Assembly (NCBI GenBank): GCA_949472775.1
Contig: CASWVG010000002.1
Coordinates: 62,001-126,000, forward strand
DNA from: an uncultured Lachnospiraceae bacterium
GTDB lineage: Bacteria; Bacillota; Clostridia; Lachnospirales; Lachnospiraceae
Length of the DNA stretch: 64,000 bases
Direction: 5' to 3'
A program made the translations under genes and the position numbers. Under the pieces are notes generated by a model. It did not search any database. It worked only from the letters and a program-made list of their open reading frames with translations, and was not told where the DNA came from. Of the stretch, positions 1 to 64,000 are shown one piece after another (positions within the stretch are counted from its first letter, which is position 1; each line of letters starts with the position of its first letter).

Positions 1-2
1 CT

Positions 3-560
3 ACGAAGCTGGAGATTCTGAACGACGAGTTTCAGCACGTGCACCGGTACAATCCGATCGAGCATATCAAGTGGAGGATCAAGACGCCGGAGAGCATCGT
101 GAAAAAGTTGAAAAAGCATGGCTATGAATCGACGATAGACAATATGGTGAGCCATGTGAACGACATTGCGGGCATTCGCGTGATCTGTTCGTTTGCGTCG
201 GATATTTATCAGATTGCGGAGATGATCAGCAATCAGAGTGACATTCGTGTCATATCTGTAAAGGACTATATCGTGAATCCGAAGGCCAGCGGGTATAAGA
301 GCTATCACATGCTGGTGACGGTGCCGGTGTATCTTTCCGACAGGATTGCGGACACGAAGGTGGAGATCCAGATCCGGACGGTAGCGATGGATTTCTGGGC
401 GAGTCTGGAGCATAAGATTCACTATAAGTTTGAGGGAAACGCGCCGGAGCACATCAAGGAGCAGCTTGTGGAGTGCGCGCAGATGGTTTCTGCGCTGGAC
501 GCGAGAATGATGTCACTGAATGAGGAAATCCTACATATAGGACAGGGAGAAGAGGAATAA
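3..560 (+). CDS. GTP pyrophosphokinase / RelA-SpoT domain small alarmone synthetase (5' truncated by window edge)
   Basis: Frame stays open upstream of the listed start to the window edge (TKLEILNDEFQHVHRYNPIEH); motifs DIAGIRV, NPKASGYKSYHM, VEIQIRTVAMDFWASLEHKI are typical of RelA/SpoT synthetase domains. Confidence 0.9.
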   Translation, partial: TKLEILNDEFQHVHRYNPIEHIKWRIKTPESIVKKLKKHGYESTIDNMVSHVNDIAGIRVICSFASDIYQIAEMISNQSDIRVISVKDYIVNPKASGYKSYHMLVTVPVYLSDRIADTKVEIQIRTVAMDFWASLEHKIHYKFEGNAPEHIKEQLVECAQMVSALDARMMSLNEEILHIGQGEEE

Positions 561-608
561 AACGCATCAGGATAAGGGCCTGTGAGGGCGGAAAGGCATG
601 GTTACAAA

Positions 609-2288
609 ATGAAAAGAGCAATCAATCAGTCTACACTGACTACCATTTTCAATGTCGGCTCCATTTGCGCACTACTGTTTATGCTGGTGCTCATAATCGC
701 ATACAGTGATGTGAGCCGTCAGTTAGAGGACGCTAACGAGGATCGCGTTGAGCTTACTTACAATGCAAACCGTTTTATGAACGGTTCTGCCTATCTGACG
801 AATGAAGTCCGTGCCTATGCGGCTACCGGCAGTAAAGAGCATTACGACAACTATTGGAATGAAGTCAACAACTTAAAAAACAGGGATATCGGCGTTGCCG
901 CCATGCAGGAAATCGGTATCACAGACAACGAACAGAAGATGATTGACAGTATGTACAGTCTCTCCAATGAGCTGGTTCCCCTGGAGGAGCAGGCGATGGA
1001 GCAGGTGCAGGCCGGAGAGCAGGGCGCAGCGGTTAATTATGTTTATGGCGAGGAGTACAACCGTTCCATTTCCAAGATCAATGCGCTGAAGGAAGAGTTC
1101 CTGGAAACTTTGGACACCAGAACGCTTCAGGAGGTAGAGAACCTCAACCGTTCCAGCAGTATGATCCAGATTCTGATGATCGTGGCTCTGGTCATGGTTG
1201 GAACGCTTCAGGTGATCAGCATGTGGGTGATCCGCAGGCGTATTTTACGTCCGGTCATCGCTGTGCGGGACCAGATGGGAGAAATTTCACAGGGCAATCT
1301 TTCGGCAGATTTTGGCTGGAAGTCCGACACTTCTGAGATTGGTATGCTGGTCGCTTCCATCCACGAGACAAAGGGAGAACTGAAGAAATACATTACAGAC
1401 ATAGACAATAAACTGTCGGAAATGGCGCAGGGCAATATGGACCTGACGATTGACAGCAGCTATCGCGGGGAGTTCCTGCCGATACAGGACGCCCTGCGGC
1501 AGATACTGGATGGGCTCAATGACGCGCTCAGCCGGATACATCAGACCGCCAGAAAGGTTTCCGACAGATCGGAGAGGATGGCTGTCAGCGCACAGACCCT
1601 GTCTGACGGTGCTGTACAGCAGGCGGCTGCTGTGCAGGAGCTTTCCGCCGGCATTCAGGATATTTCCGGACAGGTAAAACGGACTTCCGAGGATGCGGAA
1701 AATGCCCGGAAGTCTGCGGTGGAGACGGAAAACCAGCTTGGGGTGTGCAGTCAGAAGATGGACGAGTTGTCGTCCGCGATCGCCGATATCTCGGAATCCT
1801 CGGATCAGATCAGCGGTATCATTAAGACCATTGAGGATATCGCTTTCCAGACGAACATTCTGGCGCTGAATGCTTCTGTGGAAGCGGCGCGTGTGGGAGC
1901 CGCGGGAAAAGGGTTCGCGGTGGTGGCGAACGAAGTGCAGCAGCTTGCCGCCAAGAGTGCGGAGTCTGCCAAAAATATCACGGAACTGATTGTAAATTCG
2001 GTTCAGCTTGTCCGGTACGGGACTTCTTTGTCGGGAGAAACAATGACGGCTCTCACGAATGTGGTTTCCAGTTCCAGACAGTCGGCGGAGCTGGTGGAGC
2101 ATATTGCGGACTCAGCCGGCCAGCAGGCGGAATCCTTGAGCCAGTTGACAGAAGGGATGGAGAATATCTCCGCGGTGGTGCAGAGCAATGCCAATACGGC
2201 GGAGGAGTCGGCTTCTTCCGCGCAGGAGCTACGTCATCATGCGGAGCGGCTGCAGGAAGCTGTGCGGCACTTTCGACTTCGGCGCTAA
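609..2288 (+). CDS. Methyl-accepting chemotaxis protein (N-terminal TM, periplasmic helical sensor, HAMP, MCP signalling domain)
   Basis: [47 protein letters not shown] hairpin motif; two TM segments; start chosen at ATG 609. Confidence 0.93.
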
Positions 2289-2652
2289 ACGCGCCGAAGA
2301 TGCCCATAAATGAGGAGTGCCCAGGCACCTTTCGGCACCCGGGCTATTATGAAAAAATTTATCTATGTGTGTAGTTGTTATACGACATCTCGTATTGTTT
2401 TTGTATAAATTGAGTATACTTCCGCAATGTGAATAAAGTGTGAATGAACTGTAAAGTTATGGTAAATATTTCCAAATATGTAAAAAATGAGAAATATAAT
2501 ATGTGCAAATTGCACAATAAAGTGGTGGCCGGGGGAGAGTGAAAAAGCGCTCTCCTTTTTCGCTGTTGTCATAAGGGCGGAAAGATGATAAAATGCAGAC
2601 ATGGTTTTTCTGTTTTGTGGCAAAATAGCAGATAAAGGAAATGGAGATTGTT

Positions 2653-3174
2653 ATGGATACTTTTATAGATAAGCTGGCTCAGAAGAAAAATGCACAGGAG
2701 ATGATACGCGCGAACTCCGCGGCGGAGGCGGCGAAGATGGACCAGATGCAGAGGCAGATGAAAGCGTACGACGAACTGATGCAGGAAATCCGCCGGGTAA
2801 ATATCAAGACCGCGGAGAATGTGGACAATGTGCGCGATGTGTTGTCGCAGTGCATGGAGAAACTGACAGCTCTGGAGACGGAGAGCGGACAGGCGGAAGA
2901 TGTGGAGAAGCAGCTTGCCGGGATCAAGAGTCTGCTGGAGGAGAGAATTACACAGTCCGAGGAGTTTGTGCACAGGGAAAACGTGAAGGTTTACCGCAAT
3001 GTGCAGGCGGCGTTTACGGAGGAACTTGCCAAGCAGAACGGGCAGGTGAAACCGGAAAAGGGGCAGGGGACACCCCTCTGGCTTTCTATTGTGATTCTTG
3101 TCGGCGTGGTGGTCGATATTGCGGTCACACTGGTTCCGCTTGTTCTTAAAATGACGAATGTAAAGTTGTTTTGA
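2653..3174 (+). CDS. Coiled-coil protein with a single C-terminal TM segment, unknown function
   Basis: Long charged helix (heptad-like) followed by PLWLSIVILVGVVVDIAVTLVPLVL; ATG 2653 used as start. Confidence 0.6.
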   Translation: MDTFIDKLAQKKNAQEMIRANSAAEAAKMDQMQRQMKAYDELMQEIRRVNIKTAENVDNVRDVLSQCMEKLTALETESGQAEDVEKQLAGIKSLLEERITQSEEFVHRENVKVYRNVQAAFTEELAKQNGQVKPEKGQGTPLWLSIVILVGVVVDIAVTLVPLVLKMTNVKLF

Positions 3175-3219
3175 GGTTAAACGGAAAGCGGACCGTCAAG
3201 AAGGCGATCAAATATTATT

Positions 3220-4803
3220 ATGAAAATATTGAGCAGACATTATAAAAAAATGAAAATTGCATATATTAAGGTTGCGGTGTTTGCAAGCATCGTCGCAGCC
3301 TTTTTCCTGCCCGGTTTCCAGACGCTTGAAAGCGATGGGGACAACCTTTTCACGGTGTATCTGAACGGGATGCAGGTGGGCGTGATGGGGGACATTGCGG
3401 AGGCGGACGAGTGCCTGATTGCGGCGAGAAAGTCGCTTGCTTCAAGCAGCGATGAAATGGTACTTGCGGAGAGCGAGCTGAGTTGGGAAGGGGAAGAGGT
3501 GCTCTGGGGCACCGTAGATGACAGGAGTGTCATAATTTCAAATATGCTGAGCGCTCTGCGGGGCAGCGTCAAGGAAACCCTGAACCGTTCTTACACTGTG
3601 AAGATCAACGAGTACACAGTGAATCTGGCCAGTACGCAGGAGGTGCTTGCGCTTTTGCAGGCGTCCATCAAAAAATATGACAACGGCAACCACTATTACG
3701 CGGATCTGGTTATGGACTCCAGCAGGGAACTCAATGTGCTGACGACGCAGATTTATTCCGTGAAGGAGCAGGCGCAGGCGGAGGAAGAAGCGGAGGAAGT
3801 CATGACCAGCGCGGGGATTCACGCGGTGCTGGATGATATTTTTGAGGATATCGAGCCGGCTTCGGAAAAGGAATTTTCCGATTACGAACTGGGGCTTCTG
3901 GAGCTTGCGTTCGGCGATACGGTAGAGGTGGTGGAGTCTTACCTGCTTGACTATGAGCTGACGCCGCTTGCCCAGGCCATTGACGAAGTGACCAAGGATC
4001 AGGAAAAGGAGCAGATTTACGAGGTGGTTGCAGGGGACACGCTCTCCCAGATTGCCGAGAAGAATGAGATACCGTTAGATGAGCTGATCGCCATGAACGA
4101 GACGATAGAGGATGAAAACTCCATGATCCGTGTGGGCGACGAGCTGATTGTCACCGTGCCGGAACCGGAGCTTTCCGTGGAGCGCACGGAGCAGATGTAC
4201 TATGAAGAAGATTACGAGGCGGACATCATCTATGTAGATAATGACGACTGGTACACGAACCAGACCCAGACTCTGCAGGAGCCTTCGGCAGGTCACCGCA
4301 AAGTGGTGGCGGATGTGTCCTATCGCAATAACGAAGAGATTTCCCGGGAGATTCTGAAGGAGGAGATCACTTATGCGGCTGTGCCCAAAATTGTGGAGCG
4401 CGGCACGAAAATCCCGCCCACCTATCTGAAGCCGATTTCGGGAGGAAGACTTTCTTCCCAGTTTGGCAGACGAAAAGCGCCTACCAGAAGGGCGAGCACC
4501 TATCATAAAGGCGTTGACTGGGCGACTCCTGTTGGGACTGCCGTTATGGCGTCCTGCGCGGGAAAGGTTTCCAGGGCCGGATGGGGCAGCGGCTACGGCT
4601 ACGTGGTCTACATTGACCATGCGGACGGCAGACAGACCCGCTATGGTCATTTGAGCAAGGTTCTGGTAAAACAGGGGCAGACGGTGAGCCAGGGGCAGAA
4701 GATTGCTCTGAGCGGCAATACTGGTGTAAGTACAGGGCCGCATATTCACTTCGAGATCCTCATAAACGGGACGCAGGTGAACCCGTTTGATTACCTGAAC
4801 TAA
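3220..4803 (+). CDS. M23 family metallopeptidase with LysM and G5 domains
   Basis: LysM YEVVAGDTLSQIAEKNEIPLDELIAMN; G5-like KEEITYAAVPKIVERGTKIPP; M23 motifs HKGVDWATP and GPHIHFEI. Confidence 0.92.
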   Translation: MKILSRHYKKMKIAYIKVAVFASIVAAFFLPGFQTLESDGDNLFTVYLNGMQVGVMGDIAEADECLIAARKSLASSSDEMVLAESELSWEGEEVLWGTVDDRSVIISNMLSALRGSVKETLNRSYTVKINEYTVNLASTQEVLALLQASIKKYDNGNHYYADLVMDSSRELNVLTTQIYSVKEQAQAEEEAEEVMTSAGIHAVLDDIFEDIEPASEKEFSDYELGLLELAFGDTVEVVESYLLDYELTPLAQAIDEVTKDQEKEQIYEVVAGDTLSQIAEKNEIPLDELIAMNETIEDENSMIRVGDELIVTVPEPELSVERTEQMYYEEDYEADIIYVDNDDWYTNQTQTLQEPSAGHRKVVADVSYRNNEEISREILKEEITYAAVPKIVERGTKIPPTYLKPISGGRLSSQFGRRKAPTRRASTYHKGVDWATPVGTAVMASCAGKVSRAGWGSGYGYVVYIDHADGRQTRYGHLSKVLVKQGQTVSQGQKIALSGNTGVSTGPHIHFEILINGTQVNPFDYLN

Positions 4804-4894
4804 CGGTTCAGGCATGCATAGTGAAGGGGAAAAATTATGCCTGCATGAATAGACCGGGCAAATGCACGGCTGAACTGTGAATCAACGGCGGGGG

Positions 4895-4922
4895 TTTACA
4901 AACGTCCAAAATCTGCTATACT
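4895..4922 (+). promoter_or_regulatory. Sigma-70-type promoter for murA (TTTACA-16-TATACT)
   Basis: TTTACA 4895-4900 and TATACT 4917-4922, about 50 nt upstream of the ATG. Confidence 0.5.
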
Positions 4923-4971
4923 GTATTTTAATGTTTGAGTTTTTTCGTTGAAGAAAGGCAAGTAAACATAG

Positions 4972-6264
4972 ATGGAACAATATGCGATTAAAGGTGGAAA
5001 TCCGTTAGTCGGCGAGGTGGAGATCAGCGGTGCGAAGAATGCAGCGCTGGCGATTCTTGCAGCAGCTATTATGACGGATGAAACCGTATTGATAGAGAAT
5101 GTGCCTGACGTCAGAGACACCAATGTCATGATGCAGGCGATGGAAAGTATTGGCGTGATGATCAACCGTCTGGACAGACATACGGTGAAGATTAATGCCT
5201 CACAGGTTCATGATCTGGTGATTGAAGGCGACTATATTAAAAAGATCAGGGCTTCCTACTATCTGTTGGGGTCACTTCTTGGCAAATACAGCAAGGCGGA
5301 AGTAGTGCTTCCGGGTGGCTGTAATATCGGGCTGCGTCCTATTGACCAGCATATCAAGGGATTCCGCGCACTGGGAGCCGAAGTCGGAATCGGATACGGC
5401 CGCATCAGCGCGGAGGCGGTAAAACTTAAGGGAAACCATATCTACATGGATGTGGTGACTGTGGGCGCGACCATGAATGTAATGATGGCGGCAGTGATGG
5501 CGGATGGCACCACCGTGATAGAGAACGCGGCGAAGGAGCCCCATGTCGTTGACCTGGCAAACTTCTTAAACAGTATGGGCGCGAATATCAAGGGTGCGGG
5601 TACAGATGTAATTCGTATCAAAGGGGTGACGAAGCTTCACGGGACGGAGTATGGTATTATTCCTGACCAGATTGAGGCGGGTACTTTTATGTTTGCGGCG
5701 GCGGTGACGAAGGGTGATGTGACGGTAAAGAACGTGATCCCGAAGCATCTGGAGTCCATCAGCGCGAAGCTTCTGGAGATTGGCTGCGAGATCGAGGAAT
5801 CCGACGACGCGGTGCGTGTGGTTGCGGCGAAGCCACTCAGACATACCCATGTGAAGACCCTGCCTTATCCCGGATTTCCCACGGACATGCAGCCGCAGAT
5901 TACAGTGGCGCTGGGGCTTTCCGCGGGAACCAGCATTGTGACGGAGAGTATTTTCGAGAACCGGTTTAAATATGTGGACGAGTTGACCTGTATGGGAGCG
6001 AACATCAAGGTGGAGAGCAACACGGCGATTATCGACGGTGTATCCAAATATACAGGGGCACGTATTACCGCACCGGATCTGCGGGCAGGCGCGGCGTTAG
6101 TGATAGCGGCGCTGGCGGCAGACGGTATCAGTACGGTGGATGACATCAAGTATATCCAGCGCGGCTATGAGGATTTTCATATGAAACTGCAGGGTCTGGG
6201 AGCGCAGATTGATCTGGTAACCACGGACAGAGATCTGCAGAAATTTAAGCTGAAGGTTGGCTGA
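4972..6264 (+). CDS. murA: UDP-N-acetylglucosamine 1-carboxyvinyltransferase
   Basis: MEQYAIKGGNPLVGEVEISGAKNAALAILAA start, LPGGCNIGLRPIDQHIKGFRALGAEV, DLRAGAALVIAALAADG. Confidence 0.96.
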   Translation: MEQYAIKGGNPLVGEVEISGAKNAALAILAAAIMTDETVLIENVPDVRDTNVMMQAMESIGVMINRLDRHTVKINASQVHDLVIEGDYIKKIRASYYLLGSLLGKYSKAEVVLPGGCNIGLRPIDQHIKGFRALGAEVGIGYGRISAEAVKLKGNHIYMDVVTVGATMNVMMAAVMADGTTVIENAAKEPHVVDLANFLNSMGANIKGAGTDVIRIKGVTKLHGTEYGIIPDQIEAGTFMFAAAVTKGDVTVKNVIPKHLESISAKLLEIGCEIEESDDAVRVVAAKPLRHTHVKTLPYPGFPTDMQPQITVALGLSAGTSIVTESIFENRFKYVDELTCMGANIKVESNTAIIDGVSKYTGARITAPDLRAGAALVIAALAADGISTVDDIKYIQRGYEDFHMKLQGLGAQIDLVTTDRDLQKFKLKVG

Positions 6265-6385
6265 CCGGAAAACAGAGGGGCCTTCAGTTGCTTTCCCGCC
6301 GGTACAGAAAAGATATATTTGGGGCTTGACACAGGCTCCATGTTGGTGTATCTTGATTTTAGATAAATTTTATATCGTGAATCTT

Positions 6386-6500
6386 TCTCTTATTCAGAGT
6401 GGTGGAGATACATAGGATCGATGAAGCCACGGCAACCCCTGACAAGGAAGGTGCCAACCTGAGCGAAGCTGTTGTGACAGCATGATCGAACAATAAGAGG
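6386..6500 (+). ncRNA. SAM-I (S-box) riboswitch
   Basis: CTCTTATTCAGAGTGGTGGAGATACATAGGATCGATGAAGCCACGGCAACC...GGTGCCAACC...CAATAAGAGG matches the S-box core with closing P1; lies upstream of metK. Confidence 0.95.
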
Positions 6501-6520
6501 ATTTGATGTACGTATGTCGG

Positions 6521-6555
6521 GTCCCCTTGTTTCGAGAGAAATAAGGGGACTTTTT
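6521..6555 (+). terminator. Riboswitch expression-platform intrinsic terminator
   Basis: GTCCCCTTgtttcgagagaaatAAGGGGACTTTTT. Confidence 0.9.
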
Positions 6556-6661
6556 CGCGAATAAGCAGACTTACGGCGAGCAACGCGAACGAGAGATGTG
6601 CAGCATCTCGAGTCTCTGCCTATTTGCGTATATTACACAACACACAAAAAGGAGAGGAAAA

Positions 6662-7843
6662 ATGGAGAAAAGATTATTTACATCCGAATCTGTAACTGAG
6701 GGACATCCCGACAAAGTCTGCGACGCGATTTCCGACGCGATTCTGGACGCCTGCATGGAAAAAGATCCCATGAGCCGCGTGGCATGTGAGACGGCAGTCT
6801 GCACCGGGTTTGTACTGGTGACCGGTGAAATCACCACCAACGCATATGTGGATATGCAGAAAATTGTGCGTGATACCGTTCGGGAGATTGGATACACCAA
6901 GTCCGAGTACGGTTTTGACGCGAATACATGCGCGGTGTTTGTGGCGATCGACGAGCAGTCTGCAGATATCGCCATGGGAGTGGACAAGGCTCTCGAGGCG
7001 AAGAAGGGCGAGCAGACGGATGATCTGGACACGGGCGCAGGCGATCAGGGTATGATGTTCGGCTACGCTACCAACGAGACTGAGGAGTACATGCCTTATC
7101 CTATTGATCTGGCACATAAGCTTGCACTGCAGCTTACCAAGGTTCGTAAGGACGGCACGCTCAAATATTTAAGACCCGACGGCAAGAGCCAGGTTTCCGT
7201 GGAATACGACGAGGCGGGCAAGCCGGTACGCCTTGAGGCGGTTGTGTTATCTACCCAGCACGATGATGATGTGACGCAGGAGCAGATCCATGAGGATATC
7301 AAAAAGTATGTGTTTGATCCGGTTCTGCCGAAGGAGCTGGTGGACGACCAGACCAAATTCTTTATCAATCCTACGGGACGTTTCGTGATCGGTGGCCCTC
7401 ATGGCGATGCTGGACTGACAGGCCGTAAAATCATCGTTGATACCTACGGCGGCTATGCGCGTCATGGCGGCGGCGCATTCTCCGGCAAGGATTGCACGAA
7501 AGTAGACCGTTCCGCGGCTTATGCGGCGCGTTATGTGGCTAAGAATATCGTGGCGGCAGGCATTGCGGACAAGTGCGAGATCCAGCTCTCCTACGCGATC
7601 GGTGTTGCGCAGCCTACCTCCATTATGGTGGACACTTTCGGCACAGGCAAAATTGCGGATGACAAGCTGGTTGACATTGTGCGCGAGAACTTTGACTTAA
7701 GACCCGCAGGCATCATCAAGATGCTTGACCTCCGCCGGCCGATCTACAAACAGACCGCGGCTTACGGGCACTTTGGACGCAACGATCTGGATCTGCCCTG
7801 GGAGAAGCTTGACAAGGTGGATGCACTGAAGAAATATCTGTAA
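6662..7843 (+). CDS. metK: S-adenosylmethionine synthetase
   Basis: [66 protein letters not shown] 6662 preceded by AGGAGAGG. Confidence 0.97.
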
Positions 7844-7860
7844 ATTCATAAAAGACATAA

Positions 7861-7894
7861 AAAGTCCCTGCGCCGATATGGCGCGGGGCTTTTT
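7861..7894 (+). terminator. Intrinsic terminator downstream of metK
   Basis: AAAGTCCCTGCGCCgatatGGCGCGGGGCTTTTT. Confidence 0.85.
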
Positions 7895-8022
7895 GGATAC
7901 GTGCCGGGCTGTGGGAGACATGCGCAAGTGCCTGCTTTTTATGGCAGAAAGGAGAATTTGCGGGAGAGAAGTTTTAATAACATGTGGCTTATTTTACAGT
8001 GGCATTAAGAATAGGAAAAATA

Positions 8023-8051
8023 TTGACCAAATTATGGATTGCATGTAAAAT
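8023..8051 (+). promoter_or_regulatory. Sigma-70-type promoter TTGACC-17-TAAAAT
   Basis: TTGACC 8023-8028, 17 nt spacer, TAAAAT 8046-8051. Confidence 0.6.
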
Positions 8052-8145
8052 ACTATGCTAGAAAAGGCGATATATATTTAGTAGTATGTGCGCGTATCCA
8101 AAGGGCAGTTTAAAGTTTATGTGTGAGAACTGGGGGCGGTGAAAT

Positions 8146-9102
8146 ATGTACAGAAAATGGAAGAACACGGCGGCATTGGGACTGACAGTCTTACTCGGGT
8201 GCATGATGCCGGTGTGTACGATGCTGGCTGCGGAGAACGATGTGGAAACTGGGGCGGGTTCTGTCTCGGATAATGATGTGTTTCATGAGGACGTCAGTCT
8301 TCTGACTGCTGCGGTGGCAGAGCCGGATGCGCAGATGCAGGATGCCGATAGGTCGGATGTTGTGAATGCGCCTGAGATTGTCATTACAAGGGATGGGAAG
8401 AACAGGGCATGCAGCCTGGGCGGTGAGATCACGTTTGAATATATCAGATATTGGGGACCACAGTTTGATGTGACTGTCGGTCAGAGTGACCAGGAAGTTT
8501 CCCTGTTCTGCTGTCTGGACCGGGTGACGGACATAGAAGCCGGGGCTAAGAATGAAGACCAGATGGATTCCCTGTACTGGGGTGAGAAACAAACCCCGCC
8601 TGTAACGCTCCAGCCTCTGAACGACGGCATTTATGTCGTATATGTAAAAGCAGAAGCGGGGGGACAGACATATTATGCCCGTTCCGACGGAATCGTAGTG
8701 GATACGCAAAGACCGGTTATAAAAGGTATCGAGGAAGGAGAAACTTACCCGGAAGGAACGCTGTTCCAGGTGGAGGATGCCAATTTAGACAGGGTTCTGG
8801 TGAATGAGGAGCCGGCATTGTCCGAAGACGGAAATTATAAAGTGGTGGCGAACGGTACGTCCTGCGTCATCAGGGCAATAGACAAGGCAGGAAATGAAAC
8901 GTCCTGCAGTGTAAACGTGTCAGGGAATGGGATGCCTGAACCGGACAATATCATTTCTGAAAGTGGAGTTTATGAGTTGAAAGCAGGAAAGAAATACTAT
9001 CTTGCGGAAGGGAAATGGAAAGTGGAAGGTGACGGGTCCGTTTATCAGGGCGGTAATGAATTTTATGTAAAAGCGGATGGCAGTTATAAATTCTCAAAGT
9101 AG
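8146..9102 (+). CDS. Secreted protein with bacterial Ig-like region, unknown function
   Basis: Signal peptide MYRKWKNTAALGLTVLLGCMMPVCTMLAAE; Ig-like segment IVVDTQRPVIKGIEEGETYPEGTLFQVEDANL...AIDKAGNETS. Confidence 0.6.
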   Translation: MYRKWKNTAALGLTVLLGCMMPVCTMLAAENDVETGAGSVSDNDVFHEDVSLLTAAVAEPDAQMQDADRSDVVNAPEIVITRDGKNRACSLGGEITFEYIRYWGPQFDVTVGQSDQEVSLFCCLDRVTDIEAGAKNEDQMDSLYWGEKQTPPVTLQPLNDGIYVVYVKAEAGGQTYYARSDGIVVDTQRPVIKGIEEGETYPEGTLFQVEDANLDRVLVNEEPALSEDGNYKVVANGTSCVIRAIDKAGNETSCSVNVSGNGMPEPDNIISESGVYELKAGKKYYLAEGKWKVEGDGSVYQGGNEFYVKADGSYKFSK

Positions 9103-9145
9103 TTTCAGAAATTAACATGGAGCCGAAAGTGAGGCGTGGCAGAAG

Positions 9146-10507
9146 ATGCAGAAACCGATGTCGTATAAGAAAATCATAATTTGTGCCGGTGCAGCGTTGG
9201 CGGTGATTGTTGCGGTGGCAGCTATATTTCTATTAAATAAGGAAGAAACATTCCGGTCCATCATGGTTTATGATGTGGAGGGAAGTGCCACGATTGAGCG
9301 GGAGAGTGTGGGAGCCATGAATGCGGCGGAAAACCTGTATCTGGAATCCGGCGACCGTGTCAGCGTAGCGGCCGAATCCAGTATGCGCATGAAACTGGAT
9401 GACGATAAATATGTGATGGCGGAGGCAGATACGATCTTTGCCGTGGAGGCGGAAGGGTCAGCGGCGGATTCCCGGACAAAAATATGTCTGGAACAGGGCG
9501 CGATTACCAATGAAATTCAGCATCCGCTGAGCGAAGGATCCCAGTATGAGACGTCCACACCAAATTCCGTAATGGCGGTCCGCGGGACGATCTACCGTGT
9601 GGAATTGTATATGGATGACAATGGAGACCAGAATACGAAACTATGCTGTTTTCAAGGAAAGGTCGGAGCAAAGCCTGTTCTGCCGGATGGTACATATGGG
9701 GAAGAAATACTGGTTCCGGCAGGAAGCGAGCTGACTGTATATCACGATGGAACAGTGGGAGAAGTAAAAGACATTGCATATAATGAGCTGCCCCGGCAGG
9801 CGGTTGCAAATCTGCTCAGCCTGATGGAGAGTGGCCAGGATGTGACAGGTATCTCCCGGGAGGATCTGGCGCAGATGAATCCAGGGACGGCGGATGCCGG
9901 CGGGACCCCGGAGAATGCAGCCGTGCAGGCGGAACAGGACGGGACAGCGGAAGCGGTTTCAGAGAGCGATGTGCTTATCCATGCAACGGCACATATGACA
10001 GGGAATGGTTCGGCAAACCCGGACGGAGAAACGTGGCATATCCCGATGCCTCAGCCGACAACAGAACAGCCGGCGCCGCAGGCTCCGGCGATCAAAATGC
10101 CAAAGACAACGGCCCCGGTGAACGGTGGCAGCATTGGCCAGGGTAATACGGGGGAAGAAGGTTCGCAGGACGAAAATGCCGGAACCGACTCGGATGACGA
10201 CAGACCAAAGAAAGATAAGCCCGATAAACCGGGTAAACCAAATAAACCCGATAAGCCGGATAAACCGGACGAACCGGATAAGCCCGACAAACCGGATCAG
10301 CCGGACGAACCGGATCAGCCGGATGAACCCTCGGAACCGGTGACTTACACGGTGACCTTTATGTATCAGGAGAAAGTGTTTGCAGTGCAGACCGTTGAAA
10401 GTGGGAAAAATGCCGCGGTACCTGTGCTTATTCCGGCAGAAAGCGGCGCGTGGAATTTTGACTTTGGAACCAGAATTGAGGCGGATACGACAATATCGTG
10501 GAAATAG
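9146..10507 (+). CDS. FecR-domain membrane-anchored protein with KPD/EPD/QPD linker and C-terminal beta-repeat-like domain
   Basis: N-terminal TM; FecR motif SQYETSTPNSVMAVRGTIYRVE; DKPDKPGKPNKPDKPDKPDEPD linker; C-term YTVTFMYQEKVFAVQTVESGKNAAVPV. Confidence 0.8.
   Translation: MQKPMSYKKIIICAGAALAVIVAVAAIFLLNKEETFRSIMVYDVEGSATIERESVGAMNAAENLYLESGDRVSVAAESSMRMKLDDDKYVMAEADTIFAVEAEGSAADSRTKICLEQGAITNEIQHPLSEGSQYETSTPNSVMAVRGTIYRVELYMDDNGDQNTKLCCFQGKVGAKPVLPDGTYGEEILVPAGSELTVYHDGTVGEVKDIAYNELPRQAVANLLSLMESGQDVTGISREDLAQMNPGTADAGGTPENAAVQAEQDGTAEAVSESDVLIHATAHMTGNGSANPDGETWHIPMPQPTTEQPAPQAPAIKMPKTTAPVNGGSIGQGNTGEEGSQDENAGTDSDDDRPKKDKPDKPGKPNKPDKPDKPDEPDKPDKPDQPDEPDQPDEPSEPVTYTVTFMYQEKVFAVQTVESGKNAAVPVLIPAESGAWNFDFGTRIEADTTISWK
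10213..10341 (+). repeat. In-frame ~9-bp tandem repeat encoding (K/E/Q)PD linker
   Basis: Repeated gataaacc(s)/gaaccggat/cagccggac units inside the FecR-protein CDS. Confidence 0.85.
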
Positions 10508-10520
10508 CGGGATTTAAGAG

Positions 10521-12353
10521 ATGGAATATCTGAGTAAACTGAAAACGGTGGCGGTTACTGCCGCCGTTATTCTGGTCTCTTTCGCTTTATTGTATTTTGG
10601 TACGGCGGGTTTTGCAGATATGGGAATATCTGACAGGCTGAACCAGCGGGAGAGTGTTACCAACAAGAAAATATATATTATAGGAATCGACGATAAGACC
10701 CTGGAGCAGTACGGACCCGTCAATACCTGGAGCAGGGAGGTTCCGGCGAAGCTGGTGTCCCTGCTAAACGATACGGACGGTGCGCGTCCTGCTGTGATCG
10801 GATTCGATGTGATCTACAGCGAAGAAGCCGACCGGGAAGGGGATGATACCTTTGCACGCGTCTGCGGGGAGGCGGGCAATGTTGTAGCAGCCATGAGCTT
10901 TTCGTTTAAGGAACGTCCAGAGCAGGGGGCGGACGGCAGGATCGTCTATAATCCCTATCACGTGGATTATGTGATCGAGCCTTATGACAGATTGAAAAAC
11001 GAAGTCATCTGCGGTTTTGCCAACACATTTGTGGATTCGGATGGCTATGTCAGACAGGCCATGGCGTATCTTGATTATGAGGGGAAAAGGGCATACAGTC
11101 TCTCCGCGCAGGTCTATAAATCCTATCGGGAAAGCCGCGGAGAAGAAGCGGTATTTCCGGCTGTTTATGGGAGAAACAATCGGTTTTATTTCACTTATTC
11201 CGGCAAGCCGGGCGGCTACAGTGTCGTCTCCATGGCGGATGTGCTGGACGGTACGGTGGATCCGGCGATTTTTCGGGATGCGGTTGTGCTGGTGGGCGCT
11301 TATGCCGTTGGCATGCAGGATGCCTATATGCCCGCAATAGCCCACAACAGCCAGATGTACGGAGTGGAGATCCATGCCAACATCATAGAAGCGCTGCTGG
11401 AAGGCAGGACACAGCTTCCGGTATCGCCCTTGCTCTATGCGCTGGCTGCGGCGCTTCTGTGCGGCGTATTTTATGTGTGCAGTGAAAAAATGCGGATGCT
11501 GTATTCCACGATTCTTCTTGCCGCACTGATCGTTCTTGACTTTGTCTTTGTAAAAGTGATGTATGGAAACGGATGGATTGTTCCGACGATCCTTCTGCCG
11601 GTCTGCCTGCTTGTCATCTGGCTGGTGCAGATGGTGCGCAGATACCTGGCGGAGATCATGCGCAGACGCAGGGTGATCAATGTCTTTAAGCAGTATGTGG
11701 CGCCCCAGGTGGTGGACAAGATCAGCAAAGACAGAGATTTTGAGCTGGTGATCGGCGGGGAGAACCGTCATATTGCGGTGCTGTTTGTGGACATCAGAGG
11801 ATTTACGACCATGTCGGAGAGCTTAAAGCCGGAGGAAGTGGTTGAAATTCTGAATGAGTATCTGGGGCTTACCACGCAGGCTATTTTTGATAACGGCGGT
11901 ACCCTCGACAAGTTCGTGGGGGACGCGACCATGGCGGTGTTCAACGCGCCTTTCGATCTGGACGACTATATTTTCCGCGCCGTCGCCACCGCATGGGATA
12001 TGCAGGCGGGAGCGGACAGGATCGCCGAGAAATTCCATGAAAGATACGGCAAGAGCGTATCCTTCGGAATCGGCGTTAACTGCGGCAATGCCGTTGTGGG
12101 AAATATTGGCTGCGATTTCCGGATGGACTATACGGCAATCGGAGATACTGTCAATACGGCGGCGAGACTGGAGAGCAATGCAAAACCAGGACAGATTCTG
12201 ATCAGTAAAGAAGTTTATGAGGCGGTAAAAGACAGAGTTTTGGTGACGCCGATCGGGGAGATCCCCCTGAAAGGAAAGAGCAACGGCGTATTTGTATATC
12301 AGGTAGACAGTGTGGGAAACGCGGAAAGTACTTCTAAAGCGCAGCAAAGCTGA
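10521..12353 (+). CDS. CHASE2-domain class III adenylate cyclase
   Basis: N-term TM, CHASE2-type extracellular region (IIGIDDKTLEQYGPVNTWSREVPAKLV...VIGFDVIYSE), three TMs, cyclase domain with FVDIRGFTTMSE, LDKFVGDATMAVF, MDYTAIGDTVNTAARLE; Lys and Asp at the adenine-selective positions. Confidence 0.93.
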   Translation: MEYLSKLKTVAVTAAVILVSFALLYFGTAGFADMGISDRLNQRESVTNKKIYIIGIDDKTLEQYGPVNTWSREVPAKLVSLLNDTDGARPAVIGFDVIYSEEADREGDDTFARVCGEAGNVVAAMSFSFKERPEQGADGRIVYNPYHVDYVIEPYDRLKNEVICGFANTFVDSDGYVRQAMAYLDYEGKRAYSLSAQVYKSYRESRGEEAVFPAVYGRNNRFYFTYSGKPGGYSVVSMADVLDGTVDPAIFRDAVVLVGAYAVGMQDAYMPAIAHNSQMYGVEIHANIIEALLEGRTQLPVSPLLYALAAALLCGVFYVCSEKMRMLYSTILLAALIVLDFVFVKVMYGNGWIVPTILLPVCLLVIWLVQMVRRYLAEIMRRRRVINVFKQYVAPQVVDKISKDRDFELVIGGENRHIAVLFVDIRGFTTMSESLKPEEVVEILNEYLGLTTQAIFDNGGTLDKFVGDATMAVFNAPFDLDDYIFRAVATAWDMQAGADRIAEKFHERYGKSVSFGIGVNCGNAVVGNIGCDFRMDYTAIGDTVNTAARLESNAKPGQILISKEVYEAVKDRVLVTPIGEIPLKGKSNGVFVYQVDSVGNAESTSKAQQS

Positions 12354-12412
12354 CTGGAAAGTACGGAGTTTCGCGTAAGAGAATGACTGAAATACAGTAT
12401 TCTCCGCACAGC
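12319..12412 (+). repeat. Intercistronic two-hairpin palindromic element, copy F
   Basis: Outer stem ACGCG(g)AAA / TTTCGCGT; GTACTTC / GAAAGTAC; CAGCaaaGCTG; second hairpin GAGAAT(g)ACTG aaata CAGTATTCTC. Confidence 0.6.
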
Positions 12413-12429
12413 TACGGGGAGTGTGGACA

Positions 12430-13287
12430 ATGAGCAAGCTATATTTGGTTCCTAACAGGAAGGACATGGTGCGGATGTGCGCTCTGGCTGCAGAGTACGG
12501 GTGTGCGTTCGAGTATAATGACTTTTTTGCACCGAAGGTTATGGATGATCCGCAAAGGCAGGAAAAGATTATAGAAGACTACAAAACGTGCATAAATGGA
12601 TGGTTTAGAGAATGCAATTTTGAAGGAGGTATGTCCGGGAATTGTGTTTTTCCGGATGTATTTTCGAAAGATACCATGCACGGGGCGTTCCTGGATGTGA
12701 CGATCCACAGCGACGATCCCATGATTGCGCACGTGTCCAGACAGCGGGTGCTGCAGTCCATGGAAACCGCAAAAAACATGGGACTGAAAGGCGTTGTGTT
12801 CCATACGGGACGGCTGGGGGGCTTTCGGGCGCCGGATTATCTGAGAAACTGGCGCGACAGAAATGAGGCTTTTTTTACGGAGATTGCGCTTCAATATCCT
12901 GCGCAGCAGATTTATATGGAGAACATGTTTGACGAGGCGCCGGATATACTGGCGGGTCTGGCGGAAAGGATGCGTGATGTCGGGAATTTCGGCGTCTGTC
13001 TGGATTATGCCCACGCTATGCTGTCGAAGTGCCCGGGACGGGAGTGGATTGAGGCGCTGGCGCCTTACATCCGCCATATCCACATCAATGACAACGATTT
13101 GCAAAATGATCTGCACCTGCCGGTTGGAGAAGGAACGTTGGACTGGCAGGAGTTTGACAGGCTGATCAGACAGCATCGTGTGGAAGCGCCGGTGCTGGTG
13201 GAAGTAAGCGGCTATGAGGCACAGGAGAAATCGCTTCGGTATATGAAGCGCAACGGGATCTATCCGATGGAAAGGGAGCAAATTTGA
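12430..13287 (+). CDS. Sugar phosphate isomerase/epimerase-like TIM barrel protein (AP-endonuclease family 2 fold)
   Basis: GLKGVVFHTGRLGG, IYMENMFDEAPDILAGL, FGVCLDYAHAML, IRHIHINDNDLQNDLHLPVGEGTLDW. Confidence 0.8.
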   Translation: MSKLYLVPNRKDMVRMCALAAEYGCAFEYNDFFAPKVMDDPQRQEKIIEDYKTCINGWFRECNFEGGMSGNCVFPDVFSKDTMHGAFLDVTIHSDDPMIAHVSRQRVLQSMETAKNMGLKGVVFHTGRLGGFRAPDYLRNWRDRNEAFFTEIALQYPAQQIYMENMFDEAPDILAGLAERMRDVGNFGVCLDYAHAMLSKCPGREWIEALAPYIRHIHINDNDLQNDLHLPVGEGTLDWQEFDRLIRQHRVEAPVLVEVSGYEAQEKSLRYMKRNGIYPMEREQI

Positions 13288-13309
13288 GATTAGGTTTGCG
13301 TTCCTTGGC

Positions 13310-14809
13310 ATGGAACGTTTCGGAATGGAGGAAATGATGCATCTGCAATATGAAGACTTTGAAAAGATAATGGACATTGGTATAAGCCTTTCCACGGAAA
13401 GAGACAGAAACTGCCTGCTCATGACTATTCTGGATAAAGGGATGGAGATTACGAACTGTGATGCAAGCACCCTGTATCTGTATGAGAACAATGAACTTAA
13501 GTTTCAGCTAATGAAGACGCTCTCCAAGGGGATCAGCAGAGGGCTGGACGGAGAACCCATTGATCTGCCGCCCGTGCCGATGAAAGAGGGAAATGTGTGT
13601 TCCTATGCGGCAATTCACCGGGAAGTCGTGAATATACCGGATGTGTATGCCAGCAGCCAGTTTGATTTTTCCGGTCCCAGGCAGTATGACAGCTTAACCG
13701 GATACCGCACGAAGTCACAGCTTGTCGTACCCCTTGTCAATAATGAAAACGAACTGATCGGCGTACTGCAGTTGATCAATGCCATGGATGAAAGAGGAGA
13801 CGTGATTGCCTTCAACGAAGAGTATGATATTATTATCCGGTCGCTGGGAGCCATTGCGGCGATTGAGCTGACGAATCTTTCTTATATGGAGGCGCTGAAG
13901 GCGCAGATTTATTCTTTTGTGGAGGCGCTCACAACGGCTCTGGAGAAGAGGACGCCGTACAACGCCCTGCATACAAGGAATGTGGAAAAATACGCGAGCC
14001 TTCTGGCGGATTATATTACTGAATTACATAGAGAAGGAAAATGCGATAAGTCATTTGACCCGGAGAGAAAAGAACAGTTGATGCTGGCGGCGCTCATTCA
14101 CGATATCGGTAAGATGGTGGTTCCCTTAAGCATTATGAACAAGGCGACCAGGCTGGATACGCGGCTTGAGAAGGTGGACGACCGGTTTGCGCTGCTAAAG
14201 GCGTTGTATGAGATCGATATGCTGCAAGGCAGAATCACCCGTGAGGAGTACGCGGCGGTTGAAAAGGATCTGGAGTCGGAACTTGGCTTTATTCATGAAA
14301 TGGATGTGACTGGCCATGTGAGTGACGAAGACTGCGAACATATCAGACAGCTTGCGGAAAAACAGCATGTCAGTGAAGCCGGGGAGCGGCTTTCGTATCT
14401 GACGGAGAAAGAGGCGGAATGTCTGTGTATCCGAAGCGGCACGCTGACGGTGAAAGAGCGCAAAGAGATGGAAAACCATGTGGTCATGACGTCCAAAATT
14501 CTGGAGAAGGTGCAGTTCTATAAAGGATTTTCCATGGTGCCCAAGTGGGTGGGCGCCCATCACGAGTATCTGGACGGCAGCGGCTACCCGAACGGCCTGA
14601 AGGGCGAAGAGCTTGATCTGGAGACGCGGCTTCTGACGGTGGTGGACATCTATGATGCCCTGGTGGCTACAGACAGACCTTATAAACAGCCGATTTCAAG
14701 ACCTAAAGCGATTCAGATACTGAAGGATATGGCGCAGAGAGGAAAAGTTGACTTACAGCTTGTGGAGTGGCTGGACGAGGCGCTGGGTAAGGAGAGCGCA
14801 TCGCAATAA
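13310..14809 (+). CDS. GAF domain plus HD-GYP-type phosphohydrolase with a long insertion in the HD region
   Basis: GAF-like N-term (ERDRNCLLMTILDKGMEITNCDASTLYLYE); LIHDIGKMVVP; HHEYLDGSGYPNGLKGEELDLETRLLTVVDIYDAL. Confidence 0.88.
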   Translation: MERFGMEEMMHLQYEDFEKIMDIGISLSTERDRNCLLMTILDKGMEITNCDASTLYLYENNELKFQLMKTLSKGISRGLDGEPIDLPPVPMKEGNVCSYAAIHREVVNIPDVYASSQFDFSGPRQYDSLTGYRTKSQLVVPLVNNENELIGVLQLINAMDERGDVIAFNEEYDIIIRSLGAIAAIELTNLSYMEALKAQIYSFVEALTTALEKRTPYNALHTRNVEKYASLLADYITELHREGKCDKSFDPERKEQLMLAALIHDIGKMVVPLSIMNKATRLDTRLEKVDDRFALLKALYEIDMLQGRITREEYAAVEKDLESELGFIHEMDVTGHVSDEDCEHIRQLAEKQHVSEAGERLSYLTEKEAECLCIRSGTLTVKERKEMENHVVMTSKILEKVQFYKGFSMVPKWVGAHHEYLDGSGYPNGLKGEELDLETRLLTVVDIYDALVATDRPYKQPISRPKAIQILKDMAQRGKVDLQLVEWLDEALGKESASQ

Positions 14810-14867
14810 CTGATGCGCGCAACATGCGAAAAGACGCGCATTTCATTGATAAATGAAAGGACAACTG

Positions 14868-15572
14868 ATGAACCCATACAAAATCCTCCTTGTGGAGGAC
14901 GACGCTGAGATCAGCGAAATGTTAAAAAACTATCTGGAGACCGAAAACTATGAGGTGGCGTGCGCCCTTGACGGACAGCACGCCTGTGCTATGTTTGACG
15001 ATACGCCCTTTGACCTTGTGCTTCTGGATCTGATGATTCCGAAGGTGAGCGGTATAGGCGTGATGCAGCATATCCGGGAAAAAAGCTATGTGCCGATCAT
15101 CATTCTCTCGGCAAAGGATTCGGAGAGCGATAAGACGCTCGGACTTGGTCTGGGGGCGGACGATTATATCACGAAACCTTTTTCCGTGGTGGAGGTGCTG
15201 GCACGGATCAAGGCGGCACTGCGGCGGACCATGCAGTATGACGGTGTGGTCGCGGATACGCCCGCCGTATTAAAAGCCGGGGAACTGACCATGAATCTGT
15301 CAGATTATACGGTGAAAAAGAGAGATGAGACGATTGAACTGACGGCGAAAGAATTTGAAATACTGAAGCTTTTTATGCAGAATCCGAAGAAGGTTTACAC
15401 AAAGGAACAGCTTTATTCCTTTGTGTGGAACGACGCGTACTGCGGGGATGAAAACGCCGTGAACGTGCATATCAGCAGACTGCGCAACAAGATCGAGGAG
15501 GATCCGCGCAGTCCGAAGTATGTGCTGACAGTCTGGGGAATTGGGTATAAACTCGGGGAGTGTGAGAGGTAG
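14868..15572 (+). CDS. OmpR/PhoB-family response regulator
   Basis: MNPYKILLVEDDAEISEM, LVLLDLMIP, winged helix LTAKEFEILKLFMQNPKKVYTKEQLYSFVW. Confidence 0.95.
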   Translation: MNPYKILLVEDDAEISEMLKNYLETENYEVACALDGQHACAMFDDTPFDLVLLDLMIPKVSGIGVMQHIREKSYVPIIILSAKDSESDKTLGLGLGADDYITKPFSVVEVLARIKAALRRTMQYDGVVADTPAVLKAGELTMNLSDYTVKKRDETIELTAKEFEILKLFMQNPKKVYTKEQLYSFVWNDAYCGDENAVNVHISRLRNKIEEDPRSPKYVLTVWGIGYKLGECER

Positions 15573-15579
15573 CAGAAAT

Positions 15580-16548
15580 ATGGATATGCTGATATTTGCA
15601 GTGGGGGCGATGGCAGCAGTTCTGGCTGTTGTCGTGCTGTACCAACAGTTTGCATTCCGCAGCGGCACGCAGAAGAAACTGCGTGAAATCCATCAGCGGC
15701 TGAAGGAAATCTTAGATACGGACAGCGGCGAGCGGGTGATGGTTTTCACAGATAATAGAGAACTGATGGAGCTGGCGGCGCAGATGAACCGTCTTCTGGA
15801 GGAGAAGGCAAAGACAGAGGCGGATTTTCGCCGTTCCGAGATAGCTTCCAGAAAAATGCTGTCCAATATTTCCCACGATTTAAAGACGCCCCTGACTGTG
15901 ATCAAGGGCTATCTGGAAATTATGCGGACGAAGACAGAGGCGGCTTTGGAGGCGCAGGCAGGAACAGGAATGAGCGCGGAATTGCAAATGCTGGAGAAAG
16001 CGGAGCAGAAAGCGCAGGCGCTTATGGAGCTGATAGACAGCTTCTTTTCTTTGGCAAAAATTGAGGCGGGTGACACGGAGGTGGCGCTTTCCCGGCTGGA
16101 CGTCTGCGAGGTTTGCCGGGAGAGCGTTCTTGATTTTTATGAGATACTGACAGGAGCGGATTTTCAGGTGGAGATCGGGCTGCCGGAAACGCCTGTTTAC
16201 GCGCAGGGAAACAGGGAGGCTTTGCAGCGCATTCTGTCCAACCTGATTTCCAACGTGATCCGCTATGGCTCTGAGGGGAAGTATCTGGGCGTTTTTCTAA
16301 GAACGGACGAGCGGGCGGTATCTATAGACGTGACCGACAAGGGAAAAGGAATTGAAAGCGCGTTTGCGCAGAGCGTGTTCGAGCGGCTTTTTACCATGGA
16401 GGACTCCCGCAGCCGGAGCGTGCAGGGCAACGGTCTGGGGCTGACCATCGCCAAAAAGCTGGCGGAAAAGATGGGCGGGGATCTGACACTGGAGAGCGTG
16501 CCCCATGTGAGGACAGTTTTTACGGTCACGCTAAAACGGGTATTATAA
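15580..16548 (+). CDS. Sensor histidine kinase
   Basis: MLSNISHDLKTPLTVIKGYLEIM; N box LQRILSNLISNVIRYG; G box GNGLGLTIAKKLAEKMGGD. Confidence 0.94.
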   Translation: MDMLIFAVGAMAAVLAVVVLYQQFAFRSGTQKKLREIHQRLKEILDTDSGERVMVFTDNRELMELAAQMNRLLEEKAKTEADFRRSEIASRKMLSNISHDLKTPLTVIKGYLEIMRTKTEAALEAQAGTGMSAELQMLEKAEQKAQALMELIDSFFSLAKIEAGDTEVALSRLDVCEVCRESVLDFYEILTGADFQVEIGLPETPVYAQGNREALQRILSNLISNVIRYGSEGKYLGVFLRTDERAVSIDVTDKGKGIESAFAQSVFERLFTMEDSRSRSVQGNGLGLTIAKKLAEKMGGDLTLESVPHVRTVFTVTLKRVL

Positions 16549-16714
16549 AGAGTGAGGGAACTGACAGACTTGTCATAATGCTTTTGCGGTGATAAAGTAC
16601 GTTCCGAAAGAAATTTGTAAGAATTGAGCAAGAGTTTTGAAAATTGCAGCCGTTACAATAGGTTATAGTACATCGAAGAAAGAACATTTGACGTACCAGA
16701 AAGGAGGCAGCAAA

Positions 16715-17644
16715 ATGTCTTACATTTTACAAACAAGCCGCCTTACCAAAACCATCGGCGGCAAAGAACTGGTAAGGGATGTGGATATCCACGTAAAAAA
16801 GGGAGAAATCTACGGGTTTCTGGGGCCCAACGGCGCAGGCAAGACGACCGTTATGAAAATGATTATGAACCTCTGGAAACCGACCATGGGTTCCATTGAG
16901 ATTTTCGGAAAGCCGCTCACGCCGCAGTCCTACGAGGTGATGAGGCGGATCGGCAGCATCATTGAATTTCCCACATTTAATGAGCACATGACGGGGTATG
17001 AAAATCTGCGTATGCACTGTGAGTATATGGGTTTTTACCAGCACGGCAGCGTGGAAACGGCTTTGGAAATGCTTGATCTGACGGCGGCGGCAAAAACCCC
17101 CGTCAAGAATTATTCCCTCGGTATGAAGGAGCGTCTGGGAATTGCGAGGGCAATTTTATGTAAACCAGAGCTGCTGATTCTCGACGAGCCTACCAACGGG
17201 CTTGACCCGGCAGGTATGAAACAGATCCGCGAACTGCTGCGGATGCTCAGCGCAGAGCAGGGGACGACGATTGTGGTGTCTTCCCACATTCTCTCGGAGA
17301 TCGAGAGCATGGCGGACACGATTGGTATCATACATCAAGGCAGGATGAAAAAGGAAATCGGTCTGAAAGAAATTGAGGAGATGAGTCTGGCATATATCGA
17401 ACTGGCGGTGGAGAACCCGGAGAGGGCGGCTTATGTGCTTGCCGATAAGCTTGGACTTGCCAATTTTAAGGTGATCGACGGCGGCGTGATCCGTATTTAT
17501 GACAATCGTGTCACAACTGAGCAGATTGTGAAGGCGTTTGCCTCAAATGAGGTGGCAGTTACTTCGCTTGGAAGAAAGGCGGAGACGTTGGAAGACTATT
17601 TTTTGAAACTGACCGGAGGGAGAACGGGAGAAGAAATTCTATGA
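16715..17644 (+). CDS. ABC transporter ATP-binding protein (BcrA/bacitracin-type)
   Basis: Walker A GPNGAGKTTVMK, signature YSLGMKERLGIARA, Walker B LLILDEPTNGLDP. Confidence 0.94.
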   Translation: MSYILQTSRLTKTIGGKELVRDVDIHVKKGEIYGFLGPNGAGKTTVMKMIMNLWKPTMGSIEIFGKPLTPQSYEVMRRIGSIIEFPTFNEHMTGYENLRMHCEYMGFYQHGSVETALEMLDLTAAAKTPVKNYSLGMKERLGIARAILCKPELLILDEPTNGLDPAGMKQIRELLRMLSAEQGTTIVVSSHILSEIESMADTIGIIHQGRMKKEIGLKEIEEMSLAYIELAVENPERAAYVLADKLGLANFKVIDGGVIRIYDNRVTTEQIVKAFASNEVAVTSLGRKAETLEDYFLKLTGGRTGEEIL

Positions 17645-17719
17645 TGCAGCGGCAAATCACTCTTGTGTAAAAGAAAGCCTGAAAACGGCATTCTCTGTAT
17701 GGATGTTAAGGAGGAAACT

Positions 17720-18409
17720 ATGTGTAAACTTATAAAACTGGAATGGAAGAAAAACAACGTTTTGAAATATATCCGGAATGCGGCGATTACGACAACGGTT
17801 CTTTTGCTGCTTCTGCTGATGGCGGCGGGGGAGCTGGAGACGGAGGAGACGGTGCAGTCCTATGGCAAAAGTATGCTGGGCATGTCTGTGGGGATGTTCG
17901 TCCATGTGTCGTACATTGTCTTTACGGGCGTGATGATTGCGGCATACATTGTGGGTGCCTATGAGAAAAAGACCATCAATCTGATGTATTCCTATCCGAT
18001 TAAGCGCAGTAAAATTATTCTTTCAAAAATAGGCGCGGTGTGGCTTTTTAACTTTGCGGCGATGGTGTTCAGCAAGGCTGCGATTTATCTCGTGCTGATT
18101 GCTTCAAAGCCCTTTACGGGTATATCCGCCGCGAGTCTTGCGGTCGGGGAACCGTCGTTCTGGGTGGACGCCGTACTGTCCGCTGCGGCGATGGTGAGCA
18201 TCAGCTTTATCGCGCTGCCGGTAGGCCTTAAAATGAAGTCGTCCAAGGCGGCGATCGTTTCGTCTGTTATCATCGTCTGCTTCACGCAGGGTGGGATCGG
18301 TTCGGCGACTCTGGCAAATAATATGGCTTTTTATGCGGTTTTGTTTGTGGTGGCGGTAGTGTCCGTCTGGCTTTCGGTCTGCCGGGTGGAGACGCGGGAT
18401 GTGATGTGA
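17720..18409 (+). CDS. ABC-2 type permease partnering the upstream ATPase
   Basis: Multi-TM, YEKKTINLMYSYPIKRSKIILSKI motif. Confidence 0.8.
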   Translation: MCKLIKLEWKKNNVLKYIRNAAITTTVLLLLLLMAAGELETEETVQSYGKSMLGMSVGMFVHVSYIVFTGVMIAAYIVGAYEKKTINLMYSYPIKRSKIILSKIGAVWLFNFAAMVFSKAAIYLVLIASKPFTGISAASLAVGEPSFWVDAVLSAAAMVSISFIALPVGLKMKSSKAAIVSSVIIVCFTQGGIGSATLANNMAFYAVLFVVAVVSVWLSVCRVETRDVM

Positions 18410-18645
18410 GGGCGACTGTATCGGAGCAGGTTATAAGGTTTCTGTTTATCTGGGCGCGGATGTATATGCTGCTTTTCCTGTTTTGTCTCTGGTATCTGTA
18501 CATTCGCGCAAGGCTGGTTAAGTCTCTGTGGCGCAGGATGGATTTGATTTTCGCTCATGTCCTTTACAGTCACTGTTGCTTGTATATCTAAAGGCTGCAT
18601 GATATAATTTTAGAAAAAATCAGACCTTTCGGGAAGGATACCACT

Positions 18646-21600
18646 ATGGCGTTTGCGCATTTGCATGTCCACACAGAGTTTAGTCTTCTGGACGGTTCCA
18701 ACAAAATAAAAGAGTATGTGAGGTACGTGAAGGAGCTTGGGATGGACAGCGCGGCGATCACGGACCACGGCGTCATGTATGGTGTCGTTGATTTTTATAA
18801 GGCGGCGAAGGAGGCGGGGATCAATCCCGTGATCGGCTGCGAGGTTTATGTGGCGCCCCACTCCCGTTTCGACAGGGAGCTGACGGGCGGCGAGGACCGC
18901 TACTATCATCTGGTTCTTCTGGCGGAGAACAACACGGGCTATGCGAATCTGGTCAAGATCGTAAGCAAGGGTTTTACGGAGGGCTACTACTACAGACCGC
19001 GTGTGGATATGGAGGTGCTGGAGCAGTACCACGAAGGGCTGATCGCGCTCTCGGCATGTCTGGCGGGGGAGGTGCCCCGCTATATCCAGAAGGGCCTTGT
19101 GGACGAGGCAAAGAAAGCGGCGCTTAAATATCAGAATATTTTCGGGAAGGACAATTACTTTCTGGAATTGCAGGATCACGGGATACCGGCGCAGCAGTCG
19201 GTCAATTCCGTGCTTCTTCGCATGAGTAAAGAGCTGGACATCCCGCTTGTGGCGACCAACGACGTGCACTACACTTACGCGCAGGACGCCCAGCCACACG
19301 ACGTCCTTCTCTGTCTGCAGACGGGGAAAAAGGTGGCGGACGAGGACCGTATGCGCTATGAGGGCGGGCAGTATTATGTGAAGAGCGAGGAGGAGATGAA
19401 GGGGCTTTTCCCCTACGCGTGGGAGGCGGTGGAGAACACCCAGCGGATCGCCGACCGCTGTCACGTGGAGATTGAGTTTGGCAATTACAAGGTGCCCCGC
19501 TATGATGCGCCTGAGGGTTACGACTCATGGAGCTATCTGAACAAGCTTTGTCAGGACGGGATGAAGGAGCGCTACCCGGAGGATGACGGTACCTTGCAGG
19601 AGCGTCTGCACTATGAGCTTGACACGATTAAGAATATGGGGTTCGTCGACTACTTCCTGATCGTGTGGGATTATATCAATTTCTGTAGAGAGAACGGGAT
19701 TGCGGTAGGACCGGGCAGAGGCTCGGCGGCGGGGAGCATCGTGTCTTACTGTCTGAAAATAACCAATATTGACCCCATCAAATACAGTCTGCTCTTCGAG
19801 CGTTTTCTGAACCCGGAGCGCGTTTCCATGCCGGATATTGATGTGGACTTCTGCTTTGAGAGAAGACAGGAAGTGATTGACTATGTTGGTCAGAAATATG
19901 GCAGTGACAGGGTGGTGCAGATCGTCACTTTTGGTACGATGGCGGCGAAAGGTGTGATCCGCGATGTGGGCAGGGTGATGGATCTGCCTTACGCTTATGT
20001 GGACCGTCTCGCGAAGATGATCCCCGTTGAGCAGAATCAGGGTGTTTCCATAGACCGTGCCCTGGAGATGAATCCGGAGTTTAAAAGCCTCTATGAGGAG
20101 GACGAGCAGGTGCACAGTCTGATTGATATGTGCAGACGTCTGGAAGGGCTGCCGAGACATACTTCCATGCACGCGGCGGGCGTGGTGATCTGCCCCCGGT
20201 CGGCGGACGAGTTCGTGCCTCTTTCCAGAGGAGCCGACGGCTCCATCACCACCCAGTTTCCCATGACGACCATCGAGGAACTGGGGCTTCTCAAAATGGA
20301 TTTTCTGGGACTTCGGACATTGACGGTGATTCAGAGCGCGGTGCGGCTTGTGGAGCAGAGCAAGGGCATTGTGATAGATATTGACCAGATCGACTACGAC
20401 GACAAGGCGGTGCTCGCCTCCCTCGGAACGGGGCGGACGGACGGCGTGTTCCAGCTGGAAAGCGCCGGGATGAAAAGCTTTATGAAGGAATTAAAGCCCC
20501 AGAGTCTGGAGGATGTGATTGCGGGCATTTCCCTATATCGTCCGGGACCGATGGACTTTATTCCGAAATATATCAAGGGCAAGAACCACCCGGAGACGGT
20601 GACTTACGACTGCCCGCAGCTGGAACCGATTCTTGCGCCCACTTACGGCTGTATCGTGTATCAGGAGCAGGTGATGCAGATCGTGCGGGAGCTGGGCGGT
20701 TATACCATGGGCAGGAGCGATCTGGTGCGCCGTGCCATGAGTAAGAAAAAGCAGTATGTCATGGAGCAGGAGCGGAAAAACTTTACCTACGGGAATCCTG
20801 AGGAGGGGGTGCCCGGCTGTGTGGCGAACGGCATTGACGCGAAAGTGGCGGACCATATTTACGACACCATGATGGATTTTGCCAAGTACGCGTTCAACAA
20901 GTCCCATGCGGCATGTTACGCGGTGGTGGCATACCAGACGGCTTATATGAAGTATTATTATCCGGTGGAGTTTATGGCGGCGCTGATGACTTCTGTGATC
21001 GACAACCCGAGCAAAGTGGCGGAGTACATTATGACAAGCAGGAGCATGGGCATACAGATTCTGCCCCCGGATATCAATGTGGGTGAAAACGGGTTTTCGG
21101 TTGCGGACGGGCAGATCCGTTATGCGCTTTCCGCCATTAAGAGCGTGGGACGTCCCGTGATTGATGCGGTAGTTGCGGAGCGGGAGGCCAGAGGTCCTTA
21201 TTTGAATCTGGGGGATTTTGTGACACGAGTGACAGACCGTGACCTGAATAAGCGCATTGTGGAACATTTCATAAAAGCGGGCGCCATGGACAGCCTTGGC
21301 GGTACGAGAAAGCAGCTTTTGAGCGTGTACCTTCAAGTGATGGACGGCATTCAGCAGAACCGCAAGAACAATCTGGCGGGTCAGATTTCTCTCTTTGATA
21401 TCGCTGACGAGGCGGACAAGGTAGACTATCGGGTCAGTCTTCCCGATGTGGGCGAGTATTCCAGGGAGATGATGCTCGCTTTTGAGAAGGAAGTGCTGGG
21501 TATCTATATCAGCGGTCATCCGCTGGAGGAATACAGGGAAACGTGGAAAAAGAATATCACGAACACCACGGCGGATTTTATGCTGGATGAGGAAACCGGG

Positions 21601-22101
21601 GAGACGAGGGTTTCGGACGGCGCGAAGACCACCATCGGCGGCATGATTACGGAGAAAAAGATCAAGTACACCAAGAATGAGAAAGTGATGGCGTTTCTGC
21701 AGGTGGAGGATCTGGTGGGCTCCGTGGAGGTCATTGTTTTTCCGAGGGATTATGAGAAGTACGGCAATGCGGTGATGGAGGACAGCAAGGTCTTTATCAG
21801 GGGCAGGGTATCTGTGGAGGAGGATAAGGATGCGAAGCTGGTCTGTGAACAGATCACGACTTTTGAGCAGATGCCGAAAAAGCTCTGGATCAAATTCCCT
21901 ACAATGGAAGCGTACGAGGAGAAGAAGGATGTGCTTTTCGATATTTTGCGTGAGGCGGAGGGGACAGACAGTGTGATCATATACGTGGAAAATCCGAGGG
22001 CGAAGAACCATCTGCCGGCTAATTGGAACGTGTCGGCGCAGGCGGCGCTGATTGCGAAGCTGGAGGCGGCCTTTGGGGAGGGGAACGTAAAGGTAGTATA
22101 A
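18646..22101 (+). CDS. dnaE: DNA polymerase III subunit alpha
   Basis: PHP start MAFAHLHVHTEFSLLDGSNKIKEYV; GPGRGSAAGSIVSYCL; PDIDVDFCFERRQEVIDYV. Confidence 0.97.
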   Translation: MAFAHLHVHTEFSLLDGSNKIKEYVRYVKELGMDSAAITDHGVMYGVVDFYKAAKEAGINPVIGCEVYVAPHSRFDRELTGGEDRYYHLVLLAENNTGYANLVKIVSKGFTEGYYYRPRVDMEVLEQYHEGLIALSACLAGEVPRYIQKGLVDEAKKAALKYQNIFGKDNYFLELQDHGIPAQQSVNSVLLRMSKELDIPLVATNDVHYTYAQDAQPHDVLLCLQTGKKVADEDRMRYEGGQYYVKSEEEMKGLFPYAWEAVENTQRIADRCHVEIEFGNYKVPRYDAPEGYDSWSYLNKLCQDGMKERYPEDDGTLQERLHYELDTIKNMGFVDYFLIVWDYINFCRENGIAVGPGRGSAAGSIVSYCLKITNIDPIKYSLLFERFLNPERVSMPDIDVDFCFERRQEVIDYVGQKYGSDRVVQIVTFGTMAAKGVIRDVGRVMDLPYAYVDRLAKMIPVEQNQGVSIDRALEMNPEFKSLYEEDEQVHSLIDMCRRLEGLPRHTSMHAAGVVICPRSADEFVPLSRGADGSITTQFPMTTIEELGLLKMDFLGLRTLTVIQSAVRLVEQSKGIVIDIDQIDYDDKAVLASLGTGRTDGVFQLESAGMKSFMKELKPQSLEDVIAGISLYRPGPMDFIPKYIKGKNHPETVTYDCPQLEPILAPTYGCIVYQEQVMQIVRELGGYTMGRSDLVRRAMSKKKQYVMEQERKNFTYGNPEEGVPGCVANGIDAKVADHIYDTMMDFAKYAFNKSHAACYAVVAYQTAYMKYYYPVEFMAALMTSVIDNPSKVAEYIMTSRSMGIQILPPDINVGENGFSVADGQIRYALSAIKSVGRPVIDAVVAEREARGPYLNLGDFVTRVTDRDLNKRIVEHFIKAGAMDSLGGTRKQLLSVYLQVMDGIQQNRKNNLAGQISLFDIADEADKVDYRVSLPDVGEYSREMMLAFEKEVLGIYISGHPLEEYRETWKKNITNTTADFMLDEETGETRVSDGAKTTIGGMITEKKIKYTKNEKVMAFLQVEDLVGSVEVIVFPRDYEKYGNAVMEDSKVFIRGRVSVEEDKDAKLVCEQITTFEQMPKKLWIKFPTMEAYEEKKDVLFDILREAEGTDSVIIYVENPRAKNHLPANWNVSAQAALIAKLEAAFGEGNVKVV

Positions 22102-22146
22102 ATTGTAATACAATTTTTTAAAAAGAATATCTTTTTTCATATTTCT

Positions 22147-22175
22147 TTGCTTTTCTACACAAATAGGCGTATAAT
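22147..22175 (+). promoter_or_regulatory. Sigma-70-type promoter TTGCTT-17-TATAAT
   Basis: TTGCTT 22147-22152 and TATAAT 22170-22175 upstream of an MCP. Confidence 0.6.
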
Positions 22176-22222
22176 TTAATGTAATTACTTGTGAGATGCA
22201 AATGTGTGAAAGGAGAGGTTCT

Positions 22223-24043
22223 ATGGAAGGGAAGAGTACAAAAGAGAATAGCAGGAGAAAAGGGTTTCGAAGTCTTACGGTGATGTTGATTTTAACCATC
22301 TGCCTCATGGTGTTTGTTCCGGTTGTCGCGCTGGTTGGCCTGGGGATGTATCAGATCAGCGAATCGTCGGAGGAATCGGTGGAGTTGTATGAGACTTCCA
22401 TGACGGAAGGCTATCAGACGGAAATCAAATCCCAGGTGCAGGGAGCACTTGCGGTCATACAGAGTTACTACGATAAGAGCCAGAGCGGCGAGCTGACCGA
22501 GGAGGAAGCGCAGACGCTTGCGAGAAACGCGGTACGCGCCATGCGGTATCGGGATGACTCGTCAGGTTACCTGTGGATAGACGGGGTGGATTACACGCTG
22601 GTGGTACACCCGATTCTGACAGAGCAGGAGGGGAACAACAGGTACGACATGACAGATCAGAACGGCGTCAAGGTGACGCAGAATATCGTGGCAACCGCAC
22701 AGGCAGGCGGCGGTTACAACGAATTCTACTTCACAAAGGCGGACGGTGTGACGGTAGCGCCAAAGCTTGCGTATTCCCAACTGTTTCAGCCATGGGGCTG
22801 GGCGGTTGCCACCGGAAATTATGTGGATGACATGAACGCGCAGATTGACAGTGTGAAAGTGGGAATCAACAAAAAGTTTTCAAGTATGTTAACGATGTAT
22901 GCTGTCACGGCTGTTGTTATGCTGATTGCGGCGCTGCTTATATCCGCTCTGACAGGTGTCCGTATTACCAAGGACGTGAAGGTGTTAAATGCCAATCTGA
23001 GTCAGATTGCGGAGGGAAATTTGAAGCTGAGTATCAATCCCGGGCTTTTGCAGCGGGCAGATGAGATCGGCGCGATGGCGCGGTCCCTTGAAAATGTCCA
23101 CAAAGCTTTGACAGATATGCTTGGAAATGTGATTCACACAGGACAGAGCCTGAACCAGAGCAGTGAAAAGTTCAATGAAAAGTTTGAAAATATTTCAGAC
23201 AGCATCCGGGATACCAATCAGGCTATCGATGATCTGGCACAGGGGGCAACCAACCAGGCAAACGATACGGAGACGGTAAACGGAAAGATTGCGGAGCTTG
23301 ACAAGGTTATAGAGACGGAGAAAAATGATATTTATAAACTGGAAGAGACGGTATCTTCCATGACAGGACATTCAAAAGGCGCTTCAGAAAGTATCAGCGA
23401 ATTGGAACAGATTACAAGGACGACCATTGACACAATCAACATCGTATCTGAACAGACTAATCGAAATAACGACTCTGCTGTACATATCAATAAAGCGATA
23501 GAAATTATCAAAGGGCTTGCAAATCAGACTAATCTACTTTCACTCAATGCCAGTATAGAAGCTGCCAGAGCGGGAGAATCCGGAAGAGGATTTGCCGTGG
23601 TGGCAGAAGAGATCAGAAATCTTTCCGAAGAGTCATCCAACAATGCGCTGGAGATTGAACGGATTGTAAAGGATCTGGTCGGTAATATTGTCAGTTCGGT
23701 CAGCAAAATGAATGAAGTGATGGCTAACGTGCAGAAACAGCAGAAGTGTCTGCAGGATACAAGGGAGGCGTTCGACCGCCTGACGGAAGAAGTTTCTCTC
23801 GTAGGGGATGTGAGCAGTGAGATCAATGAGCAGACACAGATTCTCGACAGGCTGAAAGGGATTGTGACTGATTCAGTCAACAGTCTTGCCAGCGTGGTGG
23901 AAGAAAACGCGGCATCTACCGAGGAGACAAGTGCAGGTATGACGCTTCTGTCAGATACCATCGCGGAATGCACGGAGGATACTTTCCACCTGGTTGAGCT
24001 GAGCCACCTGTTGAATGAACAGGCAAGTAAATTCCAACTGTAG
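22223..24043 (+). CDS. Methyl-accepting chemotaxis protein with single-Cache-like sensor
   Basis: Cache-like [22 protein letters not shown]...[61 protein letters not shown]. Confidence 0.93.
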
Positions 24044-24131
24044 GACGGATAAAAAACGTTGAAAATCCTCTGCCGATAATGTAAAATACTATTAGAATTT
24101 TAGAAAAAACAGGAAAGGCATGGGTATCGGT

Positions 24132-25100
24132 ATGGCGAAGCAGATCAAAACTATCGGCGTGCTGACCAGCGGGGGAGACGCGCCGGGTATGAATGCGGCG
24201 ATCCGCGCGGTGGTCAGAAAAGGAATCGCTAACGGGGTCAAAGTGAAAGGGATTAAGAAGGGATATCAAGGCCTCCTGAATGAAGAAATCATCGACATGG
24301 AGAAATGGACGGTATCAGACACGATCCAGCGCGGTGGTACGATTCTTGGCACGGCACGCTGCCACGAGTTCCGCACGGATGAGGGACAGCAGAAGGGCGC
24401 GGATATCTGCCATAAGCACGGCATCGACGGCCTTGTGGTAATTGGCGGTGACGGTTCCTACCGCGGTGCGCAGGCACTGTCGAGACACGGCATCAACACC
24501 ATCGGCATACCGGGAACGATTGACCTGGATATCGCCTGCACAGAGTACACCATCGGTTTTGATACGGCGATCAATACGGCGATGCAGGCCATTGATAAGG
24601 TAAGGGACACCTCGTCCTCCCACGAGCGGTGCAGTATCATTGAGGTTATGGGCAGGAACGCGGGATATATCGCGCTCTGGTGTGGTATTTCCAACGGCGC
24701 GGAAGACATTCTTCTCCCGGAGAAGTACGATTACAACGAACAGCAGATCATCAATAATATCATCGCCAACAGGAAAAAGGGCAAGACCCACCATCTGATC
24801 ATAAACGCGGAGGGCATCGGTCACTCCACTTCCATGGCGAGACGAATCGAGGCGGCTACGGGCATTGAGACGAGAGCGACGATTCTTGGATACATGCAGC
24901 GCGGCGGTTCACCTACCTGTAAAGACCGTTATTATGCTTCGATTATGGGTTGTTATGCGGCGGATATCCTCTGCGAGGGTAAGACGAACCGGGTGGTCGG
25001 TTACCAGCACGGCGAGTTTATGGACTTCGATATCGAGGAGGCGCTGAACATGGAGAAGGGGATTCCGGATTATCCCTACGAAATGTCGAAGATATTATAA
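24132..25100 (+). CDS. pfkA: ATP-type 6-phosphofructokinase
   Basis: IGVLTSGGDAPGMNAAIRAVVRKG, IGGDGSYRGAQAL, GTIDLDIACTEYTIGFDTA, IEVMGRNAGYIAL, GYMQRGGSPTCKDR. Confidence 0.92.
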   Translation: MAKQIKTIGVLTSGGDAPGMNAAIRAVVRKGIANGVKVKGIKKGYQGLLNEEIIDMEKWTVSDTIQRGGTILGTARCHEFRTDEGQQKGADICHKHGIDGLVVIGGDGSYRGAQALSRHGINTIGIPGTIDLDIACTEYTIGFDTAINTAMQAIDKVRDTSSSHERCSIIEVMGRNAGYIALWCGISNGAEDILLPEKYDYNEQQIINNIIANRKKGKTHHLIINAEGIGHSTSMARRIEAATGIETRATILGYMQRGGSPTCKDRYYASIMGCYAADILCEGKTNRVVGYQHGEFMDFDIEEALNMEKGIPDYPYEMSKIL

Positions 25101-25152
25101 TTGCGGGGCGTTGGCCTGGGAGTGTGGAAACATTAGAAAATATGGAGTTTGG

Positions 25153-25190
25153 ATTTCCCCGTGGATGGACACGTCTGCGGGGATTTTCTT
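25153..25190 (+). terminator. Intrinsic terminator after pfkA
   Basis: TTTCCCCG...CGGGGATTTTCTTTCT. Confidence 0.6.
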
Positions 25191-25225
25191 TCTTATACGC
25201 ACGCCCGTGCCGGATGGAGGAAACA

Positions 25226-26020
25226 ATGATTACAAGTATGCATAACAAAGCCGTAAAAGAGGTGGTAGCTCTGCTCGGAAAGAAGAGAGAACGGGAAAGA
25301 CAGGGTCTCTTCGTGGTGGAGGGTGGGAAAATGTTCGGCGAAGCCCCGGCGGAATGGATCAGCCGGGTGTATCTTGCGCAGAGCGCCGAAAAGGAAATGT
25401 ACGCGCAGTATGGGGATAAACTGTCCGGGCTTCCCTGCGAGATTGTGGCGGATGAGGTGTTTGCTAAAATGTCGGACACGGTGACACCGCAGGGCATTCT
25501 CTGCCTTGTACGGCAGCGGCGCTATCATATAGAAGAAACGCTGCGGGACGCAGATGAAAAACGCATGTTATTTATCATACTGGAGGATATACAGGATCCG
25601 GGAAATCTTGGCACCATCTTTCGGACGGCGGAGGCAGCAGGCGTGGACTGTGTGATTATGAGCAGCCGGACTGCGGACATCTACAATCCCAAGACCATCC
25701 GTTCCACAATGGGGGCGGTTTACCGGGTACCTTTTCTCTACACGGAGGATATCTCTTCCGTCATAGAGATGCTGCGGGAGCGGGGGACGACGGTTTACGC
25801 GGCGCATCTGGGGGCACATAACTTTTATGACGCGTATGACTACCAAAAAAGCACAGCGTTTCTGATTGGGAACGAGGCGAATGGTCTACGGGATGAGACG
25901 GCGGGATGCGCGGATGCGCTTATTGGCATTCCCATGGAGGGAAAGGTGGAATCTTTAAATGCAGCCGTAGCTTCTTCAATTCTGCTTTATGAAGCATATC
26001 GGCAGAGAAGAAACGGATAA
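25226..26020 (+). CDS. TrmH/SpoU family RNA 2'-O-methyltransferase
   Basis: RQGLFVVEGGKMFGEA, ILEDIQDPGNLGTIFRTAEAAGVD, TMGAVYRVPF, IPMEGKVESLNAAVASSILLYE. Confidence 0.93.
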   Translation: MITSMHNKAVKEVVALLGKKRERERQGLFVVEGGKMFGEAPAEWISRVYLAQSAEKEMYAQYGDKLSGLPCEIVADEVFAKMSDTVTPQGILCLVRQRRYHIEETLRDADEKRMLFIILEDIQDPGNLGTIFRTAEAAGVDCVIMSSRTADIYNPKTIRSTMGAVYRVPFLYTEDISSVIEMLRERGTTVYAAHLGAHNFYDAYDYQKSTAFLIGNEANGLRDETAGCADALIGIPMEGKVESLNAAVASSILLYEAYRQRRNG

Positions 26021-26032
26021 ATCATGATTTAA

Positions 26033-26257
26033 CAATTAAATACGACCTGGATTTTCATCTGTAGCCCACAATGGCAGGGAAATCTGAAAACCCTTCTGCA
26101 GGCAAGGCTGTCTTTTGACAATAACACGCGTTATCAATGGGAAAGCCTGGAAAATATCAATGAATCAGAAGGAGGGATATCTGCCGGATGGACAGAGAAA
26201 AAACAGGGGTTTTTTTATGAACTGGTTTCTGGGGACAAAGAGAAAAGTTATATATAA
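26033..26257 (+). pseudogene. Start-less open frame, possible remnant of a gene 3' end
   Basis: Uninterrupted frame QLNTTWIFICSPQWQGNLKTLLQARLSFDNNTRYQWESLENINESEGGISAGWTEKKQGFFYELVSGDKEKSYI* with no ATG/GTG/TTG. Confidence 0.45.
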
Positions 26258-26328
26258 ATTTAAAGTTATAGTTGTGTTACATGGTGGCGGATAAACGAAA
26301 GCTGACCGGGAAAGGAAGGGGACGGTGT

Positions 26329-27123
26329 ATGAAAATCGGATTTATCGGACTTGGAAATATGGCGCGTGCCATAATTGGCGGTATGCTGGAGCAGGGGATT
26401 GTGTTTGCGGAGGAGATCTGCGGCAGCGCGAAAACACAGAAGACGCGTGATGCGGTCCGGGAGCAGTTTGGTATTGATGTGAAGGCATCCAACGCGGCGG
26501 TGGCGGAGGAGGCACAGACATTGATTCTGGCGGTGAAACCGCAGTATCTGGCGGGGGTGATTGCGGAGATCAAAGACGCGGTACAGCCGGACACACTGAT
26601 TATCAGCATTGCGGCCGGCAAAACAATAGAATGGCTGGAGCATGCTTTTGGAAGAAGAGTGAAAATGGTGCGCTGTATGCCGAATACCCCGGCGCTTGTG
26701 GGGGAGGGCTGCACGGGTGTCTGTGTAAACGGCGCAGTATCTGAGGAGGAGACGAAGTACAGCCTCCGGCTGATGGGGAGTTTCGGGAAGGCAAGTCTGG
26801 TGGAGGAGCGGCTGATGGACGCCGTGGGGGCGGTGAGCGGTTCTTCTCCGGCCTACGTGTTCCTTTTCATAGAAGCTATGGCTGACGCGGGCGTGGCTGC
26901 GGGTATGCCAAGAGCGCAGGCTTATGAGTTTGCGGCTCAGGCGGTATACGGAAGTGCGAAGCTTGTGCTGGAGACGGGGAAACATCCCGGCGAGTTAAAG
27001 GATATGGTATGTTCTCCGGGGGGCACCACGATAGAAGGCCTTCGCGTGTTGGAGGAAGCCGGTTTCCGTGGCGCGGTGATGGACGCGCTGCTGGCGGCGG
27101 TGGAGAAGTCCGGAAAACTGTAG
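26329..27123 (+). CDS. proC: Pyrroline-5-carboxylate reductase
   Basis: MKIGFIGLGNMARAIIGGML, RCMPNTPALVGEGCTGV, SGSSPAYVFLFIEAMADAGVAAGMPR, CSPGGTTIEGL. Confidence 0.96.
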   Translation: MKIGFIGLGNMARAIIGGMLEQGIVFAEEICGSAKTQKTRDAVREQFGIDVKASNAAVAEEAQTLILAVKPQYLAGVIAEIKDAVQPDTLIISIAAGKTIEWLEHAFGRRVKMVRCMPNTPALVGEGCTGVCVNGAVSEEETKYSLRLMGSFGKASLVEERLMDAVGAVSGSSPAYVFLFIEAMADAGVAAGMPRAQAYEFAAQAVYGSAKLVLETGKHPGELKDMVCSPGGTTIEGLRVLEEAGFRGAVMDALLAAVEKSGKL

Positions 27124-27278
27124 TTTAGGGCTGCGAAACAGCGGAGAGCGCCGGAGGTGTGAATGGCGTGATCTGAACGGCGGCAGATTGTCGCGCCAGG
27201 ATTGTGTCGGAACATCTTGTGCTTTGTAAAAAAATAGTAACAAAATATAGAGATAAAACAGGACCAAATTGTATAAAC

Positions 27279-27307
27279 TTGACAAAGAATAGGCGTTTTG
27301 CTAAAAT
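27279..27307 (+). promoter_or_regulatory. Sigma-70-type promoter TTGACA-17-TAAAAT
   Basis: TTGACA 27279-27284, 17-nt spacer, TAAAAT 27302-27307. Confidence 0.75.
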
Positions 27308-27415
27308 AATCCATATTTAACCGAATTGTAACAATTTTGTAACAATCTTTATCTTTTTCGGTTTATAGGAAATCATAATATTTTTTATATTTTCTGTATG
27401 GATGAAGATGGAGGG

Positions 27416-28483
27416 ATGTTTATGCGGAAAGGGTATAGACTTCTGATCGCCGGGTTGATTCTTGGGTTATGTTTATGCGGTATGGCTCTGGATGTACATG
27501 CCACCAACAGAAGCGAGTGTCTGGATTCGATGAACGCTGGAGTGGCACAGATTGTAGATCCGACGGGAAAAGCTGCGAACGAGGATGCACTCCGGGAACT
27601 GACAGAAGTGTCAGAAGCAAACGGCGCGGAGCGGGAGACAGATCTGGTGATGGCTAACGTACAGGTGGCGATGAACGTGCGCGCGGAGGCTGACGGGGAA
27701 TCTGAAAAGGTTGGTCTCCTGTATAAGGATTGCGGCGGCAGAATATTGGAGAGAAAAGACGGCTGGACAAGACTCCGCAGCGGGGATCTTGTGGGCTGGG
27801 CGAGCGACGAGTATCTGCTTTTTGGCGAGGATGCGGAGCTGCTGGCGAATGATGTGGGAAACCTCATCGTGCAGATTGAGACGGATACGCTCTGCGTGAG
27901 GAAAGATCCCGAGGCGGAAGCGGAGGCGGTCGGCTTTATTCCACGCGACGAGGAGCTTGAGATCATCGAGGTGCTGGATGAAGACTGGATCAGCGTGGAT
28001 TACGAGGGCGAAACAGGCTACGTTTCGGCGGAGTATGTGGACATTGACTTCCATATTGACGAGGGCGAGACGCTGGTAGCCATTCAGAAGAGAGAAGAGG
28101 AAGAGCGTAAGGCGAAACTGACGGCAAACAGAGGTGCTGTGGTGGTGGGAGGAGACGACACCAGACTGCTGGCGGCATTGATTTACTGTGAGGCGGGAAT
28201 CGAGACTTACAACGGAAAACTGGCGGTAGGTGCGGTGGTTATGAACCGTGTCAGAAGCGCGGCTTATCCGAATACAATATCGGGCGTTATTTTTGCATCG
28301 GGACAGTTTACGCCCGCACTCAACGGCAAAGTGGCAAGAGTTTACGGCGGCGATATTCCGGAAAGCTGCTGGGAGGCGGCAAGGGCTGCGATCAACGGGG
28401 AGACAAACGTGGGCGATGCGACGCATTTCCGCCGCGCCGGCAACCACGAGGGCCTGCTCATCGACAGGCAGGTATTCTGGTAA
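27416..28483 (+). CDS. Cell wall hydrolase (SleB/CwlJ-type Hydrolase_2) with two SH3-like domains
   Basis: VAMNVRAEADGESEKVGLLYK and DTLCVRKDPEAEAEAVGFI SH3 repeats; LLAALIYCEAGIETYNGKLAVGAVVMNRVRSAAYPNTISGVIFASGQFTP...ATHFRRAGNHEGLLIDRQVFW. Confidence 0.9.
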   Translation: MFMRKGYRLLIAGLILGLCLCGMALDVHATNRSECLDSMNAGVAQIVDPTGKAANEDALRELTEVSEANGAERETDLVMANVQVAMNVRAEADGESEKVGLLYKDCGGRILERKDGWTRLRSGDLVGWASDEYLLFGEDAELLANDVGNLIVQIETDTLCVRKDPEAEAEAVGFIPRDEELEIIEVLDEDWISVDYEGETGYVSAEYVDIDFHIDEGETLVAIQKREEEERKAKLTANRGAVVVGGDDTRLLAALIYCEAGIETYNGKLAVGAVVMNRVRSAAYPNTISGVIFASGQFTPALNGKVARVYGGDIPESCWEAARAAINGETNVGDATHFRRAGNHEGLLIDRQVFW

Positions 28484-28660
28484 CAATGTAAGATGCAGTG
28501 GAGAGAAGCGAAGATGCGATTTTGTAAATGAGAGTGACCGGAACGAAAGAAGTGTTAGTCCTTGCCACATTGGGAATAATATGAGATAATGTAATGAGCA
28601 AACGTCCGATGTAATCGGACAGAAAGCGCGAAGTGCGTGTTTGCGAGTGCTACGTTGGCA
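28484..28660 (+). repeat. Structured intergenic element (possible dispersed intergenic repeat)
   Basis: CAATGT/ACATTG outer pairing, then GCAAAC[GTCCGATgtaATCGGAC]agaaa[GCGCgaaGTGC]gtGTTTGC three-way junction. Confidence 0.45.
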
Positions 28661-28673
28661 TCAAGGAGGGAAC

Positions 28674-29135
28674 ATGATGGAGATACAGGCGTTAAACATG
28701 ACGGTGGTCTGGCTGGTCATCCTTGTGGCGTTGGTAGTGACAGAACTGCTGACGATGGGACTTACCACCGTCTGGTTCGCGGGTGGTGCGCTTGCAGCCA
28801 CACTGGCTTCCTTGCTGCATCTGCCGGTTATTGTACAGATTATACTGTTTCTTGTGGTTTCTGCGCTGCTCTTGTATTTTACAAGACCGATTGCGGTGAA
28901 GTATTTTAACAAGGACCGGGTGCGCACGAACGCGGAAAGCCTTGTGGGGCGGCAGGCGATCGTAATTAGCGAAATAGATAATCTGCAGGGCATCGGGCAG
29001 GTGAATGTGGGCGGTATGGAATGGTCCGCGCGGACAAAGACGGACGGGGAGAAACTGCCTGTGGGAGCCGTGGTGATTGTGCTTGCCATCAACGGCGTGA
29101 AACTGATTGTAGAGGAAAAGAAAGAGATGCAGTGA
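28674..29135 (+). CDS. NfeD-like membrane protein
   Basis: Three TM segments followed by OB-fold NAESLVGRQAIVISEIDNLQGIGQVNVGGMEWSARTKTDGEKLPVGAVVIVLAINGVKLIVE. Confidence 0.9.
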   Translation: MMEIQALNMTVVWLVILVALVVTELLTMGLTTVWFAGGALAATLASLLHLPVIVQIILFLVVSALLLYFTRPIAVKYFNKDRVRTNAESLVGRQAIVISEIDNLQGIGQVNVGGMEWSARTKTDGEKLPVGAVVIVLAINGVKLIVEEKKEMQ

Positions 29136-29194
29136 CTGCCGGTGAAGATACCGGACAGTTATGAGATGTAAATGCTCTCGGAAATGGAGAAGAA

Positions 29195-30115
29195 ATGGGT
29201 GGACTTGTAGCGTTACTTGTTGTATTGGTACTGATCGTGCTGATTCTGGCATCCTGTATCAAGATTGTGCCGCAGGCGCAGGCTTACGTGGTGGAGCGTC
29301 TGGGGGCGTATCAGCAGACATGGTCTGTGGGGCTGCATATCAAGGTTCCTTTTATTGATAAGGTGGCCAAGAGAGTTGTTCTGAAGGAGCAGGTGGTGGA
29401 CTTCGCGCCCCAGCCTGTGATTACGAAAGATAATGTTACCATGCGGATCGACACGGTGGTCTTCTTCCAGATCACGGATCCGAAGCTGTTTGCCTACGGC
29501 GTGGAAAATCCGATTATGGCGATTGAGAACCTGACGGCGACGACCCTTCGTAACATCATCGGTGAGATGGAACTCGACCAGACACTGACTTCCAGAGAAG
29601 TGATTAACACGAAGATGCGCGCTTCCCTCGATATCGCGACAGACCCCTGGGGTATCAAGGTGAACCGGGTGGAGCTTAAGAATATCATTCCGCCGGCGGC
29701 GATTCAGGACGCCATGGAGAAACAGATGAAGGCGGAGCGTGAGCGCCGTGAAGCAATTCTGCGTGCGGAAGGTGAGAAGAAATCTACCATTCTCGTAGCG
29801 GAAGGTCAGAAAGAATCCGCGATTCTGGAAGCGGAGGCGGAGAAGCAGTCCGCGATCCTGCGCGCGGAGGCACAGAAGGAGAAGATGATCCGCGAGGCGG
29901 AAGGTGAAGCGGAGGCGATTCTTAAGGTGCAGCAGGCGACTGCGGACGGTATCCGTATGATCCGCGAGGCAGGCGCCGACGAGGCAGTCTTAAAGATCAA
30001 GAGTCTGGAGGCATTCGAGAAGGCGGCGGACGGTCAGGCGACAAAGATTATCATTCCCTCGGAGATTCAGGGACTGGCGGGGCTTGCGGCATCCGCAAAG
30101 GAAGTATTCAGATAA
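29195..30115 (+). CDS. SPFH/Band 7 (stomatin-like, QmcA-type) protein
   Basis: IKIVPQAQAYVVERLGAYQQTWSVGLHIKVPFIDKV; IIGEMELDQTLTSREVINTKMRASLD; Glu/Ala-rich coiled coil. Confidence 0.95.
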   Translation: MGGLVALLVVLVLIVLILASCIKIVPQAQAYVVERLGAYQQTWSVGLHIKVPFIDKVAKRVVLKEQVVDFAPQPVITKDNVTMRIDTVVFFQITDPKLFAYGVENPIMAIENLTATTLRNIIGEMELDQTLTSREVINTKMRASLDIATDPWGIKVNRVELKNIIPPAAIQDAMEKQMKAERERREAILRAEGEKKSTILVAEGQKESAILEAEAEKQSAILRAEAQKEKMIREAEGEAEAILKVQQATADGIRMIREAGADEAVLKIKSLEAFEKAADGQATKIIIPSEIQGLAGLAASAKEVFR

Positions 30116-30117
30116 CA

Positions 30118-30170
30118 GAGTGGGAAGCGCTAAGTTTCACTCGGAAGAATGCCAAAAACGGCCATTCACC
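30118..30170 (+). repeat. Intercistronic two-hairpin element, copy D (shortened)
   Basis: GAGTG...CACTC then GAATGcc...GGCCATTC, tail CACCGCACTGG; begins 3 nt after stop. Confidence 0.5.
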
Positions 30171-30204
30171 GCACTGGTTGACTGGCTGGAGGGAAAGAAT
30201 AACG

Positions 30205-30232
30205 ACAGGACGGTTCTGCGGACCCGTCCTGT
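30205..30232 (+). promoter_or_regulatory. Hairpin in the argF 5' region
   Basis: ACAGGACGG ttctgcggac CCGTCCTGT, 9-bp perfect stem, no U tract. Confidence 0.4.
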
Positions 30233-30284
30233 TGAGGTTGTACGCGAATAAACAGTGACAGACACTACATAAGGAGGCAGTATC

Positions 30285-31277
30285 ATGGACTTGAAGGGAC
30301 GCAATTTTTTAAAGCTTCTGGATTTTACGCCGGAGGAAATCTCATACATGCTGGATGTGGCGGCGGATCTGAAGGACAAGAAAAAGAAGGGAATCCCCGT
30401 GGACACGCTGCGGGGAAAAAATGTGGCGCTGATCTTTGAAAAGACAAGCACAAGAACCCGCTGTGCCTTTGAGGTGGCGGCGCACGATCTTGGTATGGGA
30501 ACGACCTATCTTGACCCGTCAGGCTCCCAGATTGGCAGGAAAGAGAGCGTTGCCGACACGGCACGGGTGCTGGGACGCATGTTTGAGGGCATCGAGTACC
30601 GCGGGTACGGGCAGGAGATTGTGGAAGAGCTGGCAAAATACGCGGGTGTGCCGGTCTGGAACGGTCTGACCAATGAGTTTCACCCGACCCAGATGCTGGC
30701 GGATCTTCTGACCATACGGGAGCATTTCGGGCGCGTGAAGGGCATTAAGCTGACTTATATGGGCGATGCCCGCTATAACATGGGCAATTCCCTTATGGTG
30801 GCCTGCGCCAAGATGGGCATGCATTTCACGGCATGCACAAGTAAAAAGTATTTCCCGGAGGAAACGCTTGTGAAAACCTGCCGGGAGATTGCGGAAGAAA
30901 ACGGCGGTTCCATCCGTCTGACGGAAGATGTGCCGGAGGGCGTGACGGGAGCGGATGTGGTTTACACGGATGTGTGGGTGTCTATGGGCGAGCCGGCGCA
31001 GATCTGGGAGGAGAGACTGCGCGATCTTGCGCCTTATCAGGTCAACGCGCAGGCGATGGCTCTTGCCGGAAAAGACGCGGTGTTCATGCACTGTCTGCCC
31101 GCGTTCCACGATCACGAAACGGGAATCGGTAAGGAGATCGGTGAAAAGTACGGGATGGCGGAGCTGGAAGTGACAGACGAGGTGTTTGAGTCGGCGCAGT
31201 CCATTGTGTTCGATGAGGCGGAGAACAGAATGCACACCATCAAAGCGGTTATGGCAGTGACACTTGGGTTAGCGTGA
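30285..31277 (+). CDS. argF: Ornithine carbamoyltransferase
   Basis: [53 protein letters not shown]. Confidence 0.96.
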
Positions 31278-31354
31278 AAATTCTAAAGCTCAGCGGCAAT
31301 GGCTGCTTCGTGAAGTGTTTCACGCGGGAGAATGCCGAAAAACGGGCATTCTTC
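31272..31354 (+). repeat. Intercistronic two-hairpin element, copy E
   Basis: Outer stem GCGTGAAA/TTTCACGC including the argF stop codon; GGAGAATGCC/GGCATTCTTC second hairpin; shared CAGCGGCAATGGCTGCTTCGTGAAG core. Confidence 0.75.
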
Positions 31355-31403
31355 GGGACGTGCCTGCTTGTCCGCTGACTATGAGATTCCGCGGAGCGGA
31401 GTC

Positions 31404-32432
31404 ATGGGGGTAAGAGATAAATCCATGAAGACAGACAGATCCGATATTTTAACATGTCTGCGGAGCAGTGAGGACTATGTGTCGGGGCAGCAGCTCTGCG
31501 ACCGCCTTGGCGTTTCCCGCACGGCGGTCTGGAAGGTGATTAAACAGTTGAAAGAGGAAGGTTACCGGATCGAGTCGGTGCCAAGCCGCGGCTATCGGCT
31601 GGTGGAGAGCCCTGCGGACGCCTATTCGGAGAGTGAGATTGCCAGCAGGCTCCGCACGAAATGGGCAGGACAGCGGCTTATCTTTTTTGAGTCCACCGGT
31701 TCCACAAATCCCGATGCCAAACGCTTTGCGGAGGAAGGGGCGCCGCGGGGCACGACGGTGGTTGCAGACAGGCAGACCGCGGGCAGAGGGCGCAGAGGCA
31801 GATCATGGGAGTCGCCTGCGGGGCGGTCCATCTATTTTACGATTATTGTCCGCCCGGCGTTTATCCCGGATAAGGCATCTATGATCACGCTTGTTATGGC
31901 ACTTTCCGTGGCGGAGGCGATCCATGAAGTGACGGGACTTCCCACGGGCATCAAATGGCCGAATGACATTGTGGTGAACGGGAAAAAGGTGGTCGGGATT
32001 CTCACAGAGATGAGCATGACGCCGGAGATGAACGAGATTCAGTTTCTGGTAGCAGGTGTGGGTGTCAACGTGAATCAGGAGAGCGCGGAGGAATTCCCGG
32101 AGGAACTGCGGGGGGCGGCGACTTCCCTTAAAATAGAGTCCGGGCGGCATTTTGACCGGGCCGCTCTTCTGGCAGAGATTCTGGCGCGGTTTGAGCAGGA
32201 TTACGAGACGTTTGAGCGCACGCTGACGCTTTCCGAATTAAAGGAGCGCTATGAGTCGCGTCTGGCCGGCAGAAACGCCGTTGTGCGCATCCTGGATCCG
32301 GCTGGGGAGTACACCGGGATTTCGCGGGGGATTACCGAGACGGGAGAGCTGATTGTGGAGAAGGAGACAGGGGAGACCGTTCTTATATATGCCGGGGAAG
32401 TTTCGGTTCGCGGGCTGTACGGTTATGTCTGA
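31404..32432 (+). CDS. birA: Biotin--[acetyl-CoA-carboxylase] ligase / biotin operon repressor
   Basis: N-terminal HTH SGQQLCDRLGVSRTAVWKVIKQLKEEGYRIESVPSRGYRLVE; DRQTAGRGRRGRSWESPAGRSIYFTIIVRP; GIKWPNDIVVNGKKVVGILTEM. Confidence 0.95.
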   Translation: MGVRDKSMKTDRSDILTCLRSSEDYVSGQQLCDRLGVSRTAVWKVIKQLKEEGYRIESVPSRGYRLVESPADAYSESEIASRLRTKWAGQRLIFFESTGSTNPDAKRFAEEGAPRGTTVVADRQTAGRGRRGRSWESPAGRSIYFTIIVRPAFIPDKASMITLVMALSVAEAIHEVTGLPTGIKWPNDIVVNGKKVVGILTEMSMTPEMNEIQFLVAGVGVNVNQESAEEFPEELRGAATSLKIESGRHFDRAALLAEILARFEQDYETFERTLTLSELKERYESRLAGRNAVVRILDPAGEYTGISRGITETGELIVEKETGETVLIYAGEVSVRGLYGYV

Positions 32433-32541
32433 TAGAAATGCGAATAAATGACATGTGTGTCGGTAAAAACCTTTGAGATAAGGAGAGCGGCAGCATGTGA
32501 GCCGGATGGTGTCAGAATGGCAGCGGTGGAAGGAAACGCTT

Positions 32542-32883
32542 ATGGAAGATAAGAGAATCGTGCTCTGCGGCGCAAACGCCTATGAGCAGAAATACTATTT
32601 TAACGGGAAATTTGATAAGATTCCGCAGTCGATCAAGGATGAACTGCATATCATCTGCGTACTTTTCACGGAGGAAGTGGGTGGCATTTTTACGATTGTT
32701 TTTGAGGAGGATGGCAGCATCTCCCTGGAGACGGACGCGGAGGAGGACGATCTGCTATATGACGACATCAGCAGCGGCCTTCTGGTGGGCGAAATCCGCA
32801 GGAACAGGCAGGAAATGCTGGAAGCTTTGCAACTGTACTACCGGGTGTTTATCCTGCATGAGGATATACAGACCGAGGACTGA
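32542..32883 (+). CDS. Conserved small protein (DUF6145-like)
   Basis: MEDKRIVLCGANAYEQKYYFNGKFDKIPQSIKDELHIICVLFTEEVGGIFTIVFEEDGSI; adjacent to dus. Confidence 0.6.
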   Translation: MEDKRIVLCGANAYEQKYYFNGKFDKIPQSIKDELHIICVLFTEEVGGIFTIVFEEDGSISLETDAEEDDLLYDDISSGLLVGEIRRNRQEMLEALQLYYRVFILHEDIQTED

Positions 32884-32959
32884 TTGTTAGAAAAGTAGTG
32901 GATTAACCGATTGCTGTAATCACAGTTTAGGGTTTGTGCGAAAGATTGGTGTGAATGAC

Positions 32960-33931
32960 ATGAGTCAATTACTGAAACCGCTTATGATTGGCAACGTTTC
33001 GTTGGAAAATAATCTGATACTGGCTCCCATGGCAGGCGTGACGGACCTGCCATTTCGTTTGCTGTGCAGCGAACAGGGGGCAGCACTTGCCGGGATGGAA
33101 ATGGTGAGCGCCAAGGCGATCATGTACGGCAATAAAAATACGGAGGGACTGCTTGCGATTCACCCCCAGGAAGGACCGGTCTCCCTGCAGTTGTTCGGTT
33201 CAGACCCGAAAATCGTCAGCGAGATGGCGAAACGGATTGAGGAGCGGCCCTTTGCCATACTGGATATCAATATGGGCTGCCCCGTGCCGAAGATTGTGAA
33301 CAACGGGGAGGGCTCAGCGCTGATGCGGGAGCCGAAGCTGGCGGGGGAGATCATTGCCGCCACGGTAAAGGCAATAGAGAAGCCCGTCACAGTGAAAATC
33401 CGCAAAGGCTTTGACGCGGACCATGTCAATGCGGTGGAGTTTGCGAAGATCGCGGAGGAAGCGGGAGCGGCAGCGGTGGCTGTGCACGGCAGAACGAGAG
33501 AACAGTTTTACAGCGGTGAGGCGGACTGGGAGATCATAGCGAAGGTGAAGGAGGCGGTCTCCATTCCCGTGATCGGAAACGGGGATGTGACGGACCCGGT
33601 CAGCGCGGAAAAACTGCTTGCGCAGACGGGGTGCGACGGCGTGATGATCGGCCGCGCCGCCAGAGGCAACCCGTGGCTTTTCGGGCAGATTGCCGCCTGG
33701 CTGAGAGACGGGCGGACGATGGCACCGCCGTCCATGGAAGAGAAAAAGAAGATGATTCTGCGCCACGCCGCGCTGCAGATGGAGATCAAGGGAGAGTATA
33801 CCGGCGTCCGGGAAATGAGAAAACACCTGTCATGGTATACAGCCGGACTGCCCGGTTCTGCCCGGCTCAGAGGGGCTGTGAATCAGGCGGAGAGTTTTGA
33901 CGGGATTGAGCGGTTAGTGGAATCCATGTGA
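32960..33931 (+). CDS. dusB: tRNA-dihydrouridine synthase
   Basis: LILAPMAGVTDLPFRLLCSEQGA, DINMGCPVPKIVNNGEGSALM, AAVAVHGRTREQFYSGEADW, GVMIGRAARGNPWLF. Confidence 0.95.
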   Translation: MSQLLKPLMIGNVSLENNLILAPMAGVTDLPFRLLCSEQGAALAGMEMVSAKAIMYGNKNTEGLLAIHPQEGPVSLQLFGSDPKIVSEMAKRIEERPFAILDINMGCPVPKIVNNGEGSALMREPKLAGEIIAATVKAIEKPVTVKIRKGFDADHVNAVEFAKIAEEAGAAAVAVHGRTREQFYSGEADWEIIAKVKEAVSIPVIGNGDVTDPVSAEKLLAQTGCDGVMIGRAARGNPWLFGQIAAWLRDGRTMAPPSMEEKKKMILRHAALQMEIKGEYTGVREMRKHLSWYTAGLPGSARLRGAVNQAESFDGIERLVESM

Positions 33932-34089
33932 ATGCGGAACCGGTAAAATGCTTTCGTAAAATCTGCCTGCATGTCTGAAAGCCCGGAGACATATACTGTT
34001 TCAGAACGTAATGGGGATATGGCTTTTCACATTCACATAAAAAGTGTGAGAAGAATGTAGATTCCGCTGACTGGGGGCAGGTAGATATT

Positions 34090-34998
34090 ATGGAAACGGA
34101 TTGCGTTGTCTATTTTCATCCCACTCAGGATATGAATAAAATGGCTGCCGCCAAGAGACACTGGTGGGAGGGTGTAACACTTCCGGGACAGATTTTACAG
34201 GCGGCGGAGACGGGCGGTTTCTTTGTGCCCGTGGACTGTCCGGTGCCGCCTTTCTACTATAAAAAGAAACCGTGGCCGGAAGAGACATTGGAGGAGGCGA
34301 TGGAGACTGTGCTGCACAGCGCGCCGGGACTGGCTGACGCGTTTCTTCATCCACAAATAATGACACTTATGTCAGAAAGGTGGAGGGCGCGCTGGGAGCC
34401 TCGAAAAGAGACGATAGAAAAGCTCGCTGTCGCTATGTTGGCGGCCTGTGCGTCTGACTGTCTGCGCCAAGAGGGAAGGGTGACCGTGCTGCTTGGAAGG
34501 CCGGGTGAAACCGACTGGCAGATGGAGATGACGAGAAGGCTTCTTACGCCTTATCTTACGAGAATCAACAGCCTGATCTTTTATTATGAGGAGATGGAGG
34601 GGACGGATATCTGGGAGGAGGTGGCGGAGGAGATGGAGGCTTACGGGTATGAGTACGGCCTTGTGCCCGGCATGAAGCCATATCTCGTTTCAGAGGAAGG
34701 GCTTCGCTGTGGCAGGGAGAGGTGCGGCGGGGTGGTTCTGGATTATGCGGATACACCCAGATTTCCCAGGGTGGAGCGGGAGGGACAGACTGTCTATGCG
34801 GACCTGCTTTCCAGCCCGGAAAAGGAATGCGGCTGCGCCAGAAAAAACGGGCGGATTCTCTATATATCGCCAGTCAAATATCTTGACACTATAGTGAAAA
34901 ATGGGTATTATAGAAAAATGTACGCGGAGGCAATGAGCAGTGTGCAGACAGCACGCGAGCAAGATGGAGCAAAGCGGAATCGAGATGCACTGCGTTAG
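34090..34998 (+). CDS. Conserved hypothetical protein
   Basis: 302-codon ORF collinear with neighbours; no domain recognised. Confidence 0.6.
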   Translation: METDCVVYFHPTQDMNKMAAAKRHWWEGVTLPGQILQAAETGGFFVPVDCPVPPFYYKKKPWPEETLEEAMETVLHSAPGLADAFLHPQIMTLMSERWRARWEPRKETIEKLAVAMLAACASDCLRQEGRVTVLLGRPGETDWQMEMTRRLLTPYLTRINSLIFYYEEMEGTDIWEEVAEEMEAYGYEYGLVPGMKPYLVSEEGLRCGRERCGGVVLDYADTPRFPRVEREGQTVYADLLSSPEKECGCARKNGRILYISPVKYLDTIVKNGYYRKMYAEAMSSVQTAREQDGAKRNRDALR

Positions 34999-35028
34999 TA
35001 ATATATTTAGAAAGGAAGAGTTTTTACC

Positions 35029-35511
35029 ATGCAGGAGAAAAAGAATATTTTAACGTATGAGGGCTTGCGCAAGTACGAGGATGAGCTACATGATCTGAAG
35101 GTCGTAAAGCGTAAGGAAGTGGCCCAGAAGATCAAGGAGGCCAGAGAGCAGGGCGACCTCTCCGAGAATGCCGAGTACGACGCAGCTAAGGACGAGCAGC
35201 GCGACATTGAGGCGAGGATTGAGGAGCTGGAGAAAATTCTGAAAAACGCCGAGGTTGTGGTGGAGGACGAGGTAGATCTCGACAAGATCAATATCGGCTG
35301 TCAGGTAAAAATACTGGACGTGGAGTTCAATGAGGAGCTGGAGTATAAGATCGTCGGTTCCACCGAGGCGAACAGCTTAAAGGGAAAAATTTCCAACGAG
35401 TCTCCCGTGGGAAAGGCGTTAATCGGGAGCAAGGTCGGCGATACGGTTGAGGTGGAGACACAGGCCGGTGTCATCAAGTACAAAGTTTTGGAGATTCAGC
35501 GGTCGAACTGA
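35029..35511 (+). CDS. greA: Transcription elongation factor GreA
   Basis: [53 protein letters not shown]. Confidence 0.96.
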
Positions 35512-35574
35512 GCACAGAGCGTGCGTCTTATCAGAAATTACAGTGTGGCACATATATAGAGAAAGGACAGCATC

Positions 35575-37686
35575 ATGGCAGAAACACAGCAGGATATCAA
35601 TCAGCTTTTGAAGGTGAGAAGGGAGAAACTTGCCGCTTTGCAGGAGGCTGGCAGAGATCCCTTTCAAATCACGAAATACGATATAACCCATCACAGCCAG
35701 GAGATTCTCGACAACTTTGACGCGCTGGAAGGCAAAAGCGTGTCCATTGCGGGCCGTGTGATGAGCAAGCGCGTTATGGGCAAGGCGTCCTTTTGCAACG
35801 TGCAGGATCTGCAGGGCGATATTCAGGTCTATGTGGCAAGGGACAGCATTGGGGAAGAGCCTTACGCCGATTTCAAAAAATATGACGTGGGTGACATTGC
35901 AGGTATCGAAGGGGAGGTTTTTAAGACCAAAACCGGCGAAATATCCGTCCATGCGGCGAAAGTGACACTGCTGTCAAAAAGTCTGCAGATTCTTCCGGAG
36001 AAGTATCACGGTCTGGTGAATACGGATATCCGTTACCGGCAGAGATACACGGATCTGATTATGAACGCGGATGTGAAAAAGACTTTCGTCATGCGTTCCA
36101 AAATCATCAGTTCCATCAGACGCTATCTGGACGGACAGGGATTTCTGGAGGTGGAGACGCCCATGCTCGTATCCAACGCGGGCGGCGCGGCGGCAAGACC
36201 GTTTGAGACCCACTACAATGCACTGGATGAGGATGTGAAGCTTCGCATTTCCCTGGAATTATATCTGAAGAGGCTGATCGTGGGCGGTATGGAGAGAGTC
36301 TATGAGATCGGGCGGGTATTCCGCAACGAAGGACTGGACGCCAGACACAATCCAGAGTTTACGCTGATGGAGCTGTATCAGGCTTACACCGACTACAACG
36401 GGATGATGGATCTGACCGAGAACATGTTCCGCCATGTGGCAAAAGAAGTCTGCGGCACCACCACCGTGCCCTACGGAGATGTGGAGATCGATCTGGGCAA
36501 ACCCTTTGAGCGGATTACCATGGTGGGAGCTGTGAAGAAATATACGGGTGTTGACTTTGACGAGGTAGCGGACACCGCGGCGGCAAAGAAGCTGGCGGAC
36601 GAAAAGGGCGTACACTACGAGGAGCGCCATACGAAGGGTGATATCATCAACCTCTTCTTTGAGGAGTTTGTGGAGGAGCATCTGGTGCAGCCCACTTTTG
36701 TGATGGATCATCCTGTGGAGATTTCGCCCCTCACCAAGAGAAAGCCGGACAAGCCGGACTATGTGGAGCGTTTTGAGCTGTTTATCACAGCGCGGGAGAT
36801 GTGTAACGCCTACTCCGAGTTAAATGACCCGATTGACCAGAGGGAACGTTTCCGTGCGCAGGAGGCTGCGCTTGCGGCGGGCGACGAGGAAGCCAACACA
36901 ACGGACGAAGACTTTATGAACGCGCTGGAGATCGGCATGCCCCCTACAGGCGGCATCGGGTACGGCATTGACAGGCTGGTGATGCTTTTGACCAACTCCC
37001 CGGCGATCCGTGACGTTCTGCTTTTCCCGACCATGAAAAGTCTGGATAAAAAGCCTTCTGACACGGCCAGGTCCGCGAAGAAACCGGCGGGCGGTGAGGC
37101 GAAGAAGAGCAGCGTGACCCGGGAACAGGCGCTTGCGCTTTTGAAGAAATACAACAAGGAGCCGTTCCATATCCAGCACGCCCTGACCGTGGAAGGTGTG
37201 ATGCGCTGGTACGCCAAGGAACTGGGCTATGGGGCGGAAGAGGAGTTCTGGGGGATTACCGGGCTCCTGCACGATATCGACTTTGAGCTTTATCCAGAGG
37301 AGCACTGCAAGAAAGCGCCGGAGCTTTTGCGCGAAGGTGGTGTGAGTGAGGATATGATCTACGCGGTCTGCTCCCACGGCTTTGGACTGTGCAGTGAGGA
37401 CGAGCCGAAACTGGAGATGGAGAAAGTGCTCTTCGCGGCGGACGAGCTGACGGGGCTGATCTGGTCCTGTGCCCTGATGCGTCCCTCCAAGAGTACGATG
37501 GATATGGAAGTCAAGAGCTTGAAAAAGAAGTTTAAGGACAAGAAGTTCGCGGCGGGCTGTTCCAGAGAAGTCATTGCCCAGGGCGCGGAGATGCTCGGCT
37601 GGGAGCTGGATGACCTGTTCGATAAGACCATTCAGGCCATGAGAAGCTGTGAGGCTGACGTGGCTGCAGCGATGGAGAATATGTAA
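35575..37686 (+). CDS. lysS: Lysyl-tRNA synthetase (class II) with C-terminal HD-domain fusion
   Basis: Class II motifs FLEVETPMLVSNAGGAAARPF, YEIGRVFRNEGLDARHNPEFTLMELYQAY, GIGYGIDRLVMLLTNSPAIRDVLLFP; C-term HIQHALTVEGVMRWYAKEL...GLLHDIDFE...CSHGFG...AADELTGLI. Confidence 0.95.
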   Translation: MAETQQDINQLLKVRREKLAALQEAGRDPFQITKYDITHHSQEILDNFDALEGKSVSIAGRVMSKRVMGKASFCNVQDLQGDIQVYVARDSIGEEPYADFKKYDVGDIAGIEGEVFKTKTGEISVHAAKVTLLSKSLQILPEKYHGLVNTDIRYRQRYTDLIMNADVKKTFVMRSKIISSIRRYLDGQGFLEVETPMLVSNAGGAAARPFETHYNALDEDVKLRISLELYLKRLIVGGMERVYEIGRVFRNEGLDARHNPEFTLMELYQAYTDYNGMMDLTENMFRHVAKEVCGTTTVPYGDVEIDLGKPFERITMVGAVKKYTGVDFDEVADTAAAKKLADEKGVHYEERHTKGDIINLFFEEFVEEHLVQPTFVMDHPVEISPLTKRKPDKPDYVERFELFITAREMCNAYSELNDPIDQRERFRAQEAALAAGDEEANTTDEDFMNALEIGMPPTGGIGYGIDRLVMLLTNSPAIRDVLLFPTMKSLDKKPSDTARSAKKPAGGEAKKSSVTREQALALLKKYNKEPFHIQHALTVEGVMRWYAKELGYGAEEEFWGITGLLHDIDFELYPEEHCKKAPELLREGGVSEDMIYAVCSHGFGLCSEDEPKLEMEKVLFAADELTGLIWSCALMRPSKSTMDMEVKSLKKKFKDKKFAAGCSREVIAQGAEMLGWELDDLFDKTIQAMRSCEADVAAAMENM

Positions 37687-37703
37687 TCATTTACTGATGG
37701 CAA

Positions 37704-37731
37704 AGGCTGTCGCCCCCGGGCGGCAGCCTTC
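37704..37731. terminator. Terminator hairpin between convergent lysS and GGDEF genes
   Basis: AAGGCTGTCGCCcccGGGCGGCAGCCTT. Confidence 0.65.
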
Positions 37732-37738
37732 GTTGTAT

Positions 37739-39637
37739 CTACTGGTTTTTCCGTTCTCTTTTGTTTTCATACATCTTTTCATCCGCTTCTTTCATCAGCT
37801 TTTCGTAGTCCGATGACTGTCTTGTCAGGCTGCAACCGAAGGAAAAACGGAGAGGAACGCGCACTTGATCGTTCAGAGTGGCGAAATGGCTGTTCTGCAG
37901 GTCCGTCAGAAGCGCGATGGTATCGGTTAATTCCTGTTCGCTGTCGTAGTGGTACAGGAACAATATGAATTCGTCGCCGCCGAGTCTTGCGGACAAAGAG
38001 TCTTTGGAACCGAAGTCCCGGAACAGATCGGCGATTTCCTTTAAATAGTTGTCGCCTGCGTCGTGGCCGTAGGTATCGTTGATCGTTTTCAGATTATCGG
38101 CATCGATCATAATAATCGCGCTGTGGCAGAGCGATTCCGGCTCAGCGAACAGGGTGGAAAGCCGGATTTCCAGACCGCGGCGGTTATAAAGCCCGGTCAG
38201 CGGATCGAAATCGCGTTCGGCTTCAATCTGGCGGCGCTTTCTGATTCCTTCTGTCACATCAATGAGTACGCCGAAAATCTCGTCGTCCCGCCCCATTTCC
38301 TCCAGTTTGACATAGTGATCTTTCAACGAGAACACATTGCTTTCGCCTTCGACGGGATCTTTGCACAGCTCTGAGATAAAAGTCTGAAACTGCCTGTAAT
38401 CCGAGGACAGCTTTTCGGCTTCCTCCGGTTCCAGACAGAGGATGCGTGGCACATGCTGGGTAAAACGCACTCTCTTCATATGGCGGTTGTATTCGTACAC
38501 GCCGATATACATATTTGTTTTGCTCAGAACGTAAGACATCTTCTCGTTGTTGTCCAGAAGGCTCTGCTTCATTCTGTTGATGTAGCTGCTCAGTTCTGAA
38601 AATTCCATACTTGTCTGGATGTCGATCATTTCATCCAGATTGCCCTGGGCGATGCTGTGCAGCTTTTCGTTGACGCGGTGGATGCCGTCAACCACATATT
38701 GATTCATGGCTCGGGTGACTACATGAAAGAGAATGATTGCAATGGTAATCAGACAGAATGCAAGCCCGGCGGTTGTGGCAGGGATACGCTGGTACATTTC
38801 CCGTCTTGAAAGAACGCGGCCGATATAGGTATCGCCATGTTCTGCAAACACGCAGTAGGATTCTTCGCCGTTCACATTGGCATGGAACCCGTTTCTGTCC
38901 GCGGTGACGGCGCTGAGGCTGAGTCCGATCTCAGAAAGGCTTTTGCCGACGCATGACAGGTCGGTGGAGCCGATGATTTCGCCGGTTTTCCCGTTCACGG
39001 CGTAATAGTTGGCGTCGGGACTGACACGGAACAGGGAAAAAAGATAGGAAAGCTCGTTTTTCTCGGTCGCCTTCATCACATTGACCGGCTCCATGCCTAC
39101 CTGCACGATAAACGCTTCGTTTTTACTCCAGAGCGCGGAGTACTGCATCATCTTTGCCTCCGCTGTGTTGGGCGTGATATCCTGAACGAGGCGCAGCGAT
39201 TTGTCCGTGAGCATGGGCTTGAAAAACTGCATCTGCTCTCCCGAATCAAATGTAAAGTCATAATACTCCGGGTGGGTTCCCGCGTAAATACGACCTGTGG
39301 TATCAAAAATATGGATTTCATCCACTTCCATCATCCCGGCAATTTTTTTCAGTTCCTCCACACTGTCTAAGACGGAAGGATTGTCTTCTATGATATAGGC
39401 GATTGCCTCCGCGTTGTGCAGACATGTCTGCCGGTAGGCGTCTTTGGTTTCGGCAAGTTCTGCCAGATTCTTTTCCAGAAGCTGTTCGATCTGGTGGAAA
39501 GTTTGTGTAGCGGTCTGATGTGCCTGTTTGTGCTCGCTCATGATCTGAAGGCACAGGATCAACGCCAGAAGAACGACCACGAGAACAAATGTAACAGAGC
39601 GTAAATAGCGGCTGATTATTTTTCTAAGAGTCTGCAT
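37739..39637 (-). CDS. Membrane sensor diguanylate cyclase (periplasmic sensor, HAMP-like, PAS-like, GGDEF)
   Basis: Two TM segments; DPLTGLYNRRGLEIRL; DADNLKTINDTYGHDAGDNYLKEI; ARLGGDEFILFLY. Confidence 0.93.
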   Translation of the reverse strand: MQTLRKIISRYLRSVTFVLVVVLLALILCLQIMSEHKQAHQTATQTFHQIEQLLEKNLAELAETKDAYRQTCLHNAEAIAYIIEDNPSVLDSVEELKKIAGMMEVDEIHIFDTTGRIYAGTHPEYYDFTFDSGEQMQFFKPMLTDKSLRLVQDITPNTAEAKMMQYSALWSKNEAFIVQVGMEPVNVMKATEKNELSYLFSLFRVSPDANYYAVNGKTGEIIGSTDLSCVGKSLSEIGLSLSAVTADRNGFHANVNGEESYCVFAEHGDTYIGRVLSRREMYQRIPATTAGLAFCLITIAIILFHVVTRAMNQYVVDGIHRVNEKLHSIAQGNLDEMIDIQTSMEFSELSSYINRMKQSLLDNNEKMSYVLSKTNMYIGVYEYNRHMKRVRFTQHVPRILCLEPEEAEKLSSDYRQFQTFISELCKDPVEGESNVFSLKDHYVKLEEMGRDDEIFGVLIDVTEGIRKRRQIEAERDFDPLTGLYNRRGLEIRLSTLFAEPESLCHSAIIMIDADNLKTINDTYGHDAGDNYLKEIADLFRDFGSKDSLSARLGGDEFILFLYHYDSEQELTDTIALLTDLQNSHFATLNDQVRVPLRFSFGCSLTRQSSDYEKLMKEADEKMYENKRERKNQ

Positions 39638-39944
39638 GGACTTCTCCTTTATGAAAAGTGTCAAAACATTACGAATGATTTACATAACATACGGTGATGC
39701 GTGTTGAAATCCTTCATAAGATACTATATATTGTAAAGAAGTGTCAAGGCTAAAGAACAGATTGTAGAAAATACGGTATAAATTGCGAAGATTTGGTCTT
39801 TGATACGGGAGTGTGGTCGATTGCAATCCGACTTTCCCGTTTTGTAAACGAGATTCACATTTTGAAAGTGAGGCTTGTCATTGTAAGAGGGTCGGTGATA
39901 GACTGGTAAGTGAGATTTGGGAAATCATGGCAGGAGTAAGAGGT

Positions 39945-40931
39945 ATGGCAAGTATCAGGGATGTGGCGAAGGAAGCCGGGGTTGGTGTGGGGACGGTGTC
40001 CCGGGCAATAAACAATACTGGCTACGTTTCGCCGGAGACAAAAAAGAAAATAGATAAGGCAGTGCAGAAACTGAATTACACCCCCAATGAGCTGGCGCGG
40101 AATCTGTTCCGCAACAAAAGCGGGATTGTGGGCGTGATTGTGCCGGATCTGGATCATCCTTTCTTTTCCTGTCTGGTCAAAAACATAGAGATGGAGCTGT
40201 ACAGACAGGGATATAAAACGATGGTCTGTAATGCGGTAGGGGTCAGCGACAGGGAGAGAGAATATTTGGATATGCTGGAGCGCAATATCGTGGACGGCAT
40301 TATTACGGGTTCCCACTGTCTTGACGGAGAGGAATATCTGAGACATGAGAAACCGATTGTCTCCATTGACCGTGACTTTGGGCCTAAAATTCCTATCGTG
40401 GGAAGTGACCATGCCGCGGGCGGAAAAATGGCTGCGGAACTGATGATCCGCGATGGACGAAAGAATGTGATACAGATTGCCGGGGTGTCTCCTCATATTC
40501 TGGCAAACGAAAGACACACGGCATTTCAGAGAACCCTTGAGGAGCACGGGGTGAACGTGGAGACAGTATCTATGGACTGGAATGTGTTCGGCTGGGAAGC
40601 TTTCTGCGAAGCGGCCGGCAGACTGTTAGACGAGTTTCCCGATGCGGACGGGATTTTCTCAGGGGATCTGGGTGTAGTGGCATGCATGAACACGGCCGGA
40701 AAAAGAGGGATGCGGATTCCCGAGGACATCAGCCTGGTCGGGTTTGACGCCACCAGCGTCACGCAGATGGTTTACCCCCATGTCACCGCGGTGAGACAGA
40801 ACACGCCGCTGCTGGCGGAAGTTTCTGTGAGTACGTTGCTCGACCAGATTGAACAGAGAAGGGACATTCTCCACAGGCAGATTTTGAATGTGGAGATCTG
40901 CTACGGGGGGACGACCAGGTGCGCGGGATGA
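39945..40931 (+). CDS. LacI-family transcriptional regulator
   Basis: MASIRDVAKEAGVGVGTVSRAINNTGYVSPETKKKIDKAVQKLNYTPNELARNL; GIVGVIVPDLDHPFFS. Confidence 0.95.
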   Translation: MASIRDVAKEAGVGVGTVSRAINNTGYVSPETKKKIDKAVQKLNYTPNELARNLFRNKSGIVGVIVPDLDHPFFSCLVKNIEMELYRQGYKTMVCNAVGVSDREREYLDMLERNIVDGIITGSHCLDGEEYLRHEKPIVSIDRDFGPKIPIVGSDHAAGGKMAAELMIRDGRKNVIQIAGVSPHILANERHTAFQRTLEEHGVNVETVSMDWNVFGWEAFCEAAGRLLDEFPDADGIFSGDLGVVACMNTAGKRGMRIPEDISLVGFDATSVTQMVYPHVTAVRQNTPLLAEVSVSTLLDQIEQRRDILHRQILNVEICYGGTTRCAG

Positions 40932-40990
40932 CGGCGCGGCGCTGTGGTAAGGCCGTATGGATGGAGTCCGTTTCAGAGATAAATGAAAAA

Positions 40991-41039
40991 GGAAAGCAGG
41001 GGTTGTGCAATCTATACAAAAACATCCCCTGCTTTTTTG
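40991..41039 (+). terminator. Intrinsic terminator after lacI-family gene
   Basis: AAAGCAGGGG...CCCCTGCTTTTTTG. Confidence 0.85.
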
Positions 41040-41068
41040 TGTATAGGGTAAAAAATGCGGCAGGGTAA

Positions 41069-41097
41069 TTGACAAACGGTTGGAAGGGAAATATAAT
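41069..41097 (+). promoter_or_regulatory. Consensus sigma-70 promoter TTGACA-17-TATAAT for GH32/ABC operon
   Basis: TTGACA 41069-41074, 17-nt spacer, TATAAT 41092-41097. Confidence 0.85.
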
Positions 41098-41105
41098 CAT
41101 AAACA

Positions 41106-41119
41106 TGGAACGGGTTCCA
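41106..41119. promoter_or_regulatory. LacI-type operator O1 (perfect palindrome)
   Basis: TGGAACGGGTTCCA, at the predicted transcription start. Confidence 0.75.
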
Positions 41120-41185
41120 CCAAAAACGGAGATATAAATGGTGGATAAAAAATGAAAAGAGACAATAAATAAAGAAAAACTGATG

Positions 41186-41199
41186 TGGAAACGGTTCTA
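41186..41199. promoter_or_regulatory. LacI-type operator O2
   Basis: TGGAAACGGTTCTA, near-palindrome 80 bp downstream of O1. Confidence 0.65.
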
Positions 41200-41244
41200 C
41201 ACACGGATCGAAAAATACAACAGGAAATCGGAGAGGAGGAAATT

Positions 41245-42924
41245 ATGACAAAGGTAAATACGGGGCATCATACCTGTCTGGAGATCTTTGCGAAACAGAC
41301 AACTGACGGAGGTAAAATCAGTGTTCTGTCCAGAAATGCGGACGGCTCCCTGCAGAGTGTGGAGAAGCTGGCGGGCAGAACCTATTTTTCGTGGATCAAA
41401 ATCCCGCTGGAAAAGAATACAGACTATGAAATCTGCAGCGAGGAATGCGAGGTGTCGCTCTGCTATCTGAGCGACAGCGAAGATATGCTGGAGGAAGGCG
41501 TGTGTTATCTGGAGAAAATCCCGACGGATAACAGGTTCTATATGCCGGATCAGGCGGCATGGTACGACAGGCCGTCGCGTGAAACCTACCATTTCTCTCC
41601 GTGGAAAAACTGGATGAATGATCCAAACGGCCTGTGCTGGTTCCAGGGATATTACCATATGTTCTATCAGTTTAACCCGCACGGGCAGCAGTGGTCCAAC
41701 ATGTACTGGGGCCATGCGGCCAGCCGGGATCTGGTGCACTGGGTTCATCTCCCCGTTGTGCTCGCCCCCCAGGAGGAGATTCTGGAAAGGCCGGAGGAAT
41801 GGAAAGGCGGCGCATTTTCAGGTTGTGCCGTGGCTTCTGAGGAGGAGGTTGTATTTTATCTGACCAGACATAAGGGGCCGCTGCAGGACGGTGAGGACAC
41901 GGTGGAACAGCAGTGGATGATGAAAAGCCGCGACATGATCCATTTTTCAGAGGAAACGTGTGTGATCGGCCAGCGGCCGGAAGGCGCGTCCTTTGATTTC
42001 AGAGATCCCAAAGTGCTGCGCGCAAATGACCGCTGGTACATGGCGCTTGGCAGCGCCGTAGCGGGAAAGGGCGCAATTCTCCTCTATGAATCTAAAGACG
42101 GGGTACAGTGGGAGTATGTACATCCGCTGCTTGTGGAGGAGCGGGAGAAAGTCCGTTGTTTTGAATGTCCTGACTTTATGGAGCTGGACGGGAAATATGT
42201 GGCAATAGGCGCGTGGATGGAACACCGCGACGAATGCGGAAGATACCAGATGAGCAGATATTATACGGGAACCTGGCATGACCGCGAATTTGAGATAGAG
42301 TGCGATGGCTGGTTTGACTTCGGAAGCAACTGCTATGCAATGCAGAGCTTTGCGCATCAGGGCAGGCGGATCAGCATCGGCTGGATTTCTGATTTTTATG
42401 AGGAGCATGCGGCGGATGAGAATGGCGCGTACGGCAGCATGACGATACCGAGAGAGCTTCATGTGAAAAACGGAAAGCTGTACATGACGCCGGTGCGGGA
42501 AATCGATGCGCTGAAAGGCGAAGCGCTCGCCCAGGGCAGGGGAGAGAACCTGTCTCTTCCAAAGATAGAGGGAAACGCGTACCGCGCGGAAATCAAATTC
42601 GACAAAAACACCTGTTTCACCATTCTGCTCGGAAAGGACGAAGAGAGGGAGCTTTCCCTGGTCAATGACAAGGACGGGCTGCGCCTCGTGACAAAGGGCG
42701 TGAAGAGTGAAGGCATCCGTTTCAAGGCGGACGTGGAGGAAGTCAGGACTCTGGAAATCTATGTGGACGGACGCACGGCGGAAGTCTATGTCAACGAGGG
42801 AGAGGCGGCAGGAACAAAAGTGTTCTACAACAGTTCCGCAGACGGTTGTTTTGCGCTGGACGCTGAGGCGCCGGAACATGTCGCATGGGTGGAAGTGGCC
42901 TGTATGAAGTCCATCTGGCATTAG
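41245..42924 (+). CDS. Glycoside hydrolase family 32 (beta-fructosidase/levanase/sucrose hydrolase)
   Basis: WMNDPNGLCWFQGYYHMFYQFNP, FDFRDPKVL, RCFECPDFMEL: all three GH32 catalytic motifs. Confidence 0.95.
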   Translation: MTKVNTGHHTCLEIFAKQTTDGGKISVLSRNADGSLQSVEKLAGRTYFSWIKIPLEKNTDYEICSEECEVSLCYLSDSEDMLEEGVCYLEKIPTDNRFYMPDQAAWYDRPSRETYHFSPWKNWMNDPNGLCWFQGYYHMFYQFNPHGQQWSNMYWGHAASRDLVHWVHLPVVLAPQEEILERPEEWKGGAFSGCAVASEEEVVFYLTRHKGPLQDGEDTVEQQWMMKSRDMIHFSEETCVIGQRPEGASFDFRDPKVLRANDRWYMALGSAVAGKGAILLYESKDGVQWEYVHPLLVEEREKVRCFECPDFMELDGKYVAIGAWMEHRDECGRYQMSRYYTGTWHDREFEIECDGWFDFGSNCYAMQSFAHQGRRISIGWISDFYEEHAADENGAYGSMTIPRELHVKNGKLYMTPVREIDALKGEALAQGRGENLSLPKIEGNAYRAEIKFDKNTCFTILLGKDEERELSLVNDKDGLRLVTKGVKSEGIRFKADVEEVRTLEIYVDGRTAEVYVNEGEAAGTKVFYNSSADGCFALDAEAPEHVAWVEVACMKSIWH

Positions 42925-42977
42925 AAAAGCAATGAATATAAAAGTGGTGTGAGGCAGAGAAGAAAGGAGCGGTCAAG

Positions 42978-44267
42978 ATGAAGAAAAGAGTGGTTGCGGC
43001 TGTACTTACAGCCATGCTGGCCGGCAGTCTGTGTGTGGGATGCGGACAGGTGAAGGAGCGGGTCAACGAGGACGGGGAGTCGGTCATCACGGTGTGGAGC
43101 CCGACGGATGAGCCTGCCATCGAGGAGTGGTGGGTGGAAAAAATAGATGCGTTCAATCAGGCGCATAAGGGCAGGATTCATCTGCAGAGAGAAGCCATCG
43201 TGCGCGCGGATTCCTACGCCTATGAGGATAAGATCAATGCGGCGATCACCTCCAACGACCTGCCGGACATTCTCTTCGTGGACGGTCCCACGGTATCTGT
43301 CTATGCGGCGAATGAAATCACCCTTCCTCTGGACGATCTTTTTACGGAGGCGGAATGGGAAGACTTTTTGGATTCCTCCAAACAGCAGAATACATATGAC
43401 GGGAAGATTTATGCGGTGGGAGCGACGGAAAGTTCGGTAGCCCTGTTCTACAATGCAGATATGCTGGAGGAAGCCGGCATACGCATACCGCAGTCGAAGG
43501 AGGAAGCCTGGACGTGGACAGAGTTCTATGAGGCGGCGAAAAAGCTGACGAAGGACGGTGTGGTCGGCACGAACATTATTATGGACAAGGGAGAAGGACT
43601 TCCCTATGTTCTGGAGCAGTTCTGGATATCCAACGGTACGGATCTGGTGAGCGCGGACGGCAGTCAGGCCGATGGCTATATCAACAGCCCGGAGGGAGTA
43701 GAGGCGGCGGAATTTTTGAACAGCTTGATCCAGGGCGGCTATGCCAACATCGACCCGATCCAGAAGGAGTTTCACAACGAGCGGGCGGCCACAATGCTGG
43801 GCGGCTCCTGGGAGGTGGCGACCCTTGAGAACGATTATCCCGATCTGAACTGGGGCATCACTTATTTCCCGGTGGCGGATAACGGGATCCTCTCCTCCCC
43901 CACCGGGGACTGGGCAGCCTCTGTGACAAAAAATACGCAGGATATGGAGGCGGCCAAAGAGGCGCTGCGGTTCCTGTTTTCCGAGGAGAATGTCGCCACT
44001 TACGCGAAGGCAATCTCGAAACCGCCCACGCGTAAATCCAGTTATGACGTGCTGACGGAGTACAATGCGTATCCGCGCTCCATGATTAAGGAACAGCTTA
44101 TGGAGACCGGGCATCCGAGACCGAGAACGCCCTCCTACAGCGTGCTGTCGGCGGAATTTTCGGAGGCAATGCTAAACATCTTTACGGGTGTGGATGCGAA
44201 GGAAGCGCTGGATGCGGCGGCGGCAGCCACGGATAAGGATTACAACAAATATTATGCGCAGGAGTAA
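42978..44267 (+). CDS. ABC sugar transporter substrate-binding lipoprotein
   Basis: Lipobox-like signal peptide SLCVGCG; extracellular solute-binding protein family 1 pattern (DLPDILFVDGPTVSVYA, VGATESSVALFYNADMLEEAGI). Confidence 0.93.
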   Translation: MKKRVVAAVLTAMLAGSLCVGCGQVKERVNEDGESVITVWSPTDEPAIEEWWVEKIDAFNQAHKGRIHLQREAIVRADSYAYEDKINAAITSNDLPDILFVDGPTVSVYAANEITLPLDDLFTEAEWEDFLDSSKQQNTYDGKIYAVGATESSVALFYNADMLEEAGIRIPQSKEEAWTWTEFYEAAKKLTKDGVVGTNIIMDKGEGLPYVLEQFWISNGTDLVSADGSQADGYINSPEGVEAAEFLNSLIQGGYANIDPIQKEFHNERAATMLGGSWEVATLENDYPDLNWGITYFPVADNGILSSPTGDWAASVTKNTQDMEAAKEALRFLFSEENVATYAKAISKPPTRKSSYDVLTEYNAYPRSMIKEQLMETGHPRPRTPSYSVLSAEFSEAMLNIFTGVDAKEALDAAAAATDKDYNKYYAQE

Positions 44268-44298
44268 GGGCGCGGAAGGAAAACAAGGAGGGGCTATT

Positions 44299-45180
44299 AT
44301 GCAAGTATCGGTTGATAAAAAAAGTGAGAGAAGAGCGGCATATCTCTTTATCATTCCTGCGGTCGTCCTGCTGGCGGCGTTTCTGCTCTACCCGGCGCTG
44401 CAGACTGTCAGATATGCTTTTACGGACTATAACATTATGCGTCCCGACAGGATCAAATTCTGCGGATTCAATAATTTCATCGAACTGTTTCAAGACAAAG
44501 ATTTCTGGATTGCGGTGAAGAATACCCTGCATTTCACCATTTTGGTTGTGCCTTTCCAGACGGTACTGGCACTGGCGCTTGCGCTTCTGATTTCCTCCAG
44601 GAGGAAAGGCGTCTCCATCTTCCGCGCGGCCTACTTCAGCCCGCAGGTGACGTCGATGGTTGTTGTGGCGATCCTCTGGACGGTTTTGTACAACTCCAAT
44701 CCAAACAGCGGCCTGTTGAATGCCCTTCTGGTAAATCTCGGAATGGAGCCGTGCGGTTTCCTGAATGATCCGAAAAGCGCCATGAATTCCATTGTCTTCA
44801 TGTCGGCATGGCAGGGGGCGGGTTACCAGATGATGATCTTCCTCGCGGGCCTGCAGGGCATCCCGAAGGATCAGTATGAGGCGGCCTCTATCGACGGCGC
44901 AGGAAAGATCAAGAGCTTCCTCTATGTGACGCTGCCGGGACTGAAGAACGTGATCTCCTATGTCATTATGATAACGGTTATTCAGGCGATGAAGCTTTTT
45001 ACACAGCCCTATGTGATGACTAAGGGTGGTCCCCAGAATGCCACCAGGACCCTCGTGTACTATGTGTATGAGCAGGGCTTCCAGAAGAGGAATTTCGGCT
45101 ATGCCTGCGCGGTGGCGGCGGTGTTCTTCGTCATAGTGATTTCCCTGTCAGTGGGAATGAAAAAAATAATTAAGGCGTAA
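44299..45180 (+). CDS. ABC sugar transporter permease (MalF-type)
   Basis: YLFIIPAVVLLAAFLLYPALQTVRYAFTDYN; EAASIDGAGKIKSFLYVTLPGLKNVI (EAA motif). Confidence 0.94.
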   Translation: MQVSVDKKSERRAAYLFIIPAVVLLAAFLLYPALQTVRYAFTDYNIMRPDRIKFCGFNNFIELFQDKDFWIAVKNTLHFTILVVPFQTVLALALALLISSRRKGVSIFRAAYFSPQVTSMVVVAILWTVLYNSNPNSGLLNALLVNLGMEPCGFLNDPKSAMNSIVFMSAWQGAGYQMMIFLAGLQGIPKDQYEAASIDGAGKIKSFLYVTLPGLKNVISYVIMITVIQAMKLFTQPYVMTKGGPQNATRTLVYYVYEQGFQKRNFGYACAVAAVFFVIVISLSVGMKKIIKA

Positions 45181-45278
45181 TGTGAGAAGTACTTCTATTC
45201 ACTCGCAGCAAAGGCTGCTTCGCGAAGAAGTACTAAGTCTCACATAGGAGAATGCCCCAAAAGCGGCATTCTCCGTAC
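45181..45278 (+). repeat. Intercistronic two-hairpin element, copy A
   Basis: TGTGAGA AGTACTTC tattcactc GCAGCaaagGCTGC ttcgcga AGAAGTACTaag TCTCACA; then GGAGAATGCC ccaaaagc GGCATTCTCC; starts directly after stop codon. Confidence 0.85.
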
Positions 45279-45324
45279 GGGTTTGGGCATGTAGCCCTGG
45301 GAGAGGAAGGAAAGGAGCGTCATT

Positions 45325-46167
45325 ATGACACAGAAACAGAGAAAGCAGATAGGCAGTCTTGCCTTTTACATTGGAAACACCGTTATCGCGCTGATATTTG
45401 TATCGCCTTTGATATGGATGATCGCGGCCTCCTTAAAGCCGGAGGCGGAAATTTTTAAGGGGCTCAATTCAATCTCAACCTTTGTTCCGAAGGCCGCTTC
45501 CCTGGCCAATTACCAGGAAGTGTTCAGCCGGATCAACATGTGGAAGTTCATTTTTAACAGCCTGTTCTATGTGATGGTTATCATTGTGTTAGACTTGTTC
45601 GTCAACTCCCTGTGCGGCTACGCGCTGGCAAAGTTTGAGTTTAAGGGAAAAAATGCCCTTCTGACGCTGGTGATCAGCCTGATGGTGTTTCCGGCGGAAG
45701 CGATTATGCTGCCCATGTACCGTGAGATGGCGGATCTGGGGTGGATCAACACATGGGCATCCCTGATTGTTCCCTTTATCGCAAAGTGCTTCAGCATCTA
45801 CATGTTCAGACAGTTCTTTCTGGATATACCCAATGACCTGCTGGAGGCGGCAAAGATCGATGGGTGCGGGCCGATCAAAACATTCTTCCGGGTTGTGGTG
45901 CCGATTTCTGGTACCGTATATGCAACCATCCTGATTCTGGATTTTGTAGCGCACTGGAATGATTTCATGTGGCCGCTGCTTGTGGTGACGGGGGAGGAGA
46001 AGAGAACGGTACAGCTTGCGATTCAGACCTTTTTCGGCTCAAAACCGATCAACTACGGTCCGATCATGGCTTCCCTGACCATCTCGGCCATTCCGATGCT
46101 CCTCATGTTTGTGTTCCTGCAGAAATATTATGTGGAAGGAATTGCGTCAACGGGCATTAAGGGGTGA
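45325..46167 (+). CDS. ABC sugar transporter permease (MalG-type)
   Basis: FNSLFYVMVIIVLDLFVNSLCGYALAKFEFKGK; EAAKIDGCGPIKTFFRVVVPIS (EAA motif). Confidence 0.94.
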   Translation: MTQKQRKQIGSLAFYIGNTVIALIFVSPLIWMIAASLKPEAEIFKGLNSISTFVPKAASLANYQEVFSRINMWKFIFNSLFYVMVIIVLDLFVNSLCGYALAKFEFKGKNALLTLVISLMVFPAEAIMLPMYREMADLGWINTWASLIVPFIAKCFSIYMFRQFFLDIPNDLLEAAKIDGCGPIKTFFRVVVPISGTVYATILILDFVAHWNDFMWPLLVVTGEEKRTVQLAIQTFFGSKPINYGPIMASLTISAIPMLLMFVFLQKYYVEGIASTGIKG

Positions 46168-46197
46168 ATCAGCCCATAAAATTTAATATATTTTATA

Positions 46198-46232
46198 AAC
46201 GGGAGTTTGGCTGGACGAAGCGAAACTCCCGT
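46198..46232 (+). terminator. Hairpin at the end of the sugar operon
   Basis: AACGGGAGTTT...AAACTCCCGTT, 11-bp stem, no clear U tract. Confidence 0.5.
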
Positions 46233-46353
46233 TGACATTCTCCGCAAATAATTGTATAATTTATTCGATATTGTCGATCTCATTTGTGACATATTAAATC
46301 ATAGAAAAAGGAGGGAGAAGATCCGCCGTTTCAGGGCGGATTGATCGGAGGAT

Positions 46354-47448
46354 ATGAGCGAAAATGCAACCAGACAACAGCTGCTGATCGTGGACGACGA
46401 GGAAGTAAACAGAACAATACTCAGCCTTATGTTCGATTCTGATTACGATATCGTGGAAGCGCCCAATGGAATGGAAGCGATTGAGGCGATTGAAAAAAAT
46501 GATGATATCGCGTTGATACTGCTCGACGTTATAATGCCGGTCATGGACGGCTTCGGTGTGCTCGACTACATGAAAGAGAAAGATCTCTTGGAGAAGATTC
46601 CGGTCATCCTGATTACCAGCATGACACCTCAGGAGAGCGAGGAGAAGGCGTACGAGTACGGCATTGCGGATGTGATGCACAAGCCTTTTGAGTCAGCGAT
46701 TATCAAGAGGCGTGCGAATAACATAATTGAACTTTACCAGAGTAAGAAGAATCTGGAGATCAAGCTGAAAGAACAGGAAGTGACGATTCGTGAGCAGGAG
46801 AAGGCGATCCGCGAAAACAACGAGTTCATGATCGACGCGCTCGGTTCCGTGGTGGAGTTCCGGAGTATTGAGACTGGGGACCATGTCAAGCGGATCAAGT
46901 ATCTGACGAGAATCCTCTTGAAATACCTTGCGAAATATTTCCCGAAGTACGGGCTGACGCCTGTGCAGATCGACCAGATTGCGAGAGCTTCTGCACTCCA
47001 TGACGTAGGTAAGATCGGCATACCGGATTCCATTCTGTTAAAGCCGGGCAAACTGACGACGGAAGAGTTTGAGGTGATGAAGACCCACACCACCATCGGA
47101 TGTGAGATTCTGGATTCCTTTAAACCGCAGTACCCGGATGAATTTTACCAGTACTGTTATGAGATCTGCCGCCACCACCATGAGAGAGCGGACGGCAAGG
47201 GATATCCGGACCATCTGGCGGGAGATGAGATTCCGATCAGTGCACAGATCGTATCTATCGCCGATGTATACGAAGCGCTTGTCAGCGAGAGAGTATATAA
47301 AAGTGCATACAGTAATGACGAGGCATATAAGATGATTTTAAATGGGGAATGCGGACAGTTTTCGGAAGATGTGATAGAATGCTTTAAGCTTGCCAAGGAG
47401 GATTTCTTCAACCTGGTTGAAGTAATCAACATGTTTAATTTCACGTAA
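46354..47448 (+). CDS. REC-HD-GYP response regulator (putative c-di-GMP phosphodiesterase)
   Basis: LLIVDDEEVNRTI, LILLDVIMPVMDG; ALHDVGKIGIPD, HHHERADGKGYPDHLAGDEIPISAQIVSIADVYEAL. Confidence 0.94.
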   Translation: MSENATRQQLLIVDDEEVNRTILSLMFDSDYDIVEAPNGMEAIEAIEKNDDIALILLDVIMPVMDGFGVLDYMKEKDLLEKIPVILITSMTPQESEEKAYEYGIADVMHKPFESAIIKRRANNIIELYQSKKNLEIKLKEQEVTIREQEKAIRENNEFMIDALGSVVEFRSIETGDHVKRIKYLTRILLKYLAKYFPKYGLTPVQIDQIARASALHDVGKIGIPDSILLKPGKLTTEEFEVMKTHTTIGCEILDSFKPQYPDEFYQYCYEICRHHHERADGKGYPDHLAGDEIPISAQIVSIADVYEALVSERVYKSAYSNDEAYKMILNGECGQFSEDVIECFKLAKEDFFNLVEVINMFNFT

Positions 47449-47463
47449 GATAGATCAGGCGAC

Positions 47464-47507
47464 GAAGACTGTAAAACAATAGGATTATGTTTTGCAGTCT
47501 TCTTTTT
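47464..47507 (+). terminator. Intrinsic terminator
   Basis: GAAGACTGTAAAACA ataggatta TGTTTTGCAGTCTTC TTTTT. Confidence 0.9.
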
Positions 47508-47543
47508 ACAGTATCTTCAAAATAACGGAAAGGAAAGTTTGCT

Positions 47544-47921
47544 ATGGACGAAAAATTCAGACAACAGTTGGAGGAATGCGGTGCGGATGTGGAGACCACA
47601 CTGAAACGTTTTATGAACAACGACGCGATTTACCAGAAGTTTCTCGGGAAATTCCCCAATGATCCGAATTACGCGAATTTAGGGACGAATCTGGAAACCG
47701 GTGCTTTTGAGGAGGCATACAAATGTGCCCACGCATTAAAAGGTGTGGTGGGTAATCTGGGCCTTACCCCGATCTATGAGAAGGTTTCCACGCTGGTGGA
47801 GGAACTGCGCAACAAGGCGGCAGAGGAAGTGGACGCAGCGCGCGCAAACGAGTTGTGGCAGGAGATAAAAAAGGTATACGAGCAGTTTATCGGCGTGATC
47901 AATGAAAATATCCCGCAATAA
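47544..47921 (+). CDS. Hpt (histidine phosphotransfer) domain protein
   Basis: YKCAHALKGVVGNLGLTPIYEKVSTLVEELR. Confidence 0.9.
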   Translation: MDEKFRQQLEECGADVETTLKRFMNNDAIYQKFLGKFPNDPNYANLGTNLETGAFEEAYKCAHALKGVVGNLGLTPIYEKVSTLVEELRNKAAEEVDAARANELWQEIKKVYEQFIGVINENIPQ

Positions 47922-47923
47922 CA

Positions 47924-48016
47924 GTGTGAGAAGTACTTCTGACCACTCACGGCGGAGGCTGTTTCGTGGAGAAATACGAAGTCTCACACAAGAGAATGCC
48001 TCAACGAGGCATTCTC
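47924..48016 (+). repeat. Intercistronic two-hairpin element, copy B
   Basis: Outer stem GTGTGAGA/TCTCACAC; second hairpin GAGAATGCCTC aac GAGGCATTCTC (11-bp perfect). Confidence 0.85.
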
Positions 48017-48099
48017 CATAAGAAGATTGACATGGAACGAGGCATTCTCCATAGAAGGTTGAGATGGAATGAGGCATTCTCCGTAGGAGGTTGACATGG
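48003..48099 (+). repeat. Three tandem 32-33 bp units, each with hairpin arm, SD-like purines and ATG
   Basis: aacGAGGCATTCTCcataagaagattgacATGg / aacGAGGCATTCTCcatagaaggttgagATGg / aatGAGGCATTCTCcgtaggaggttgacATGg. Confidence 0.9.
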
Positions 48100-49547
48100 A
48101 ATTTGAATGGTTAAATTCCCGGGTTGCGGATGAGACGATGGAACTCGTCCTGCTTTTCAACGAGGAGGGCAGCATACTGTACGGTAACCAGACAGCGGCG
48201 GCCAAACTGGAATACGACAGGGATAAGCTGACAAAGTGCAGTATGTCCCAGATATTCCGGCAGGATTTTCCCAACTCGCCGGATGGGTTTATCACCTTTG
48301 TAAAAAAAAGCATGAAGAGCGTCAAGGAGATGACGATGTACAGGAGCAACAACTCCTGTTTCTCTGTCAATGTCCGTATTTTTCCGGAAGACGGGATGGA
48401 TGCCTATCTTCTTCTCGCGGAAGATATTTCAGCGCAGAAAAATATGAACATGCGGATCCGCGAACTGAAGGAGAAGGAGAGTGAGAACAACCGGGCGAGA
48501 AATGAGTTTACGGCGAATGTCACCCATGAACTCCGCACGCCCGTAAATGGCATTAAAGGGCATGTGATGGAGCTTGTGGAGGAGGTTACGGATCCGGGTC
48601 AGAAAAAGACCCTCGATATCGTACTAAGCTGCTGCGACAATATGCTGACGATCATCAATGATATTCTCGATTTTGCGAAGCTGGAGTCCGGCAAATTCGT
48701 GATAGACGAAAAGCCTTTTGACTTTCAGGAGATGATAGATAAAGTAGTCGCAACCCACAGCGCGGTAGTGAATAAAAAAGAACTGCACATGAGTGTGGAT
48801 GTTGACGAGAAGATTCCAGGGAAACTGATTGGCGACGAACTGCGTCTCATCCAGATTCTGAACAATCTTTTGTCCAACGCCATCAAGTTTACCATGGTAG
48901 GCTATGTCAATCTGGTTGTCGGAATGACCAGACGGGTCAACGATGAGGTGGAGCTGTTTTTCATGGTGAGGGACAGCGGCATCGGTATTTCCCAGAAAGA
49001 GCAGGATCGCCTGTTCCAGAGTTTCAGCCAGGTGGACGCTTCGATTACGAGGCGCTTTGGCGGAACGGGACTGGGGCTTGCCATCACGAAGCAGCTTGTG
49101 GAGCTGATGCACGGAGACATTCATGTGGAGAGCGAGAAGGGGAAGGGGAGCACCTTTTCCTTTTCTGTCAAGCTCAAGAGCGAACAGATGCTCGACGACA
49201 AGCAGAGCCAGGTCTATGTGAACTGGTCTGAGTACATGAAGGAAGGGGAAGGGCAGAACGTAGACAGTCTCATGCAGTTTGGTGAGGCGGAAAACAGGGA
49301 AGAGTTAAAGAAGCGCATGGATAAGCTTGTGCTTTCCATTGAGATGGGCGCGTGGGATAAGGCGGAGCTTCTCGCCTCTACGCTGAAAGCGCTGATTGAG
49401 TCGTCGGGAGACGAGGATCTGAAGCGGCAGGAACTGCGGATGGAGATGGCGATCAGAAAAGCCAATTACGACAAGAGCATGGATATGTACGGCAGATTGA
49501 AGGATGCGATCACAGAGCGGATCGGAGATCTGTGGAACCAGGAATAG
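48096..49547 (+). CDS. PAS-containing sensor histidine kinase with C-terminal extension
   Basis: FTANVTHELRTPVNGIKGHVMEL; LIQILNNLLSNAIKFT; GGTGLGLAITKQLVELMHGDIHVESEKGKGSTFSF. Confidence 0.94.
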   Translation: MEFEWLNSRVADETMELVLLFNEEGSILYGNQTAAAKLEYDRDKLTKCSMSQIFRQDFPNSPDGFITFVKKSMKSVKEMTMYRSNNSCFSVNVRIFPEDGMDAYLLLAEDISAQKNMNMRIRELKEKESENNRARNEFTANVTHELRTPVNGIKGHVMELVEEVTDPGQKKTLDIVLSCCDNMLTIINDILDFAKLESGKFVIDEKPFDFQEMIDKVVATHSAVVNKKELHMSVDVDEKIPGKLIGDELRLIQILNNLLSNAIKFTMVGYVNLVVGMTRRVNDEVELFFMVRDSGIGISQKEQDRLFQSFSQVDASITRRFGGTGLGLAITKQLVELMHGDIHVESEKGKGSTFSFSVKLKSEQMLDDKQSQVYVNWSEYMKEGEGQNVDSLMQFGEAENREELKKRMDKLVLSIEMGAWDKAELLASTLKALIESSGDEDLKRQELRMEMAIRKANYDKSMDMYGRLKDAITERIGDLWNQE

Positions 49548-49702
49548 CAGGAGGATAGCTGTTTGGAACAGGTCGAAGCATTGACTGCCAAGACCGCAGG
49601 AATATGATGCAGGAGTGCAAAATTCCATTGTCAGAGAGCATTCAGACCGGATTTTGCATGATGAATGTGAAGGGACTGGACAGTTATGCAGGAGGATAAC
49701 TT

Positions 49703-50779
49703 ATGGAAAATGAAAATGTTAAGAAAAACGCGCCTGCCATTCTGATTGTGGATGATATCAGTGTGAATGTGACCATTCTGGAAAACATTCTCACACATGA
49801 AGGGTATGAGGCATTGACGGCTTTAAGCGTCCAGGAAGCGCTGGAGCTGATGAAGCAGACCAGACCGGATCTCATTCTCTCGGACTTGTCCATGCCCGAG
49901 ATAGACGGACTGGAGTTCTGCAGGATGTTAAAGAGCGACCAGGCGACCAGGGATATACCCTTTATCTTTATTACGGTATTGAATACCAGCAAGGAGAAAG
50001 AGGAGGCGTTTCTGGCGGGAGCCGTGGATTTTATACCGAAGCCCTTCGACAATATAGAGGTTCTGATGCGGGTGAGCAATCACTTGAGCAGTTACCGCAT
50101 GCAGCAGGAGATGGCGGATTACAATCGCATGATGCACCGGCTGGTGGAAGATCAGAAGAATCAGATCGAGAGGGAGCACGCCAGTGTGCTGCGGGCGCTT
50201 TCCCGCATTATGAAAAAGAAGGACGACGACAAGGGGACGCATCGGAGCAATGTGGCTTACAACTGCAAGCTTCTCGCCCAGGGGATGCAGTTTTCCCCGG
50301 CCTTTGAGGACGAGGTGACAGACGAGTTTGTGGAGAATATCGGCATTGCGGCGAGACTTCACGACGTGGGAAGGTTCCTTATGTCGGAGGAGGAGATCGC
50401 GGACGATGGCGGGCCGGACAGGCAGAATTTGGAATATATTGAAAAGTGTACGGAATTTGGTGGTGAAGTAATCGGTGAATTCAGCGTGGATCAGGTGAGC
50501 GGCGGCGCGATGGAGATGACGAGGCAGATAGCCAGATGTCATCACGCGCATTGGGATGGTTCCGGCTATCCGGCGCTTTCGGGAAACGGGATCCCGCTGG
50601 AGGCGAGGATTACGGCTGTGGTGAACGACTTTGACGAAATGACGGCGCCGGGTCACGCAGAGGCAGCCTGCTCCCCGGAAGAGGGATTGCAGAGGATCAG
50701 CGAGCGGAGCGGTTTGTACTACGACCCGGATGTGGTAAAGGTGTTCAATAAGCTCTGGAGCAGGATGAGAACAAATTGA
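49703..50779 (+). CDS. REC-HD-GYP-like response regulator with divergent catalytic motif
   Basis: ILIVDDISVNVTILE, LILSDLSMPEIDG; LHDVGRFLMS; HHAHWDGSGYPALSGNGIPLEARITAVVNDFDEM. Confidence 0.88.
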   Translation: MENENVKKNAPAILIVDDISVNVTILENILTHEGYEALTALSVQEALELMKQTRPDLILSDLSMPEIDGLEFCRMLKSDQATRDIPFIFITVLNTSKEKEEAFLAGAVDFIPKPFDNIEVLMRVSNHLSSYRMQQEMADYNRMMHRLVEDQKNQIEREHASVLRALSRIMKKKDDDKGTHRSNVAYNCKLLAQGMQFSPAFEDEVTDEFVENIGIAARLHDVGRFLMSEEEIADDGGPDRQNLEYIEKCTEFGGEVIGEFSVDQVSGGAMEMTRQIARCHHAHWDGSGYPALSGNGIPLEARITAVVNDFDEMTAPGHAEAACSPEEGLQRISERSGLYYDPDVVKVFNKLWSRMRTN

Positions 50780-50834
50780 CTTTTATTGAATTGTATGCTT
50801 TAATTAAAGATGGTAATTTGGGGAGGCAAAAGAA

Positions 50835-51638
50835 GTGATTACCGACGGCGAGTTTCAACGAATCGTTACCTATGTTAAGAATAATTATGGTATTGATCTG
50901 AGCCAGAAGAGAGTCCTGGTAGGCGGACGGCTGGAGAATTACCTCGTCCGAAACGGCTACGCGAATTATAATGAATATATGGCGAAGGTGGAGCACAACC
51001 CGAAGGGCAGCGAGGCGACTGATCTGATCAACATTCTGACCACGAACCATACATATTTTATGCGGGAGAGCGAGCACTTTGATTTCATGAAAAATGTAGC
51101 ATTGCCGTGGGCGAAATCCAGGACGATGGGTACAAAGGACCTGAGAGTCTGGTGTGGCGCATCCTCCACAGGGGAGGAACCGTATACACTGGCTATGATT
51201 ATTCAGGATTTTTTTGGTATAGAGCATAACGCATGGGATACCAGACTTCTGGCGACAGACATTTCCATGAAAGTATTGTCGCACGCATCCAAGGGCGTAT
51301 ATCTGAAGGAGGATATTGAGCCTCTGCCCGTCAACTGGAAGCGGCATTATTTCAAGCAGATCAGCCAGGATGAATTCCAGGTGAAGGATGAGCTGAAAAA
51401 GGAAGTCATTTTCAAGCAGTTTAATCTGATGGACCCCATCAGGTTCAAGAAGAAATTTCACATTGTATTTTTGCGGAATGTGATGATCTATTTCCAGGAT
51501 GACATCAAATATCCGCTGATTAACCGGATTTATGATCACATGGAGCCGGGCGGCTATCTCTTTATCGGGCTGACGGAGAGACTGGAGCGTCAAAAAGTGA
51601 AATTTAACTATGTTCAACCATCAATTTACAGAAAATAG
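50835..51638 (+). CDS. cheR: Chemotaxis protein methyltransferase CheR
   Basis: TNHTYFMRESEHFDFM, VWCGASSTGEEPYTLAMI, ARLLATDIS-type motif (TRLLATDISMKVL), IVFLRNVMIYF. Confidence 0.95.
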   Translation: MITDGEFQRIVTYVKNNYGIDLSQKRVLVGGRLENYLVRNGYANYNEYMAKVEHNPKGSEATDLINILTTNHTYFMRESEHFDFMKNVALPWAKSRTMGTKDLRVWCGASSTGEEPYTLAMIIQDFFGIEHNAWDTRLLATDISMKVLSHASKGVYLKEDIEPLPVNWKRHYFKQISQDEFQVKDELKKEVIFKQFNLMDPIRFKKKFHIVFLRNVMIYFQDDIKYPLINRIYDHMEPGGYLFIGLTERLERQKVKFNYVQPSIYRK

Positions 51639-51649
51639 GAGTGCAGAAC

Positions 51650-52675
51650 ATGAGACCGATTAGAGTGTTGGTTGTAGACGATTCGCTGATGTTCCGCAAG
51701 CTGCTTGCGCAAGGACTGGATTCGGATCCGAACATTGAAGTGGTGGCAGATGTCGGGGATGTCTATGAGGCGCGGGACGCGATACTCAAGTTTAAGCCCG
51801 ATGTTATGACATTGGATGTGGAGATGCCGCGCATGAACGGCATAGAGTTTTTAAAGCGGCTGATGCCACAGTATCCGTTACCCGTGGTGATGATAAGCGC
51901 TTTAAACAATAAGGTTTTTGACGCGCTGGAAGCAGGTGCGGTAGATTTTGTAAATAAACCGTCTAATCTGACGAGGGAACAGTTAAATAACTTTCTGACG
52001 CAGGAGCTGGCGGCAAAGGTCAAGATTGCCTCCACCGCAAAGGTGGGCAAATTAAAAAGAGTGGACAACACGGCGATCGCGAGCCATATTACCGCGGCGG
52101 GCGGCAAGGACCGTATCGTTGCGATCGGTGCCTCCACGGGAGGGACGGAAGCGATCTTTGAGGTTGTGAAAAGATTTAAGAGAGATATTCCGGGCGTGGT
52201 CATTGTACAGCATATGCCGCCCGGGTTTACACAGATGTATGCAGACCGTCTGAACAACCAGTGTGAGGTGGCGGTGAAGGAAGCGCAGACTGGCGACCGC
52301 GTGATGCAGGGACAGGTGCTGATCGCACCGGGCGACAGACAGATGCGGCTTGTCAAAGTAAATGGCGCCTATCAGGTCGAGTGCCGGGGTACGGAGAAAG
52401 TGAGCGGGCATTGCCCCTCCGTGGACGTTTTGTTCAGCTCTGTGGCGAAGGCGGCAGGAAACAAGGCGGTGGGTGCGATTCTGACGGGCATGGGAGCCGA
52501 CGGCGCGAAGGGACTTCTGGAGATGCGCAACGCCGGCGCGCTGACTGTCGGGCAGGATGAGGCGACCTGTGTCGTTTACGGCATGCCGAAGGTTGCTTTC
52601 GATATCGGCGCGGTGCAGCAGCAGGCACCAATTACGGCAATTGCAGGGAAGATTTACAGCCTGTTAAGCAAATAG
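51650..52675 (+). CDS. cheB: Protein-glutamate methylesterase CheB
   Basis: IRVLVVDDSLMFRKLLAQ; IVAIGASTGGTEAI; VIVQHMPPGFTQMYADRLN; AILTGMGADGAKGLLEMR. Confidence 0.96.
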   Translation: MRPIRVLVVDDSLMFRKLLAQGLDSDPNIEVVADVGDVYEARDAILKFKPDVMTLDVEMPRMNGIEFLKRLMPQYPLPVVMISALNNKVFDALEAGAVDFVNKPSNLTREQLNNFLTQELAAKVKIASTAKVGKLKRVDNTAIASHITAAGGKDRIVAIGASTGGTEAIFEVVKRFKRDIPGVVIVQHMPPGFTQMYADRLNNQCEVAVKEAQTGDRVMQGQVLIAPGDRQMRLVKVNGAYQVECRGTEKVSGHCPSVDVLFSSVAKAAGNKAVGAILTGMGADGAKGLLEMRNAGALTVGQDEATCVVYGMPKVAFDIGAVQQQAPITAIAGKIYSLLSK

Positions 52676-52706
52676 ATACTACTTTGAAGAAAGGAGCTGA
52701 GCGCAT

Positions 52707-53099
52707 ATGAAGATTTTGTTGGCAGAGGACGATTTCGCCAGCCGTAAGTTTATGGATAAGCAGCTCTCACGTTATGGAGAATGCGACGTGATGGTGGATG
52801 GCGAAGAGGCTGTGGATGCGTTTATGATGGCACTGGAGGACGGTGAGCCTTATGATCTGGCATGTCTGGATGTGATGATGCCGGTTATGGACGGCTATCA
52901 GGTGTTAAAGGCAATCCGCGATATCGAAGCGCAGAAGGGTATTCCCAAGAGTAAGCGTGTAAAAGTCATTATGACGACGGCGCTGAATGACGAACGCAAT
53001 GTAAAGATGGCGTTCGAGCTTGGATGCGAAGCCTATGCCGGGAAACCGATAGATGTAGAGAAGTTTGAAAAGGTATTAACAAAGCTTGGGCTGATTTAG
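52707..53099 (+). CDS. Stand-alone REC (CheY-like) protein
   Basis: KILLAEDDFASRKFM, ACLDVMMPVMDGYQVL, AYAGKPIDVEKF. Confidence 0.93.
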   Translation: MKILLAEDDFASRKFMDKQLSRYGECDVMVDGEEAVDAFMMALEDGEPYDLACLDVMMPVMDGYQVLKAIRDIEAQKGIPKSKRVKVIMTTALNDERNVKMAFELGCEAYAGKPIDVEKFEKVLTKLGLI

Positions 53100-53132
53100 G
53101 AAATCTGAAAATCCTTAAGATGAGGAGGAAAT

Positions 53133-55268
53133 ATGGCAGAAGAATTCAACACAGAAAGTATGCTTGACATGTTTTTGTACGAGAGCGGACAGCTTTTGGA
53201 AAAACTGGAAGGCATAATATTGGAAAAACAGGATGCTGATTGCTTCGATGATGCCGATATCAATGAGATTTTCCGCGTCATGCACACCATTAAAGGTTCC
53301 TCGGGCGTTTTGATGTATGAGAACATCACGAAGGTGACCCATAAACTGGAGGATGTGTTCTATTACCTGAGAGAATCCCACCCGGATGACGTGCCGCACA
53401 TGGAATTGGTGGAAAAAGTACTTGCGGTGTCGGATTTTGTGACGGGTGAGCTCGATAAGCTGAAAAACGGCGATACGCCGGATGGTGATGAAAAAGAGCT
53501 TGTGGAGGATCTGGATGAGTTCCTTGGGCGCCTGAAGGGCGAGATCAAGAAGCAGGGTATCCAGATGCCGCAGGCTAATAAGCATGTGGAGCCGACACAA
53601 TTCTACATTACGCCGGTGGCGGGTGACGACAGTCATTTTTATCGGATTTCGATTCATTACCGAAGCGATACGCAGATGAGCAATCTGAGGGCTTATTCGG
53701 CGACCTATGCTTTAAAGGAGGTTGCGGAAGATCTGCTGTACACACCGGATGACATTCTCTCCAACGAGGCGAGTGCCGATGTGATCGTGGCAGAGGGCTT
53801 TCACATGCTGCTGCAGACGAAGAGTTCCAAGGAGGATGTGATCGCACTGATCGACAGCTCCGAGGCAGAGGAAATTAATTTTGATGAGCTCTCCAAAGAG
53901 GAGTACGGCAGGGCGCTTGGTGAGTTTGGCAGAGAGGAAGCCGAGCCGGTTGTTGTAGCGCCTGTGGCTGCGAAGGATGACAGCAATAAAGAGGCGAAGA
54001 AGGAAGGACCGAAACCGGGCGACTACGTGGTTAAGACCAAGGAAGCCGGCAAGGGTAAGACACTGGCGAAGAACCAGCCCAAACAGCAGAGTATCATCAG
54101 CGTGAATGTGGAGAAGATGGATGCGCTGATGGATCTGATCGGCGAGCTGGTTATCGCGGAGGCGGTTGTACTGCAGAATCCGGATCTGAAAGTGCCGGGA
54201 CTGGAGCTTTCCAATTTCCAGAAGGCGTCCGGGCAGCTTTCCAAGATTACGACGGAACTGCAGGAAGTTATCATGTCCATGCGTATGATGCCTCTTACCA
54301 ACACGTTCCAGAAGATGCGCCGAATCGTATTCGACGTTTCCAGAAAGCTTGGTAAGGACATTGAGCTTGAAGTGGTCGGTGAGAACACGGAAGTGGATAA
54401 GAATATCATCGAACATATTACCGACCCGTTGATGCATCTTGTGAGAAACTCTGTGGATCACGGTATCGAGGAGGATCCGGCGGACAGAACCGCGGTCGGC
54501 AAATCTTCGAAAGGAAAGATCACACTGGAGGCGAAGAACGAGGGCGGTAAGGTTTATATCAGCGTTAAGGACGACGGCAAAGGTCTGAATAAAGATAAAC
54601 TATACCAGAAAGCTCTGGATAAAGGCCTGATTGAGAATAAGCCGATGAGCGAGTTTACGGACAAGGAGATTTTCCGATTTATCACGCTGCCGGGCTTCTC
54701 CACCAAGGAGGAGGTAACCGAGTATTCAGGCAGAGGCGTGGGCATGGATGTGGTGGTGAAGAACATCCAGTCCATCAGCGGAAGACTGGATATTTCCAGC
54801 GTGGAGTTTGAAGGGTCGGAGATGACTCTGGTGATTCCGCTCACGCTTGCAATTATCAATGGTATTGTGGTACAGGTAGGTAATTCCCCGTTTGTGATTG
54901 AGACGGCGTCGATCAAGGAATTTGTGAGAGTGGGAGAAGACTCTCTCATCAGTGAGCCGAGTGGCGAGGAATACATCGTGCTGAGAGGGGAGTGTTATCC
55001 CTTTATCCGCCTGAATGAAAGGTATGATCTGCCCGATTCGATCGATAAGATTGAAGAGGGAATCATCGTTGTGTTAGAACATGAGGGCAGCCAGGTATGT
55101 GTGCTGATTGACAAACTGCTGCAGGAGCAGGAGATCGTGGTGAAGCCGATTCCCCCGTATGTCCGGAAAGTCAAGGGTCTTTCGGGCTGTACGCAGCTTG
55201 GCGACGGAAGCATTGCACTGATCCTGGATATTGCCGGATTGCTGATGCATGACGGAGAAAGGAGATAG
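53133..55268 (+). CDS. cheA: Chemotaxis histidine kinase CheA
   Basis: P1 IFRVMHTIKGSSGVLMYENI; MPLTNTFQKMRRIVFDVSRKLGKDIELEVVGENTEVDKNIIEHITDPLMHLVRNSVDHGIE; CheW-like C-term. Confidence 0.97.
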   Translation: MAEEFNTESMLDMFLYESGQLLEKLEGIILEKQDADCFDDADINEIFRVMHTIKGSSGVLMYENITKVTHKLEDVFYYLRESHPDDVPHMELVEKVLAVSDFVTGELDKLKNGDTPDGDEKELVEDLDEFLGRLKGEIKKQGIQMPQANKHVEPTQFYITPVAGDDSHFYRISIHYRSDTQMSNLRAYSATYALKEVAEDLLYTPDDILSNEASADVIVAEGFHMLLQTKSSKEDVIALIDSSEAEEINFDELSKEEYGRALGEFGREEAEPVVVAPVAAKDDSNKEAKKEGPKPGDYVVKTKEAGKGKTLAKNQPKQQSIISVNVEKMDALMDLIGELVIAEAVVLQNPDLKVPGLELSNFQKASGQLSKITTELQEVIMSMRMMPLTNTFQKMRRIVFDVSRKLGKDIELEVVGENTEVDKNIIEHITDPLMHLVRNSVDHGIEEDPADRTAVGKSSKGKITLEAKNEGGKVYISVKDDGKGLNKDKLYQKALDKGLIENKPMSEFTDKEIFRFITLPGFSTKEEVTEYSGRGVGMDVVVKNIQSISGRLDISSVEFEGSEMTLVIPLTLAIINGIVVQVGNSPFVIETASIKEFVRVGEDSLISEPSGEEYIVLRGECYPFIRLNERYDLPDSIDKIEEGIIVVLEHEGSQVCVLIDKLLQEQEIVVKPIPPYVRKVKGLSGCTQLGDGSIALILDIAGLLMHDGERR

Positions 55269-55271
55269 TAC

Positions 55272-55811
55272 ATGGCGGAAGATTTATTGAAAAAAGTAGA
55301 AACGGATGATATGGAAGAGCTGTTGGAGGATGATTCCCAAAAAGGAATGTATATGACATTCCAGATTGGAAAAGAGTTGTTCGGCATAAGCATCAGCTAT
55401 GTGAATGAGATCATTGCGATGCAGCCGATTGCGGCAATCCCCGAGGTAGACGATTACATTAAGGGTTTGATCAATCTCCGAGGCAAGATTATTCCTGTGA
55501 TTGATGTTCGTGTCAGATTTAAAATGGAACCGTGCGAATACACGGACAGAACGTGTATTATCGTCATCGATGTAAAATCTACCATGATCGGTCTGATCGT
55601 GGAGAGATTAGCGGATGTTGATACCATTGCAGAGGACAATATCGCACCACCGCCGTCGCTGGGAAGGAAAGAACATGAGCATAACAAGTATGTTTTCGGA
55701 CTGGCCAGAACAGGAGACACGGTAACGCTTCTTCTTGATCCTGAGAAACTGATTAGGCAGGACGATATCGTGACAGCGATGGAAGAGGTTCGCAAGGAAG
55801 AACAATCATAA
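55272..55811 (+). CDS. cheW: Chemotaxis coupling protein CheW
   Basis: YMTFQIGKELFGISISYVNEIIAMQPIAAIPEVDDYIKGLINLRGKIIPVIDVRVRFKM. Confidence 0.96.
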   Translation: MAEDLLKKVETDDMEELLEDDSQKGMYMTFQIGKELFGISISYVNEIIAMQPIAAIPEVDDYIKGLINLRGKIIPVIDVRVRFKMEPCEYTDRTCIIVIDVKSTMIGLIVERLADVDTIAEDNIAPPPSLGRKEHEHNKYVFGLARTGDTVTLLLDPEKLIRQDDIVTAMEEVRKEEQS

Positions 55812-55826
55812 AAAGGAGAAACTACC

Positions 55827-57608
55827 ATGAAGAAGAGATTTTCAATTGTTGACATGTCAGTCAAGAAAAAGATTACGTTATTCAGCGCTCTGATGCTGAT
55901 TATGCTGATCCTTGTTTCGGCGGTGGGATTATGGTCCTCTAATATGGTAAACACGGCGCGCAAGAGCCAGTATGATAACTATGCGATGCCCCAATACTAT
56001 GTGACGCAGGGATTTGCTAATTTCTGTAACATTAAAGTGCGTATCCGTAACATTCTGTTCTACTATAGCGAAGATATGGATACGATAGCGAAGCAGGAAG
56101 AGATGATTGACAGCTATAAAGCGGATGCTGCCAGCTATTTTGCCCTGTTTGAAGAAACCATGGACAAATTGACCCCGGAAATCCAGGATCAATATCATTT
56201 GGTACGGGATAAGATTGACAGCTGGTATGCGTCCTCTGAAGAGGATATCAATCTTGTCAAGGAAGGCAAGACAGAGGAAGCGATCAACGAGCTTGTGACG
56301 AACAGTAAGTTTGTCGCTGATGAAGTGGAAGACAATCTGCGCATCCTGATTGAAATGATGGAGAACACATCTGACGAGAAGGATCTGGATCTGAACACCC
56401 AGCTGATGGCGCTGACAATCCTGCAGGTGGTGGTAATGGTAGTCGCTATTCTCATCACTATCGCGTACTGCGCGCTTCTGATCAAGGCGATCACGGTTCC
56501 CATGGCGAAGCTGTCCGAGGCGGCTAAGAAGATGACTATGGGTGATATCGAAGTAGACTGCGAGAAAGTTTACAACGATGATCTGGGTGCACTGCTCGAT
56601 GAGTTTGCCCAGATGGCGGAAGCGATCCGGGTACAGACCGACATCACCGAAGCGATTTCCAAGGGTGATCTGACGATGGAAGCAAATCCCCGCAGCGACA
56701 GAGACGTGCTGGGCAAGGCGATTGTCAGACTGCTTTCCGAGAACAACATGACGCTGAGCAACGTGAAAGAGGCGAGCACGCAGATTACCGTCGGTTCCGA
56801 GCAGGTGGCGAATGCCAGCCAGGCTCTGGCACAGGGCTCCACCGAGCAGGCTAGTGCGATCGAACAGGTAACGGCTTCTATGGATGAGGTGACACAGCGT
56901 ACCAAGGCGAATGCGACGCAGGCAGGTGAAGCTAACGTTCTGGTACATAATATCAAGGATATGGCTACAGCCGGCAACGATCAGATGAAGTCCATGATTC
57001 AGGCAATGGATGATATCAATGCATCTTCTGAGACGATCTCCAAGATCATTAAGACGATCGACGATATCGCATTCCAGACAAACATTCTTGCGCTGAATGC
57101 GGCGGTTGAGGCGGCAAGAGCAGGCGTACACGGCAAGGGATTTGCAGTGGTGGCTGAAGAAGTAAGAAACCTGGCGGCTAAGAGTGCGGCTGCGGCCAGC
57201 GAGACGGCAGAGATGATCGACGATACGATCCATAAGGTTGGCAACGGCGCGAAGATCGCCCAGGATACCGCGAAGTCTCTCGACGAGATTGTGGGTTCCA
57301 TCGACGAGATTGTTGGACTGATCGGAAATATTACGGCTTCGTCCAATGATCAGGCGACGGCGATCTCCCAGATTGACCAGGCGATTTCCCAGGTATCTAC
57401 CGTGGTACAGACCAATGCGGCTACCAGTGAGCAGTGTGCGGCAGCCAGCGAGGAGCTTTCTAACCAGGCGGTTACCCTCAGGAACCTTATGGCGAGATAT
57501 CAGTTGGTGTCCGGCAATATGGGCGGCAGCAGCTATGTGGACAGCACGCCTACATACAGCAGTGAGCCGACGATCTCTCTGGACGGAGATTACGACGATA
57601 AGTATTAA
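55827..57608 (+). CDS. Methyl-accepting chemotaxis protein (4HB-type sensor)
   Basis: TM - helical sensor - TM - [57 protein letters not shown]. Confidence 0.95.
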
Positions 57609-57648
57609 GAAGAGGACAGACCGGAGCGGGTCTGTACAGAATAGAGGA

Positions 57649-57683
57649 AAGAGTCATTGCCCTTGGGCGGTGGCTCTTTTTTT
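57649..57683 (+). terminator. Intrinsic terminator at end of the che cluster
   Basis: GAGTCATTGCCCttGGGCGGTGGCTCTTTTTTT. Confidence 0.85.
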
Positions 57684-57775
57684 GACTCTGCTTTTAAGTT
57701 TTATATATATTTATGTCACAAATAGGAGCCACCAGGTGTATTATTGGTAAACAGGAATCAGAAGGAGGCGATTCG

Positions 57776-58999
57776 GTGAAGCTGGCATATCGAAATCTGG
57801 TCAGACATTACAGAAAAAGTATACTTTCCGCCGCCATCGGCATTGTGACGATCACGCTTTTACTGCTCTACGCAGTCAATCTGGACAGTACGGAAAGACA
57901 GCTTGTTATGCTCCCGGAAGCGATGGAGGTGAGCGGCAGGGTCAGCAATCTGAACGGTTCACGGGAAGAAGGAATCAGCATTTCCGAGGAGCGCGTGGAT
58001 GGAATCGTCTCCTGCCCGGATGTGGAGAAAGCGGTCTTCTCGGCGCAGTTTATGACGGGATTCGGCGCGTTTACGCTGGAGGAATATAAGGGAAACCTCA
58101 ATTATTTTGCGACGGCGGTCAACGATATTGCGGGCGTTCCCGGTTTAAAAAGCGAGGAAATTTCCTATGGAGAAAAGTGGGATGAGAGCCTTTTCGCGGG
58201 CGGGGAGCCGCTGTGCATTCTGGACGCCCGGACAATGGTTCAACAGGGGGTGTCGCTCGGGGATGAGGTGACGATCACCCTCTATTACTATCAGTACGGG
58301 CAGGGAGGCATTGGGATCGGCAAGGTTACGCCTCTCGCAGAAGGCAGACCGTTCACGGTTGCGGGCGTGATGGATTATAAAGACTTTACCGGCAGTGTGA
58401 CGCCGCCTCAGATGCTGTTTCCCCTTGAGAGCGTGCGGCAGATTTTTCGGGAGGAAGGGATCGCGTTTACGGCGGATTCGGCAGCCTTCAAGGTAAAAGA
58501 CCCGTTCCGGCTGAATGAATGTAAAAGCTATATGAAGGAGCTGGGCTTTCTGCCCGTGGTCAGGGACGCTGATTTTTCTTATGCGGGAAACGCCCTCAGC
58601 ATGAAGGACGAGGAGTTTATCAACGCGGCGGAAAACCTGCGGGAGACGCTGACGTTCCTTACGGGGATGCTGCCCTTTGTGGTGGTGATTCTCCTGTTTG
58701 TGGGATATCTGTGCAGCTATCTGCTGATTCAGAGCAGAAAGGCGGAGTATGCCACCATGCGCTCGGTAGGAATGGGATGGGGACACTGCTTTGTTGTTCT
58801 GCTTTTGGAAAATTTGATGATCGAGGTGGCAGCCTGCGCGGCGGTCAGCCTGCCTGTGCTTTTGTCGGGCGCGGTGAGCGGCAGGGCGCTTCTGTTTTCG
58901 GACGCCATATTTCTTCTGGCATTTTTATGGGGAAGCGCGGCGGCATTGTGGACTTTCCATCGGCTGAACGTGATGGAGGTATTGCGCGCAGGTGAATAG
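57776..58999 (+). CDS. FtsX-like/MacB-type ABC permease
   Basis: N-terminal TM after KLAYRNLVRHYRKSILSAAIGIVTITLLLLYAVNL; three C-terminal TMs with AEYATMRSVGMGWG. Confidence 0.85.
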   Translation: MKLAYRNLVRHYRKSILSAAIGIVTITLLLLYAVNLDSTERQLVMLPEAMEVSGRVSNLNGSREEGISISEERVDGIVSCPDVEKAVFSAQFMTGFGAFTLEEYKGNLNYFATAVNDIAGVPGLKSEEISYGEKWDESLFAGGEPLCILDARTMVQQGVSLGDEVTITLYYYQYGQGGIGIGKVTPLAEGRPFTVAGVMDYKDFTGSVTPPQMLFPLESVRQIFREEGIAFTADSAAFKVKDPFRLNECKSYMKELGFLPVVRDADFSYAGNALSMKDEEFINAAENLRETLTFLTGMLPFVVVILLFVGYLCSYLLIQSRKAEYATMRSVGMGWGHCFVVLLLENLMIEVAACAAVSLPVLLSGAVSGRALLFSDAIFLLAFLWGSAAALWTFHRLNVMEVLRAGE

Positions 59000-59089
59000 T
59001 GTGAGAAGAGTTTCTAAAGACGTCCCGCCATAGGACGGGACGCCAAGAACCGTCTCACACAGGAGAATGCCAAAATACGGGCATTCTCC
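58999..59089 (+). repeat. Intercistronic two-hairpin element, copy C
   Basis: GTGTGAGA...CGTCCCGccataggaCGGGACG...TCTCACAC; GGAGAATGCC aaaatacg GGCATTCTCC; outer stem begins on last base of the stop codon. Confidence 0.85.
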
Positions 59090-59126
59090 GCACGAATTTG
59101 AGAGATAAAGGGAGGAGACAGGTATC

Positions 59127-60947
59127 ATGATCATACGGAAGAGTCTGCTGAAACTGCGGCGCACGCCGGTCAGAACCGTACTGTTTTTTCTTTTGGTGGC
59201 ATTTGCGTCGGCGCTGCTTTCCACGGGCGGCGGGCTGTGGCAGATGTGCCAGGAGAATATGGCGCGTTTTGAGGGCATTTTCCAGACCATCGCCACGGTG
59301 GAGCAGAAGCCGCAGCGGTATGTAAGGGAAGAAATCTGGCAGGCAGATCAGGGAGAGTACAAGGTCGTCAGCCGGGCGGAGTATGGGGATATGATTCCCC
59401 TCTCTGTGCTTTCCTTCGAGGGGGCGGACTATATCAGCGGACCGGAGCGCAGGGGCTGGTATGCCGCCTATCTGCCGGAATACGAGATGATGGATGCGGG
59501 CACGGGGATCACAAGCAATCTGGTGGTGGAGGCCTCCCCCGTGGAGGATGCGGTTCCGGCGGGACCGATTAAGATGGAGGTCAAAAATATATTGTACAGT
59601 TATTATCCCTATAATGCGCCGTTGTTCTATTACTGCGACCATTTCAATGCGTCGCCGGAGATGCTGTACGCCGATAAGACCTATATTATGTGGATATACG
59701 ATTTTCTTCCTCATGGCTGGCCGGAGGTAACAGACCCGCAGGAATACCTTCCTCAAGAGGGGATTGTGAGCACCCAGACCGGCCCGGAAGGGGCTTTTCT
59801 TCCCAACGATCTTTCCGGCAGTTCGATCGCGGAGGTGACGCCCGGTTTCTATGAGACAGAGGAGGGGCAGCAGTGGAAGGCGCTTGTCCGGGAGTTGGAG
59901 ATGGGCATATGGCGCTCATCACCTGTTACTGTCACGGACAACCTTGACCTGATTCCCATCTTTTATGACGGATCTGTCAGTATCATAGAGGGAAGGGAAT
60001 TTACGCGGGAGGATTACAGCGAGGGCAGGAGGGTCTGTCTGATTTCCCGCAAGTTTGCCAAACGAAACGACCTGAAGACGGGGGACGTCCTGCATCTGCC
60101 GCTGCGCTATGGAGATTACAGGGAGCCGGGCACGGAGGCAGTCTGGAACGTCAAGCTGACGGCGGAGGGAAAGAACTTTCCTGTATTTGAGGAGGCAGAC
60201 TGGGAAATATGCGGTATTTACGATATGCTGCCGGGAGGTTTTGCAAAGAGCTCGTCCTACCGGCTGGATGACAATGAAATTATCATACCAAGGGCATCCA
60301 TCAAGAACAGTGACAGCGAAAATATTGCCGACTGGGGACCGATGAAGGGTTGGAACACCTCTTTTGAGATTCCAAACGGCACCATTTCCCGCTGGAAGGA
60401 GTTGTGGGAAAAACAGGGCATCGAGGGGTTGGAGATTACCTTCTATGACAAAGGCTACAGCGTTCTGGAAGACGGGATCAGGCGGATGAAGAAGATGGCG
60501 CTCATCCTGCTCGTGGCAGGGGTGGTCAGCGTTTTTTGCGTCCTGCTTTTCTTCTGTCATATGTTTATCACAAAGCAGAGCGTAGCGACGGCCGTGGAAC
60601 GGTCGCTTGGCATGACAAAGAGACAGTGCGCGGGATCGCTTTTGACGGGGATTGTGCTGTTAGCCCTGTGCGGCGGTATTCTCGGCAGCATTGGCGGCTA
60701 TTACTGTGCGGGGAAGGCGGCGGGACAGCTTACGCAGGTGGAACGCTTTGACCGGAATTTCAGCACCGGCATGATACAGGGACAGAACGGGGAGGAGAAA
60801 ACGGACTATATTCTGGAAGGGAACTGGCGTGTGAGTGCGGCCGCAGGCACTGCGGTAGTGGTACTGGCGGTGGGAATCGCTTCCGTTATGATTGGCGCAA
60901 GCCTGCGGCGGGAACCTCTTGTGCTGCTTAGCGGCAGGGAAGAATAA
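59127..60947 (+). CDS. FtsX-like/MacB-type ABC permease
   Basis: MIIRKSLLKLRRTPVRTVLFFLLVAFASALLSTGGGLWQ; C-terminal TMs with TAVERSLGMTKRQCAGSLLTG. Confidence 0.85.
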   Translation: MIIRKSLLKLRRTPVRTVLFFLLVAFASALLSTGGGLWQMCQENMARFEGIFQTIATVEQKPQRYVREEIWQADQGEYKVVSRAEYGDMIPLSVLSFEGADYISGPERRGWYAAYLPEYEMMDAGTGITSNLVVEASPVEDAVPAGPIKMEVKNILYSYYPYNAPLFYYCDHFNASPEMLYADKTYIMWIYDFLPHGWPEVTDPQEYLPQEGIVSTQTGPEGAFLPNDLSGSSIAEVTPGFYETEEGQQWKALVRELEMGIWRSSPVTVTDNLDLIPIFYDGSVSIIEGREFTREDYSEGRRVCLISRKFAKRNDLKTGDVLHLPLRYGDYREPGTEAVWNVKLTAEGKNFPVFEEADWEICGIYDMLPGGFAKSSSYRLDDNEIIIPRASIKNSDSENIADWGPMKGWNTSFEIPNGTISRWKELWEKQGIEGLEITFYDKGYSVLEDGIRRMKKMALILLVAGVVSVFCVLLFFCHMFITKQSVATAVERSLGMTKRQCAGSLLTGIVLLALCGGILGSIGGYYCAGKAAGQLTQVERFDRNFSTGMIQGQNGEEKTDYILEGNWRVSAAAGTAVVVLAVGIASVMIGASLRREPLVLLSGREE

Positions 60948-61057
60948 AAGGATTCCCGAAAAATTATGTATGCCTCTTGACATTCGGGACAAAACTATAT
61001 ATAATTTTTATGTTGCTAAAGCAATAAGTCATATGGTGTGTTGTGACGGCAGCATAT

Positions 61058-61131
61058 GTGCGCTTAGCTCAGCTGGATAGAGCGTTTGGCTACGGACCAA
61101 AAGGTCGGGGGTTCGAATCCTCTAGCGCACG
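61058..61131 (+). tRNA. tRNA-Arg (anticodon ACG)
   Basis: GTGCGCT TA GCTCAGCTGGATAGAGC G TTTGGCTACGGACCAAA AGGTC GGGGGTTCGAATCCTCT AGCGCAC; full cloverleaf, loop CTACGGA. Confidence 0.96.
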
Positions 61132-61142
61132 GTATAAAGAAG

Positions 61143-61180
61143 GCGGGAATGTCGATAAATACGGCGTTCCCGCTATTTTT
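61143..61180 (+). terminator. Intrinsic terminator after tRNA-Arg
   Basis: GCGGGAA...TTCCCGCTATTTTT. Confidence 0.75.
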
Positions 61181-61239
61181 ATATAATAGGAAATTGCGAT
61201 AGTGTAAAACATTCAAGGAGAATGCGAAGCATTCTCTGA

Positions 61240-61265
61240 ATCGAGCGTGCCGCGCTCGATTTTTT
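61240..61265 (+). terminator. Terminator hairpin
   Basis: ATCGAGCGtgccgCGCTCGATTTTTT, preceded by GAGAATGCgaaGCATTCTC. Confidence 0.7.
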
Positions 61266-61336
61266 ATGTGCAGACCCGCATAAGAAGTTTGCTGTTTCAT
61301 ATTTTTTGCTGATGACATCTTTTTTTCATTTAGCAG

Positions 61337-61386
61337 TTGACAAACTGTTCATACTGTATATAATGATATATATACAGTATATACTG
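61337..61386. promoter_or_regulatory. Promoter TTGACA-16-TATAAT overlapped by operator-like palindromes
   Basis: ATACTGTATATA-atgata-TATATACAGTAT (perfect 12-bp arms) covers the -10; a second palindrome CAGTATATACTG follows. Confidence 0.8.
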
Positions 61387-61437
61387 CTCGCGCAACCTGT
61401 GACGACAGGGGGCGCCCAAAAATAAGGGAGGCATACA

Positions 61438-61809
61438 TTGAACATTATCATATCGAACCAGTCCGAGCTGCCGATCTATGCGCAGATCAGGGAGCAGCTC
61501 AAGGAGCAGATTTTAAACGGACAGATCCCGGAGGGAGAAACCCTTCCCTCCATCCGCCAGCTGGCGAAGGAGGTGGGCGTCAGCGTGATCACCACGACCC
61601 GCGCCTACAGCGAACTGGAAACGGAGGGATTTATCGCCACCATGCAGGGTAAGGGCAGCGTAGTGCTTCCCACAGACAACAACCTGCTGCGGGAGCAGTA
61701 CCTTCTGCGGATCGAGGAGGGGCTGTCCACGGCGATTGAGACCGCGAAAACGATGGGGATGTCCAAAGACGAACTGACGGATATTTTTCATAACTTATTG
61801 GAAACATAA
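61438..61809 (+). CDS. GntR-family regulator (YtrA subfamily)
   Basis: LPIYAQIREQLKEQILNGQIPEGETLPSIRQLAKEVGVSVITTTRAYSELETEGFIATMQGKGSVV; TTG start. Confidence 0.94.
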   Translation: MNIIISNQSELPIYAQIREQLKEQILNGQIPEGETLPSIRQLAKEVGVSVITTTRAYSELETEGFIATMQGKGSVVLPTDNNLLREQYLLRIEEGLSTAIETAKTMGMSKDELTDIFHNLLET

Positions 61810-61823
61810 GGTTTCGGAAAGGA

Positions 61824-62687
61824 ATGGGAATGATGGAACTGCTGGAAGTAAAAAACTTGTCGAAGCACTATAAAAACTTTGACTTAAAAGATATCAGCTT
61901 TACCCTGCCAAAAGGCTATATCATGGGGTATGTTGGGGCGAACGGCTCCGGGAAAACGACTACCTTGAATCTGATCACAGGCATCGTCAAAGGTACGGAC
62001 GGCGAGGTGCAAATCGACGGGCTGTCCCGCGAGGAAAACGAGCAGGCTTACAAGGAGAAAATCGGTTATGTGGGGGATGAGTCCTATTTCCCCGACCACT
62101 TCAAAATCAAGCATATCCGCACCATATTAAAGGACTTTTATCCGACGTTTTCCGCGGATAAATTCAACGGCTTTATCCGGGACTGGAACCTGCCGGAAAA
62201 TAAGCTGATCAAGGACTTTTCCAGAGGCATGAAGGTGATGCTGATGTTTGCGTCGGTGCTTGCCAGAGATACGAAGCTGCTGGTGCTGGATGAGGCAACC
62301 AATGGGCTTGACCCGGTGATGCGGACGGAGATCCTGAAGCTTTTGCAGGAGTATGTGATGGACGGGGAGCGGAGCGTGATTTTCTCCACCCACATCTTAA
62401 GCGATCTGGAGCAGATTGCGGACTATATTTACTTTATTCACAGAGGCAGGACAGTCCTCTACGACGCGAAGGATGAGTTGATAGAAAATTTCCTTCTGGT
62501 AAAAGGCGAGAGCGCAAAGATTCCGCCGGCGCTTAAGAAGGAACTGATCGGGATGGAGGAGAACGCTTACGGATTCGAGGCGATCCTGCCGAGCGACAAG
62601 GCGGAACTTCTGGGGAGCGCGTTTCTCTTTGAGAAACCGACCATTGACCAGATAGTCATCCACTATATCATGTCAGCAGGAAGGTAA
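61824..62687 (+). CDS. ABC transporter ATP-binding protein
   Basis: GANGSGKTTTLNLI, FSRGMKVMLMFASVLA, LLVLDEATNGLDP. Confidence 0.95.
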   Translation: MGMMELLEVKNLSKHYKNFDLKDISFTLPKGYIMGYVGANGSGKTTTLNLITGIVKGTDGEVQIDGLSREENEQAYKEKIGYVGDESYFPDHFKIKHIRTILKDFYPTFSADKFNGFIRDWNLPENKLIKDFSRGMKVMLMFASVLARDTKLLVLDEATNGLDPVMRTEILKLLQEYVMDGERSVIFSTHILSDLEQIADYIYFIHRGRTVLYDAKDELIENFLLVKGESAKIPPALKKELIGMEENAYGFEAILPSDKAELLGSAFLFEKPTIDQIVIHYIMSAGR

Positions 62688-62722
62688 ATGCGTTCGGCAT
62701 AATTAGGAGAGGAGAGTTTGAG

Positions 62723-63409
62723 ATGAGAGCATTGCATTTTATGAAAATAGATTATGTGTTGACGAGGAAACAGATGTATTTTATGCCGGCGATTCTTGTT
62801 CTGGCATGGGTTGTGGGTACGGGCGTAAGCAAAGGCGCAATGTCCCTGCTGGTGACATGTTCCTATACGCTTTTTGTGGCTTCCATATTTTCTACAGCGC
62901 CTTTTGGATATTGCACCGGGAAAAACAAGGGATTTCTGCTGTTGCTTCCCGCGACGGTGAAAGAGAGGGTGGCGGGGCGGTTCTTATACGGGTTGTCCTT
63001 TGTGGCATTGCTGGGGACTCTCTGTGCCGCTTTGTGGGGCGCGTATGCGCTGGCGGGGTATGAACTCCCGCTCTGGACAGTGGCGCTTGGGCTGTGCGAG
63101 CTGGCAGTCGGGATTCTGATTATGGCGTTAGAGTTTCTTTTCTTCTATCTCTTCGGAGAGGGAAAGGGAAACTGGCAGCAACTGAGCAATATTGTGAGAA
63201 TTGCGCCGGGGATGGCGATGTTTTTCGGCATGAGCTATTTTGTAGATGAAATACAGGAAATGACGCCTGCAGGCACGAGTATTGATCTGGAAGCGTTTGC
63301 GGGAAAGTTTATGCAGGCAGGCGTGGTGGCAATCGTGGTGTCCCTGCTCCTGACGGTGGTGGCGGCGGCTGTCTGCGTGAAGGTGATCGGAAAGCGGGAT
63401 TACGCATAG
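62723..63409 (+). CDS. ABC-2 type permease
   Basis: Multi-TM ORF directly after the ATPase: LHFMKIDYVLTRKQMYFMPAILVLAWVVGTG. Confidence 0.8.
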   Translation: MRALHFMKIDYVLTRKQMYFMPAILVLAWVVGTGVSKGAMSLLVTCSYTLFVASIFSTAPFGYCTGKNKGFLLLLPATVKERVAGRFLYGLSFVALLGTLCAALWGAYALAGYELPLWTVALGLCELAVGILIMALEFLFFYLFGEGKGNWQQLSNIVRIAPGMAMFFGMSYFVDEIQEMTPAGTSIDLEAFAGKFMQAGVVAIVVSLLLTVVAAAVCVKVIGKRDYA

Positions 63410-63472
63410 TCCACAACAGAGACTGCGCAACGTGGAAAAATACGGGAAATAGCGGAATCTTTCTCTATATAC

Positions 63473-63501
63473 TTGCAAAACACTGTAGAATACTGTAAAA
63501 T
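63473..63501 (+). promoter_or_regulatory. Sigma-70-type promoter TTGCAA-17-TAAAAT
   Basis: TTGCAA 63473-63478, TAAAAT 63496-63501; ACTGTA direct repeats in the spacer. Confidence 0.6.
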
Positions 63502-63567
63502 AGTGACGTTATCGACTGATCATTATGCAGCCGGAGTTAAAGTTTTCAAGTGTGAAGGAGAGAAATC

Positions 63568-64000
63568 ATGGAAAGAATTTGGACTGTAACAGACAGTATG
63601 GGCAATCCCCATCAGATTATGTTTAAGAAGGGCGCATTTGGCGGCGCGAAGTGTATCGTAGACGGCGATACATACAAGATGAAATCTAAAAACTGGGTGA
63701 TCTGGATGGCGGATCATCAGATCAGCATTCCCGGCGCGGAGTGTAATCTGGTAGTGATCGGCAACAAGATTCGTCTCGCGGTTAATGGTACTTACTTAGA
63801 GGACGGTACGCCTTATGAGCCGATTAGAAATATTCCCACATGGCTGAATGTGTTAGTTGGTATCAATGCGGTTATTGCAGTGTTTATGTACGGAATGATC
63901 GGTCTTGCCATCGCCGTGCTTCTGGATCTTCTGACCTACAAGCTGGTTTTGAGCAAGAAAGTTACCCCGGCTATGATAATTCAGATTGCGTTATTAGTGG
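63568..64000 (+). CDS. Membrane protein of unknown function, runs off the window
   Basis: MERIWTVTDSMGNPHQIMFKKGAFGGAKCIVDGDTYKMKSKNWVIWMADHQISIPGAECNLVVIGNK..., SD GAAGGAG upstream; open to window end. Confidence 0.75.
   Translation, partial: MERIWTVTDSMGNPHQIMFKKGAFGGAKCIVDGDTYKMKSKNWVIWMADHQISIPGAECNLVVIGNKIRLAVNGTYLEDGTPYEPIRNIPTWLNVLVGINAVIAVFMYGMIGLAIAVLLDLLTYKLVLSKKVTPAMIIQIALLV

Follow-up and report, generated by a model that had tools for sequence, protein, structure and literature searches.

A palindrome-built, probably mobile repeat of Lachnospiraceae placed in sense orientation at stop codons

The window analyzed here, that is, the whole stretch of DNA under study (64 kb), contains 52 called genes, 51 of them on the + strand, and carries copies of a hairpin-forming element, among them copy B, flanked by an Hpt-like gene and a kinase-like gene, copy C, with an FtsX-like gene on either side, and copy E, which follows argF at the argF/birA site (Table 1). 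All six copies that had been listed from the sequence, A to F, were present in the window where they had been placed; a seventh, decayed copy was also found, so that the count of six in 64 kb fell one short. Compared with dinucleotide shuffles, the predicted folds of copies A, B, C and E were strong, and those of copies D and F, which are shortened or decayed, were weaker. Copy D has an internal deletion and retains its outer arms and second hairpin. Copies A to E had been stated to begin between the stop codon itself and 3 nt past it; two of these starts are corrected here. The first base of copy A is 45180, one position before the listed start, and is the last base of the upstream TAA stop codon, and copy E starts inside the reading frame, the argF stop codon TGA being formed by its bases 4 to 6. 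Copy F starts inside a reading frame as well, with the upstream ORF ending 35 nt within it. That the next gene is always co-directional, as had also been stated, is weak evidence in a window with this strand composition, and a genome-wide test was used instead.

Table 1. Positions of the copies and their parts in the window, with covariance-model scores and fold strength against dinucleotide shuffles.
Feature	Position	Strand	Score or basis	Fold z	Remarks
Copy A	45180..45280	+	113.2 bits, covariance model	-9.3	
Copy A, outer arms	45180-45187 and 45238-45245	+	sequence		
Copy A, second hairpin	45247-45274	+	sequence		
Copy B	47924..48023	+	96.7 bits	-6.1	after TAACA
Partial tandem repeats, ~32 nt each	48021..48093	+	repeat search		of the 3' arm of the copy B second hairpin
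Copy C	58999..59095	+	89.6 bits	-9.5	
Copy D	30118..30176	+	44.0 bits	-2.1	after TAACA
Copy E	31272..31360	+	79.5 bits	-5.5	
Copy E, third hairpin and right end	31383..31412	+	sequence; third-hairpin consensus		GAGATTCCGCGGAGCGGAGTCATGGGGGTA
Copy F	12319..12412	+	67.2 bits; gene call for upstream ORF end	-3.0	
Seventh copy, decayed	17624..17702	+	23.0 bits, E 0.001		overlaps 3' end of ORF ending 17644

The anatomy of the unit and its statistics were obtained from 114 copies extracted from the host genome, a 3.36-Mb draft in 119 contigs (84.6% complete). Units measure approximately 100-145 nt and comprise two or three hairpins. The 5' part is a long nested hairpin, with an outer stem of 8 bp (GYGTGAGA/TCTCACRC and variants) and an inner stem of 9 bp (AGTACTTCT/AGAAGTACT and variants) topped by one of two apical hairpins; the second hairpin, GGAGAATGCC/GGCATTCTCC with the core GAGAATGCC/GGCATTCTC, follows, and CGCACGG comes next. 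The two-hairpin element described originally was thus recovered as part of a longer unit, a minority of copies, E included, having an optional third hairpin, ATTTGAGATTCCGC..GCGGAATCATGGNGGTTA, 3' of the second. In such copies ATTTGAG is followed by ATTCCGC..GCGGAAT or TCACAGC..GCTGTGA, and the right end reads ATGGNGGTTAGNGTGA. Lengths above 104 nt were found in 35 of the 114 copies, some of them owing their length to one or two additional hairpins, for example GTCAGCAAAGCTGAC or TTTGCTTTGCAAA. The consensus sequences of the left (RYGYGARAAG) and right (ATGGNGGTTA) ends are not complementary, and no terminal inverted repeats were found in them; the right end of a unit resembles the left end of a next unit, which fits the existence of tandem arrays.

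Two further hairpin arrangements were observed. A second 5' arm, GTGTGGGAA, stands before copy F, and doubled 5' arms occur also at C18:20137 and C70:5038 of the host (e.g. GCGTGAGAA^ACGCGAAAAG, the caret marking the junction), an appearance that insertion of one unit into the left end of another, or recombination at that end, would give. At 61203-61243 (+) of the window, 3' of a tRNA (61058-61131), a short hairpin, GGAGAATGCGAAGCATTCTC, is like the second-hairpin core, but it scores 9.4 bits (E 2.4) and may be unrelated.

The host genome contains 46 perfect cores, GAGAATGCC-N(3-10)-GGCATTCTC, and no instance of the reversed pattern. When the same genome was searched with a covariance model derived from copies A to F, further copies came to light, the total being at least 119 at E<0.01 and at least 134 places at E<=1; these are lower bounds, 150 of 582 candidates having been scored by the model, and the E-values of this home-built model are rough. 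Contig ends and short tandem arrays (C18, with a 145-nt period, C25, C17 and C69) harbor several of the host copies, and those at the ends of draft contigs blur the annotation of gene ends. Within the genus, 19 of 25 genomes contained the element, with 0 to more than 90 copies per species. A sample of 150 genomes from 149 genera of the family, searched with strict filters at E<=1e-8, had it in 5 genomes and 4 genera; 16 genomes from other families of the order had none. Named records with a perfect second hairpin belonged nearly all to Lachnospiraceae, including Parablautia intestinalis, P. muri and isolate 1xD42-87, and the single Cohnella record is likely due to chance.

The outer stem had been proposed to covary, and a structure-free alignment of 53 distinct copies bore this out: the pairs of columns with the highest mutual information fell on the outer, inner and apical stems, with combinations such as 27 GC and 20 AT at columns 7/61, TA, CG and AT at columns 2/66, and AT and TA at columns 11/54. 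Watson-Crick cells numbered 1458, against a mean of 1222 and a maximum of 1253 in shuffles, which ignore the relatedness of copies; shared descent by itself would hardly account for the independent combinations of changes seen in the outer stem. Among 90 copies from other genomes, a set partly chosen by a perfect second hairpin, 97% of the stem cells were Watson-Crick.

Copies kept for an RNA fold should tolerate G.U in their stems over A.C. Host stems contained 86 G.U and 102 A.C mismatches, 17 of the latter belonging to a single pair of columns in the second apical type, and the stems of relatives, a sample partly selected by a perfect second hairpin, contained 23 and 47, respectively. That G.U is not commoner than A.C speaks against selection on the sense-strand RNA fold, and argues that pairing is kept in the pool of source elements while single copies decay regardless of strand. 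The lack of a G.U excess together with the scarcity of intermediates suggests upkeep at the DNA level, which would proceed through recognition of folded arms or arm-to-arm copying. Covariation in a repeat, however striking, does not in itself testify to a functional RNA, and the count of G.U versus A.C mismatches provides a simple discriminator.

According to a home-made gene caller, the upstream gene was in sense with the element for 98 of 103 copies. A caller-free test, limited to copies with clearly coding sequence upstream, gave sense ratios of 74:0 (host) and 76:0 (other genomes), or 150:0 when these 150 copies are pooled, compared to 942:922 at random positions; copies with unclear upstream sequence, 35 from the host and 62 from other genomes, were set aside. 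Two main registers were found. The stop codon ended at +1 (TA^R, with the left edge of the element after the TA of TAA/TAG) in 22 host copies and 27 copies from other genomes, and at -2 (usually TAACA^) in 19 and 18, respectively; in smaller groups it ended at +6 and +19, these stop codons being supplied from inside the element. If the element simply brought its own TA into a random frame, the +1 and +6 groups would be of similar size, whereas the counts were 22 and 5 for the host and 27 and 6 for other genomes, which ties the junction to the stop codon. As the median co-directional spacer is approximately 100 nt, any single position would receive about 1.5% of uniform insertions. Neutral cargo alone does not explain the 150:0 sense placement, nor does this placement follow in any obvious way from a plain TA target or from selection against gene damage; with no antisense copy among the 150, replication direction is unlikely as the sole cause of the orientation bias. 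Such strict placement calls for a targeting mechanism that senses gene ends or for very strong selection.

Ten sites were compared between related species (not strains), and at eight of them a full copy was absent from the compared relatives, in which the genes were closed up or short scraps were left. Site B was empty in six relatives, with its flanks closed up, and at site C no copy was present in the relative G024, where the two FtsX-like genes overlap. The element was absent in all four relatives at C45:4477, 5' of a GroEL-like gene, and at C45:16555, and no full copy was found in relatives at C45:13228, C70:2697, C70:5038 and C70:10846, although some relatives retained scraps of approximately 10-25 nt that look like element ends. 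On the other hand, site E was occupied in G024, where the sequence is masked beyond the first arm, and in G015 and G021, and was empty in G017; its arms differ yet pair, the inner stem being AGAACTTCT/AGAAGTTCT in G015 and AGATGTTCT/AGAACATCT in G021. The copy at C70:8832 is common to the host and G024, in a decayed form. As shown by the shared sites and the scraps, part of this pattern is loss and not gain, and some of the absences may be losses; either way, the element comes and goes. Both junctions read TA at site B and C45:16555, and the empty allele fits a single TA. In this comparison between species, a TA duplication fits sites B, C, C45:16555 and C45:4477 and was not seen at C70:10846, and of 125 copies taken from other genomes, 77 have TA as the last two bases of their left flank.

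Some of the scraps share a breakpoint: those at C70:5038 (in G017 and G021) and at C45:13228 (in G015) start in the loop of the second hairpin, as TRAAA..GCATTCTCYGCA, and directly form the stop codon of the gene.

From the copy number, anatomy, covariation, sense orientation, stop-codon register and presence/absence between species, all of which were observed directly, we consider it probable that the element represents a new Lachnospiraceae family of mobile repeats that are small, non-autonomous and built of palindromes, of the BOX/ERIC/RUP/REP kind. Presence and absence between species imply mobile DNA, and the notion of a palindromic mobile repeat under structural constraint, one of those offered originally, agrees with the genome-wide copies, the congeneric presence/absence, the tandem copies and the decayed remnants. 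The element would spread as DNA, presumably by transposition in trans, with a trans-acting enzyme that would recognize the folded arms. The element would insert in sense at gene 3' ends, the commonest junction being that between bases two and three of TAA or TAG. Its left end would restore or supply the stop codon, and either the host ribosome-binding site or the GGAGG at its own right end would precede the next gene. With the stop restored and a ribosome-binding site kept, insertion would be nearly silent for the translation of a packed operon and probably near-neutral for the host; copies would later decay or be deleted.

A bolder proposal, which we regard as rather unlikely, is that the insertion machinery itself recognizes stop codons in the sense direction, for example on mRNA or on DNA exposed by coupled transcription-translation, as retro-insertion or a stop-codon-directed recombinase might do. 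If so, this would be a mobile repeat with a built-in safe harbor at translation stops, and the scarcity of G.U and A.C intermediates would point to the copying of one arm from the other and to a single-stranded stage.

The copies could instead serve the host as mRNA elements, whose hairpins after the stop codon would control processing, stability or translation, each copy helping its operon. Their constant sense orientation right at the stop codon and their strong folds with covarying stems are consistent with this, and there are precedents in effects reported for other repeats: E. coli REPs located at most 15 nt from a stop codon are reported to reduce translation of the upstream gene (PMC12306157), and ERIC, in one orientation, is reported to destabilize the upstream mRNA (PMC2229807). 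However, the stems have no preference for G.U, most sites differ between species, decayed copies are common, and the flanking genes examined share no theme. Nor was any terminator-like site found on copies A or B, the second hairpin being followed by CGCACGG and not by a T run, and an intrinsic terminator was rejected for these two copies. The structured functional mRNA element put forward originally is therefore unlikely, although a side effect of the repeat on mRNA is possible.

Within the reading as a mobile repeat, no autonomous partner or transposase tied to the element was found. A split-element search of 2.4 Mb for an autonomous, gene-carrying copy gave one pair (L076), which was not autonomous: a truncated copy lies upstream of an FtsX-like gene whose coding sequence contains a weak match. 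At L076 2647-2698 (-), a second-hairpin-like stretch plus ATTTGAGATTCCGC lies in frame inside the FtsX-like gene (18.8 bits), possibly an intragenic insertion or a chance match.

It appears improbable that the element belongs to the REP/REPIN type and is mobilized by a RAYT- or IS200-like Y1 (HUH) transposase that works on single-stranded hairpins. Palindromes kept by covariation would fit hairpin recognition, GTAG-REPs often supply the TAG stop codon of neighboring genes (PMC3733652), and the host genome has one Y1 gene, but Y1_Tnp was found in 9 of the 25 genus genomes without tracking copy number, and was missing from copy-rich genomes such as G002 (94% complete, 29 copies) and G012 (100% complete, 13 copies). 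No element adjoined the Y1 genes examined, and the Y1 proteins inspected were IS200-sized, with 144-151 aa. A Y1 transposase was rejected as the mobilizer given this lack of consistent co-occurrence. Compared to the GTAG-REP/RAYT system, the element shares high-copy palindromes whose edge can supply the TAG stop of the adjacent gene (PMC3733652), but REPs are single palindromes of 20-40 bp, their tag (GTAG or CGTC) has no fixed GTAG counterpart in the left flank of the element, which is mostly ..TA^R, and the element has no consistent Y1 partner.

Likewise unlikely is a classical MITE of an IS630/Tc1-mariner-type transposon, with TA target duplication and a transposase in the same genome, as for RUP: the TA flanks and junctions described above favor it, but no terminal inverted repeats were seen in the end consensus, 150:0 sense placement is not expected from a TA target, which is symmetric, and an IS630-type transposase was rejected as mobilizer because DDE_3 (PF13358) had no match in any of the 25 genus genomes; the host assembly is 84.6% complete.

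Compared with Rfam, the elements of the window had no match at gathering level, and five copies with their flanks had none at E<=0.5; a literature search on Lachnospiraceae with MITEs or stop-codon repeats found nothing relevant. Three outcomes had been named originally as refuting: two of them, a lack of further copies and a lack of covariation, did not occur, and the third, a match to a known family, applies by half, since no Rfam or named-family match was found while the kind, REP/MITE/BOX, is a known one. The element is like BOX, which occurs with RUP and SPRITE in Streptococcus pneumoniae, in being a high-copy, modular, hairpin-forming, intergenic and probably parasitic repeat, and in 36 cases the BOX copy provides the upstream gene with its stop codon (PMC3049150); the likeness is drawn from that description and not from an alignment of boxA-boxB-boxC modules. 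Sequence and host family differ, and the placement found here, 150:0 in sense with two main registers, is far stricter. ERIC/IRU of enterobacteria are similar in their length of approximately 127 bp, TA termini, intergenic location in operons and structured transcripts, but they have terminal inverted repeats (PMC2229807), none of which were seen in the element, and live in other hosts; the likeness is in kind only. RUP of S. pneumoniae, an IS630-type MITE, is comparable in length (approximately 107 bp), copy number (more than 100) and TA target (PMC2229807), and differs by the terminal inverted repeats missing from the element and by the IS630-type DDE_3 transposase missing from the genus sample. 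The element behaves as small parasitic repeats of the BOX type do, and membership of no named family was found. Sense orientation and stop-codon register are stricter than the literature consulted describes for REP or BOX. Most known small palindromic repeats come from enterobacteria, neisseriae and pneumococci, and no such family turned up in the literature searched for Lachnospiraceae, a dominant group of the gut.

Two other features were observed in the window. A SAM riboswitch (RF00162, 68.8 bits) lies at 6387-6499 (+), 5' of the ORF at 6596-7843, and at 10205-10330 (+) a 9-nt repeat occurs 11 times within the ORF at 9146-10507, as GATAAACCG units that encode a stretch rich in Pro, Lys and Asp.
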